Shown in pieces: positions 1 to 42,218 of a stretch of 42,218 bases of DNA. Source of the DNA: a virus; IMG/VR virus record IMGVR_UViG_3300035698_002090, positions 1 to 42,218 of that record; one strand, 5' to 3'. Made by a program: the position numbers and the translations under genes. Under the pieces are notes generated by a model that was not told the DNA's origin, did no database searches, and saw nothing but the letters and a program-made list of their open reading frames with translations. Numbering within the stretch: the first letter of the stretch is position 1; each line of letters starts with the position of its first letter.

Positions 1-127
1 ATATCCTTATATAATACATAGAATTTACCTGTCATTGATCCAGCAGAGTCGAAGGTGAATGTTCCGGATGTCGTAGAAGTGATTGACACGTCGTAACAAT
101 TATCTCCGATTCCACACCACCAATAAC
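1..127. repeat. 127-bp exact direct repeat, left copy (circle closure)
   Basis: Bases 1-127 are identical to 42092-42218. An exact 127-base overlap is what a de Bruijn assembler leaves at the ends of a circular contig when k is 127, so I read it as assembly redundancy on a circular map and not as a biological terminal repeat. The unit genome is then 42,091 bp. One reading frame continues across the join, which supports true circularity or terminal redundancy. Confidence 0.95.
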
Positions 128-257
128 CGATAATACTATTTATACCTGAAGCCCAGGTGTCGTTGTCGTCAATATTAGCCGATACAAAAGTAGCAATAAG
201 AAGATTTGCACTTCCCAAATTTTCTTTTGTAAGACTATCTGGTGTTTTAGCAGCCAT
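1..257 (-). CDS. Small head-region protein (86 aa, spans the circle join)
   Basis: On the minus strand an ATG at 257 follows a good ribosome site (GGAGGTG) and opens a frame that runs to base 1. On the circle it continues through 42091 to a TAA at 42088, giving 86 residues. The gene lies directly after the coat gene and before another small structural-looking gene, the usual place for head decoration or head-completion proteins. The sequence is short, rich in Ser, Thr, Gly and Asp, has a WWCG motif near residue 50 and no membrane segment, so a beta-rich virion protein is plausible. I do not recognise the family. The frame lacks its stop in this linear window only because the window is cut here. 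Confidence 0.75.
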   Translation of the reverse strand, partial: MAAKTPDSLTKENLGSANLLIATFVSANIDDNDTWASGINSIIGYWWCGIGDNCYDVSITSTTSGTFTFDSAGSMTGKFYVLYKD

Positions 258-272
258 AATTTACACCTCCTA

Positions 273-1229
273 TTAGGATTGGCCAGTAACTACGCCAAGG
301 AACCTACGGTTCGATGTGGCGAGTTCTAACCCGACGAGGAACTGAGCTGTTTTTGCATCTTGATCGGGAGGACGCACAAAGTCATTATAAATGAAGTTGC
401 GATTCTCGTTGACATAGAGATGAAGAACGTCACTATCCAAGAAATAAGAATAGCCAGAGGTACATTGGTCGTCGAAACGAACCTTTGCTCCAGCAAATTC
501 CAAGTCCCGGAATTTAGAATCAGCAGTGTTCAAGCTCTGATAACGAATTTGTGGGGCCATAGTAGCCTCGTAAGCTTCGTGCACTGTTTGAGTAGTGAGG
601 ATCATATCTGGATTAGCACCCTTATTCTTCTGGGTATTATACAGATTTCTCCAGTCAGCAACACCTTCAGCAGCGAAAACTCCGCCTGCTTTAACTTCTG
701 CTTGCCAATAAGACTTGGAAGTAGAGTTAATGTCACCAATAGTTGAAGTAGCATTAACCAACGTGTACAAAGACTGAATCTCCTTAGTAGTGTTGGTGGT
801 TCCATACAACTTTTGGTTGATGACATTTCTAAGCGAACGTTCTGCGTTCTTCTGCTTCATCATTAGCAGATTCATAAGAGCAGATTCCCCACGATTCTGG
901 ATGTCTGCCTCTCGGCCACTGATACTAACTGATGCGTATGCTTGCTTCCAATCATACTGAGCTGCAGTATGGTTGTCTTGGGCAGTCACATCTAGAAGGT
1001 CATAACCGTCATAAAATTTGGCAGTTGAGTTTGAATCAACTTCCAAGGGAACAACGATAGACGCTCCGCCGTCCAACATCACTCTACCTTTTGAATTAAG
1101 ATACTCAAAAGTAGGAATGGCGTTAAAGACAGCATCTGCAACTTCTTGTTTAGGTCTTTTTTCGAGGGTTGACGCTAATAACTGACCTACGTTATCCGGT
1201 CCCCATGTGTGAATTATATCTAAAGACAT
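273..1229 (-). CDS. Major capsid (coat) protein
   Basis: This 318-residue protein follows the scaffold gene and is followed by small head genes, the standard place of a coat gene. It begins with a long helical N-terminus, then beta-rich segments, with a central basic helix around residues 120-140. The lack of cysteine-rich or enzymatic motifs and the length of about 320 residues suit an HK97-fold coat of the kind made together with a separate scaffold. The fold is inferred from position and composition, not from a diagnostic motif. The start ATG at 1229 is preceded by AAGGAGTAA, which is also the 3' arm of a strong hairpin, so translation may be controlled by RNA structure. Confidence 0.85.
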   Translation of the reverse strand: MSLDIIHTWGPDNVGQLLASTLEKRPKQEVADAVFNAIPTFEYLNSKGRVMLDGGASIVVPLEVDSNSTAKFYDGYDLLDVTAQDNHTAAQYDWKQAYASVSISGREADIQNRGESALMNLLMMKQKNAERSLRNVINQKLYGTTNTTKEIQSLYTLVNATSTIGDINSTSKSYWQAEVKAGGVFAAEGVADWRNLYNTQKNKGANPDMILTTQTVHEAYEATMAPQIRYQSLNTADSKFRDLEFAGAKVRFDDQCTSGYSYFLDSDVLHLYVNENRNFIYNDFVRPPDQDAKTAQFLVGLELATSNRRFLGVVTGQS

Positions 1230-1236
1230 AGCTTTA

Positions 1237-1277
1237 TTACTCCTTAATTTAGATTAACCTAAATAACCAAGGAGTAA
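1237..1277 (-). promoter_or_regulatory. Hairpin that masks the coat-gene ribosome site
   Basis: In the minus-strand RNA, UUACUCCUU (1277-1269) pairs perfectly over 9 bp with AAGGAGUAA (1245-1237), the ribosome site of the coat gene. Beyond a small internal loop, AUUUAG and CUAAAU add 6 bp around a 6-nt loop. No U-run follows, so it is not a typical terminator. A masked ribosome site that delays or couples coat translation, or an RNase III processing site between scaffold and coat messages, would both fit. Confidence 0.7.
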
Positions 1278-1286
1278 AATCCCTGA

Positions 1287-2156
1287 TTATTTTCTAGGTT
1301 TCATTTTAACTTGCCGATTATCACCTTTAAGTTGTAATTCAATAGCTAACCTTCGGGCGTGATTATCATCATCTGCCCAAACAACATCAGGAGTACCAGT
1401 AACTGAATTTTTAACTACAGAACCTTTCTTCTTTGCTTCGAAGTTGGCCTTTCGTTTAGACTCAGCTCTATCTTCCATGTGAGATTCGATTCGTTTTGCA
1501 GTATCATAAATAGCCTCTAAAGAGGTACCTTGTTTTGCAGCACTAATCATATATTCTCCCACAGGAGAATCCAGTAACTCTGAGAAATCAGGATTAACTT
1601 GTGAAAACGTCTTAATTTGCTCGGCGTATTCAAACTCTCTTTGCTTTTGAGACAACCTACCAAGTTCTTTCTGCGTTTCCTCATCTTTTGGTGCTGATGA
1701 GGCCAGTCTAGTATCAACCGCTCTATCAATAACACTTTTAAGAACATCAGCATCACCCATGGCGATTGCGTCTGCTTCTTCCTGTGTCATTTGTGGTTGT
1801 TTTTGCTGTTGTTGGCTTGGTTGCTTCATAGCTTGCTGATACTGTTTATACTGGTCAGAATTGAATGTTGATTCATATTCTTCTAGTTTTTGTCTAGCCT
1901 CAGCAAGAGTTTGATCTTTCTTTGAAACGTACCTATCGAGATTTTTGATGTACTTTTCTAGTGGTTTAGGAACTGACTTCCTATCACCATTATATTCCCA
2001 GTTTTCAGGTATTTCCAGCGTCACCGTTTTAGGTTGCTGTTCCTGAGTAGGCTTGGACTGTCCATCCACGTTTTCTTGAGGTGTTTCGGCGTTGTTATCA
2101 GGAGTGGCTTCTGAAATCAGTGAAGTTTCCTGTGCTTCATTTGTTTCTTCTGACAT
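1287..2156 (-). CDS. Capsid scaffolding protein
   Basis: This 289-residue protein is highly charged and Gln/Glu-rich. It has an acidic, disordered N-terminus (about 1-50), a Lys-rich segment, a Gln-rich stretch near 100-125, long predicted helices with coiled-coil character, and a very basic C-terminus ending KMKPRK. Acidic disordered N-terminus, helical middle and basic coat-binding tail are the hallmarks of phage scaffolds, and the gene lies immediately before the coat gene. It should guide procapsid assembly and then leave the shell. No protease domain is visible in it. The ribosome site is GGAGAG. Confidence 0.85.
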   Translation of the reverse strand: MSEETNEAQETSLISEATPDNNAETPQENVDGQSKPTQEQQPKTVTLEIPENWEYNGDRKSVPKPLEKYIKNLDRYVSKKDQTLAEARQKLEEYESTFNSDQYKQYQQAMKQPSQQQQKQPQMTQEEADAIAMGDADVLKSVIDRAVDTRLASSAPKDEETQKELGRLSQKQREFEYAEQIKTFSQVNPDFSELLDSPVGEYMISAAKQGTSLEAIYDTAKRIESHMEDRAESKRKANFEAKKKGSVVKNSVTGTPDVVWADDDNHARRLAIELQLKGDNRQVKMKPRK

Positions 2157-2216
2157 ATTAACTCTCCTAGTTGCCTCCCTTGTCGAGGGGTAAGCTTTTT
2201 ATTTTACTTCTAAAAT

Positions 2217-2456
2217 CTATTGACCATCCGGGTTGATTTGATTTGTATGCTCGTACCACGATGCTTTAAATTGGATAATATTTGCGGCTGACCCAGAGAC
2301 GAATGTCCGTACATACGTTGTATTTTGCTTAAGAATTAGCTCATCTTCCCTTCCATTACCTCCGCCTACTGTAGTTTTAAATCCAGCTAAATCAGCAACA
2401 GGCCCGAGTAATTTGTAAAGTAATACAGCACACACTATATAGATTATCAATTCCAT
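2217..2456 (-). CDS. Small membrane-anchored protein in the head module
   Basis: 79 residues from the ATG at 2456, which overlaps the stop of the upstream gene (TAATG) and has a GGGAGAA ribosome site. A GTG 15 bases earlier is possible but less likely. Residues 1-20 form one hydrophobic segment, followed by a glycine-rich linker and a soluble C-terminal part of about 45 residues that looks beta-rich. Position between portal and scaffold suggests a virion or assembly role, but I do not recognise the family. Confidence 0.7.
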   Translation of the reverse strand: MELIIYIVCAVLLYKLLGPVADLAGFKTTVGGGNGREDELILKQNTTYVRTFVSGSAANIIQFKASWYEHTNQINPDGQ

Positions 2457-2806
2457 TATCTGTTCTCCCACTGTTTAGATGCTATTTTATCAAAGTTCCT
2501 TGATCCGTGAATCTTGTCTCCTGCTTCCTGTAACTTCAGTTTCTGCATAATAGCTGCCTTCTCTCTTTTACTTGAAAAAGGTATAGGGCCAGTATATCTA
2601 TCGCACAGATTTGGATCTGTCTGATTAGATCCTTTTGACTCATCAAAATACACATCAGGAGATAAATTAGGAGTGCCGGTAGTAGAGCACTCACTACATG
2701 ATTCCTCTTTTAAATCGTCTCCTTGAGACTGTGGAATGTATCTAAGTCTCCAATAGTGCCAATTAGTTGCTCCGCAGTTTCTGCATGGGTCTTTAGTCGT
2801 TATCAT
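2456..2806 (-). CDS. Zinc-binding protein of unknown function, next to portal
   Basis: 116 residues. The N-terminal third has CRNC at 8-11 and CSEC at 37-40, two CxxC pairs that would form a zinc ribbon. The rest is polar and ends in a basic helix. The start overlaps the end of the portal gene by 14 bases, so translation is probably coupled. Its place between portal and scaffold suggests an assembly function. Family not recognised. Confidence 0.65.
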   Translation of the reverse strand: MITTKDPCRNCGATNWHYWRLRYIPQSQGDDLKEESCSECSTTGTPNLSPDVYFDESKGSNQTDPNLCDRYTGPIPFSSKREKAAIMQKLKLQEAGDKIHGSRNFDKIASKQWENR

Positions 2807-4679
2807 TGTCCATTACCCTCGAATTGATTTCTGCTAACTGCCCCTGAATATCTTTTATAGTCTTCATTAAGTCTATTTGGAAATCATTGTCGACTTTTTG
2901 CCTATCTACTGCCACACTTTCGCTGTCGTTGTTGATCTCTTGCGCTCTCATATTTAACTCAGCACCCTGAGCAGCAGCTTGTATCTGCTGTGCTTCCTGC
3001 TGTGACTTTTGTTGTGCTTCAGACTGTTTTGCTAAGAATTGTTTCTCTGCATCTAGGGCTCTTGTTAACTCGTGCAATCCTGCTTCGTCTACAATCATCG
3101 CACCGATAGCAGCAAGGAACGGACCAGGATTTTGATTCTTAATGCCAATATACGTAGTAGCTATATCTTTAAGCAAACCTATCTTCGTCTCCCTATCTAA
3201 AGGAATGGCAGTCCCTCGTTTAATTCTAACATCCGTCGGCCCTGCGATATCGTCTGAGGTAACAGAGAATCCGTAAGGTGTGTTTGTGGCTCCTGGTTTC
3301 GTAGCAGAAGGTCTTGCTGCGAGCATCTGTGCCACTTCTTCAGGAGGGAAACCAGTTAGTTGTACATAGAATGGCTCTGTTGCAAACTGCTCCAAAAGAG
3401 CACTGAGTTTCTCCGCAGCTTCTTCAACAATGTCTTGAATAACATTCTGTTGTTCTACGAGCCTATTAGTAGTGCCTGCTCCCTGTTTCTGGAGCTCAAA
3501 CTTAGTCCGTGTCTGCGTTCTGGCTTGTCCTGCTCTATCTGGAGGTCTTTGGCCCCAGATCTGAGATAAATCATCATCGAGTCTACTTTCTAGGCCAAAT
3601 ACATCGGGCTGAAAAGGAGCGTATGGTATTGGCTTGACTGCGCTTGGGTCTTCAGCTTCTAATAAAGCCGAATCATCGCCTCGCTCATAGGCATCCTTTG
3701 CTTCTGCTGTAAAGTTATCTGGCTTGGTTAATAGTTGCCTTGTGCCTCTCTTTAAATGCTCTAAGAAATTAGTACGTATCTTTGTCTTTTCTAAAACAAT
3801 AGATTCTCCCATCCCAACGTCCGAAATCCCGTACGCTTGGTCATTCACAAAGCTGAGGTTAAGGAACAGAAATGGGAAATTCTGTATCTTATCGTAAGGC
3901 CACTCTCTAGTATCTACTATACCAACATTTTTCTGTTTAGAAACAATAAGTACCTTTCTATTAGATTTATCCCACACTTCATACAGTTCGGCGTACTCAA
4001 CATCTCCTGCATCGGTACTTGCTGAGTTTCTCTTGTTAGTCATCTCTTTCTTTTCGTTACCTGAAAGTCTGATACCAACTAACTTGCCTGCTCCTTTATA
4101 TTGTTTTTTAACATCTTCTAATGGAGCAAAGAATTTCTGCGCTATCCAAGTAGCATCGTAAGGCGGATCAACTGCTTCTGCATTAAACAGTATGTGTCTC
4201 CAATTTACCCGATAAAAAAAGTAATCTTCATTCTCTGAGTTAAATTCAGTAGTTTCGGATTCTTCTAGGTTGCCTAAATTGGCATTATATCCCACTTTAA
4301 ACCACGCATGCCCTACAATCAATCCGTCCTGCACACCCTTCTTAACTTCCCTCTTAAATTTCTTTCTGTGCCAAATATCATTGACTGCAATCTCTTTTAA
4401 CTTGGCAGATTCTATTTTAGTCTCTTTTTTAGGCGTAAATTCAAAATAAGGATCTTGTAAGTAAAGATCAGGGGTCTTAGATCGAACAAAAGAATATATC
4501 AAATTTAAAGGTAACACTCGTGGACTATTGGCAAGGGTATCGGAGTAGTTTCCTCTATATTCCCTAATATAGCGTTCCCAGTGATTCTCTCCTGCAGTAT
4601 CTTCTAGGAATTTTTCTCTTCCTTCAATTCTACTGATCCAATTACCACTATCATCGTTTTGTTTGTTTTTATTTACCAT
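2793..4679 (-). CDS. Portal protein
   Basis: At 628 residues this is the right size for a podovirus portal, and it sits directly after the terminase nuclease gene (7-base overlap) and before scaffold and coat. The middle (about 240-390) carries the aromatic, acidic and proline pattern of portal stem and clip regions, including a long helix near 290-320. The C-terminal 100 residues are a Gln/Glu/Ala-rich helix with coiled-coil character. It should form the 12-fold ring at one capsid vertex through which DNA enters and leaves and on which the adaptor is built. The assignment rests on size, position and overall pattern. Confidence 0.85.
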   Translation of the reverse strand: MVNKNKQNDDSGNWISRIEGREKFLEDTAGENHWERYIREYRGNYSDTLANSPRVLPLNLIYSFVRSKTPDLYLQDPYFEFTPKKETKIESAKLKEIAVNDIWHRKKFKREVKKGVQDGLIVGHAWFKVGYNANLGNLEESETTEFNSENEDYFFYRVNWRHILFNAEAVDPPYDATWIAQKFFAPLEDVKKQYKGAGKLVGIRLSGNEKKEMTNKRNSASTDAGDVEYAELYEVWDKSNRKVLIVSKQKNVGIVDTREWPYDKIQNFPFLFLNLSFVNDQAYGISDVGMGESIVLEKTKIRTNFLEHLKRGTRQLLTKPDNFTAEAKDAYERGDDSALLEAEDPSAVKPIPYAPFQPDVFGLESRLDDDLSQIWGQRPPDRAGQARTQTRTKFELQKQGAGTTNRLVEQQNVIQDIVEEAAEKLSALLEQFATEPFYVQLTGFPPEEVAQMLAARPSATKPGATNTPYGFSVTSDDIAGPTDVRIKRGTAIPLDRETKIGLLKDIATTYIGIKNQNPGPFLAAIGAMIVDEAGLHELTRALDAEKQFLAKQSEAQQKSQQEAQQIQAAAQGAELNMRAQEINNDSESVAVDRQKVDNDFQIDLMKTIKDIQGQLAEINSRVMDNDND

Positions 4680-5551
4680 TTTGGCTGCCTTAAAGTTATC
4701 TTAGATTTATTTTGCTTATATTCTTTAAATAATTCTTCTTCTGCTGTTTTACTGCCGGATTTGTTACCCTTTCGTAGTTCATCCCACCAGTCTACTGAGT
4801 ATTTCACTAAGTTCTTCTTTATTATAACAGTAGTTCCCTTCCAGTAACTTATCTGGGCTTGCAGAGCATCTATCAGATCATCATGTCTATTTCTAGGAAA
4901 CTCTCTAAGCTGCTGCTCTAATTCCGTAAGACCGTTCTTGTGAAATATCTGTCCTCTAGCATAGTATGGTATTAACCGCCGAATTTTGACAGGTTTGGTC
5001 ATCTTTGTTCCTGGGTTGTATTCATCTAGTTTAAAATGAACATCTCTTTTTTTCATTTCATACCTAAACAGATCAATCCAAAGGATTTGAGCAGACACTG
5101 TCTCGATTGTAACAACTTCAGGGCTGTATATCATAACTAAGTCAAAAATCTGGTCTACGAGCTTATTTGGTAATAATTTCTTCGCTATAGTCTGAATGAC
5201 ATAAATACCCCCATCTGGGTCTATCTTCGTTACCACTATACCAGAGGGGTCGTTCTCTTGCTTATCCTTAGTGGCAGGATCGATGCTTATAATACACTTC
5301 GCACCTCTTAGTTTCTCGTTAACGTCCTCGAACTTGAAATGCTGAAACCATTCATCTTTAAATTCAACTAAATCGTCAGAAACAGGGTTATTATAGTAAT
5401 TTCCAGAATAAAGATACGGCCCTAACTCAGCTTCTACCTCATCAAGAGCTTTCTTTCCTTCGCCACCTTTTTCTGAAGCTGTGTAGCAAAAGTCTTCTGG
5501 GAAGATTAGCTTCCCTTTCTCTTCTACAGCTCTAATATAGGCATCAAACAT
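4673..5551 (-). CDS. terL: Large terminase, nuclease half (split gene)
   Basis: 292 residues with the RNase H-like nuclease domain of phage large terminases. Visible acidic catalytic positions are D91 in SIDPA, E150 in VVTIE, and D225/D228 in HDDLIDAL. The N-terminal segment (KLIFPEDF, then GPYLYSGNYYNNP) matches the linker that normally follows the ATPase domain in a single-chain terminase. Here the ATPase domain lies in a separate gene 860 bases upstream (6411-7169), with three small genes between. The ATG overlaps the stop of the preceding gene (TAATG). The halves probably work as two polypeptides cutting and translocating DNA at the portal. A splicing solution looks unlikely because the gap is filled with packed genes. 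Confidence 0.9.
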   Translation of the reverse strand: MFDAYIRAVEEKGKLIFPEDFCYTASEKGGEGKKALDEVEAELGPYLYSGNYYNNPVSDDLVEFKDEWFQHFKFEDVNEKLRGAKCIISIDPATKDKQENDPSGIVVTKIDPDGGIYVIQTIAKKLLPNKLVDQIFDLVMIYSPEVVTIETVSAQILWIDLFRYEMKKRDVHFKLDEYNPGTKMTKPVKIRRLIPYYARGQIFHKNGLTELEQQLREFPRNRHDDLIDALQAQISYWKGTTVIIKKNLVKYSVDWWDELRKGNKSGSKTAEEELFKEYKQNKSKITLRQPKW

Positions 5552-5931
5552 TAAGGTATAGTAATCTCGTCAGAAAATGACGAGTACTCTCCGGCTGTTG
5601 CGTCTGCCAATCTATATCTCATCCTAAACTTAATGGTGTTTGTCGAATCTACAGGAGGGTTATCAACTATCCACTGAGATAGGGTTCCTATGTTATCTGT
5701 GGCTGGATTAAAAGCCAGACTGATAGTAACAACAGAAGCCCCATTTCTGTATACGTTTAAATCCATAAAGTCGGCATCAGCATAGTTTGATACGCCTATA
5801 TGAGTCCAGTTATACGTAAAGTCCCCAGCATCGTAGGTAACTACTCCAACGATAGGTGGGTCGAGCAATTTAACAGTATCTGCAGCATTATCCGCAAAAC
5901 CAGCGGTAATTAAGAATCGCTTTACGTCCAT
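5551..5931 (-). CDS. Beta-rich protein inserted within the split terminase
   Basis: 126 residues with no cysteine and no membrane segment, a Thr/Asn/Val/Tyr-rich composition and alternating hydrophobic residues that suggest a small beta-sandwich (fibronectin-III or Ig-like). The C-terminal half has an RMRYRLAD strand followed by YSSFSD, typical of such folds. Both ends overlap neighbours by the TAATG pattern, so it is tightly coupled. It resembles virion decoration proteins more than an enzyme, and it is not an intein or homing endonuclease. Function unknown. Confidence 0.7.
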   Translation of the reverse strand: MDVKRFLITAGFADNAADTVKLLDPPIVGVVTYDAGDFTYNWTHIGVSNYADADFMDLNVYRNGASVVTISLAFNPATDNIGTLSQWIVDNPPVDSTNTIKFRMRYRLADATAGEYSSFSDEITIP

Positions 5932-6224
5932 TAGCTACTTTCTTGTTCATAGATTGCAGTAACATAGGTCGTATTTGCATCTACATCTATAAACAGACCG
6001 CCAGGGAACTGCAGTCCTCCAGGATAGTTGACACGAACAGAAACACTAATTGTTCCGTTTATCTCATCATATTCAGTACCGCTAGTCGAAGTTCCGTTAC
6101 GTACTACTACAACTGCTGCTGTTTCGCCTGAATGAACAATAAGACCGTACAACCTAATCTTTTTACCCGATGTTCCTATAGCCCCATCGTCTGTAACTTG
6201 TTGTGAACCAATCGATAATGACAT
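5931..6224 (-). CDS. Small beta-rich protein inserted within the split terminase
   Basis: 97 residues, rich in Gly, Ser, Thr and Val, with alternating hydrophobic patterns (AAVVVVRNGT, TISVSVRV) and a Gly-Pro loop (PGGLQFPGGLF). This pattern matches small phage head-decoration or tail-accessory proteins with a beta-sandwich. The ATG at 6224 follows a GGAGAC-type ribosome site and lies one base from the stop of the 57-residue gene upstream. Family not recognised. Confidence 0.7.
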   Translation of the reverse strand: MSLSIGSQQVTDDGAIGTSGKKIRLYGLIVHSGETAAVVVVRNGTSTSGTEYDEINGTISVSVRVNYPGGLQFPGGLFIDVDANTTYVTAIYEQESS

Positions 6225-6398
6225 TTAAAGTCTCCTATATGTTATTTCGTCCATAACTAGAACGTGTATATTATCTGTTAAAGTGTCGATAAATGCACGG
6301 TACCAAGTTTCTTCGGGATCTCTCGGTACTGTGTTGATGGCTTCAACCACCATTTCTCTTATTCTTTCTCTTATTTCAGCTTCTGTTCTATGTTTCAT
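6225..6398 (-). CDS. 57-residue helical protein inserted within the split terminase
   Basis: The ATG at 6398 has an AGGAGAC ribosome site 5 bases upstream. The frame ends in TAA just before the next start. The product is charged and probably two-helical (EAEIRERIREMVVEAI, then WYRAFIDTL). It is the first of three genes that separate the two terminase halves. No family recognised. Confidence 0.65.
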   Translation of the reverse strand: MKHRTEAEIRERIREMVVEAINTVPRDPEETWYRAFIDTLTDNIHVLVMDEITYRRL

Positions 6399-6410
6399 TT
6401 GTCTCCTGCG

Positions 6411-7169
6411 CTAGAAACTAACGTATTTGTACCACTCAGTTCCTTGTCCCTTTGCTATCTGCGTACCGTTAATTGAAGTAACTGACGTATCCAACACATG
6501 CCCATACAAGTCTTGTGATGCCCAACGGGTACCTATGTCTACAATAGTTCCGCCTTTATCTATCTGGTTAAAACAATCCCTGTGGAAGTTGATAACTTTC
6601 TCGATCTGATCTTTAGTTCGGACGTTACCAGGTTCCACAAGGTCGTCATTGATAATCAAGTCAAAATGTTTACCATTAAGAATCGAGTCAATGGAGGCTG
6701 CCATTACTGTGGGTTGGGCTCGTGCAAGGCTTCTTTGAGCGATTGTAAATGAGTCCCTATTCCAAGCGAGTTTTGGCGACCTAAATTTGCCGTAAATCTG
6801 TTCTAGCTTACTTCCTGTATCAAAAAACGATTGTATTGTAGTTACGAACTCTCTGGCTGTATCGTATTTAGCGTTATTGATACAAATCCGCATATTTGGG
6901 TTATTAAGGATCTGCTGAATAGACCAAACAACTGTAATAACCGTACTCTTTAAGTGGTTACGTGGGATAAGAATCATCTTACGAGGACCACTGTGCTTCA
7001 TATAATAAGCAAGTCCTGGAGGAGTATTGGTTTCAGGATCTCCTGGGTAATCTCCATGAAGCTTATCATTCCATCTATCGTACCCACAAATCTCTTTGTA
7101 TAAGAACTCTAAGTTAGTCTCACACTTCTTTTGTATCTTAAATACCTCAGAATCTCGGTTATCGGCCAT
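6411..7169 (-). CDS. terL: Large terminase, ATPase half (split gene)
   Basis: 252 residues containing the packaging ATPase. The deviant Walker A loop is PRNHLKST at 69-76, the Walker B segment is FDLIINDD at 169-176, and IGTRW at 212-216 matches the coupling motif that follows. The protein stops right after GTEWYKYVSF, where other terminases continue into the linker and nuclease domain. Those parts are encoded at 4673-5551. It overlaps the small terminase gene by 11 bases. The half should drive ATP-powered translocation at the portal, in complex with the separate nuclease half. Confidence 0.9.
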   Translation of the reverse strand: MADNRDSEVFKIQKKCETNLEFLYKEICGYDRWNDKLHGDYPGDPETNTPPGLAYYMKHSGPRKMILIPRNHLKSTVITVVWSIQQILNNPNMRICINNAKYDTAREFVTTIQSFFDTGSKLEQIYGKFRSPKLAWNRDSFTIAQRSLARAQPTVMAASIDSILNGKHFDLIINDDLVEPGNVRTKDQIEKVINFHRDCFNQIDKGGTIVDIGTRWASQDLYGHVLDTSVTSINGTQIAKGQGTEWYKYVSF

Positions 7170-7545
7170 ACTGACCTAACCTACCTGACAAGTCCTCAAT
7201 CGTTTGGTTCTTTTCTTTGATTTTAAGCTGTTTTAGCTCGTTATTCAATTGTATTGATCTATTCTCTATTTTATCACAAAGGAGCACTTCTTCTCTAAAT
7301 TTGTCGTCTACTGCGACAGCATCATAGAATGATTGTATCTGAATACCGACACTCTTAGCAATTTGGTTGTAATTGTTACAGACACGCAGCCTATCAATAA
7401 AAGTCTTACGCATCTCAGCCGTGAATCCTTTGCGTCCTACGGGCTCCAGATAGCCTGTGACGGGATCTTTTACAAGCCTCGTACCCTTTAAGGTCTTACG
7501 ATAGCGGAACCGGTTAGAAATCCATATTTGATCGAATTTACTCAT
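7159..7545 (-). CDS. terS: Small terminase subunit
   Basis: 128 residues directly before the terminase ATPase gene. The middle reads as a helix-turn-helix (RVCNNYNQIAKSVGIQIQSFYDAV, about residues 51-75), followed by a long charged helix that would oligomerise. This is the layout of phage small terminases, which recognise the packaging site and stimulate the large subunit. An overlap of 11 bases with the next gene suggests coupling. The ribosome site is GGAGAG. Confidence 0.8.
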   Translation of the reverse strand: MSKFDQIWISNRFRYRKTLKGTRLVKDPVTGYLEPVGRKGFTAEMRKTFIDRLRVCNNYNQIAKSVGIQIQSFYDAVAVDDKFREEVLLCDKIENRSIQLNNELKQLKIKEKNQTIEDLSGRLGQYGR

Positions 7546-7642
7546 TCTCTCTCCAGAGGCAAAAAGCTCTTAACTCTAATCCCAACTCTAATGTATTTAC
7601 TGCCCCATTATCCTGAGTTTTAATAAAAGCACTCAGTCTCAT
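7538..7642 (-). CDS. Possible 34-residue leader peptide before small terminase
   Basis: An ATG at 7642 opens a 34-codon frame whose TAA lies inside the start region of the small terminase gene, so it could couple translation. There is no convincing ribosome site. The frame may be chance, or it may reflect leader RNA for the leftward operon, which also holds a 6-bp inverted repeat (CTGAGT/ACTCAG). Confidence 0.25.
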   Translation of the reverse strand: MRLSAFIKTQDNGAVNTLELGLELRAFCLWRENE

Positions 7643-7673
7643 GGGTTTTCTATGTTTTATAGTCTTTTTTGTT

Positions 7674-7697
7674 ATAATGAAACTATTTGACTATCAA
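7674..7697 (-). promoter_or_regulatory. Possible leftward promoter for the virion operon
   Basis: On the minus strand TTGATA (7697-7692) is followed after about 15 bases by TATAAC. Both boxes are close to sigma-70 consensus but the spacing is short. It is the best leftward candidate I see before the small terminase gene. Weak evidence. Confidence 0.3.
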
Positions 7698-8148
7698 TCA
7701 GTTCATAAGGAAATTAACGGTAATTAACCGATAATAACGGCTCTTGCTATTCTCGATGTGAACTTATGCCATTTTACAACACAGTTAACTACCATTCTTT
7801 AGGCGGTTTTTCATATGTGAATGAAAGTACGTACTAAGATGAAAGTAGCTGAACTCTAACGTTTTTTGCGCTGTTATACGTGGTGTTTAATTAGAATTAA
7901 CCACCCCCCATGGGGTTTTCTACATAAACACAGATACCAAGTTTTTAAATAAAAATCTAAAGTTAACTTAAACTTCTTATGTCATGTTATACGATACCTA
8001 AAGCTCAAGTAAACTGCTTATATCATTTTAAAGAGAGGGAGAAAGAGAAAGTTTGGCAGTGATACGTATACCATAGGTTTACATACAGTAACAATCTTAA
8101 ACTGGTCACGTCACCTACCTATATATATCCCTATATCGTCATTATCGT

Positions 8149-8176
8149 ATGACACTTAAGATACATACCACATAAT
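8149..8176 (+). promoter_or_regulatory. Probable rightward promoter, first copy of the repeated motif
   Basis: ATGACA (8149-8154) matches the -35 box at 5 of 6 bases, and CATAAT (8171-8176) matches the -10 box at 5 of 6, with a 16-base spacer. The -35 lies inside the repeated 13-mer ATCGTATGACACT, preceded by a CTATATATATCCCTA tract. Confidence 0.45.
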
Positions 8177-8258
8177 AAATATGACATACTTGTAGCTTTA
8201 CTTATCTATAAGATAGGATATTAGTCGTTTTCTTACACTAGGGTGACGAAAACTCAGG

Positions 8259-8264
8259 TATAAT
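8259..8264 (+). promoter_or_regulatory. Possible -10 box before the hairpin series
   Basis: A perfect TATAAT with no good -35 box at the normal distance. Transcription from it would begin near 8271 and run straight into three hairpins (8276-8419). Treat as weak. Confidence 0.3.
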
Positions 8265-8270
8265 AAGGAG

Positions 8271-8420
8271 AGAAGGGTTAGATATCATATCGATATTTAA
8301 TCCTTATATTCCGGTAGGATGATTAATCTTTTGTGGTGGCGGTATCTTTACCCTTCCCCGTAGTGCTACCAGATATTAATCTGTTACGGTTACTCGACCT
8401 ATACTCTATTAAATAGGTCT
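8271..8420 (+). ncRNA. Candidate structured RNA (three successive hairpins)
   Basis: Hairpin 1 (8276-8303): GGTTAGATATC pairs with GATATTTAATCC, 11 pairs with one bulge and a 5-nt loop. Hairpin 2 (8321-8381): GATTAAT pairs with ATTAATC, and an inner TGGTGGC/GCTACCA helix contains a wobble pair. Hairpin 3 (8396-8419): GACCTAT pairs perfectly with ATAGGTC. No frame is open across it. A fourth hairpin, GGGTAT/ATACCC, follows at 8468-8483. The series could be a regulatory RNA, an untranslated leader or origin structure. I do not recognise a known family. Confidence 0.35.
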
Positions 8421-8515
8421 TGATACTGGCCACAATGCGCGATTAATGACGCTTTGATAGTTTAGTAGGGTATCTGTATACCCCTCTATATATACCCCTA
8501 ATGTAAGGCTATCGT

Positions 8516-8544
8516 ATGACACTATATGATCTAATATACATAAA
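8516..8544 (+). promoter_or_regulatory. Possible rightward promoter, second copy of the repeated motif
   Basis: The second ATCGTATGACACT copy supplies ATGACA (8516-8521) as a -35-like box. CATAAA lies 17 bases on (8539-8544), 4 of 6 to consensus. It is preceded by CTATATATACCCCTA, like the first copy. Confidence 0.35.
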
Positions 8545-8620
8545 TAATCAATTAAATATGTATATACATACCAAAATATAAACTGTTACAAGAATTATAC
8601 AGATGTAACAACATTTCCCC

Positions 8621-8649
8621 TTGACATTGCAGTTTAGTGGGGTTATACT
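8621..8649 (+). promoter_or_regulatory. Sigma-70 promoter, module 1 of 3
   Basis: TTGACA (8621-8626), 17-base spacer, TATACT (8644-8649). The boxes, much of the spacer (ATTGC.GTTTA.TGGGG) and the leader start (AAGACAAAGA) recur at 9169. It drives the first rightward gene. Confidence 0.9.
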
Positions 8650-8681
8650 GATAGTAAGACAAAGATTAAAGGAGATACGGG

Positions 8682-8972
8682 ATGAGGAAAATCAGAGCTG
8701 ACGAAGTAAGAAAAGGAGATTTCATCTACTTTAAGTCTTACCGTTTAAGAGTAAATGCCGAACCAGTAACGAAAGGAAATGGTGTAGTCATAACTGGTAG
8801 AATATCAACTAATGGATGTGAAATAGTAAATAAATGGTTTTTATCATCTAAAGTAGTTAAGGTATTAGATAAGGTTTGGGACACTGGTAAAAATATGGAC
8901 AGAGAAAGTTACTACGCAACTAAAGGAGATAATATGAAGCCAATTAAAATAAATGAAGCAAAAGGAGAATAA
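8682..8972 (+). CDS. Small early protein, unknown
   Basis: 96 residues, basic, first gene after promoter module 1 with a GGAGATACGGG ribosome region. The N-terminal half (VRKGDFIYFKSYRLRV, later GVVITGRI) reads as a small beta-barrel of the kind seen in phage early proteins. No motif identifies a function. Its place under a strong host-type promoter suggests early expression and a role in host takeover, which is inference. Confidence 0.65.
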   Translation: MRKIRADEVRKGDFIYFKSYRLRVNAEPVTKGNGVVITGRISTNGCEIVNKWFLSSKVVKVLDKVWDTGKNMDRESYYATKGDNMKPIKINEAKGE

Positions 8973-8973
8973 C

Positions 8974-9165
8974 ATGATAAAATCACCTTATATAATGGCA
9001 AGAGGATTTAAAGAGAATGGAGTAAAAAAGTATAAAGCATTTTATAGAGGAACAAACAACATAGTTATAGTTAAGAATGGTGAAGAGCTGGTATCTGATA
9101 GCATTAATAGCGTTTATGAACTGTATGACATATATCAAAAGAAGGGTGAAATTGTTACAACTTAG
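8974..9165 (+). CDS. Small early protein, unknown
   Basis: 63 residues from the ATG at 8974, chosen because AAAGGAG lies 6 bases upstream. An ATG at 8953 in the same frame overlaps the preceding gene and has no ribosome site. The product is basic and probably beta-rich (KYKAFYRGTNNIVIVKNGEEL). It ends just before promoter module 2. Not recognised. Confidence 0.6.
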   Translation: MIKSPYIMARGFKENGVKKYKAFYRGTNNIVIVKNGEELVSDSINSVYELYDIYQKKGEIVTT

Positions 9166-9168
9166 CCC

Positions 9169-9197
9169 TTGACATTGCGGTTTACTGGGGTTATACT
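9169..9197 (+). promoter_or_regulatory. Sigma-70 promoter, module 2 of 3
   Basis: TTGACA (9169-9174), 17-base spacer, TATACT (9192-9197). Nearly identical to module 1, including the spacer and the AAGACAAAGA leader, and lying directly after a stop codon. Confidence 0.9.
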
Positions 9198-9228
9198 GAA
9201 TTAAGACAAAGAAACAAAGGGGAATACC

Positions 9229-9405
9229 ATGAAAACCGAAGAACTTAAAAAAGAATACTTAAAACAAATCAAAAAGTACCATAAAGCGCTAGACAAGGAA
9301 GGATTTATCAACGTTAAACCGCATCACTACAGACTTGGAACTCTGGGGTTGGACTTAATGAGAAATGGCATTGACCCTAGAAAATTGAGCATACAAGGAG
9401 AATAA
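9229..9405 (+). CDS. Small early protein, unknown (58 aa)
   Basis: ATG at 9229 after AAAGGGGAA, directly downstream of promoter module 2. The product begins with a charged helix (EELKKEYLKQIKKYHKAL) and ends with a short helix rich in Leu. No family recognised. The next gene starts 2 bases after its stop. Confidence 0.65.
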   Translation: MKTEELKKEYLKQIKKYHKALDKEGFINVKPHHYRLGTLGLDLMRNGIDPRKLSIQGE

Positions 9406-9406
9406 A

Positions 9407-9601
9407 ATGGATTATATTAACTGGCAGGCTTTCACTTACAAAGGTGTTAAATTCCTTTCTTTAGAAGAGCGCAATTCTGTAAGTATTAAAGGCAAACACT
9501 TCAATAATTACGGAAGTTATTTCTCGATTGATAGCTTCAAAGAAATGTATAATAGGCTAGGCGAGGAGTTAAATCTTACTACCGGAGTGATAAAAATATG
9601 A
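9407..9601 (+). CDS. Small early protein, unknown (64 aa)
   Basis: ATG at 9407 with AAGGAGAA just upstream, within the end of the preceding gene. The product is soluble and of mixed composition, with a beta-like first half (FTYKGVKFLSLEERNSVSI) and a helical end. It overlaps the following gene by 4 bases (ATGA). Not recognised. Confidence 0.65.
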   Translation: MDYINWQAFTYKGVKFLSLEERNSVSIKGKHFNNYGSYFSIDSFKEMYNRLGEELNLTTGVIKI

Positions 9602-9846
9602 ATAAATGCGAATGTGGACGTTTGGTTAGTGGCCATTCGATAGAATGCATGGAATCAAAGGGAAGTAAAGATTGTCCGATATGTAAATATATCATTGAAA
9701 TCGTTTATCTTGAATCTGCGCTATGTGACTTATTAAAGTATCCTAACAATAAGACTATTATAGATAACGCTATGCGTCAAGTTGAACCTAGGCATAGAAA
9801 CCGCATAGAGGCATTCCATGAAAAAGCCAAAGAGGAAAAACTATGA
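9598..9846 (+). CDS. Small zinc-binding early protein, unknown
   Basis: 82 residues. Cysteines at 4, 6, 17, 26 and 29 (CEC and CPIC) suggest a zinc site in the first 30 residues. The remainder is helical and charged. ATGA overlaps link it to both neighbours, so the three genes from 9407 are probably translated together. Not recognised. Confidence 0.65.
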   Translation: MNKCECGRLVSGHSIECMESKGSKDCPICKYIIEIVYLESALCDLLKYPNNKTIIDNAMRQVEPRHRNRIEAFHEKAKEEKL

Positions 9847-10088
9847 ACTATTGCATAAAGTCTTATGGCTTACGAAAACGAAGGTATAGTAAAACATGGG
9901 ATGTTGCTAGTATTTATGACATATACAGTAAAAAGAAAAAGACCACTTGGCCTTATGACTGTATTCAAGTTGCTAGATACGTCGGTTGTGTGTCAAAACA
10001 TACTACTAGGGCAGAAGCGCTAGCTAAATTAAAACTAAAGCCTTTTGACGCAATAACTAAAAAACTAGGCTTAAGTAATAACCCTTGA
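9843..10088 (+). CDS. Small basic early protein, unknown (81 aa)
   Basis: A Lys/Arg-rich product with many aromatic residues, consistent with nucleic-acid binding but without a diagnostic motif. Its stop codon TGA lies inside the -35 box of promoter module 3. Overlaps the preceding gene by ATGA. Confidence 0.6.
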   Translation: MNYCIKSYGLRKRRYSKTWDVASIYDIYSKKKKTTWPYDCIQVARYVGCVSKHTTRAEALAKLKLKPFDAITKKLGLSNNP

Positions 10089-10113
10089 CAAAGGACATAA
10101 GACAGTGTATACT
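10085..10113 (+). promoter_or_regulatory. Sigma-70 promoter, module 3 of 3
   Basis: TTGACA (10085-10090), 17-base spacer, TATACT (10108-10113), followed by an AAGACTGAAG leader and AAAGGAGAC ribosome site. The boxes equal those of modules 1 and 2, but the spacer differs. The -35 contains the stop codon of the upstream gene. Confidence 0.9.
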
Positions 10114-10146
10114 AGTATTAAGACTGAAGCAAAAGGAGACAATATC

Positions 10147-10329
10147 ATGGCAAATCAAGACAATGAAACTAACGACCTAGTAAAGTATAGAGAACTGGTT
10201 GACCGAAGATCACAAAGAACCCCAAGACGGATACATATAAGCAGATCAAAGCAGACCTTTTGGAACCTTGAGATAGTGTTGATGTTGTCAGTCTTAGTCT
10301 TAACGGGTTTTTTAATCATTCTAGTATAA
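10147..10329 (+). CDS. Small tail-anchored membrane protein
   Basis: 60 residues from the ATG at 10147 (AAAGGAGAC upstream). An in-frame ATG at 10105 lies within the promoter and cannot be the start. A polar, Arg-rich N-terminus is followed by one hydrophobic segment (about residues 38-60) that ends the protein, as in tail-anchored proteins. It is first in the transcript of promoter 3. Function unknown. Confidence 0.65.
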   Translation: MANQDNETNDLVKYRELVDRRSQRTPRRIHISRSKQTFWNLEIVLMLSVLVLTGFLIILV

Positions 10330-10342
10330 AAGGGGAATCTAT

Positions 10343-10576
10343 ATGAAACTTACATCGATTAAAGCCAATATGACAGAAATTGAGATTGGAGATAAAACCA
10401 TCTTATTCAGTTATAAGACCCCAGTGGCTTACCATCAAGTGGGAGTAGGGTCATTCAAGACGGATAAAAAGTGGTCCAACACTACCTCGAGACACATAAC
10501 ACAATGGGGAAAGATACATGGACTTGATTTCCCTAACACAGTTAGCCAGGAAGAGCTAGACAATCTAATTAAATAG
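10343..10576 (+). CDS. Conserved small phage protein (DUF8033-like)
   Basis: 77 residues. The pattern NMTEIEIGDKTILFSYKTPVA, then KKWSNTTSRHITQW and a C-terminal EELDNLI, resembles a small protein common in phages and annotated as a domain of unknown function (I believe DUF8033). A compact beta-rich fold is likely. Ribosome site is AAGGGGAA. The family name is from memory and should be treated as tentative. Confidence 0.6.
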   Translation: MKLTSIKANMTEIEIGDKTILFSYKTPVAYHQVGVGSFKTDKKWSNTTSRHITQWGKIHGLDFPNTVSQEELDNLIK

Positions 10577-10585
10577 GGGGATATT

Positions 10586-10750
10586 ATGACTGGTCTACAT
10601 ACATCAGATATCAACTTCATAAAGAATAACTATCCGGATACATTCAAAGTAGTATGGGATCTATTCGATACAGATGAGAAGGGAGCTATGGACCTTGTAC
10701 GTAAGTTCATGCGAGAATATAGAGAAGGACATATCGAAGAGGTAGTCTAA
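10586..10750 (+). CDS. Small acidic helical protein, unknown (54 aa)
   Basis: ATG at 10586 after AGGGGGA. The product is helical and acidic, ending EGHIEEVV. The next gene starts on the last base of its stop (TAATG). Not recognised. Confidence 0.55.
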   Translation: MTGLHTSDINFIKNNYPDTFKVVWDLFDTDEKGAMDLVRKFMREYREGHIEEVV

Positions 10751-10884
10751 TGTCATTAATCTATACAATACCCATTAATTTGGTTAAGAATAGAGACATA
10801 CCAGTATCATTGACTATAAATTATGTATTAGTTTGGAGTGATAGAGACTTAAAGATCTATAAGCAATGGAGGACTATATCATGA
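10750..10884 (+). CDS. Small protein, unknown (44 aa)
   Basis: Starts by TAATG overlap with the gene before and ends by ATGA overlap with the gene after. The product is beta-like (YTIPINLV, LTINYVLVW). Coupling at both ends is the main support for translation. Confidence 0.45.
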   Translation: MSLIYTIPINLVKNRDIPVSLTINYVLVWSDRDLKIYKQWRTIS

Positions 10885-11078
10885 GACATGAATTCATCTG
10901 CGCCATATGTGAGAAAGAATGGTACTATACTAAGGAAGAGATGAAAACTGGGCAGATTGGAGAGGACACAAAGAAGTGCATATATTGCGACCAAGAGATA
11001 TGTGAGAGCTGTTTTGATGGACATAAATGTACGGAGATTTATTCTGTGGAGGAGATTAATATCTATGAAAACATATGA
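10881..11078 (+). CDS. Small zinc-finger protein next to the repeat genes
   Basis: 65 residues from the ATG at 10881, chosen for its GGAGGA ribosome site and ATGA overlap. It has CAIC at 7-10, CIYC at 33-36 and CESC at 41-44 plus His and Cys at 48-50, enough for one or two zinc sites of treble-clef or RING-like type. Its last 17 codons overlap a 70-bp segment duplicated downstream (11543-11612), and it overlaps the start of the first repeat gene by 14 bases. Function unknown. Confidence 0.65.
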   Translation: MRHEFICAICEKEWYYTKEEMKTGQIGEDTKKCIYCDQEICESCFDGHKCTEIYSVEEINIYENI

Positions 11079-11097
11079 ATTAACAAAAGATACCATT
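11028..11097 (+). repeat. 70-bp exact direct repeat, copy 1
   Basis: Identical to 11543-11612, offset 515 bases. Holds the end of the zinc-finger gene, the ribosome site and the first codons of the repeat gene. Confidence 0.95.
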
Positions 11098-11574
11098 AAG
11101 ATGGAAGGCAGGATTCTATATAGGATAAAGAAGCTAGTTGACGGGAAGTTGGGAGGATATATAGAATCCGAAAAGAACTTAGAGCATGGAAATGCCTGGG
11201 TGTCTAGAGATGCTAAGGTGTTTGGAGATGCTGAGGTGTCTGGAAATGCTAGGGTATTTGGATATGCTAAGGTGTTTGGAGATGCTGAGGTGTCTGGAGA
11301 TGCTGTGGTGTCTGGAGATGCTGATGTGTCTGGAGATGCTAAGGTATTTGGAAATGCTTGGGTATTTGGAAATGCTTGGGTATTTGGAAATGCTTGGGTA
11401 TTTGGAGATGCTAGGGTGTGTAGAAATGCTCAGGTGTATGGAGATGCTAAGGTATTTGGAGATGCTTGGGTATTTGGAAATGCTTGGGTGTTTGGAAATG
11501 CTTGGGTATTTGGAGATGCTAAGGTGTATGGAGATGCTAAGGTGTACGGAGATTTATTCTGTGGAGGAGATTAA
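11065..11574 (+). CDS. Hexapeptide-repeat beta-helix protein A (truncated duplicate)
   Basis: 169 residues from the ATG at 11065 (GGAGGAGA ribosome site). A longer frame from 10957 lies in the zinc-finger gene and is not the start. The N-terminal 40 residues (YELTKDT, then LYRI, GGYIES) match a cap found on phage proteins with repeats of the type GDARVS. About 20 six-residue units follow, which should fold as a left-handed parallel beta-helix. The gene then stops at GDLFCGGD, a read-through of the duplicated 70-bp segment, so it lacks the C-terminal domain of protein B (11580-12491). It arose by tandem duplication. The family occurs in phages, and its function is not established to my knowledge. 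Confidence 0.8.
   Translation: MKTYELTKDTIKMEGRILYRIKKLVDGKLGGYIESEKNLEHGNAWVSRDAKVFGDAEVSGNARVFGYAKVFGDAEVSGDAVVSGDADVSGDAKVFGNAWVFGNAWVFGNAWVFGDARVCRNAQVYGDAKVFGDAWVFGNAWVFGNAWVFGDAKVYGDAKVYGDLFCGGD
11188..11547 (+). repeat. 18-bp tandem array A, 20 units
   Basis: Twenty 18-base units of the type GGAGATGCTARGGTGTMT, each encoding one six-residue beta-helix turn. Units 3-6 ([24 protein letters not shown]) are nearly the same as units 13-16 of array B. Length change by slippage in steps of 6 residues would keep the frame. Confidence 0.9.
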
Positions 11575-11612
11575 TATCTATGAAAACATATGAATTAACA
11601 AAAGATACCATT
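11543..11612 (+). repeat. 70-bp exact direct repeat, copy 2
   Basis: Identical to 11028-11097. Joins the end of array A to a second ribosome site and gene start, marking the junction of the tandem duplication. Confidence 0.95.
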
Positions 11613-12491
11613 CAGCATGAAGGGACAACACTATATAGGATTAAAAGGATTAAAGGCGAAGAACTAGGGGGATACATAGAATCTGAGAAGAACTTAGAGC
11701 ATGGAGATGCTTGGGTGTCTGGAGATGCTAGGGTGTCTGGAGATGCTTGGGTGTATGGAGATGCTAGGGTGTATGGAGATGCTTGGGTGTATGGAGATGC
11801 TAGGGTGTCTGGAGATGCTAAGGTGTATGGATATGCTAGGGTGTCTGGAGATGCTCAGGTGTATGGAGATGCTCAGGTGTATGGAGATGCTGAGGTGTAT
11901 GGATATGCTAAGGTGTTTGGAGATGCTGAGGTGTCTGGAAATGCTAGGGTATTTGGATATGCTGAGGTGTTTGGAGATGCTGAGGTGTCTGGAAATGCTA
12001 AGGTGTCTGGAGATGCTCGAGTGTCTGGAGATGCTTGGGTGTATGGAGATGCTCAGGTATATGGAGATGCTCGAGTGTCTGGAGATGCTAGGGTGTCTGG
12101 AGATGCTTGGGTGTATGGAGATGCTAGGGTGTCTGGAGATGCTTGGGTGTATGGAAATGCTAGGGTGTCTGGAGATGCTTGGGTGTATGGAGATGCTAGG
12201 GTGTCTGGAGATGCTTGGGTGTATGGAGATGCTCAGGTATATGGAGATGCTCGAGTGTCCGGAGATGCTCGTATTTCTAAGACTTCACAAGTATTCAACT
12301 TAATTACACTTAGGTATATTATAACAGTGACACCAGAAAACATTCAAATAGGATGTTTAAACCTAAGCCACAAAGACTGGAAAAAGAAGTATAAACTAAT
12401 TGCTAAAAAGGAGAATATGTCTTCCAAGGAAGTAAACTGTATTAAAAAAGTCTGCTTAGTTGGAATAGACATCGTGAAAAACTATGCTTAA
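11580..12491 (+). CDS. Hexapeptide-repeat beta-helix protein B (full length)
   Basis: 303 residues: an N-terminal cap (1-41) nearly the same as protein A, 32 units of six residues ([12 protein letters not shown] and variants), and a 70-residue C-terminal domain with strands, a [10 protein letters not shown] helix and two cysteines. A left-handed beta-helix of about 10 turns is expected. Related acyltransferases and polymer-forming proteins use this fold, but the usual transferase His and loop insertions are absent, so a structural or binding role is more likely. The repeat DNA is also open in another frame (11701-12303), which I regard as a by-product of the 18-base period. It overlaps the next gene by 8 bases. 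Confidence 0.85.
11703..12278 (+). repeat. 18-bp tandem array B, 32 units
   Basis: Thirty-two near-perfect 18-base units, differing mainly at the third codon of each unit (TGG, AGG, CAG, AAG, GAG) and at the sixth (TCT, TAT, TTT). These variable positions alternate along the array in runs such as W-R-W-R, a sign of expansion by multi-unit steps. Confidence 0.95.
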
Positions 12492-12690
12492 AATAAACTT
12501 CTGGAGCAAAGAATCAGGTAACTTAATGTCACACGGTAACGGATTAACACCGGAACATATCCAATACCTAAGACAACTAAAAGAGGGAGATAGGCTTATC
12601 TTATGGTTTAATGGAGCTAAAGAAAGATCTACGGATGCCAGTTATAACTTAAAGCTGTATAAGAAAAGGGAGGTTGGTCCTAATGTTTGA
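12484..12690 (+). CDS. Small protein, unknown (68 aa)
   Basis: ATG at 12484 within the last codons of the repeat gene. The product has a compact mixed fold (LTPEHIQYLRQLKEGDRLILWFNG resembles a small SH3-like or barrel segment). Common phage early proteins look like this but I cannot name it. It overlaps the tiny gene that follows. Confidence 0.6.
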   Translation: MLKINFWSKESGNLMSHGNGLTPEHIQYLRQLKEGDRLILWFNGAKERSTDASYNLKLYKKREVGPNV

Positions 12691-12757
12691 TATAATCATA
12701 GGCTGTATTGTAGTGGTTGTTTGGATTATAATCGTAGATTCTATAATTGAGGGGTAA
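12683..12757 (+). CDS. Tiny single-TM protein (24 aa)
   Basis: ATG at 12683, 8-base overlap with the previous gene and a GGGAGG ribosome site. Almost the whole product is one hydrophobic helix. Translation is plausible but unproven. Confidence 0.4.
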   Translation: MFDIIIGCIVVVVWIIIVDSIIEG

Positions 12758-12802
12758 TGTAAGAAAAATGTATGCAGTTTTATGACAAAAACGGGGGTTT
12801 TT

Positions 12803-13093
12803 ATGAGTGATCGTCAGCAAGATGAATTCAACAGTGCATTTGACGACGGAGAGTACATTGGTGACTGGTCTGAATTTCCTTATCCTGTTTACAATTTTAG
12901 AGGGATGCATGAGATACTCGATGACCTGGCTAAAACGGGACGAATTCCCGAATGGGAGGAATTGGAAAGGATGAATAAAGAGTACAGGCATAAAGGCGAA
13001 CTAATGAATAATGAAGCAACGCCAGATGATTGGTTAGACTGCTGGTTATATATTAGCAGACTACCAGGTAATAATACTAAATCGGAGGAATAA
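12803..13093 (+). CDS. Acidic small protein, unknown (96 aa)
   Basis: Start chosen at 12803, where GGGGG precedes the ATG. An in-frame ATG at 12782 has no ribosome site. The product is acidic and Trp/Tyr-containing, probably helical. Acidic proteins at this place in phage genomes are often host-takeover or DNA-mimic proteins, but nothing specific supports that here. It ends 2 bases before the sigma-4-like gene. Confidence 0.6.
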   Translation: MSDRQQDEFNSAFDDGEYIGDWSEFPYPVYNFRGMHEILDDLAKTGRIPEWEELERMNKEYRHKGELMNNEATPDDWLDCWLYISRLPGNNTKSEE

Positions 13094-13095
13094 AT

Positions 13096-13473
13096 ATGGC
13101 CAGAGTTAAACAATACAAAAAAGACTATGCCGGAACAGAGCGGAGCCCTTATTGGGATTACCTTTCTAGGAGGGGTGACTATAACCAAGAACACGACGCA
13201 AACGAACCAGCGGAGGCGAACCCTGACGCACTGGCGGAGACTTCATCGGCTTACTACCAGGATACGGAGACGGCGGTTAATTCAGAGCAGTATGAGTTAG
13301 TGTTAGCAGTGCTACCTCTATTGACTATGAGACAGCGAGAGATTCTAAGAATCACAGGGTATGAAGGACGTAGTTACGAAGAGTGCGCTGGTATCTTAGG
13401 CATTAGTAAGTCCACTGTCCAAAAGACCATCGAAAGAATACGAGAAAGAATCGGAAGTGAGAAGCTTACTTAA
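13096..13473 (+). CDS. Sigma-factor region 4-like regulator
   Basis: 125 residues. Residues 68-116 read as sigma-70 region 4: LPLLTMRQREILRITGYEG, then SYEECAGILGISKSTVQKTIERIRERI, the helix-turn-helix that binds -35 elements. The N-terminal 65 residues are polar and carry no region 2, so it cannot act as a full sigma factor. It could act with host RNA polymerase as an appropriator or activator, like other phage proteins with a lone HTH of this kind. The gene is followed by a TATAAT lacking a -35 consensus (13507). Alternatives are a LuxR-like or terminase-type HTH. Confidence 0.75.
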   Translation: MARVKQYKKDYAGTERSPYWDYLSRRGDYNQEHDANEPAEANPDALAETSSAYYQDTETAVNSEQYELVLAVLPLLTMRQREILRITGYEGRSYEECAGILGISKSTVQKTIERIRERIGSEKLT

Positions 13474-13480
13474 ACTTTAT

Positions 13481-13512
13481 ATCATACGATATCACTACTA
13501 TCAGGGTATAAT
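13481..13512 (+). promoter_or_regulatory. Possible activator-dependent promoter before the replication genes
   Basis: TATAAT at 13507-13512 with no recognisable -35 box, and ATCATACGATATC at 13481-13493 in its place. ATCATACGAT read backwards is ATCGTATGAT, close to the repeated motif in the control region. It lies right after the sigma-4-like gene and before the primase genes. Confidence 0.35.
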
Positions 13513-13548
13513 TAGGCATACGCATCTAAAATATAAAGGCGGTCTAAA

Positions 13549-13944
13549 ATGAACGTTACAATCGAAGTAGCAGGAAAGTACGGTCCCAAAATTGAGGGTA
13601 AGTGGTACGGATTACGGAAACCATTGAAGCCAGAAGATTTTATTACCGGGGCGTCGTACGATATTGATACAGAAGAGTGGAAGCCAGGGCGGTTTAATAT
13701 AGTGTCAGCCAAAAGTGTTAATTCCGACGAATTACCAAAAGAAGAAAAGAAAGATCTAAAGAAAAAAGAAAAATCGGTGGTTGATTCCCATAAGTCTAAC
13801 GAGGACGGACAGAAGGAAGGTAATAGGCGCAATGTATCAGCCACTATTACTCAAGGTTTAGTGGTTAGCCAGGGATTAGGAGTCGACGAAGCCATAGATG
13901 TTTATGATAAGATTCACCAACATCTAGTTGACGGAGACAAGTAA
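13549..13944 (+). CDS. Replication-associated protein, unknown (131 aa)
   Basis: The N-terminal 60 residues look beta-rich (NVTIEVAGKYGPKIEGKWYGL), like a small OB-type domain. A Lys/Glu-rich linker (about 63-90) and a C-terminal helix pair follow. It starts the block with primase/helicase and lies 5 bases upstream of it, so a single-strand DNA-binding or helicase-loading role is possible. This is inference from context; no diagnostic motif is present. Confidence 0.6.
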   Translation: MNVTIEVAGKYGPKIEGKWYGLRKPLKPEDFITGASYDIDTEEWKPGRFNIVSAKSVNSDELPKEEKKDLKKKEKSVVDSHKSNEDGQKEGNRRNVSATITQGLVVSQGLGVDEAIDVYDKIHQHLVDGDK

Positions 13945-13949
13945 AGTAA

Positions 13950-15404
13950 ATGAATATGATGGTGCCAAATTACTTTTCTACTTTTCCGGTACTGGGGAAA
14001 AAACCCCTGGTTTCATGGAAAGATTTTTCTAGTAGAAAACCCTCTAAAGAGGAGGTGTCTAATTGGGAAAAGCAATTTCCTAATTACAGTAAGGGTATTG
14101 CCACAGGTAAAATATCTAAAATTATCGTACTAGATGATGATGGAGGACTAGATATCGGCAAATACCCTATTCCAAAAACTCTTACACAGAGTACCCCTAG
14201 AGGTGGAAAGCACTACATATTCAGATGGTCAGATGAATTAGACGACAGGACAACAACTAAGACAGAGATTCTACCAAAAGTAGATATCAGAGGGGCCGGA
14301 GGGTACATTGTGTTTTATGGTTTTGAGAAACCGTATCACACAGTGCCCATTGCAAAAGCCCCTAATTGGTTAATTGAGTTGCTTCCTCTTAAGACAAAAT
14401 CGACGAACGGAGTTTTAAGGGAATCGGTTTCGGGTTTAAAAGACATAAAAGAAGGGAATAGGAATGATAGTTTCGCCAGGTTAGCAGGGTCTTTAAGAGC
14501 TAGAGGTTATAGTGCCTTAGAGATATTTGATTTGCTAGAGTCAAAAGCAAAGGATGTCGACTATCCTTTAGATGAGTTAGAGATTATCTGCAACAGTATT
14601 GGAAGGTACGAGCCTAAAATTAAGGTAAGTGACGAAATAGCTTCCTCAGTAGAATCTTTTTTAGAGAACGAGGAAAAAGTTGAGTGGATTGCTCCCGATT
14701 GGTTCGCTAAAAAAAGTATCGCTTTTGTGGCAGGATTACCGGAGACCGGCAAAACATGGATATTGATTGATTTAGCTATTAGTTGCGCATACAAAAAAGA
14801 TACCTCATGGCTTGGTAAATTTAAAGTTAAAGGAAACAAGAAAGTCATATTCATAGACCAAGAGAGATTTAAGGGAGAAACCCAAAGACGATTTAAGGCT
14901 GTTATCAGAGGTAAAAATATAGATCCCAAAGAATTACAAAATTTGTATATTCGATGTGGAACTACTACCCGACTTGATTTACAGCACTCTTTCGAGGCGT
15001 TTAGAAAAGAGTTAGCAGAGATAAGGCCCGACATGGTTATAATTGATAGCTTCGCAACATTTCACACTAAAGAAGAAAACAACAGGAAAGATATTCAGGA
15101 AGTATTAGAAAGAGTAAAAGAGCTACGGAACGAATTTGGATGCAGTTTTTTATTTGTCCATCATGAGAATAAAAATGCGTTTAAGAAAGGCGAAGATGCA
15201 GAAGAACCAAGTATTGCGCAAATGGCTGGTAATGTGGCAATTCCAGCGGCATCTGAAACCGTCCTTACAGTGCGGAAGCATGGAGAAGGAAATTCAATGG
15301 TGTATCATACTAAGTCGACGTTGTCATATACCAATGAACCATTCATGGTACGAGTGGTAGACTTAGTCACTGATAAATCTAAAATATCCATTGAGGCATA
15401 TTAA
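13950..15404 (+). CDS. Primase-polymerase / RecA-like helicase fusion
   Basis: 484 residues with two domains. Residues 1-150 match the bifunctional primase-polymerase (AEP/prim-pol) domain: VLDDDG with acidic residues 62-64, STPRGGKH at 81-88 and VDIRGAGGYIV at 111-121. Residues 245-484 form a RepA/AAA_25-type RecA-fold ATPase with Walker A GLPETGKT (262-269), Walker B DMVIIDSF (361-368) and a VHH motif near 403-405. It should unwind and prime phage DNA for the family A polymerase at 18684. Start at 13950 has GGAGAC about 10 bases upstream. The layout is that of many small phage replication proteins. Confidence 0.85.
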   Translation: MNMMVPNYFSTFPVLGKKPLVSWKDFSSRKPSKEEVSNWEKQFPNYSKGIATGKISKIIVLDDDGGLDIGKYPIPKTLTQSTPRGGKHYIFRWSDELDDRTTTKTEILPKVDIRGAGGYIVFYGFEKPYHTVPIAKAPNWLIELLPLKTKSTNGVLRESVSGLKDIKEGNRNDSFARLAGSLRARGYSALEIFDLLESKAKDVDYPLDELEIICNSIGRYEPKIKVSDEIASSVESFLENEEKVEWIAPDWFAKKSIAFVAGLPETGKTWILIDLAISCAYKKDTSWLGKFKVKGNKKVIFIDQERFKGETQRRFKAVIRGKNIDPKELQNLYIRCGTTTRLDLQHSFEAFRKELAEIRPDMVIIDSFATFHTKEENNRKDIQEVLERVKELRNEFGCSFLFVHHENKNAFKKGEDAEEPSIAQMAGNVAIPAASETVLTVRKHGEGNSMVYHTKSTLSYTNEPFMVRVVDLVTDKSKISIEAY

Positions 15405-15419
15405 TTCGAGGGTAGCTAT

Positions 15420-15935
15420 ATGGTTAAAGTATATCCAGCAAGAGCAATGACCGGCAGAATAAGAGCAGACGTTGTTAAGGAAGCTAGAGCTGACAAGAAA
15501 TTCTTTGAGAAAGCAGGTATTACAGTTCTGTGCCCTGTTAGCGAAGAAAATGTTAGGCCGACAAAGACGCAGTTGTTCACTTCGGTGTCACATCTTGTTA
15601 AGTTTTGGAAACGAGACAAGGAAATGATAAGAGAGGCGCATGTAATATTAGACATGACTCCTACATTAAAGAGCGAAGGTGTGTCACATGAATTAGGTTA
15701 CGCAAGATACTTTTTATGGAAACCAGTGGTTAGGGTTTTTCCTTTTCGAGAACTTCCAACGGAAGCAAGTATCGCCTACATGGAAGATGATTACGTTTGT
15801 GATAGTATTGAGGAAGCAGTTGAGTATCTTTATAGGGTACATGGTACATGGCTAAAACGAGTAATTTGGAGACTTAAATTGTATAACAGAAGTTTCCTAA
15901 AAAGTCTAATTCGTAAATTAGCGGGGTGGAAATGA
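15420..15935 (+). CDS. Nucleoside 2-deoxyribosyltransferase-like protein
   Basis: 171 residues. The start VKVYPARAMTG resembles the first strand and loop of the nucleoside 2-deoxyribosyltransferase fold. D79 follows a VIL strand (VILDMTP), and GVSHELGYARYF (87-98) matches the conserved catalytic-Glu helix (SxELGYA, E91). The family swaps bases on deoxyribonucleosides or hydrolyses the bond, so a role in nucleotide salvage or hypermodified bases is plausible. The basic C-terminal 40 residues are unusual. It overlaps the next gene by ATGA. Confidence 0.7.
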   Translation: MVKVYPARAMTGRIRADVVKEARADKKFFEKAGITVLCPVSEENVRPTKTQLFTSVSHLVKFWKRDKEMIREAHVILDMTPTLKSEGVSHELGYARYFLWKPVVRVFPFRELPTEASIAYMEDDYVCDSIEEAVEYLYRVHGTWLKRVIWRLKLYNRSFLKSLIRKLAGWK

Positions 15936-16120
15936 TAGAAGATTGCTGCGAGTTTCTTAGGGGTATTAAAGAAGACCCAAGCAGGATAGTTGAGTCTTTA
16001 ACTGTAAGAGATATTATAAAATTGAGAGAACACATAAAGCACTGCTCGGAGTGTTTTAAGATAGTCGAAGATGTATCAAGAGAAGATGACCGAGAAGAGA
16101 TACTATTCAGTGAGAATTAA
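15932..16120 (+). CDS. Small anti-sigma-like zinc protein (zf-HC2 type)
   Basis: 62 residues from the ATG at 15932 (ATGA overlap, GGGGTGG ribosome site). A GTG two codons earlier is less likely. LREHIKHCSECFKIVED holds H34-x3-C38-x2-C41, the motif of zinc-binding anti-sigma domains, preceded by a short helix as in that family. Since the phage also encodes a sigma-4-like protein, an interaction with host or phage sigma is an attractive inference. It could also be a small zinc protein with another job. The acidic tail is polar. Confidence 0.55.
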   Translation: MIEDCCEFLRGIKEDPSRIVESLTVRDIIKLREHIKHCSECFKIVEDVSREDDREEILFSEN

Positions 16121-16131
16121 GGAGAACAATA

Positions 16132-16314
16132 ATGATTAAATTTGAATACCAGTACGGTGAAAATAGTCCATTAGTTACGATGATTTTACACAGAGACTCT
16201 ACGTTAGATGATGTGTTAGAGGAGTTTGAGTCATTCTTACACATGGCTGGGTATCCTATCGACGGAGTTTTGGATATAGTACAAGAAGACGGTCCCGATG
16301 TTACGGTAAACTAG
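16132..16314 (+). CDS. Conserved small phage protein, unknown (60 aa)
   Basis: AAGGAGAA ribosome site. The product is acidic: one beta hairpin, then a helix (STLDDVLEEFESFLHMAGY) and a strand. Proteins with the pattern LDxVLExFExFLxxAGY are common in phages of many hosts, function unknown to me. Confidence 0.65.
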   Translation: MIKFEYQYGENSPLVTMILHRDSTLDDVLEEFESFLHMAGYPIDGVLDIVQEDGPDVTVN

Positions 16315-16315
16315 A

Positions 16316-16462
16316 ATGGACGAGATAATTAGTTTTTTAACAGCAGGTGCGTTTGTTTACTTGGGCTTAAAAGTTAAGATTGGTTTTGGTGACGTAGCGT
16401 ATTTTGTACTGGTTGCGGTGTCTTTGGTCGGGGGCTTTCTAATCTCCCATTACAGAACATAA
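16316..16462 (+). CDS. Small two-TM protein (48 aa)
   Basis: ATG at 16316, one base after the preceding stop. The product has two hydrophobic segments (about 4-20 and 27-44) with a short loop between. It lies three genes before a 3-TM holin, so it may belong to the lysis module, but no family is recognised. Confidence 0.5.
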   Translation: MDEIISFLTAGAFVYLGLKVKIGFGDVAYFVLVAVSLVGGFLISHYRT

Positions 16463-16474
16463 GGAGAAAGAGCA

Positions 16475-16642
16475 ATGTCAGACATAGACTTCGCTATTCG
16501 CACCTTACAGAACGGATATCTAGTTACGATCAAACGTGGCCTATACAATTATGTAAATCTGCAGCAAGCATTTTTCCCAGATAGTGCGAGTTTAATAGAC
16601 TACTTAAGAGATGAGATTGATTTACTAGAGGAGATAACTTAA
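16475..16642 (+). CDS. Small protein, unknown (55 aa)
   Basis: AAGGAGAAAG ribosome site. The product has two short strands and an acidic C-terminal helix (LIDYLRDEIDLLEEIT). Its last base is the first base of the holin start codon (TAATG). Not recognised. Confidence 0.55.
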   Translation: MSDIDFAIRTLQNGYLVTIKRGLYNYVNLQQAFFPDSASLIDYLRDEIDLLEEIT

Positions 16643-17070
16643 TGCCAATACCAGCGATAGTCGGACTGTTAGCACCTATGATAGGTAAACTAGCAGGTAA
16701 GTTTTTAACAAACAAAGGCGAGAAGACCAAGTTCTTAGCAGAGCTTGAGCTTAAATTAGCAGAGCAAGAAACTACTTTAATCAAAGCATTAACTGAAAGT
16801 GACATAGCACAGTCTGAAGTAAACAAGATTGAGGCACAGAGTAACAGTACATTCAAATCAGGATGGAGACCAGCAATAGCTTGGATATGCGTGTCTGGTT
16901 TAGCATACAGTGTATTTATGCCAGCTGTATCATGGGGTCTTCAACTAGCAGGCTACGCAGTTCCGGTCTTACCTCAGATTGGTGGAGAAACATTAACAAG
17001 TTTAACATTTGGTATCTTAGGCTTAGGGGCTTACAGAACTTATGAGAAAAAACAAGGAGTTACAAAATGA
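16642..17070 (+). CDS. Holin, 3-TM gene-transfer-agent type
   Basis: 142 residues. It has a hydrophobic N-terminal segment, a charged coiled helix (about 25-60), the signature FKSGWRPAIAWICVSGLAY (71-89), and C-terminal LTFGILGLGAYRTYEK. This is the pattern of the GTA_holin_3TM family. Such proteins collect in the inner membrane and permeabilise it at a set time, letting the endolysin reach the wall. The endolysin candidate lies 9 kb downstream (26049), and a second holin-like gene sits on the other strand (28585). Start and stop overlap both neighbours. Confidence 0.85.
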   Translation: MPIPAIVGLLAPMIGKLAGKFLTNKGEKTKFLAELELKLAEQETTLIKALTESDIAQSEVNKIEAQSNSTFKSGWRPAIAWICVSGLAYSVFMPAVSWGLQLAGYAVPVLPQIGGETLTSLTFGILGLGAYRTYEKKQGVTK

Positions 17071-17294
17071 CCATAGCTAAACCAGTTGAGAAAGCTGGAG
17101 ATGATAAGATCCTCGTTAAAAAGTCTTATGGAGATCGGGACTTTGTTAAAGAAGCTAAGGGTAAGACGTTTAGTTTGATTGTTGCAGGGTTGTCCCACAA
17201 CGTCAACGCAGCAGACCACACCACATCAACGGAACGAATCCTAGCGTTAGCGGATTCACTATTGAAAGGCATTGAGGATAGAGGATACTTCTAA
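17067..17294 (+). CDS. Small protein, unknown (75 aa)
   Basis: ATGA overlap with the holin gene. The middle (FSLIVAGLSHNVNAADHTTSTERILALADSLL) is a helical region with conserved-looking His and Thr positions. No membrane segment. The next gene starts with GTG directly after its stop. I do not recognise it. Confidence 0.6.
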   Translation: MTIAKPVEKAGDDKILVKKSYGDRDFVKEAKGKTFSLIVAGLSHNVNAADHTTSTERILALADSLLKGIEDRGYF

Positions 17295-18098
17295 GTGCTG
17301 ATTAAGTCAGAACATAATGGTCACCTCTTAGAGCATGATGAAGAGGAACACATCTACAAGTTAGATGGTAAGTTCCTAACGGGTGTTACCACTATCTTAG
17401 GTGGAGGATACCCCAAATCTCAGTTCTTAATTGACTGGCAAATTAAACAGGGTGCTCGTTGGTCACTAGCAGAGTGGGATCAGCTTGGCTGTGACGGTGG
17501 GAAGTTTGAAGAGATTGTTAAAGAGTCTCCAAAGGCTTACAAGATAGAGTTAAACAAAGCAGCCGATATCGGAACTGTTGTACATGATTATATGTATCAT
17601 ACAGAAGCTAAGAAGCCATTTAACTTAAAAGAACATCTTGAGCAGTTCGATACTGGCGCCAGGAAAGCAACATTCACAGCATTAAGACAGGGTAAGAAGT
17701 GGTTAAAAGAAAATGCTGATGAGATACTGGGATTGGAGCTGTTAGTTTGTTCTCCCAAGTATCTGTTTGCTGGTAGATTTGACAGGCTTTCCAACAGAAA
17801 AGGAGTAATTACTTTAACAGATTATAAGACAAGTTCAGGATTCTATATCACTCAGTTTATTCAGTTAGCAGCTTATTGTATAGCATTAGAAGAGTGGCTG
17901 GGAATTATAGTGGAAGACATTGAGATAGTTCGTTTTGATAAGAAAACAGGTAAGCTGACTACCCGAAATCTAGCGCAGTTAGCTAACACAGTAGGACTTA
18001 AATCAGAGACAACACTGAAAAGACTTAAAGATCAGTTTAAGATTATTTTAGACACAGTGAAGTTTAAAGAGAAGTTCGACAAATATATTAGGAAATAG
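17295..18098 (+). CDS. PD-(D/E)XK exonuclease, RecB/Cas4-like
   Basis: 267 residues starting with GTG directly after the upstream stop. Motifs of the RecB-type nuclease fold are in order: GTVVH (93-97), E148 in LGLELLV, GRFDRL with D163, TDYKTS with D176 and K178, and QLAAYCIAL near 190. This family cuts or resects DNA, and in phages it works in recombination, replication ends or degradation of host DNA. It sits in the replication block between primase/helicase and polymerase. A late Lys-rich helix ends the protein. Confidence 0.85.
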   Translation: MLIKSEHNGHLLEHDEEEHIYKLDGKFLTGVTTILGGGYPKSQFLIDWQIKQGARWSLAEWDQLGCDGGKFEEIVKESPKAYKIELNKAADIGTVVHDYMYHTEAKKPFNLKEHLEQFDTGARKATFTALRQGKKWLKENADEILGLELLVCSPKYLFAGRFDRLSNRKGVITLTDYKTSSGFYITQFIQLAAYCIALEEWLGIIVEDIEIVRFDKKTGKLTTRNLAQLANTVGLKSETTLKRLKDQFKIILDTVKFKEKFDKYIRK

Positions 18099-18106
18099 GA
18101 GGGATT

Positions 18107-18355
18107 ATGCCATATATTGAACAATCAAGACGGAACGCATTTCATCATAAATTAGTTAGTATGACCACACCAGGAGATTTAAACTACCACATTACTCAGC
18201 TGTGTCAAGAATATAAAGAACTTAGAGGGGAGTGTTACCAGACATATAATGACATTCTTGGTGCTCTCGAAGGAGCTAAGTTGGAGCTTTATCGTAAGAA
18301 GGTTGCCCCTTATGAAGAAAAGAAAATTAAAGAAAATGGGGATGTGTGGCTATGA
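18107..18355 (+). CDS. Conserved phage protein (DUF6899-like)
   Basis: 82 residues with the pattern PYIEQSRR, then TPGDLNYHITQLCQEY, NDILGALEGAKLELYRKKVAPYEEKKIKENGD. I know this as a domain common in phage replication blocks and annotated DUF6899. It is helical and acidic/basic mixed. It overlaps the next gene by ATGA. Function not established. Confidence 0.75.
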   Translation: MPYIEQSRRNAFHHKLVSMTTPGDLNYHITQLCQEYKELRGECYQTYNDILGALEGAKLELYRKKVAPYEEKKIKENGDVWL

Positions 18356-18681
18356 GTGAGTTTGTAACTAAGGACAGTGGAGACAGACAAGAGTTTTCCT
18401 CAGGAATGAAAAGAGACTCTAAACGCTCCAAAGAAAGATATGACTTAGTTGATATAGGTATGCTCAAACGATGGGCTGGGCTTATGGGAAGAGGAGCCGA
18501 AAAGTACGGCGACCATAATTGGAAAAAAGCTGATAGTCAAGCAGAATTAGACAGATTTAGGGAAAGTGCTTTTAGACATTTTATCCAGTGGTTTAACGAA
18601 GAGAACAAAGAAGAGGATCACGGAGCAGCGGTATTTTTTAATATAGCTGGAGCAGAATACGTAAAAAATAAAATAGGGTAA
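18352..18681 (+). CDS. dATP/dGTP diphosphohydrolase-like (MazG-type) protein
   Basis: 109 residues from the ATG at 18352. The pattern DSGDRQEFSSGMKRD, DLVDIGMLKRWAGLMGRGAEKYGDHNW and ESAFRHFIQWFNEE...EDHGAAVFFNI fits the phage family annotated as dATP/dGTP diphosphohydrolase N-terminal domain (all-alpha NTP pyrophosphatase superfamily). The EKYGDHNW and E/H/D residues would bind Mg2+ and nucleotide. It would reshape the dNTP pool during replication. Its relatives occur in phages with 2-aminoadenine DNA, but the partner PurZ is absent here, so normal bases are expected. Confidence 0.75.
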   Translation: MSEFVTKDSGDRQEFSSGMKRDSKRSKERYDLVDIGMLKRWAGLMGRGAEKYGDHNWKKADSQAELDRFRESAFRHFIQWFNEENKEEDHGAAVFFNIAGAEYVKNKIG

Positions 18682-18683
18682 TT

Positions 18684-20441
18684 ATGTCTGAACTGTTTGA
18701 AACTATCGAATTATGGGGTGTCGAAGCACAAGGAGCAATGCTTCACATTAATAAGTATCCTTCTAATAGCGAAATAGGCCCGGTAGCCATTGTAGATGTT
18801 GAAACGGACGAAGCAGATAATTTCGTAGGAATTGGATTTACTTACGATGGGTTAGAAATATTCTACCATACGAGTATTACAGAAGAGCTAAAGAAGCTAC
18901 TTTGTAGCGCACAGTTAATTGGACATAATGTAAAGTCAGATTTAAAGTGGTTAATAGGATGGGGTGTCGAAGTTAGTTCAGATCAGTTATTCTATGACAC
19001 AGCCTTGGCTTCGTATGTACAGAACACGACAAAGAAATCGCATGGTTTAAAATACTTAGCGTCCGAGATACTAGATCTTGACTGGCCTAAATATAAAGAG
19101 GTCGTCGGAACAGGAAAGAAGAAGCTTACTTTAGATAAGCAAGAAACCGAATTGGTTGCTAATTACTGCGGAATGGATTGTCTGGCTACTTACAGACTTT
19201 ATCGGCACTTTACTAAGACAATGTCAGATAAAGAGGATGCCTATCTTAAAGAGATAGAGATTCCGGCAGCTAAGATTCTAATGGATATGGAATTAGCAGG
19301 AATGGCACTAGATTTAGACTGCCTGAATAAATTAGATGCGGAGTTTACTTCCAAAGTCGAGGCTATTGAAGAAAAGGTACAGGACATTTGGAAAGAAAAG
19401 ATCGGAGACGAAAAATTAAATATTAATTCTAAAAGACAATTAGGTAAACTGTTAGAGTCTTTTGGGGCAGATCTACCAAAGACATTTAAAGGTAATAAGA
19501 AGGTAGATAAGAAAGTACTAGAAAATTTAGATCATTTAGAAGTTGCTCGGTTACTTCTGGAGTATTCCAAATTAAGTAAAATAAAAAGTACTTACATTAA
19601 AGGTTTATTAGGTAAACAAAAACACAGTAAAATACACTGTAATTTCAATCAGATATCTAATGACTCAGGAATAACTACAGGTAGATTGTCCTCAAGTGGG
19701 CCGAATCTACAAAATATACCGACAACTACTGACGAAGGAAAGTTAGTTAGGGAGGTATTTATTGCTGAAGAAGGTAACTTCCTTCTCGACTTAGACTTCT
19801 CTCAGATAGAGCCTAGATTAGTGGCACACATAACTGAAGACGATACGTTTGTTAAAGCATACCGAGATGGCAGAGATATCTACGAAGAATTAGTTGAAGG
19901 AACCGGTAGAAAAAGAAAAGACGGCAAGACATTTATGCTGGCTCTGCTGTACGGAGCGCAACCAAAGAAGTTAGCTTCCGTATTTAAGTGTGATGAGATG
20001 ATGGCAGAAGACATTATCCGTAAGATTATGAGCAAACTGCCTAAAGTTAGGGCGTGGATTGAAAGAGTAAAGCACAAAGCTAGGATTAGCGGAGAGGTAT
20101 ACACCTTGTACGGCAGAAGAATCCCGCTCCCTGGTATCAATTCAGAAGATAGGTACGAGAGACTCCACTGGGAAAGAGTAGCAGTCAATAGCATAATTCA
20201 GGGATCGGCAGCTGAAGTAATGAAGAAGTCACTTATAGCACTAAGAAAGGGTGGGTATTTACCGATTTTGACAGTACATGACTCCTTCATGGTAGAAGTT
20301 CCAGAAGAATTAGTCGAGGACGTTAAGGCAGACATTAAAAACATACTTGAAAACGTAGTTAAGCTAAATGTCCCACTAAAAGTAAGTACCGGAGTAGGTA
20401 AAAACTGGAAGGAGTGCAAAGATAATGAAGAAAAAGACTAA
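18684..20441 (+). CDS. polA: DNA polymerase, family A, with 3'-5' exonuclease
   Basis: 585 residues. Exonuclease motifs: VDVETDE (D38, E40), GHNVKSD (D86), YCGMD (D165). Polymerase motifs: A, LDLDFSQIE (D371); B, RKDGKTFMLALLYG (411-424); C, VHDSF (D533). All catalytic residues are present, so this is the phage replicase. In motif B the residue at the position of E. coli Pol I F762 is Leu (L419), a class reported for many viral polymerases. There is no 5'-3' exonuclease domain. It follows the nucleotide hydrolase gene and overlaps the HNH gene. Confidence 0.97.
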   Translation: MSELFETIELWGVEAQGAMLHINKYPSNSEIGPVAIVDVETDEADNFVGIGFTYDGLEIFYHTSITEELKKLLCSAQLIGHNVKSDLKWLIGWGVEVSSDQLFYDTALASYVQNTTKKSHGLKYLASEILDLDWPKYKEVVGTGKKKLTLDKQETELVANYCGMDCLATYRLYRHFTKTMSDKEDAYLKEIEIPAAKILMDMELAGMALDLDCLNKLDAEFTSKVEAIEEKVQDIWKEKIGDEKLNINSKRQLGKLLESFGADLPKTFKGNKKVDKKVLENLDHLEVARLLLEYSKLSKIKSTYIKGLLGKQKHSKIHCNFNQISNDSGITTGRLSSSGPNLQNIPTTTDEGKLVREVFIAEEGNFLLDLDFSQIEPRLVAHITEDDTFVKAYRDGRDIYEELVEGTGRKRKDGKTFMLALLYGAQPKKLASVFKCDEMMAEDIIRKIMSKLPKVRAWIERVKHKARISGEVYTLYGRRIPLPGINSEDRYERLHWERVAVNSIIQGSAAEVMKKSLIALRKGGYLPILTVHDSFMVEVPEELVEDVKADIKNILENVVKLNVPLKVSTGVGKNWKECKDNEEKD

Positions 20442-20802
20442 GAAAAAGAAAGAGTTTAACTTAAACGGGTATTTATTCGGAGCAATCAGTAGAATCTGGA
20501 GATGGTGGCCTCCTCGACAAGCTGTTATAGTTAGATCAACTAGCACAGTAGACGGGGTAGAAGGCAACACTTGCGATATATGTAAGATTTGGTATCCTGT
20601 TCTTAGAGGGAAGAGAGGCAGGAAGAAAAGACAGATAGAAGTAGATCACATTGTTCCGGTAGTTAGCGTTAAGAAAGGATTTCAAGGGTGGGATAATTAT
20701 ATTAAACGGAAGTTCGTTCAGACAGCGAATCTACAAGCTTTGTGTAAAGGGTGTCATTCAGCCAAGACTAAAGAAGAGAATCGTAAGAGGAGAGAAAAAT
20801 GA
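20425..20802 (+). CDS. HNH endonuclease
   Basis: 125 residues with a strongly basic start (KKKTKKKK). The HNH core is CDIC (50-53), VDHIVPV (73-79), NLQALCKGCH (102-111): the zinc cysteines, the catalytic DH pair and the Asn are all present. Free-standing HNH genes beside phage polymerases are typical homing endonucleases. It overlaps the polymerase end by 17 bases, so it may also be a resident nicking enzyme. Confidence 0.85.
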   Translation: MKKKTKKKKEFNLNGYLFGAISRIWRWWPPRQAVIVRSTSTVDGVEGNTCDICKIWYPVLRGKRGRKKRQIEVDHIVPVVSVKKGFQGWDNYIKRKFVQTANLQALCKGCHSAKTKEENRKRREK

Positions 20803-21635
20803 ATGGAAAAGAAGAGAAAATTATAAGAACAGAGATAAAGGCTACTTGTGCTGCCGTGGCTGGCTTTAACAATCGGCTAAGAGGAATTATATCTCTGTGG
20901 AGGTGCTGTGATTCTGTCGAAAAAGAGTGTGGCATAAGACCCAAGTTCTCCATCACATGGCCTATTACTGATATCTGCACAGGAAAGTATGAAGATGTTC
21001 TCCTAAATGAAATCAGCATCCGTGAAAGTGATCAAACTGTCTGTACTACTAAATCTGACATTTGTTGGCGACTTACTGTTTACGAAAGTGAGGTTCCCTC
21101 AGATTTTGCAAAAGCCTGGCCTTATCATGGAAGTATGCGCCCTAGCATTGAATTTGAATATGAGCGTATACCACAAAAAGTAAGAGATTTATTTTTACCC
21201 TATTTTAATAAACTCCAATTTCATCCTAGCATCCTTAAGAAAGCAGGAGAGACTAAACCTCTCCCTGGCAGTATCGGTGTATATTGTAGAGAGGCAGCTG
21301 ATTGGACAGCGCACTCTAGATCTTTGGGACTGCAGAAGTACTTTGACGCTATTGATGTATACGCCCCAGCAAATCCGATATACCTTTCAGCTCACACAGA
21401 AGAAATAGCAAAACAATTTATCGAACGGTATGGATCAAGAATACAGGTACAGCCAAACAAAGACTACAGTTCAAAGACAGGTCGACAGCTACAACACGCT
21501 ATTGTAGATATGAAAGTTATGTCTGATCTTCCAATGTATATCGGCGATGGGTTAAGTTCTTTCTTAGAGGACATATGGTGGCTCGGAGGATGTAAAGCAA
21601 AGGTAATTCGTTTAAGTAACCAGGAGAATATATGA
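20799..21635 (+). CDS. Fucosyltransferase-like (NodZ/GT23-type) glycosyltransferase
   Basis: 278 residues. The N-terminus has GFNNRLRGIISLWRCC...FSITWPITDICTGKYEDVL, the GxxNRLR helix and first strand of NodZ and O-fucosyltransferase-type enzymes that use GDP-sugars. The second half has IGVYCR (a Tyr-Cys version of the usual HxR), a Asp-containing YLSAHTEE strand, and GDGLSSFLEDIW near the end, matching the SxxS loop of that fold. ATGA overlap with the PLP enzyme gene that follows suggests a joint deoxysugar function. The acceptor is unknown: host surface glycan or a phage structure. Confidence 0.7.
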   Translation: MNGKEEKIIRTEIKATCAAVAGFNNRLRGIISLWRCCDSVEKECGIRPKFSITWPITDICTGKYEDVLLNEISIRESDQTVCTTKSDICWRLTVYESEVPSDFAKAWPYHGSMRPSIEFEYERIPQKVRDLFLPYFNKLQFHPSILKKAGETKPLPGSIGVYCREAADWTAHSRSLGLQKYFDAIDVYAPANPIYLSAHTEEIAKQFIERYGSRIQVQPNKDYSSKTGRQLQHAIVDMKVMSDLPMYIGDGLSSFLEDIWWLGGCKAKVIRLSNQENI

Positions 21636-22846
21636 TAGATTTTGCAGGGTGTGATTTTGGAGATGCGGAGCGTAAAGCAGTAAACAGAGTGATGGAAGGG
21701 ACTTGGTTAGCATCTGGAAAAGAGAATGAGGCTTTTGAAAAAGAGTTCGCACTACACATGGGTGTTAAACACGCAATAGCAGTAAATAGTGGTAGTTCAG
21801 CTAACCTTCTTGCTATGGCATCTCTGGACTTGTCAAAGGGATCTGAGGTTATTACGTCAGGATGTGGGTTTCCAGCGACTTTAACACCGATACTACACTG
21901 TGGATTAAAACCTGTCTTAGTAGATTATGATCTTACTACCCACAATATTGATTTAGATCAAGTAGAAGATATGATGGGGAATGGGTGCATAACAGCTATA
22001 ATCTTAGCTCACACGCTTGGAAATCCTGTGGATATGCCTCGTTTAATGAAAGTAGCTAAGTCCTATGGCGTTCAGGTTATCGAGGATTGCTGCGAGGCGG
22101 TGGGATCGATGTACTATGACGATACAGCAGCATTTACATTCAATGGAAGGCCGTACAAGTCAATGGGTAGTTTTGGGGATATTGGAACGTACAGCTTCTA
22201 CCCATCGCATCAAATGACAGCACTAGGTACCGGAGGTATGGTAGTTACTTCAGATGATGACTTAGCCTTAAAGCTCAGATCATTACGGGATTGGGGTAAG
22301 GTCTGTGATTGGGACTCATACCTCGGAGATCACAAGACTAGATATAATTTTGATGGTTACTTTAAACAATATACGTACGAGACAGTAGGGTATAATATGA
22401 AGTTATCTGAGTCAGCCGCAGCCTTTGGTAGGGTTCAATTAAAGAAGTTAATTCAATGGGGTTGTGTACGAAGATACAACCATCTTTTACTAACAGAAGC
22501 ACTGAGCGATTTACAGAACGTATTCGTATCAGTGGAGAAACTGCCAGACGCTATTCCCAGTTGGTTTGGGTACGTACTGACATTCAAAGATAGATCTTAT
22601 AGTCGGAATGATTTCTCAGACTATCTTGAGAGCAAAGGAATCAGGACTAGACCGTTTTTTGCTGGTAACATCACTAGACATAAGCCATTTAAGGAGTACG
22701 AGCAGGATTTTCCAGTGGCTGATAAATTAATGAGAGATTCACTATTCGTAGGTGTTTGGCAGGGAATTACTACAGATCAATTAAAATACATGTCGGATGT
22801 AATCCACAGGTATTTTAAAGAAAAACCGAGAAAAGGAGATAAATAA
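21632..22846 (+). CDS. PLP-dependent sugar 3-dehydrase-like enzyme (DegT family, RfbH/ColD-type)
   Basis: 404 residues of the DegT/DnrJ/EryC1/StrS fold: NSGSSANL (52-59) binds the PLP phosphate, and EDCCEAVGS (151-159) supplies the Asp of the fold. In the loop where aminotransferases have the PLP lysine, this protein has SFYPSHQMT with His at 193. The same Lys-to-His change marks RfbH (CDP-4-keto-6-deoxyglucose-3-dehydrase) and ColD, which remove the C3 hydroxyl of a 4-keto-6-deoxysugar. I therefore read it as a 3-dehydrase, not an aminotransferase. It overlaps the fucosyltransferase-like gene (ATGA). The first steps to the 4-keto sugar would come from the host. Confidence 0.8.
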   Translation: MIDFAGCDFGDAERKAVNRVMEGTWLASGKENEAFEKEFALHMGVKHAIAVNSGSSANLLAMASLDLSKGSEVITSGCGFPATLTPILHCGLKPVLVDYDLTTHNIDLDQVEDMMGNGCITAIILAHTLGNPVDMPRLMKVAKSYGVQVIEDCCEAVGSMYYDDTAAFTFNGRPYKSMGSFGDIGTYSFYPSHQMTALGTGGMVVTSDDDLALKLRSLRDWGKVCDWDSYLGDHKTRYNFDGYFKQYTYETVGYNMKLSESAAAFGRVQLKKLIQWGCVRRYNHLLLTEALSDLQNVFVSVEKLPDAIPSWFGYVLTFKDRSYSRNDFSDYLESKGIRTRPFFAGNITRHKPFKEYEQDFPVADKLMRDSLFVGVWQGITTDQLKYMSDVIHRYFKEKPRKGDK

Positions 22847-23607
22847 TGATGGATTTTAAAAAGGGTGTGTTTATCAGTGACATCCATTTACCAGACCATA
22901 TCGACTTAAAACCTCTCTTAAAGTACATGAAGGATTTAAAGCCTGACTACGTAATCTTCGGTGGCGATATTATAGATGCCAAAGGTATGCATGGTGTTGA
23001 AAGTATGTCGGCTTCTCAGATAAAATTATCTTGGTATGACAGAGACAAAGAGTTAATGTTGGATCTACTTAGAGACGTCAAAAAAGTCTGCTCTAAGTCG
23101 GCAAAAATTGTCTTTTTAGAAGGAAACCACGAACAAAGATATCGTCGTGTAACTAGCAGATACCCCGATGCTTTTGGAGGTAGGTTCGACTTCAATAGAG
23201 ATTGCTTACAGGCAGTGTTCCCTGGATCTAAGTGGGTTTCTTATGGTGACTATAATTCATACTATAAATTAGGAGATACGATATTCAAGCACGGTACTGT
23301 GTATCCTCAGAATCATGCCAAAGCTTACGCAGAAGTTGGGTCTAGGGCAGGTATGAAGACTGTCTACGGTCACTTACACAGCTTTCAGGCATGGACGGTC
23401 CATAGTGACATGCCTAAGATTCAACCATCTAGATACGCTGTCACTTCAGGTTGTCTGTCTACAACAGAGCCTGAATGGAAGAAAGGAGCCCCTAACATGT
23501 GGATCAACGGGTTCATTGACTTCGTGTTACACGATGGTATAGTTACACCAGCAGCGCACATAATCGAAAAAGGGAAGTTCTATATCGGCGGTAAAGAATA
23601 CAAGTAA
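22846..23607 (+). CDS. Calcineurin-like metallophosphoesterase
   Basis: 253 residues. Metal-site motifs of the calcineurin family are in order: ISDIHLP (D and H), GGDIIDA (GDxxD), LEGNHEQR (GNHE), and late GHLHS (GHxH type). The catalytic set appears complete, with two metals. Substrate cannot be read from the sequence; phage relatives act on DNA ends, nucleotides or protein phosphates. AAAGGAG ribosome site. It follows the deoxysugar pair and precedes the ClpP-like protease. Confidence 0.85.
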   Translation: MMDFKKGVFISDIHLPDHIDLKPLLKYMKDLKPDYVIFGGDIIDAKGMHGVESMSASQIKLSWYDRDKELMLDLLRDVKKVCSKSAKIVFLEGNHEQRYRRVTSRYPDAFGGRFDFNRDCLQAVFPGSKWVSYGDYNSYYKLGDTIFKHGTVYPQNHAKAYAEVGSRAGMKTVYGHLHSFQAWTVHSDMPKIQPSRYAVTSGCLSTTEPEWKKGAPNMWINGFIDFVLHDGIVTPAAHIIEKGKFYIGGKEYK

Positions 23608-23622
23608 ACCTAGGAGGGAACT

Positions 23623-24180
23623 ATGACCAGAAAAGGAGACACCGACTTATTTTTTAACTACGGAGTAGACTTTTCTAATCGGATTATCTACATCGGAGAC
23701 GACATATCTCCGAGAACAGTAGGACACGCTATCAAGGGACTTACGCAGTGCTTAATTGCAAGTAAGAAGAGGATAAATGTAATAATGAATAACTGCGGTG
23801 GAGATGAGTACGAGGGACTTGCCCTCTACGACTTCATTAAGGGACACAGCAAAAACGTAACCATAACAGTGTATGGCCAAGCTATGAGTATGGCAAGTTG
23901 GGTATTACAAGCAGCAGAGAGGAGGTTTTTGGCTCCTAACGCAACTCTTCTGCTTCATTACGGTTCGTGTGGCTTCGAAGGAACTACTAAAGACATGGAG
24001 AAGTTAGGAGAGGAGATTAAGAGAGTTAATGAGCTAATGGAAGATTGTTATTTAGAAAGAATCCATGAAGTTAAGCCGAGGTTCACTAGAGCACAACTAC
24101 AAGACTTAATTAAGTACGATAAGTATCTATCGGCTAAGGAAGCCATTGAATTAGGATTGGCTGATGGGTACATAAGATAA
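23623..24180 (+). CDS. ClpP-like serine protease (S14)
   Basis: 185 residues. GQAMSMAS (85-92) holds the nucleophile S89, LLLHYG the His (H112), and KYDKYLSAKEAIELGLAD the Asp region, the full ClpP order. Length is close to ClpP (about 195). In phages such genes near the coat are head proteases, but this one lies in the rightward early/middle block far from the scaffold gene, so it may degrade or process host proteins. No Clp ATPase gene accompanies it. Confidence 0.85.
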   Translation: MTRKGDTDLFFNYGVDFSNRIIYIGDDISPRTVGHAIKGLTQCLIASKKRINVIMNNCGGDEYEGLALYDFIKGHSKNVTITVYGQAMSMASWVLQAAERRFLAPNATLLLHYGSCGFEGTTKDMEKLGEEIKRVNELMEDCYLERIHEVKPRFTRAQLQDLIKYDKYLSAKEAIELGLADGYIR

Positions 24181-24242
24181 TGGAAACATTTATTGCACTA
24201 GGGATCATATTTATACTAATCGGAATAACAGGAGATGAGTAG
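24180..24242 (+). CDS. Tiny single-TM protein (20 aa)
   Basis: ATG overlaps the end of the ClpP-like gene (TAATG), and its TAG overlaps the GTG start of the next gene. The product is one hydrophobic helix with an acidic end. It may exist mainly to couple translation. Confidence 0.4.
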   Translation: METFIALGIIFILIGITGDE

Positions 24243-24844
24243 TGAATAAAGACAAGGCGTTTATTCAGTTCGTAAAGGCACAGTGTAAGAAGCACTCTAT
24301 AAAATTAGTATTGTCAAAAAATAACTATGTTAGTACTTCTTCTGGATGTAAGTGCAATGGTTTCTTCGACGACAGTTCACGTGTTCTTGCAGCAGCTTGT
24401 GGTATAGAAAAGGACAAGTGGATAAAAACACTGGTCCACGAGTATGGCCATATGACACAATGGCTAGATAAGTCTAGGATATATAATAAATGCGTTAAGT
24501 TTAAGTCAGAGCAGGTACTTGAGTTGTGGTACGACGGATCAATAGAAATAGACAAGAAGCAAGTAAGTTACCATACAGGCATAGCCAGGGATGTTGAAGA
24601 AGATTGCGAGAAAAGAACAGTTAAACTGATACGTGAATTCGGTATTAGTATGGATGTTAAAGAATATATCAAGCACGCCAACGCTTACTTAGTATTCTGG
24701 ACGTTCACTAAAGAGATCAGGAGTTGGTATAAGATCGGACACGAGCCGTACAATAACAAGGCACTACTTGACTTAGTGCCAACAGTATTTTTGGAAGATT
24801 ACGAGAAGATATCTAAGTACAGAAAAGCACTAAAAAATCTATAG
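24242..24844 (+). CDS. HExxH zinc metallopeptidase
   Basis: 200 residues starting with GTG, GGAGATGAG ribosome site. LVHEYGHMTQW has the HExxH zinc motif (H66, E67, H70) within a helix, preceded by a compact beta segment with CKC at 36-38. The rest is helical. This is the layout of small soluble zincins of the gluzincin or ImmA type; ImmA-like proteases in mobile elements cut repressors or host regulators. Substrate is unknown. It lies between two other proteases. Confidence 0.75.
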   Translation: MNKDKAFIQFVKAQCKKHSIKLVLSKNNYVSTSSGCKCNGFFDDSSRVLAAACGIEKDKWIKTLVHEYGHMTQWLDKSRIYNKCVKFKSEQVLELWYDGSIEIDKKQVSYHTGIARDVEEDCEKRTVKLIREFGISMDVKEYIKHANAYLVFWTFTKEIRSWYKIGHEPYNNKALLDLVPTVFLEDYEKISKYRKALKNL

Positions 24845-24859
24845 TAAAAGAGGAATAAA

Positions 24860-25093
24860 ATGTTAGAAGAAACTAAACAACAGAAACAAGACCTAATTAA
24901 CAAGATCCAGATAATGGATTTTGTAATTCAGACATCTGGGACTATGCACACAGACTACAAAGATACTGTTAACGCGATTGTTAAGAGGACTTCAGCGCAC
25001 AAAGTTAAGCTGCTCGAAGAACTTCTTAGGCTGTCTAACGTCTCTGAATTAGAAGTGCCTAAGGAAGATGCAGTTATAGAGGAAAAGAAATGA
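24860..25093 (+). CDS. Small helical protein, unknown (77 aa)
   Basis: AGAGGAAT ribosome site. The product is Lys/Glu-rich with two amphipathic helices, likely a coiled coil, and ends in an acidic disordered tail. It overlaps the tiny membrane gene by ATGA. Not recognised. Confidence 0.6.
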   Translation: MLEETKQQKQDLINKIQIMDFVIQTSGTMHTDYKDTVNAIVKRTSAHKVKLLEELLRLSNVSELEVPKEDAVIEEKK

Positions 25094-25212
25094 GAGTACT
25101 AATTACACTTATATCCCTATCTGGGTGGTTTATTGTGCTTGATAGAGACTGGAGAATAGCTTTAGGTCTATTCTTGGTGCTGCTCGCAAATAACTTAGGA
25201 GAAGCAGAATGA
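25090..25212 (+). CDS. Small two-segment membrane protein (40 aa)
   Basis: ATGA overlaps at both ends connect it to its neighbours. Hydrophobic stretches at about 3-17 and 22-33 are split by DRDWR. No family recognised. Confidence 0.5.
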   Translation: MRVLITLISLSGWFIVLDRDWRIALGLFLVLLANNLGEAE

Positions 25213-25934
25213 AAAAATACATAGCCGTTATATTGTCAGGACTATTGCTTTCTGTTCTTATTGTAAAAGACAGTCCCCATAGTGAGTTTGTAATCAGTCA
25301 ATGGCAAGTAACAGAGTATAGGGAACAGACTGTAGCAATAGGAATATTCAAAGAGGATATGAGAGCATCTGGATCTGGAGTTATGATTAACAAGAAGGGG
25401 TTAATACTGACAGCAGCACATGTTGTCTCTGATCCAGAAATAGAACTGATCTTAGTTAAGATATACAGAGGATCAGTATATCAGGCTAAATTAATTGCTT
25501 ATGATAATAGGAGAGATTTAGCTCTCATACAGTTAGTTGACTCACATCAGCGTTTCAATTATGCTAAAGTACAAAGAAAGGCTAGGATTTGGGTTGGGCA
25601 GGATATACTAATATGTGGACATCCCAACGGGCATACCTGGTTAATCTCAGTTGGTATTATCTCTAACTTTGCTTTCTCATTTGGATATTTCTGTGTTATA
25701 GCAGAGACTACAACATATATCCATCCAGGCAGTAGTGGTGGTCCTGTGTTCAATGATCAAGGAGAAGTTATCGGCATTGTATCGGCAATGTATACTGATA
25801 TGGAGGGTACACCATCGGGTGTCGGTATCTTTATACCGATTAAGCAAATTCATCAATTTCTACGGAATTCAATAGGGAAAATAAACGGGTATAAGCATAA
25901 AAGACCAAGGCTTAGAATAGGAGATTTAAGATGA
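25209..25934 (+). CDS. Exported trypsin-like serine protease (DegP/S1C type)
   Basis: 241 residues. A Lys-initiated hydrophobic segment at 1-20 acts as a signal or membrane anchor. The chymotrypsin-fold triad is complete: LTAAHVVSD with H71, RRDLALIQL with D103, and GSSGGPVF with S176. There is no PDZ domain, so this is only the protease core of a DegP/HtrA-like enzyme. A periplasmic or membrane-side location is expected, with envelope or defence proteins as possible substrates. Exported HtrA-type proteases are unusual in a phage. Confidence 0.85.
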   Translation: MKKYIAVILSGLLLSVLIVKDSPHSEFVISQWQVTEYREQTVAIGIFKEDMRASGSGVMINKKGLILTAAHVVSDPEIELILVKIYRGSVYQAKLIAYDNRRDLALIQLVDSHQRFNYAKVQRKARIWVGQDILICGHPNGHTWLISVGIISNFAFSFGYFCVIAETTTYIHPGSSGGPVFNDQGEVIGIVSAMYTDMEGTPSGVGIFIPIKQIHQFLRNSIGKINGYKHKRPRLRIGDLR

Positions 25935-26062
25935 CTGATACAGTATTAGAAGCAGTATGGTGTGTAGACTCAGAAACTGGACAGGAAGTTTTAATCGATT
26001 TAGCAACTGGAAAGATAATTGCACATAAAATTAATGGGGAGATACAAGATGAGGATAAGTAG
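25931..26062 (+). CDS. Small protein, unknown (43 aa)
   Basis: ATGA overlap with the protease gene. The product is acidic and may form a beta hairpin (VWCVDSETGQEVLIDLATGKIIA). It overlaps the endolysin start by 14 bases. Confidence 0.5.
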   Translation: MTDTVLEAVWCVDSETGQEVLIDLATGKIIAHKINGEIQDEDK

Positions 26063-26519
26063 AAATTTTACACTAGAAGAGCTCACAAAGAGTACTACAG
26101 CAGCTCGACATGGAATTAAGAATATGCCAGATGCCAAACAGTTAGAAAGCCTAAAACTATTGACAGAGAAGGTTTTGCAACCATTAAGAGAAAAGCTAGG
26201 ATTGCCAATAAGAATCAATAGTGGCTTTAGATCTAACAAGTTAAACAAATTGGTAGGCGGATCTACCAAATCTCAACATTCTAAAGGTGAAGCAGCTGAC
26301 ATGGAAGTTATTGGAGTTGATAACAAGAAGTTAGCTGAATGGATTAGAGAGAACATGGAGTTTGATCAGCTAATCTTGGAGTTTTACGATGCAGCTGCTA
26401 ATGATCCTAACTCAGGATGGGTACACGTATCATACAGTGATAAAAAACTCAGAGAGCAGGTTCTTACTGCTAAGAGGATTAGAGGCAAGACAGTATACTT
26501 AAAAGGATTGGTGACATGA
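26049..26519 (+). CDS. Endolysin, M15-type peptidase
   Basis: 156 residues from the ATG at 26049 with a GGGGAGA ribosome site. An in-frame start at 26019 is within the previous gene. Pattern of the M15 peptidase family 3: FTLEELTKS at the start, INSGFRSNKLN, then SQHSKGEAADM with H77 and D84, and WVHVSYS with H126, the zinc ligands. It would cut the peptide side of peptidoglycan (D-Ala or L-Ala-D-Glu bond). No signal peptide, so release through the holin is expected. Confidence 0.85.
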   Translation: MRISRNFTLEELTKSTTAARHGIKNMPDAKQLESLKLLTEKVLQPLREKLGLPIRINSGFRSNKLNKLVGGSTKSQHSKGEAADMEVIGVDNKKLAEWIRENMEFDQLILEFYDAAANDPNSGWVHVSYSDKKLREQVLTAKRIRGKTVYLKGLVT

Positions 26520-26659
26520 TGAATAAATGCTATAGATGTGACAGACCAAGCTCATCCTCAGAGGGTGGGGTATACACTGAAGATGGGTATTACTTATGCG
26601 ATATATGCTGCAATGAATCAATGAAAGAAATGAATTGGGGGGAACTAACAAATGACTAG
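26516..26659 (+). CDS. Small four-cysteine zinc protein (47 aa)
   Basis: ATGA overlap with the endolysin. CYRC at 5-8 and CDICC at 28-32 make a zinc ribbon. Not recognised. Confidence 0.55.
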   Translation: MMNKCYRCDRPSSSSEGGVYTEDGYYLCDICCNESMKEMNWGELTND

Positions 26660-26783
26660 ACGACAGATAGCAATAGAAATATTAAAGTTGTTTGAAGCAG
26701 TTGAACCTGATGAAGGAACGGAACACTCGATAAAAGTTATTGAGAAGTGGCTCACTACTTATACTAAGCAGAAAGGAAAATAA
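26652..26783 (+). CDS. Small helical protein, unknown (43 aa)
   Basis: Overlaps the previous gene by 8 bases and has a GGGGGGAA ribosome site. The product is two helices separated by EPDEGTEHS. Not recognised. Confidence 0.5.
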   Translation: MTRRQIAIEILKLFEAVEPDEGTEHSIKVIEKWLTTYTKQKGK

Positions 26784-26784
26784 T

Positions 26785-26889
26785 ATGGAAATAGCACACA
26801 CAATAATGTCAGTAGTTATAGGACTCTTTGCTTTATTTGGTTTGGGTGTTGCTATTGTTATAACCTACTTTATTATATCATGGAGATAA
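26785..26889 (+). CDS. Tiny single-TM protein (34 aa)
   Basis: AAGGAAA ribosome site. Nearly the full length (about 6-31) is one hydrophobic helix. No family recognised. Confidence 0.45.
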   Translation: MEIAHTIMSVVIGLFALFGLGVAIVITYFIISWR

Positions 26890-26890
26890 T

Positions 26891-27064
26891 ATGAAATATA
26901 AGATACCTGTTAGTAATAACGATATGAGGAAATATCTGTATTCTAAGATTGTAGATGATTTTCAGAAGTGGACAATACTGGAAGGATTAGAAAGACCTAG
27001 ACTACCTGATGGGCAGCTAGGCTGGTATATTGAGGATGTAGAGGCTTATTGGGGGGAAGAATGA
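26891..27064 (+). CDS. Small protein, unknown (57 aa)
   Basis: ATG two bases after the previous stop, GGAGATA ribosome site. The product is soluble, mixed charge, with Trp/Tyr-rich end (GWYIEDVEAYW). Overlaps the next gene by ATGA. Confidence 0.5.
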   Translation: MKYKIPVSNNDMRKYLYSKIVDDFQKWTILEGLERPRLPDGQLGWYIEDVEAYWGEE

Positions 27065-27159
27065 TGTATAAATGGTATGTACTTATACCAATAGCAGCCT
27101 TTGTTACATTCATTATATCAGCAAGTATGATTGGTTGTGTTATTCTCATTACTGCATAA
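27061..27159 (+). CDS. Tiny single-TM protein (32 aa)
   Basis: ATGATG start overlapping the previous stop; GGGGGGAAGA ribosome site. Hydrophobic from about residue 7 to the end. Not recognised. Confidence 0.45.
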   Translation: MMYKWYVLIPIAAFVTFIISASMIGCVILITA

Positions 27160-27168
27160 GGAGACTGG

Positions 27169-27348
27169 ATGACAAATAAGGAGAAAGAGCTTTACATTTA
27201 CTTGTATAACTCAGGTGATGGATTTAAAATATCAGAGATAGCCTCATTCATGGGGGTAGAGAATATAACAGTTTATAAGGCTGTAAGGAGTTTAAATGGA
27301 ATTAGTACTGATAGGAGTAATTCTATGGCTGATGTGTGCATAGAATAA
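27169..27348 (+). CDS. Small helix-turn-helix protein (59 aa)
   Basis: AAGGAGAC ribosome site. Residues 20-45 (KISEIASFMGVENITVYKAVRSL) form a helix-turn-helix of the winged or MarR/LuxR-like type. It is a possible DNA-binding regulator, or a recombination directionality factor, near the end of the rightward block. Confidence 0.6.
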   Translation: MTNKEKELYIYLYNSGDGFKISEIASFMGVENITVYKAVRSLNGISTDRSNSMADVCIE

Positions 27349-27360
27349 AGGAGAGATAGT

Positions 27361-27552
27361 ATGGAGGCATTTAATATATTTTTAGGACATTGGGAGCCGT
27401 TGTGGTTAGCAGGTATCTTGTTCTTTGAGGGGATGATCGGAAGCCTCACCCTTTGGATACTGGTAAAAGAGTGGTTCTATGATAAAGAGATTGAAGAGAG
27501 GAAGTATAAGAAGAGACTGAAGAGAGCACATAAGAGGTGGGAAAATGAATGA
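27361..27552 (+). CDS. Small membrane protein with basic tail (63 aa)
   Basis: GGAGAGA ribosome site. Hydrophobic segment at about 12-38, followed by a Lys/Arg-rich helix (EERKYKKRLKRAHKRW). Topology with a cytoplasmic basic tail resembles some holin or spanin-accessory proteins. Overlaps the next gene by 8 bases. Confidence 0.55.
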   Translation: MEAFNIFLGHWEPLWLAGILFFEGMIGSLTLWILVKEWFYDKEIEERKYKKRLKRAHKRWENE

Positions 27553-27838
27553 GCTAACTTCAGCAATAGGAGGAGCTTGTGTTGTACTAGCTTTGTTCCT
27601 AGACTCCATGAGCTATTACAAACAGATAGCAAAGACCATAAGGACTAAGAGATCTACACAAGTGTCATCTTCTCAGTACCTATATAAGATTGCAAAGGCT
27701 ATCTGTGCTTTGGTGGGGTTAGCTATCTATAGTAATTGGGTAGGAGTGGGTATTGAAGCATTTATGATACTTATCTATATTGGATCATTGATGGTTGTAG
27801 TGCATTTTAAACCAAAGGGATGGAGGATGTGGAAATGA
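27545..27838 (+). CDS. SemiSWEET/PQ-loop-like 3-TM membrane protein
   Basis: 97 residues, the typical SemiSWEET size. Three hydrophobic segments at about 5-24, 46-63 and 66-87. After the first segment YYKQIAKTIRTKRSTQVSSSQYL follows the PQ-loop pattern (xQxxKxxKTKSxxxVS), with Tyr-Lys in place of Pro. SemiSWEETs dimerise and move sugars through the membrane. Here it sits downstream of the lysis genes, so a holin-like role must also be considered. No other signature supports transport. Confidence 0.5.
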   Translation: MNELTSAIGGACVVLALFLDSMSYYKQIAKTIRTKRSTQVSSSQYLYKIAKAICALVGLAIYSNWVGVGIEAFMILIYIGSLMVVVHFKPKGWRMWK

Positions 27839-28044
27839 TTAAACTTTGTTGCAAGATATGTGCAGAGGATGTGATAAAGATTACCAATGCAATCGAGGCC
27901 GAAAGAGAGAAAGCTAAAAGGTTGGTGGAGGCATTGAAAGATATAGAGATACACTCATCTCCTCCATTCACCGGAAACAAATGGCATGCATATGTTTTAG
28001 AAGTTGTAAAAGAAGCACTAGCCAAATGGGAGAAAGAGAAATGA
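27835..28044 (+). CDS. Small helical protein, unknown (69 aa)
   Basis: ATG at 27835 chosen for ATGA overlap. The product starts CCKIC, then a helix EREKAKRLVEALKDI and ends EALAKWEKEK. It shares the EKAK-LV-LK and final ALxKxEKxK pattern with the next gene, so the two may be paralogues. Confidence 0.55.
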   Translation: MIKLCCKICAEDVIKITNAIEAEREKAKRLVEALKDIEIHSSPPFTGNKWHAYVLEVVKEALAKWEKEK

Positions 28045-28274
28045 ATGAGAGAAAGGCAAGAGAAATTATAACAGACTCTTTATTAGCCAGTTCAGTTCTT
28101 AGTGAAACTATGCACGAAGCATATGGCTACCTAGAAGCCATAGAGAAGGCTAAGGTATTAGTGAAGGAGCTGAAAAGCATTAAGTGTGTATGTTCAGGTC
28201 CAGACGAGTGCTGCGCAGATCTTCACGAGCGTACGGCAAAGGTAGCCTTAGAAAAGTATGAGAAGAAGAAATGA
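28041..28274 (+). CDS. Small helical protein with cysteine motif (77 aa)
   Basis: ATG at 28041 by ATGA overlap. Helical, with CVCSGPDECC (about 49-58) as a possible metal site before a final helix ending ALEKYEKKK. Phage proteins with a final xALEKY helix are common and unassigned. Confidence 0.55.
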   Translation: MNERKAREIITDSLLASSVLSETMHEAYGYLEAIEKAKVLVKELKSIKCVCSGPDECCADLHERTAKVALEKYEKKK

Positions 28275-28408
28275 CCAAAGAGACTAAATGGATACGCTAT
28301 ACTGAGGTAAGGGATGGTATTCTATGTGTTATCTTTGAAGAGATATACTTAGAGGATGAACCTCCCTTCACAGTTCACGACACTGCGGACAGTTACACTT
28401 CTTCTTAG
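28271..28408 (+). CDS. Last rightward gene, unknown (45 aa)
   Basis: ATGA overlap with the previous gene. The frame ends at TAG (28408), after crossing 41 bases of the leftward zinc-ribbon gene, so the two operons converge and overlap. The product is acidic and beta-like at its start. Confidence 0.45.
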   Translation: MTKETKWIRYTEVRDGILCVIFEEIYLEDEPPFTVHDTADSYTSS

Positions 28409-28562
28409 GCTTGCGGTTTGACACTGGATGGGTAGGGCTAGCTTCATACACGTAGAAGAAGTTACATTCTTTACAAAAGACTTCTGTTGGTTGACCCTTG
28501 ATTCTAATCCCAAGAGGTTTATTATCAACAGGACAGTGTAGCCATTCTTTGTAATCATCCAT
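28368..28562 (-). CDS. Zinc-ribbon protein (last leftward gene)
   Basis: 64 residues from the ATG at 28562 with AGGTAGGTGG upstream; a GTG nine bases earlier is also possible. It has C9PVDNKP, FCKEC (about 30-34), and CNCPQC near the C-terminus: two or more CxxC pairs, a zinc ribbon like those in small DNA/RNA-binding proteins. It overlaps the convergent rightward gene. Not recognised beyond the metal motif. Confidence 0.65.
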   Translation of the reverse strand: MDDYKEWLHCPVDNKPLGIRIKGQPTEVFCKECNFFYVYEASPTHPVSNRKPKKKCNCPQCREL

Positions 28563-28584
28563 AAAACCCACCTACCTTTAAGAT

Positions 28585-28803
28585 TTATCGAACAAATGCT
28601 ATTGCAGTAGAAACAACAACAGCAACTATACCTCCAACAGCAGATATAAGTTTAGCAGAGGTATTGGACTTCTCTTTCATAACCGCCACCTCTATCTTGA
28701 GATTAGGTATATCTGTCTCTCTAACTTCTTTTAAGTCGCTGTGGATCTCATCTAACTTCTTCTGAATTAGTTCTGCTTGTGTTAAAGATCGTCTTCTAGC
28801 CAT
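28585..28803 (-). CDS. Holin-like coiled-coil membrane protein (XhlA-type)
   Basis: 72 residues. An N-terminal charged coiled coil (about 10-45, KLDEIHSDLKEVRETDI) is followed by one hydrophobic segment (52-70) and a short basic end. This matches the layout of haemolysin XhlA-type accessory proteins, which work with holins or endolysins. It ends the leftward operon, beside the ejection genes. It could also be a spanin-like protein. Confidence 0.6.
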   Translation of the reverse strand: MARRRSLTQAELIQKKLDEIHSDLKEVRETDIPNLKIEVAVMKEKSNTSAKLISAVGGIVAVVVSTAIAFVR

Positions 28804-28804
28804 G

Positions 28805-30448
28805 TTACTTTCTCCCTTTCTTATGGCTTTCTCTGAGCTTCGCTAACACTGCCTGTCTCATCAATCCCTGTCCTGCAGAACTTCCTGCACCCTTAGCAAA
28901 TCCCTGGGCTGCTTGCATACCTAAACCAGCTAGTTTAGGACTCAGCACAGTAGCTGCTGCGGCACCTAGTGCTGGATTAGCTGCTGCTAGTGTTGCCGTA
29001 CCAGCAAGACTGATGAACGTCCCTAATCCCTTCTTTGGCAGTATTCTTTTAAACGCCTGGACTGTGAACTCTTTTTCTAGTGGCTCTATAATCTTCATAC
29101 CAGACATCTTCTCTACCCTAGACATATATTTCAGGCTCTGCTTAATAGACCCTTTCATATCCCCAAGTTTCTTTCCTGCGAATAGTCTCTCTAAGAAGTC
29201 CTCGGCTTGGCCTGTTGTTGCTAGATTCTTTTGTAGTTCGCTATACACCACAATAGCTTCAGAATAGGCTTTATCAACGACCCTTAATCTCTTTGCTTGT
29301 GGGATCTTGTCTAACATACTATTGGCAAGATTATATGTTTCTGTTAAGTCTTTTTGAAACTTCTCAGAGATAGGTCTAACCTGTTGTCCTAATTTAATGC
29401 TGTTCATGTGGGCTTTTAAGTTAGCCCGAACATCCAGCAGTGTCTTAATTTTTACCTTAGCAGGCATCTTTACATTCTTCCGGACCTGGTTTAGCTTCTC
29501 TACAATATCGCTAAACTTAACTGGAGGTGGTTCTCCTGCAGCAACTCTTTCTAAGAGAGCAGCCTCGCTCCCATCTTCAAGGATACCTAGTTTTTCTAGT
29601 ATTTTGTTTCTTACTTCTCCAATCTTATTTCTGGCTGTCTTAACTGCTTCTTGAGCAGATATAACTTTCTTTTCAATCATCTCTTCTGTTCCTTGCACAT
29701 TAAAGAGACTCTTAGGGTCTTTGATCTTTCTAATTGTAGCAGCTTGAGGAACTCCTGACGTTGCTTCCAATAAACTAGGAAGAACTTTGGTAGCTGCCTT
29801 TTTAATTACAGCAAAAGCAGGTTTAACCATCGGTATTGCTCCACCAAATCCAGCAGCAAAAGCAAGCTCACCAGGATCAAACTTACCTTTTGAAGCAACC
29901 TGTTCAAGTGCGTTAGGGACTCCTGTAGCAGCTGCAGATGTAATTATGTTATAGGCCAGCTTTCCTTTAGTTATTAGTGGAAGTGCTTTAGCTCCAATAC
30001 CAGCCACACCTCCAGATGCTGCCATTAACGGTAAAGATCCGACACCCTCTCCTATTGCTGCGCCGATGTTTTCTCCCTGTTGTGGCACATAGTCAGGTTT
30101 TACGGCGGCAGATGCTCTTTGCAAAGCTTCTGGTGTATTCATCATAACTTTAGTCATAGTACCGGCTGGATCGAGCATATTCTGGGTACCTGCTGCTGTG
30201 CCTTCTAGTGCTTTCTGGGCGAATACCCCAACACCCCTAAGACCTCTTTGTGGCGTGGTGAGCAGCTCCCCAATCTTCTTAATTGGCTCAGGTACTTTAA
30301 ACCCAGTGGATTCTTTCTTTACATCTACTTGTTCTGGAGATTCTTTAGCATCTATTGGAGCTAACTCAGGATGTTTCTTCAGATAAGCCTGGATTGCTTG
30401 CTCTGAATGTCCTGCTTGTCTTGCTTTCTCTACATTAAACTTAGCCAT
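28805..30448 (-). CDS. Ejection (internal virion) protein, 547 aa
   Basis: Third of three consecutive long helical proteins after the fibre genes, in the order and type of the P22 gp7/gp20/gp16 ejection set. It has several Ala/Gly-rich hydrophobic segments (about 118-175 and 485-530), a long helical middle with charged coils, and a final Gly/Ala-rich segment with basic tail. Such proteins leave the virion with DNA and form a channel across the envelope. No lysozyme or transglycosylase motif is seen. Confidence 0.75.
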   Translation of the reverse strand: MAKFNVEKARQAGHSEQAIQAYLKKHPELAPIDAKESPEQVDVKKESTGFKVPEPIKKIGELLTTPQRGLRGVGVFAQKALEGTAAGTQNMLDPAGTMTKVMMNTPEALQRASAAVKPDYVPQQGENIGAAIGEGVGSLPLMAASGGVAGIGAKALPLITKGKLAYNIITSAAATGVPNALEQVASKGKFDPGELAFAAGFGGAIPMVKPAFAVIKKAATKVLPSLLEATSGVPQAATIRKIKDPKSLFNVQGTEEMIEKKVISAQEAVKTARNKIGEVRNKILEKLGILEDGSEAALLERVAAGEPPPVKFSDIVEKLNQVRKNVKMPAKVKIKTLLDVRANLKAHMNSIKLGQQVRPISEKFQKDLTETYNLANSMLDKIPQAKRLRVVDKAYSEAIVVYSELQKNLATTGQAEDFLERLFAGKKLGDMKGSIKQSLKYMSRVEKMSGMKIIEPLEKEFTVQAFKRILPKKGLGTFISLAGTATLAAANPALGAAAATVLSPKLAGLGMQAAQGFAKGAGSSAGQGLMRQAVLAKLRESHKKGRK

Positions 30449-30450
30449 TG

Positions 30451-31635
30451 TTATTTCTCCACGAAGGAATCCATGGGAGGCAAACTAGGAGTTATTCCTA
30501 TGGATTCTCTTATAAGATTTTTATTTACTCTTGGTATCCGTCTACTGGCTCTGTTAACGTGTCTACTGACTTCTTTGTTTAATCTCTTATCCACGTTATT
30601 CTTTGATATCCTAGCCAGAATCAAGAAATCTTCAACATCCTCTGGTGGGAGTTTACCAGTTACCCACTTACTCGCTTTTCTCTTGGCTTTTCTATACAGT
30701 TGTTGTGAGCCGCCACCAGCCTCCACTTCTCCGGCTGTCAAGTTTCCTACTTCCTGTCCCACACCTCTTATGACACGAAACGGTATAATGGCCTGGGCAG
30801 CTTCATTATCCATACCAATTAGATCTTCTAGTGCAGCTAACTCATTTTGGTTCTGCCTTAGTTTTGTTATGGTAGAGTCTTTAATTAGATTATCAGATGC
30901 TTTGTCCAACACCAAATTAACCCTGTCTCTTTCTACTGGAGATATGATATTTGGGTCATTTAATTGACCGAAATCAGTGATCATAGTTTTCTTTCCTGCT
31001 TTAAACTTATCTGGAGTGTCTAATACTTCTGTGTTTCCAGTTATTAAGTCTTCTTTCACCCTTAAACCTGTATTAGGGTCTGTGAAGAACTGATATCTGC
31101 TACCTTCAGAAAATGATTGCCTGCTACCTTGGGGAGCAACTGTACCGTCTTGTCTAAGTAGTTGCTTCCCTACTGGCATCCCAGGATGGAAAGACCCTAC
31201 TTCAACAGAGCCATCTGGCAGGAGTAAGTTAATCTTCTGTGGAGTACCGCCTGATTTATTATTAGCTAACTCGCTAAACTTCATGGCGTTTGCAGGATCA
31301 CTCTTAACAGCTTCTCTTACAAATTCCATCTTCCTAGACTGGGCCTGGGAAGGTGCTTGGTTGCCGAATGAAGAAGTTCCTTGCGGACCTAACTGAGCTG
31401 CTGTAGCATCGGCTAGTTCTGCTGTCTGCTCCATCTTCTTCTTATCCTTATTGTAGGTTGATATGCTTCCAGCTATCTTGCTACCCATCTCCACAGCTTG
31501 GATAAGTTGATTAAACTTATTCTGCTTTTCTGTTTCTTGTTGCGCCCTGGCACTGTCTTCCAATCGTCTCTTATTCTGAAGAACATTGGCAAAAGCCATC
31601 GGGTCTACACTTTGTTTGACTCTGAAATCTGGCAT
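30451..31635 (-). CDS. Ejection (internal virion) protein, 394 aa
   Basis: Second gene of the ejection set. N-terminal 60 residues form a charged coil (FANVLQNKRRLEDSARAQQETEKQNKF), followed by a Gly/Ser/Gln-rich stretch (about 80-180) and a helical C-terminal half. It matches the size and composition of P22 gp20-like proteins. The assignment rests on gene order and pattern. Confidence 0.7.
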   Translation of the reverse strand: MPDFRVKQSVDPMAFANVLQNKRRLEDSARAQQETEKQNKFNQLIQAVEMGSKIAGSISTYNKDKKKMEQTAELADATAAQLGPQGTSSFGNQAPSQAQSRKMEFVREAVKSDPANAMKFSELANNKSGGTPQKINLLLPDGSVEVGSFHPGMPVGKQLLRQDGTVAPQGSRQSFSEGSRYQFFTDPNTGLRVKEDLITGNTEVLDTPDKFKAGKKTMITDFGQLNDPNIISPVERDRVNLVLDKASDNLIKDSTITKLRQNQNELAALEDLIGMDNEAAQAIIPFRVIRGVGQEVGNLTAGEVEAGGGSQQLYRKAKRKASKWVTGKLPPEDVEDFLILARISKNNVDKRLNKEVSRHVNRASRRIPRVNKNLIRESIGITPSLPPMDSFVEK

Positions 31636-31646
31636 AATATTCTCCT

Positions 31647-32285
31647 TTACTTTGTGGTGGCGTAAGCACCTACAGCAGCTCCGCCGACTGCTCCGTATGG
31701 ACCAAATGCTGATCCAGCTGCTGCACCTGTCACCGCACCACCTAACATGTTCGGGCTACTAGAAGATGCTTGTGCTGGGGCAGCTACCCCTAACTGACCT
31801 AATTCTCTAGCTAACTGCTCGCTATTAAATTGGTCTCCTTGACTAAAGGTTCTTTCTAAACCACTGGTTCTTAATCCGAGAGCATTGTTCCCAATTCCTT
31901 GTATTCCTTCTAGTTCCATGTTTCTGTCAGCTAGGGCTTGTCCAGCAAGTGTAAAAGCAGTCTGTCCTGCAAGTCCAGCTCTTTCGTTTGCTAGTGCATT
32001 ACCAAAACCAGATGTTTCTAAGAATCCTTGATTCTGGGCAGTATTAGCTAGTTCAGGAATAGCTTGGTTAAACTTTCTTTCTTCTTCTGCAGCCAGTAGT
32101 TCTGTGAATTCAGCCATCCTGTCTTGTGATATCTGGGTTCTTTCAGCCAGATTCTCTCGCATAATCCTTTCTTGTTCTGCTTGTTCGTCAGTAATCCGTT
32201 GACGGTCTCTATCGACTTCCCTAAGATGTGTTGACTCATTGGGGTCAGAAACGGCCCATTGCGCTGGTCTTCCATTGTACGGCAT
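31647..32285 (-). CDS. Ejection (internal virion) protein, 212 aa
   Basis: First of the ejection set. Residues 18-80 form a highly charged helix (REVDRDRQRITDEQAEQERIMRENL). The middle is helical and the end (about 178-212) is Gly/Ala-rich and hydrophobic (GGAVTGAAAGSAFGPYGAVGG), a membrane-inserting segment typical of small ejection proteins such as P22 gp7. Confidence 0.75.
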   Translation of the reverse strand: MPYNGRPAQWAVSDPNESTHLREVDRDRQRITDEQAEQERIMRENLAERTQISQDRMAEFTELLAAEEERKFNQAIPELANTAQNQGFLETSGFGNALANERAGLAGQTAFTLAGQALADRNMELEGIQGIGNNALGLRTSGLERTFSQGDQFNSEQLARELGQLGVAAPAQASSSSPNMLGGAVTGAAAGSAFGPYGAVGGAAVGAYATTK

Positions 32286-32286
32286 A

Positions 32287-32733
32287 TTAGTACTCCTCTG
32301 TTAATGTAATAAGTTTTTCTGTAAAATTCTTCCCTAGTCCTCGTTTGAACGCTTTGTATCTATCCATACGAGATGTAACTACCGCTAGTCTTTTATATCC
32401 TTGTTTTTGTGCGTAAAATCTTATAAAGTTAATTAGCTTGCGTATGTTTTCTAATCCTCTCACTTTAGGATCTAACCAAGCAACACAAAGAACGTATGTT
32501 ATACTTAAATCTGAATCGAGCTGTGTTTTACAAAAACAATAATAATTCAGTTCTTCGTCACACCATATGTCGTTAGGTGCTTTTCCTTCTATTCCGTATC
32601 TAATTGCTTTGATAGTATTTAATACGTATTCATCTCTGTCGTAGTGTCCTAGATTACTTTCATCGTAGAACTTCGATATCACTTCAAGAAGTCTCTTTGT
32701 TTGCTTTTTACTTATCTTGTTTCTCGTTATCAT
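32287..32733 (-). CDS. GNAT-like protein in the virion block
   Basis: 148 residues. Fold cues of the acetyltransferase superfamily: a first helix pair, then YVLCVAWLDP strand, IRKLINFIRFYAQKQGYKRLAVVTSR helix-strand and a final YKAFKRGLGK helix. The usual acetyl-CoA loop (Q/RxxGxG/A) is not intact, so enzymatic activity is doubtful. Similar genes sit at this spot (between tail and ejection genes) in other short-tailed phages. GGGAGAG ribosome site. Confidence 0.55.
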   Translation of the reverse strand: MITRNKISKKQTKRLLEVISKFYDESNLGHYDRDEYVLNTIKAIRYGIEGKAPNDIWCDEELNYYCFCKTQLDSDLSITYVLCVAWLDPKVRGLENIRKLINFIRFYAQKQGYKRLAVVTSRMDRYKAFKRGLGKNFTEKLITLTEEY

Positions 32734-32769
32734 TTAACTCTCCCAAGTTATCTTTAATTCCCCAGGCTT

Positions 32770-33222
32770 TTATCCTGCTATTTCTTCTGCAATCATTGTA
32801 GACTGGATTGCTCCACTACCAACAGTACCACCAGAACCAACAATATACTTTGCTCTGAGTGTATAAGTAACAGAAGATGCTGACGAAGGCGAATCTACAT
32901 AAACAATAGTTTGGTATACTCTGATGTTAGCTGCATCATCATTGTATACATAAGCTAATGAAGAACCACTTCCTAAATCTGTAGAGTTTCGTTTAATCGT
33001 ACATTCAACACCGTCATTAGCAGTACCAGAGTATACATAGAAAGAAAAAGTAAGTTTAACTCTACTAGATGTAGAACTAGGAGTAATTGAAACAGTATGA
33101 TTAGTAGCGTCAACATAAGTAGCTGAAGTAACACTAAATGCTGTGTTTGTCGTATTCTGCACTACTTGGAGTATAACCCCAGGAGCCTTACTTAGTGACC
33201 TATCCAGTTGTGTTTTAGACAT
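32770..33222 (-). CDS. Tail/fibre accessory protein, beta-sandwich
   Basis: 150 residues, rich in Ser, Thr, Val and Tyr, with alternating strands (VKLTFSFYVYSGT, VYQTIVYVDSPSSASSVTYTLRAKY) and IQSTMIAEEI at the end. This pattern is typical of phage jelly-roll or fibre-tip domains. The ATG overlaps the stop of the upstream gene, so it is linked to the fibre genes. It may form a separate cap or receptor-binding domain. Confidence 0.65.
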   Translation of the reverse strand: MSKTQLDRSLSKAPGVILQVVQNTTNTAFSVTSATYVDATNHTVSITPSSTSSRVKLTFSFYVYSGTANDGVECTIKRNSTDLGSGSSLAYVYNDDAANIRVYQTIVYVDSPSSASSVTYTLRAKYIVGSGGTVGSGAIQSTMIAEEIAG

Positions 33223-33482
33223 TATCTAGCCTCTTGATCCTTAACTTTCCTATTCTTGTAATTAGGATGTTTAAACAACTCTTCTACTTTCTTCTTAGGA
33301 CTAGAAGGAACCATCTCAAGAGCTTCTTTAACAGCTAAGTCATCATACTGTTTAGCAGCTCTTTTAAAGCAGTTGTTTAGTTTCCCTTCAATAGCCTTGT
33401 CAATCCAATCTTTGATATCAAGAAGGTCATTCTCTAATATCTTTTGTTCCTCGTCTGTTATTATTCGTGTATATTCAATCAT
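33222..33482 (-). CDS. Small helical protein between fibre genes, possible chaperone
   Basis: 86 residues, charged and helical, with no cysteine. It sits directly after the fibre gene, where tail-fibre assembly chaperones are often found. Its ending (PSSPKKKVEELFKHPNYKNRK) is basic. Family not recognised. Confidence 0.55.
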   Translation of the reverse strand: MIEYTRIITDEEQKILENDLLDIKDWIDKAIEGKLNNCFKRAAKQYDDLAVKEALEMVPSSPKKKVEELFKHPNYKNRKVKDQEAR

Positions 33483-33490
33483 CTTATCTC

Positions 33491-35755
33491 CTAGTTAATT
33501 AAACTCCCTGAAAAAAAACTTGGTGAAGCAACGTCTACTGTTTTGGTGCCAGCTGTTACAAAGACTCTCGTGTAGGCAGTATCATTAGCATCCATATCAG
33601 CTAAGATAGAGATGTTAGTCGGCTGGGATGTTAGTAAGTCCTTCGCTGCTCTATATACGTAAAAAACGTAGATTCGATTTGATGTGCGGATAGTTGCTTC
33701 TATGGTAGTATGATTAGCTGCATCAATGCCAGCTAATTTAAGAAGCATATTTAACTGATACTTCCCTGTTACTGGAGCTGTGAATGTAGAGTACGTTCCT
33801 GCCCCAAGGTCAGCTACGTCGCCACCTACATCAAATACTGCGGTGTCATATATTACATCGTAGTCTGTACTGTCTCCAGTGACATTGGTTACTGTTGTGC
33901 CTATCTGTAGTAAGAAACAAGGCTGTTCTGATTTAGTTGTAGTACCTTTAATATCATCAACATACAGATTAGCCCACTTCTTAGCAGAGCTTCCTAGATC
34001 GTCCGTACTATCTGTATCACTAATTAAAGAGGTATTAATAGCCACTGATCCAAGATTGTCTAGGGCTTTAGTGGCGTAGTCTGTAGAAGACGTAGGGACT
34101 GAAAAATAGAAAGCCACCTTCTGAGTGGCGACTAAAGCATTATTAAAAGTAATGGTATCGGTGTCAGTTTCAAGGTAGTCATTCCCTGCACCAATGGTTT
34201 GGAGAACGCCGTCCACAAATACTGTCATTGAATCATCACCAGTTGTATATGTCCCAACTAGATCAAATACAGTTGTAGATCCTGAGTAGTTGTCTAGGGC
34301 AGTACCAACCACATAATCTTCTCTATACACTGTACCACCAGAAGCTGCATCTTCCCAAGTCGTAACACCACTACCATTAGTAGTAAGAACCTGATCCGCA
34401 TCCCCGTCAGTTGTAGGGAGAGTAAGACTCCATGTCCCAGCTTCCGCAGCTGGCTGAACTGTGACAGTACCTGATGTACCACCATCCATTAAAATCTTGT
34501 TTATGTAGCCATCTTTCCAGGCTACGGCAGCTGACCCTAGGTCATCTGTCTTATCAGTGTCTGAGATAAGGCTTGTGTTGATAGCAACAGAAACTAAGTT
34601 ATCTAAAGCAAAAGTAGCTCCTGTATTGGCTGCAGGACTTTCCCAAGCGGCGTTTCCAGCCCCATCTGACGTTAGTATATATCCATCAGTAGATACTTCA
34701 GCATCGAAAGTTCCTGCGTTGATAACAGGAAGAGCCCAGGATGTAGTTCCGTCTCCATTAGAATTTAACCGTGTTCCTGAAGCTCCTATTGCACTAGGAA
34801 GTTGTAAATCATAGGATGTGATAGTTGCTGGTACTTTTAAGGCTACATACCCTGATGTACTTCCGTCCATCACTATCTGATTAATGTATCCTACTCCCCA
34901 TGCACCAGTATTGAATCCTAAATTCAGTGTTCCGTCTGCATCTGGCAAAAGACTTGTGTTAATTGCCACTGAGGCTAAGTTACTAAGGGCTGGATTAGCG
35001 TAGGATAAAGTTGACCATCCTGTGTTACCACTTCCATCTGTTGTTAAAACATCCGCATTACTGCCATAAGTAGCGGGAAAATTAAAGTTACCTGATGTAG
35101 CTGCAGGATAAGAAACTGCGTAGTTATTAGTTCCGTTATTAGATGTAAATACCAGGGATGTCCCTAACACGAGACTTCTCCAAGCTATCAATGCACTCCC
35201 TAAGTCATCGGTATTCGCTGTGTCTGATATTAAACTTGTATTGACAGCTACAGAAGCTAGGTTATCTAGTGCTAGTGTTGCTCCTACTCCTACAGCAGTT
35301 TCCCAAGCAGCATTACCGGCTCCGTCAGACGTTAACACATATCCATCAGTAGATGCTTCAGCATTAACGTTTCCTGCGACCACAGACTCTAGTTTATTCC
35401 CTAGCTGCGTTTGAATAGCAGAAGTGACTCCAGAAAGATATCCAACCTCGGTTGCTGTAGCTAATGTAGTAGCTCCTGACTTTAGAGATGTACTAAAATA
35501 AATACTTCTCCAGTTGTGTGTTGAATTACCAAGATCATCAGTATTATCGGTGTCTGACAGCAAAGACGTATTAATAGCTACATTTTCTAAGTTATCTAGT
35601 TCTGCTGTAGCACCTGTCGTACCGTCACCTACTAAGTCACCTTCTAGATCATTAATAAGGTAGTCTTTAACATCGCCAAACATCTCTCTAAGAATATGGT
35701 TATCCAGCTGTCCTGTAGGACTGATGACGTAGTTATAATCAAAGTTTATCGCCAT
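33491..35755 (-). CDS. Tail fibre / receptor-binding protein with repeats
   Basis: 754 residues. The first 20 residues are a likely attachment segment. Five copies of a repeat (SVAINTSLISDTDNTDDLGS...W) lie at about 60, 170, 270, 390 and 575, separated by Gly/Thr/Ser-rich beta segments such as STDGYVLTSDGAGNAAWE. A C1q/TNF-like jelly-roll (about 620-754) with FTAPVTGKYQLNML closes the protein. Such repeats in fibres often build trimeric shafts, and the C1q-like head is a probable receptor-binding domain. DNA repeats would allow recombination and change of shaft length. Confidence 0.8.
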   Translation of the reverse strand: MAINFDYNYVISPTGQLDNHILREMFGDVKDYLINDLEGDLVGDGTTGATAELDNLENVAINTSLLSDTDNTDDLGNSTHNWRSIYFSTSLKSGATTLATATEVGYLSGVTSAIQTQLGNKLESVVAGNVNAEASTDGYVLTSDGAGNAAWETAVGVGATLALDNLASVAVNTSLISDTANTDDLGSALIAWRSLVLGTSLVFTSNNGTNNYAVSYPAATSGNFNFPATYGSNADVLTTDGSGNTGWSTLSYANPALSNLASVAINTSLLPDADGTLNLGFNTGAWGVGYINQIVMDGSTSGYVALKVPATITSYDLQLPSAIGASGTRLNSNGDGTTSWALPVINAGTFDAEVSTDGYILTSDGAGNAAWESPAANTGATFALDNLVSVAINTSLISDTDKTDDLGSAAVAWKDGYINKILMDGGTSGTVTVQPAAEAGTWSLTLPTTDGDADQVLTTNGSGVTTWEDAASGGTVYREDYVVGTALDNYSGSTTVFDLVGTYTTGDDSMTVFVDGVLQTIGAGNDYLETDTDTITFNNALVATQKVAFYFSVPTSSTDYATKALDNLGSVAINTSLISDTDSTDDLGSSAKKWANLYVDDIKGTTTKSEQPCFLLQIGTTVTNVTGDSTDYDVIYDTAVFDVGGDVADLGAGTYSTFTAPVTGKYQLNMLLKLAGIDAANHTTIEATIRTSNRIYVFYVYRAAKDLLTSQPTNISILADMDANDTAYTRVFVTAGTKTVDVASPSFFSGSLIN

Positions 35756-37366
35756 TTAAACTACTCCAGGGTCTTTCATTCCCTTCTGAGTACCTACTAA
35801 AGTTATCTTAGATATTTGACTACTGACAGTACTGTTGTTGTTTAATTCAAACCCAAAGCTGTCACCTCTTCCTAATGGCCTCCATGTCTGTGTTGTATGC
35901 TTTAGCGTACTAGGGACAACTGCCTTAGTACTATCTGTAGAATCTGCAGCACCGTCATATCTATAGTTAAAATCTAGATTCCCGTTTGCGCTGTATAATG
36001 ACAGTGTATTAACTCGCCGTACCTGAGTAATTGTCTCTAAAGAAAGATTATAGTCGTCTGATCTCCACTTCCAGGCAACAGCAACAGCTCCCGAAACTCC
36101 AGTCTTTGCTCCGCCCGTAAATGTTTCAGTTCCTCCGGAGTCGTCATCGTACTTGCTATCTGCATCTAATTTGAAGATTCCTCCATATGTCGTAACACCG
36201 ATATATGCTTTTCCGTCTGGGTATGATACGGCGCAATTTGCAGCAAACCCGGTGGTATTACGCAGCCAGCATTTGTTCCTTAAGTCCCATACAATGGCAC
36301 TATTGTTGGTAGATCCAGTTGTAGTAACTAACCAAACGATCCAATCAAAATCTCTTCCTCTATGACGAAAGCCATAGGTGTATTGTAGCCGAGAGTCGAC
36401 TACGCTTCTCCATAAGTCATCTGCGTAGGCTAACTGAGGCACATCTTTATCTCCGTATATCTTATCTCCGTCAGTTATTAACATGCGCTTATCTGGAGTG
36501 ATGAAGTAAACGATGCCGTCAACATTTACAAGGGAGTGTCTTCCAGCACAGCCAACACCCTCAAACAGATTAAAGACAGCAAAAGGATCTGATCTACCAA
36601 CTACTTGATAAACAGATCTCTTTTTAAAAAACAGTAGTACATTATTCGATATAGGAGTAATGGCAATTAGCTCATCAGAATCTCCCCTGTTGGGCTCTAC
36701 AAAACCACTTCCTGTATCTGTCCAAGTATTGCTGGCATACGGCAATACCCCAGCAGATAATAGTATAGAATATTGTAACTTAGACTCATTCCCACTTAAA
36801 TTTCCTATCCAACAACGGTTATTCCAGTACATACCTACTTTACCTTTTGGGGTATCTCCTACTCCAAGAGTCGCAGTAATGCCACTCGCAGTGTTAATAT
36901 ACGCCCACAAAGGATATACGTATTGATTTGATATAGCCATTACGCTATTATCGTAGTCTGACATAACCAACTGGTCATTGTTACTCATAGTATAAGACGC
37001 AGTTGCGTAAGCAGAAGTAACGAGGTCATCTGTATTGTCAGCTAGATTAGCTGCTACGATATACACTTGATTAGATACAACGCCGTCGTTCAAGCTAAAT
37101 CTAACCATCCATGTTTCTGTGCCATCATAAAATGGATACAGACCCAAAGTATTGGTCATGTGTTCTTCGGTAGTGTTGTTGGTAAGAATAACTTGGTCAT
37201 TACCATGTCTATTCCTGAACCCAGTTCCACCTGGAAGTATGACTATATTGTCCAGATCTTGGGCCTCGGCAGCTAAGAGATTACCAATAGCTTTAGCCCC
37301 AGCATATCCTCCACCGAAGTTATCAATTGGGATCTCAGCTTTATTATTTTTATTTAGTTGTCCCAT
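35756..37366 (-). CDS. Tail hub / packaged-DNA stabilisation protein (gp10-like)
   Basis: 536 residues. The start (IPIDNFGGGYAGAKAIGNLLAAEAQDLDNIVILPGGTGFRNRHG) matches the N-terminal segment of phage proteins annotated as P22 gp10-like stabilisation or tail-tube proteins. The centre has repeated beta-propeller-like segments (YFITPDKRMLITDGDKIYGD). With the adaptor at 37370 it would complete the short tail. Not confirmed by any diagnostic residue. Confidence 0.65.
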   Translation of the reverse strand: MGQLNKNNKAEIPIDNFGGGYAGAKAIGNLLAAEAQDLDNIVILPGGTGFRNRHGNDQVILTNNTTEEHMTNTLGLYPFYDGTETWMVRFSLNDGVVSNQVYIVAANLADNTDDLVTSAYATASYTMSNNDQLVMSDYDNSVMAISNQYVYPLWAYINTASGITATLGVGDTPKGKVGMYWNNRCWIGNLSGNESKLQYSILLSAGVLPYASNTWTDTGSGFVEPNRGDSDELIAITPISNNVLLFFKKRSVYQVVGRSDPFAVFNLFEGVGCAGRHSLVNVDGIVYFITPDKRMLITDGDKIYGDKDVPQLAYADDLWRSVVDSRLQYTYGFRHRGRDFDWIVWLVTTTGSTNNSAIVWDLRNKCWLRNTTGFAANCAVSYPDGKAYIGVTTYGGIFKLDADSKYDDDSGGTETFTGGAKTGVSGAVAVAWKWRSDDYNLSLETITQVRRVNTLSLYSANGNLDFNYRYDGAADSTDSTKAVVPSTLKHTTQTWRPLGRGDSFGFELNNNSTVSSQISKITLVGTQKGMKDPGVV

Positions 37367-37369
37367 AGT

Positions 37370-38299
37370 TTATTCCACCGGAGTATCTAAAGAGCTTAAG
37401 AACGATTCTGTTTGTTCTAAATTAACGTCGTATGACCTTCTAACTGGTGTGTGCTCTGTAGCTACATCATTACGTCTCATTTCGTCATAGATGTCGTTCT
37501 TTTCAGCCTTAGCAGCTGATAAACGAGTATCGTCAAGGAACATGAAACCATACGTGGAAAGGACATCCCATACTAAGTAGTCATGGAAGGCTTCTGGAAT
37601 AATGGGTATATCACCATCGGCAGACAGTTCAACAGGGATCGCATAGGATCGGAAATTGATGTTCATCGTAGTAGACGGGACTGGATAGAACTCTACCCGA
37701 TACTGCTTGTTAGCTGTCGCAGCTACAGCCTGATCCAAACCAACTATACTGTAGAATTCTGGTTCTCCTGTTCTAGTTCTATCGGGGACATATTGATCTA
37801 ACATTCTAGGGGATAAATACTTGAGAGTAATATCGTCTCTTGTCTGTTTTGCGTTAAGTACCTTGCCAATAGTAGTTGGTAAAGAGTAGTAGACCTTCCG
37901 AAGAGTGTAGGTTAGGGTAGCACTTGTAGTTCCTAAGTACGCATTTGCTATCGTAGCTTCTGTTTCACCTGCGGTATGGGCAGATATCTGATACCAATCA
38001 TCAGTATCACTAAACTGGATAAACCAGTAAGCTGCACTTGCTACAGGACCACTAGAGAATTCTATCGTTGTGCTTGCCTTAGTAGCTGTCACAGTACCTG
38101 TACTAATATCAGCTGATGTTTGGATAATGGTATCTTGAATACGCCAATTCCATGACCGTTTACCTGCTAATAGGCGATATCTAGAGTTTACCCACTCTTT
38201 AAGTTTAGTTACCATCGTAGAATTGGGATCTGTTGTAGTATCAGTTGAATCGACCCCCATCACTTCTCCAATACGCTGTCTTATTTCTAGAAATGTCAT
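37370..38299 (-). CDS. Head-tail adaptor protein (gp4-like)
   Basis: 309 residues. It starts TFLEIRQRIGEVMGVDSTD and continues with KEWVNSRYRLLAGKRSWNWR, the helical pattern of phage head-tail adaptors and tail tubular proteins. The C-terminal half carries beta strands and a helical end (AKAEKNDIYDEM). It precedes the hub gene by 3 bases. Confidence 0.65.
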   Translation of the reverse strand: MTFLEIRQRIGEVMGVDSTDTTTDPNSTMVTKLKEWVNSRYRLLAGKRSWNWRIQDTIIQTSADISTGTVTATKASTTIEFSSGPVASAAYWFIQFSDTDDWYQISAHTAGETEATIANAYLGTTSATLTYTLRKVYYSLPTTIGKVLNAKQTRDDITLKYLSPRMLDQYVPDRTRTGEPEFYSIVGLDQAVAATANKQYRVEFYPVPSTTMNINFRSYAIPVELSADGDIPIIPEAFHDYLVWDVLSTYGFMFLDDTRLSAAKAEKNDIYDEMRRNDVATEHTPVRRSYDVNLEQTESFLSSLDTPVE

Positions 38300-38386
38300 A
38301 GTAGAATCCTTTTATAAATCATGGGGTTTTTGGTACAGCAGAACCCTTCTAACTGCTTATTCAAGCTTATAATACTTGAACTTTAA

Positions 38387-38977
38387 TTATTTTGAGGCTT
38401 GTCTAGCTGCTCTAGCTTTAGCCATTCTCTCTTTGGCTGCTACTTTCTTTGCTGCTTCGTATTCCTCAACGGCCTGTTTCTTGATAGCTTCGATATTAAC
38501 ATCTGCAGGCTTTATTAAAGAGGCAGTAGTACTACCAGCATCCGTTTCATCAACGGAGGGAGAGAGAGCTGATAGCACTACCCTCGGCACATCCGACAGT
38601 GCCAAAGCACTTGATCTTAAGTCACTAGGATCAATACAATTTGGTTTTGGTTTTGGGACAGTTTTGTTACTTGGGTAATTTGCACTAATGTAGCGTTCAA
38701 TAGTGGCGTATCTTTCTTGAGCATTGATATTCTGCATATTGAACACCAAACCACCGTCTCCGGTCTGGCTTAACTTAATTTCCTCGTGTAGCGTAGGAAT
38801 TTTGTCTTTGTCTGCATCTGATACCCAGTGCTGACTTCCATTCTCTCCAGCAATTTTCTTTGGGTGTTCCATTTTATAGAAGAGTTCTTCTGGGATATTG
38901 TCAATAAACAACACACGATCATTAGATCCTCCCCTCACTATTTTCAATAACACATTACTAATTAATTTAGACATCAT
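38387..38977 (-). CDS. Virion-region protein of unknown function (196 aa)
   Basis: N-terminal segment of 70 residues with a compact fold (SNDRVLFIDNIPEELFYKMEHPKKIAG), then a polar and Pro-rich middle, then a long Ala/Lys/Glu helix (150-196) ending ARAARQASK. The architecture suggests an assembly or capsid-binding protein. ATGATG start overlaps the previous gene. The long basic helix could bind DNA or the capsid. Not recognised. Confidence 0.6.
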   Translation of the reverse strand: MMSKLISNVLLKIVRGGSNDRVLFIDNIPEELFYKMEHPKKIAGENGSQHWVSDADKDKIPTLHEEIKLSQTGDGGLVFNMQNINAQERYATIERYISANYPSNKTVPKPKPNCIDPSDLRSSALALSDVPRVVLSALSPSVDETDAGSTTASLIKPADVNIEAIKKQAVEEYEAAKKVAAKERMAKARAARQASK

Positions 38978-39698
38978 TTTCTCCCTTTGTAATTATTTCA
39001 TCGATATCTACTTTTTGATCTTCGTGATTTTTGAGAAAGTCTTTTTTTGTAATAACTGGCTTATCTCCCAAATGCCCTAGATCAATAGTAGGTTCTGCCC
39101 ATAAGTCGTACCCTAATTCTTTGGCGTTAACAAAGAAATAGAAGTCTTCGGAACATACTCCAGGCAGTGTTTTAAACCATGGTCTATCCATGGCCTCAAA
39201 TACTGACCTGTGGGCTAAAAAACAACCCCCTCCTGCTGCGTGAACCTTGAACGGTTCTTTCTTATTTGGATTTGGAAAACAAAAAGCACCGACGTACTTG
39301 TTAATTTCTGCCTTCTTAGTCCCTTCCCCTGACACTCTTCCTGATTTTAACTGATCTCCTCTACTCCACAGCACAGGAAAATTTAAGTTCTTTCTTTGAT
39401 AGTACACGCCAGTAACTAATTTAGTCTTCTTTTCTTTCGCCACTTTAAACAATTTAACTAGAGTATCTTTTGGAAAGGTCATGTCTGAATCCATCCAAAA
39501 TATCCACTCTGTATCGGTACCTAAGAACGACTCTGTCAAGTTATTTCTGGCATTATCTATGATTTCTCTGTGGGTTATTCCTATGTCTGCTACTTGTATA
39601 TCTCTTGTACTAGAGTAGGCGATAACTGACATCATACTCTGTACTACAATAGGATCTACTGCTTCTGCTATAGGAACTGCTACAGCTACCTTATACAT
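38967..39698 (-). CDS. GT-A glycosyltransferase (family 2-like)
   Basis: 243 residues. IFWMDSDMTFP has the DxD metal/nucleotide-sugar site (D70-S-D72), preceded by DNARNNLTESFL. AAGGGCFLAHRSVFE and SEDFYFF (120-190) match acceptor-side motifs of GT-A enzymes, and IDLGHLGD ends the catalytic part. It lies in a glycan island within the virion operon. A sugar may be added to capsid, tail or host surface. Confidence 0.8.
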   Translation of the reverse strand: MYKVAVAVPIAEAVDPIVVQSMMSVIAYSSTRDIQVADIGITHREIIDNARNNLTESFLGTDTEWIFWMDSDMTFPKDTLVKLFKVAKEKKTKLVTGVYYQRKNLNFPVLWSRGDQLKSGRVSGEGTKKAEINKYVGAFCFPNPNKKEPFKVHAAGGGCFLAHRSVFEAMDRPWFKTLPGVCSEDFYFFVNAKELGYDLWAEPTIDLGHLGDKPVITKKDFLKNHEDQKVDIDEIITKGENDV

Positions 39699-39843
39699 AT
39701 CGTGCTAACCAGTTGAAGAAGAGTCTAGTTGGCGTTTCCATGACTCCTCTGAATCTGATTCCTCCACACCTACATCCTTGGAAGTGTCCACTAGATACCT
39801 CAGCTTTTGTATATACTCTCCAACAATCAACACATTTATACAT
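39691..39843 (-). CDS. Small zinc-ribbon protein (50 aa)
   Basis: ATG at 39843 with AAGGGAGAA upstream. CVDC and CRC near 4-7 and 24-26 would hold zinc. It ends inside the start of the glycosyltransferase gene (ATG/TAA overlap), so it is a real member of the island. Confidence 0.6.
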   Translation of the reverse strand: MYKCVDCWRVYTKAEVSSGHFQGCRCGGIRFRGVMETPTRLFFNWLARYV

Positions 39844-39845
39844 AT

Positions 39846-40538
39846 CTATTCTCCCTTTGTAAATATGAATACTGTTTCTGATATAACATTTCTTAGGTGG
39901 TCAGCACAGAAGGATACCCACCAATGTGGGGCAAAGAATATCCACCACTTTAATATGGGTCTTGACTTAGTTTCTGTCATATCCAATCTGGCAACATGGG
40001 TCAGCTTATCGCATTCTACTGCGGCACTCAGGTTCGTCCCAGATCGGACATTTCTTTTTATTCCTGTAAATGACGCTATCCCTATCAAATTGATATGATC
40101 TCTGTAAGTAAATGCACTATCACTTGATACTGGAGGAATCCAAATCTCTAACCTCCCTCCTGGCTTCAAAACTCTGGCCAACTCTTTAAAACATGCAAAC
40201 CAGTTAGGTATATGCTCCATGACATGGTTTGCTATGATAAAATCAAAATGGTCATTTTCAAATGGCAGGTAGTTTTCTTCGCACTTACCCAAATCAACCA
40301 CTAGGTCTACCCCGTCTCCGCTAACACAGTCAAGATTAACTACATTTGGAGTTGCAAATACGCACTTACCACAACCTAGATTAAGTACTGTCCTTCCTTC
40401 AAAGGTAGACTTTGGTCTATACTTAATATATGTTTCTGACGGCACGAATCCTTTATATAAAGTAAGACCCGACTTTTTCCAGTACTTCCAACTCCCGTAA
40501 CTATCTCGTAATACTCTTAAGTAGTTCATTCCAAGCAT
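39846..40538 (-). CDS. SAM-dependent methyltransferase, class I
   Basis: 230 residues. TVLNLGCGKCVFATPNVVNLD is motif I with the SAM-binding glycine loop, DFIIANHVMEHIPNWFACFKELARVLKPGGRLEIWIPP is the motif II-III helix and strand of the type-11 methyltransferase fold. Phages and O-antigen loci use such enzymes to methylate sugars. It overlaps the GT-B gene by 38 bases and precedes the zinc-ribbon and GT-A genes. Substrate unknown. Confidence 0.8.
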   Translation of the reverse strand: MLGMNYLRVLRDSYGSWKYWKKSGLTLYKGFVPSETYIKYRPKSTFEGRTVLNLGCGKCVFATPNVVNLDCVSGDGVDLVVDLGKCEENYLPFENDHFDFIIANHVMEHIPNWFACFKELARVLKPGGRLEIWIPPVSSDSAFTYRDHINLIGIASFTGIKRNVRSGTNLSAAVECDKLTHVARLDMTETKSRPILKWWIFFAPHWWVSFCADHLRNVISETVFIFTKGE

Positions 40539-41550
40539 TTCCTATTCCCTCCCAGGTAGGAACACCTTTCGGTGTCTCTGTTGATATTTTTCTGTGCAAT
40601 TCTTTCTCTGTTCCTAATCTACAGGCCTGTCTAGCGAATTCCACCGTCCAAGAATGAATGTCGTGTGGGTGGAACTTAGTAGTTAGAAGTCCTGTCTTCT
40701 CATGCTCTATAAACTCTGGGTTAGCTCCCACGTTACTAGAGACTATCGGTAATCCGCAAGCCCTCGCTTGTAGTAAGATGTTACTGCAGATCTCAGGATA
40801 CGAATTAGGCATCAATAAGCACCACGCTTTCTTCATAACAGCAGCTAGGTTTGTCTGAACCATAGGTGCGTATACATGCACACCGTTCTTAGACATCTCT
40901 TTTAAAAATTTTTGCTGTGCCTCTGTGTTGTTAAAACCATGCAGCTTTTGGCTGCTGTATATACGAAAGTCTATTGACGGAAAGTTACGCTTTAAGCTCA
41001 TATAAGTAATGTCTAATGGCATATACCCTTTAATCATAGCAGAGCAAGTTAAGTATAAATTAGGGTCTCTCTTCTCATAATCTCCTGGGTTAAACACACC
41101 ACTGTCTATTCCATTAGATATCACTTCAAACTTGTCTTTTGGTATCTCATAAAAATCACTAAAAGTATCTTTACAATAGTCAGACAGAGCTACAATCTTA
41201 TCTACCATCTTAAATGTATCGTCAGGAAGATATCTTGGGTCCACTATATCATGTAACCACCAAACTATCTTAGATCCATTATTCTTACAGTACGTGACAA
41301 AATCATTAGGCAGTACGTTTCTGTTGAATACCGTTACATCCCATTTAGGAGCAGAGCCATCTGGCTTTAGGTAATGTACTCCGTTGACTATCTCATCTTT
41401 CTCATAAGTGCTTTTAACGTACACTTCGTGTCCCTGAGCAGCAAGAAATTCAGGGACTTTCGTTAAAGATGTCAGAGTTCCACCTGTTGGCTTCTCATAC
41501 AACTTATGTGGGTTATGTCCTTTCGTGTGGTCTACAAATAATATTTTCAT
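40501..41550 (-). CDS. GT-B glycosyltransferase (family 4-like)
   Basis: 349 residues. Rossmann start KILFVDHTKGHN with glycine loop GGTLTSLTKVPEFLAAQGHEV, and the C-terminal EICSNILLQARACGLPIVSSNVGANPEFI with the E-x7-(A)-type nucleotide-sugar motif of GT4 enzymes. Retaining transferase in a glycan island between head genes and tail genes. Ribosome site GGGAGAG. Confidence 0.85.
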   Translation of the reverse strand: MKILFVDHTKGHNPHKLYEKPTGGTLTSLTKVPEFLAAQGHEVYVKSTYEKDEIVNGVHYLKPDGSAPKWDVTVFNRNVLPNDFVTYCKNNGSKIVWWLHDIVDPRYLPDDTFKMVDKIVALSDYCKDTFSDFYEIPKDKFEVISNGIDSGVFNPGDYEKRDPNLYLTCSAMIKGYMPLDITYMSLKRNFPSIDFRIYSSQKLHGFNNTEAQQKFLKEMSKNGVHVYAPMVQTNLAAVMKKAWCLLMPNSYPEICSNILLQARACGLPIVSSNVGANPEFIEHEKTGLLTTKFHPHDIHSWTVEFARQACRLGTEKELHRKISTETPKGVPTWEGIGNAWNELLKSITR

Positions 41551-41621
41551 CTTTCTCTCCCAAGAAAATTGTGTGGTTTTTACGTTTTAAAGTAGGATAA
41601 CCACGAACCTTTTAAAGCTAA

Positions 41622-42074
41622 TTACATAGCACGAATAAATGCAGCTCTTGCCACAGCGGTCGATTGACCGCCAGCAGCAGCTGAATATGTTTCACACAAC
41701 GTAACATAGTTCTCAACAGCTCCAGTAACTAACGAAGTCGCAGAGAAGTCGACCAGATACGTCTGTGACGTAACTGAAACCAACTGATCTCCAGGGACAG
41801 CAGAAGCTGCTGTATCTGAAAGAATCAGATAAATGTCACCCATACCGTAAACCTGCACAAGACCTTTCGAGCCGTCTGAGAGAGACTGATCGTTTCGTCC
41901 TGCGAAGAGATGCGCTTTTGATGTGACAGCACCACTGATACCTATTTCATCCGAAATTGCAGATGTCGAATCATAGAATACAGCAGCATCGGCTGAGAGA
42001 GTAGCCCCTGACACATTCTGTGCCAAGACATACACTTTTTCAGCCTGTTTGTAATTAATTGTTTGTTTTTGCAT
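41622..42074 (-). CDS. Small head-region protein, possible decoration protein (150 aa)
   Basis: 150 residues, rich in Ala, Ser, Thr and Val, with strands such as KVYVLAQNVSGATLSADAAVFYD and LVQVYGMGDIYLILSD. No membrane segment and no cysteine pairs. It follows the coat gene and the 86-residue gene on the circle. The composition suits a capsid decoration or head-completion protein. Ribosome site AAGGAGG. Confidence 0.7.
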   Translation of the reverse strand: MQKQTINYKQAEKVYVLAQNVSGATLSADAAVFYDSTSAISDEIGISGAVTSKAHLFAGRNDQSLSDGSKGLVQVYGMGDIYLILSDTAASAVPGDQLVSVTSQTYLVDFSATSLVTGAVENYVTLCETYSAAAGGQSTAVARAAFIRAM

Positions 42075-42087
42075 AATTTAATCCTCC

Positions 42088-42218
42088 TTATATATCCTTA
42101 TATAATACATAGAATTTACCTGTCATTGATCCAGCAGAGTCGAAGGTGAATGTTCCGGATGTCGTAGAAGTGATTGACACGTCGTAACAATTATCTCCGA
42201 TTCCACACCACCAATAAC
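42088..42218 (-). CDS. 3' part of the 86-aa gene that crosses the circle join
   Basis: Second copy, within the overlap, of the final 43 codons of the 86-residue gene whose start lies at 257. It ends at TAA (42088). It is not an additional gene: on the circle there is one continuous frame. Confidence 0.85.
   Translation of the reverse strand, partial: YWWCGIGDNCYDVSITSTTSGTFTFDSAGSMTGKFYVLYKDI
42092..42218. repeat. 127-bp exact direct repeat, right copy (circle closure)
   Basis: Same 127 bases as 1-127; see the left copy. Confidence 0.95.

Follow-up and report, generated by a model that had tools for sequence, protein, structure and literature searches.

How can a DNA packaging motor be built when the gene for its large terminase (TerL) is in two pieces? 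The question is raised by an IMG/VR virus record of 42,218 bp, the whole of which was analysed here (hereafter the window). No single polypeptide with both the ATPase and the nuclease was found: the two activities are encoded by separate open reading frames (ORFs) 859 bp apart, and in 19 relatives (labelled L001 and so on) they likewise occupy two. Here, we propose that gene fission has given rise to a two-chain motor, its chains presumably co-translated through stop-start contacts and assembled non-covalently, and that the gap between the genes acts as a site of gene exchange; we put the probability of this reading at about 0.82. This is based on the two ORFs, the conserved position of the break, the retained catalytic residues, purifying selection, shared ancestry and, in most members, a stop-start contact, all of which are read from sequence. 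The motor would be a variant of a known machine and not a new machine, and the fission appears more robust and more general than a first reading of the locus had suggested.

The locus is laid out as the original prediction had it, with both terminase ORFs at the positions claimed and three genes between them (Table 1). In order of transcription, the minus strand encodes the 128-aa protein (which matched no family in profile searches), the ATPase half, the 57-, 97- and 126-aa proteins, the nuclease half and the portal. Twelve nucleotides separate the stop codon of the ATPase half from the ATG of the 57-aa gene. The claim of tight TAATG linkage holds for the two later junctions but not for that between the 57- and 97-aa genes, which abut (TAA followed by ATG) without overlapping. 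Joined, the two halves comprise 544 residues, near the ~480-530 of intact relatives and so of the normal length predicted.

Table 1. Features of the split terL locus and its surroundings (window positions).
Feature	Position	Strand	Description
Major head protein	273-1229		phrog_9953; beyond the portal
Portal protein (P22-like)	2793-4679	minus	Directly downstream; phrog_156 1.3e-13, PF16510 9.6e-13
TerL chain 2	4673-5551	minus	292 aa; lid subdomain, hinge, RNase H-like nuclease (lid and hinge placed by alignment)
TAATG stop-start overlap	5551-5555	minus	Couples chain 2 to the preceding gene; seen in the sequence
126-aa gene	5551-5931	minus	Passenger; weak fibronectin-III-like match, below cutoff
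97-aa gene	5931-6224	minus	Passenger between the TerL halves; beta-rich protein
57-aa gene	6225-6398	minus	Passenger between the TerL halves; helical protein
TerL chain 1	6411-7169	minus	252 aa; ATPase core (subdomain I), Walker A-like, Walker B/DD and GTRW coupling motifs
128-aa gene	7159-7545	minus	Immediately upstream; possible small terminase, from its position

The two halves match consecutive parts of the phrog_38 profile (ATPase half, profile positions 305-463, E 2.7e-27; nuclease half, 483-721, E 7e-38), and the nuclease half also scores above the Terminase_6C cutoff. Chain 1 carries conserved PRNHLKST (residues 69-76, Walker A-like), IINDD (172-176) and GTRW (213-216) motifs, while chain 2, across 17 aligned sequences, shows no variation at D91 or E150 and next to none at D225 and D228. 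Hence both the ATPase motifs and the acidic set originally named are present and conserved in relatives. Among PDB entries, the chain 1 profile matched the T7 gp19 structure (4bij, E 2.7e-9) and PhiV-1 TerL, and a sequence search with the nuclease profile hit no terminase there. A Foldseek comparison of the chain 2 model (only fair, with pLDDT 78 and pTM 0.64) with TerL structures matched the T4, RB49, G20c, Sf6 and HCMV nucleases, the best match being full-length PhiV-1 TerL. Together, the window halves have the P-loop ATPase and the RNase H-like nuclease of a TerL, and a search of both strands of the window found no second copy of either half.

The description of the locus as separate ATPase and nuclease genes is right in that terL comprises two genes; the cut, however, as placed by alignment, divides the ATPase core from the lid, so that the second chain appears to hold the lid and hinge as well as the nuclease. 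In intact relatives, the GTRW-helix is followed by a strand-like segment (DFDVFLRSATDEKGKVIFP in L070, NYSTFIKQAVDKSGKLLMPE in L038 and SFDVMVRQAF in L036), then by the lid helix with its QYxNxP motif, and then by the nuclease. The N-terminus of window chain 2, MFDAYIRAVEEKGKLIFPE, aligns with the strand-like segment, just after the ATPase core; the last core strand could belong to either chain, with a margin of ~10 residues. When the halves were aligned to single-chain terminases, T7 gp19 matched the joined profile from end to end (hhalign 99%), and T4 gp17, in a weak match (3%, E 0.015), put the cut near residue 307. Chain 1 is predicted by AlphaFold2 to be a compact, self-standing fold (pLDDT 92.5, pTM 0.91). 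Its 25 C-terminal residues (SING...W) form a tail that is conserved across the split clade and absent from the nearest intact relatives, and the clade also has a longer lid segment than single-chain TerLs. The tail as a split-specific feature is partly weakened by the intact Zobellviridae TerLs (ICP2, CVT22), in which a stretch of comparable length occupies that position. We also considered the tail as the missing core strand, which was rejected as the model gives a hairpin and helix instead, at falling confidence.

Is the same split found in related phages? Searches of IMG/VR and of one-genome-per-species contigs, followed by a wider profile scan, found a two-gene terL broken at the same place, within a few residues, in 20 distinct loci, namely the window and 19 further contigs. 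The first scans gave L001, L010, L011, L012, L020, L026 and L033/L034, and the wider scan gave L059-L069 and L073. These are counted as distinct sequences, including L060, whose nuclease is truncated by the contig end, and all are metagenomic contigs or a contig of a metagenome-assembled genome (MAG), from many studies; L026, for example, comes from a Saprospiraceae MAG and is 42,179 bp long. The recurrence of the arrangement in contigs of other studies excludes chance. Since the searches began from split sequences, the count is uninformative on the frequency of fission among phages at large. In the eight loci measured, 40-41 aa follow the G of GTR before chain 1 ends; in the split loci chain 2 starts at the same alignment position, just ahead of an xDxxIR-type motif. 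L001 is 72% identical to the window in the ATPase half and 57% in the nuclease half. For pairs with unsaturated dS, the ATPase gives a dN/dS of 0.08 and the nuclease one of 0.10; both halves are therefore under strong purifying selection where divergence is measurable. The split is thus confirmed as real and inherited, with both parts conserved and co-inherited.

A tree of 32 sequences (19 split loci with enough sequence, the fused L070 and 12 other intact relatives), built under a mixture model, placed 19 of the 20 split loci together with L070 in one clade (support 100/98), apart from the other intact relatives. Among fused sequences, L070 (IMGVR_UViG_3300024520_000644) has the best profile scores (A8 5e-80, A7 3e-102). 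In contrast to its split relatives, it has a continuous terL frame with neither tail nor gap, reading ...LLKNQ directly into DFDVFLRSATDEKGKVIFP, and is the unsplit counterpart of the break; as in the window, its neighbourhood includes the window's 97-aa family, in two copies upstream of terL. It nests within the split clade, with L065 branching outside it (95/96), but a tree uniting all split loci without L070 was not rejected (AU p 0.32). Hence either L070 was re-fused or fission occurred more than once, and L070 was set aside as proof of re-fusion, the AU result being compatible with an ancestral state as well.

A second split clade of five loci (L099, L115, L116, L118 and L119) has the same break location and, as in the window clade, small genes in the gap, including a beta-rich ~110-aa family in three members. 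Unlike the window clade, it groups with the intact L048/L148, and holding both split clades together was modestly rejected (p-AU 0.034). Its break therefore probably arose independently.

What lies between the halves differs greatly among relatives. Compared with 859 bp in the window, the gap measures 124 bp in L012, 125 in L020, 541 in L001, 2,142 in L063, 2,565 in L069 and 2,573 in L010, and L062, L064, L068 and L073 have no gene at all between the halves, which abut or overlap through TAATG or ATGA. Inserts are thus unnecessary for fission, and the original idea that three inserted genes split the terminase fails: the same fission is gene-free in these four relatives, and the inserts vary by clade. 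Nor does a dedicated linker hold up, given that no insert is common to all members and that the 57-aa family, present in the L010 gap, lies upstream of the ATPase gene, outside the gap, in L063, L064, L066, L067 and L068. Its kinship with the helical 60-70-aa genes in the gaps of L026, L033, L059 and L061 is only suggestive (hhalign E 0.0023, probability 13%). The L010 gap contains a copy of the window's 97-aa protein at 57% identity and a weak relative of the 126-aa protein (E 0.04); searches of phage records with either protein gave no match. In other relatives, a gene of L001 shares 63% identity with the 668-aa gene of the L069 gap, and this family and a 98-aa insert family both occur in the L001 structural region downstream of the portal. 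This location favours the proposal that the inserts are virion parts, whereas the L010 gap also holds a lysis-type Peptidase_M15 gene. As most inserts have no family match, the virion assignment draws on position and beta-rich sequence, and is a plausible, fair guess. The window has an M15 gene of its own at 26019-26519, outside the terL gap. Since homologues of the inserts vary in place, inside or outside terL, the gap is best seen as a site where neighbouring genes come and go.

Whatever the preceding gene, its stop codon is touched by the start codon of the nuclease half in most members. The exceptions are a 22-nt gap in L059, an ACG in place of a start codon in L020, and near contacts in L060 and L069. 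Such recurrent contact points to the two proteins being made in step by termination-reinitiation.

Could the two halves be rejoined after all? A self-splicing intron carrying the inserted genes might join them at the RNA level; in Jug phages and Bastillevirinae, terL is likewise fragmented in the DNA, by group I introns, and is rejoined by RNA splicing (PMC12363816; PMC11878797). The window differs from these in showing no intron: Rfam searches at a permissive threshold, covering its gap and those split loci that were scanned, found no group I or group II intron, the matches at E<0.5 being chance-like snoRNA models only. No homing endonuclease was seen in its gap, and the inserts are coding genes tightly packed from stop to start. 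In addition, the gap is absent in four relatives and measures 124-125 bp in two, less than a group I core requires (Jug phage introns average ~206 nt; PMC12363816), and we regard splicing as highly improbable. Ligation after translation by a split intein would be in keeping with the frequency of inteins in TerL (PMC5050341) and with the intein carried by the split TerL of ctLwi270 (discussed below). Here, however, ~25 residues follow the last core helix of chain 1 and chain 2 starts with TerL-homologous sequence, so neither an N- nor a C-intein fits, and the alignment reveals no extra domain at the junction; a split intein is vanishingly unlikely. In members with no gap or one of 124 bp, both introns and inteins are thus excluded, splicing for want of room; in the rest they are unsupported, in agreement with the absence of both originally claimed for the window.

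The other alternatives concern whether the two chains are products in their own right. Frame breaks are frequent in draft contigs, and a frame change near the same spot in L090 could be an error, but gene decay or misassembly leaving a non-functional terL is very unlikely for an identical break in 20 distinct loci, with dN/dS ~0.1 in both halves, catalytic residues retained and no second TerL in the window. Programmed frameshifting or readthrough, yielding a low level of fused protein with the separate chains as by-products, would suit the zero-gap members, whose frames overlap by 1 to ~24 nt. It is impossible over the 0.1-2.6 kb multi-gene gaps of the window, L001, L010, L063, L066 and L069; most members also provide chain 2 with a separate start codon, and a slippery site is unsupported, all of which makes it a very doubtful explanation. 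The chains might instead act apart, chain 1 as a packaging ATPase that works with no nuclease attached and chain 2 as a separate enzyme cutting genome ends, and phi29-type motors do run without a working nuclease. In T4, the separated ATPase and nuclease domains stay active, but DNA translocation is lost without the hinge (PMC9958956). In the split terminase, the lid that closes the ATPase cleft sits, by alignment, on chain 2, and genomic coupling keeps both chains linked; separate action is accordingly unlikely. Given a two-gene terL with neither intron nor intein, the two-chain packaging motor originally suggested is still the best reading.

Under gene fission, then, how might the motor work? 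In the terms used for the T4 subdomains (NsubI as engine and NsubII as transmission, with a hinge; PMC9958956), chain 1 would be the engine, consisting of the ATPase core, and chain 2 would unite the transmission and the cutting and translocating arm (lid, hinge and nuclease) on one polypeptide. Following fission of an ancestral large terminase gene in the window lineage, a single message would give both chains, with termination-reinitiation producing chain 2, and a working TerL would form by their non-covalent docking at the core/lid interface, possibly mediated by the clade-specific tail of chain 1. The gap would admit and lose small virion-type and lysis genes, the window's three being passengers. 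The core/lid interface is where ATP hydrolysis is thought to become movement. A bolder possibility, which we advance tentatively, is a ring of exchangeable chains, in which lid-hinge-nuclease arms dock non-covalently at the core/lid interface of an ATPase-core ring, perhaps in unequal numbers or with a change of arm between the cutting and pumping phases, and in which core/lid is a recurrent, tolerated fission point of tailed-phage terminases.

A natural TerL cut elsewhere than between those T4 domains, whose hinge is apparently intact and whose lid comes from a second chain, offers a ready way to establish which covalent links are essential to the motor, and also suits the study of how core-lid movement is passed on. 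In addition, terL is a marker gene, and annotators of metagenomes can easily miscount half-length matches or dismiss them as fragments.

The single-chain phrog_38/Terminase_6C TerLs, namely T7 gp19 (4bij), PhiV-1 TerL (8dgc) and the intact IMG/VR loci L036, L038, L076 and L107, share with the split terminases the ATPase core motifs, the lid motif, the nuclease triad, the order of the gene set and a portal downstream; they differ in being one polypeptide and not two, and in lacking the chain 1 tail and the longer lid segment. In the open-access literature we found terL fragmented by introns but not fission of the core/lid type. KPP25 TerL, considered as a half-length case, proved intact on checking. 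A third case of split TerL is found in ctLwi270 (MW202554), which resembles the window in its two-gene TerL, a small (62-aa) gene between the halves and a portal downstream, and differs from it in that its break lies past the lid, where ATPase and nuclease meet, and in that chain 1 carries a 235-aa intein.

Beyond the split clade to which the window belongs, a second clade with a divided TerL was observed (contigs L099, L115, L116, L118, and L119), with gaps of 0.3-2 kb between the halves. In three of the five contigs the gap contains a related, beta-rich gene of ~110 residues, and in three a related gene of ~260 residues. The TerL of ctLwi270 (MW202554, 3923-6460) is also encoded by two genes, with a 62-residue gene in between; its fission point differs from that of the window TerL, and its chain 1, the ATPase half, carries an intein-like segment of 235 residues (278-512). 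The BFVD matches to our ATPase-half model include several half-length terminases (among them A0A0A1IX66, 288 residues; A0A8S5UAG9, 300; A0A516LPN5, 286); these may represent additional cases of split TerL, exons of intron-bearing genes, or mere fragments.

Contig L070 (IMGVR_UViG_3300024520_000644, 1257-2855) encodes a fused TerL yet groups within the split clade, and may have arisen by natural re-fusion. In contig L090 (1576-3133), the ATPase and nuclease frames overlap and the frame changes close to the same junction, reflecting either fission or a sequencing error. The nuclease half of L020 starts with ACG (TAATACG, position 2556), where relatives have ATG or GTG; this is either a rare start codon or an error.

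Near the nuclease start of the window (5542-5629, minus strand), a sub-threshold Rfam match to the yeast snoRNA snR40 was put down to chance, scoring 28.7 bits against the 50 required. The Peptidase_M15 gene probably encodes an endolysin, and a relative of it is located inside the terL gap of contig L010.

Other genes of the window
Gene	Position	Strand	Evidence or setting
Peptidase_M15	26019-26519	+	PF08291, E 2.6e-24
Glycosyltransferase- and methyltransferase-like	38967-41550	-	after tail genes
Aminotransferase	21632-22846	+	phrog_3139; amid replication genes
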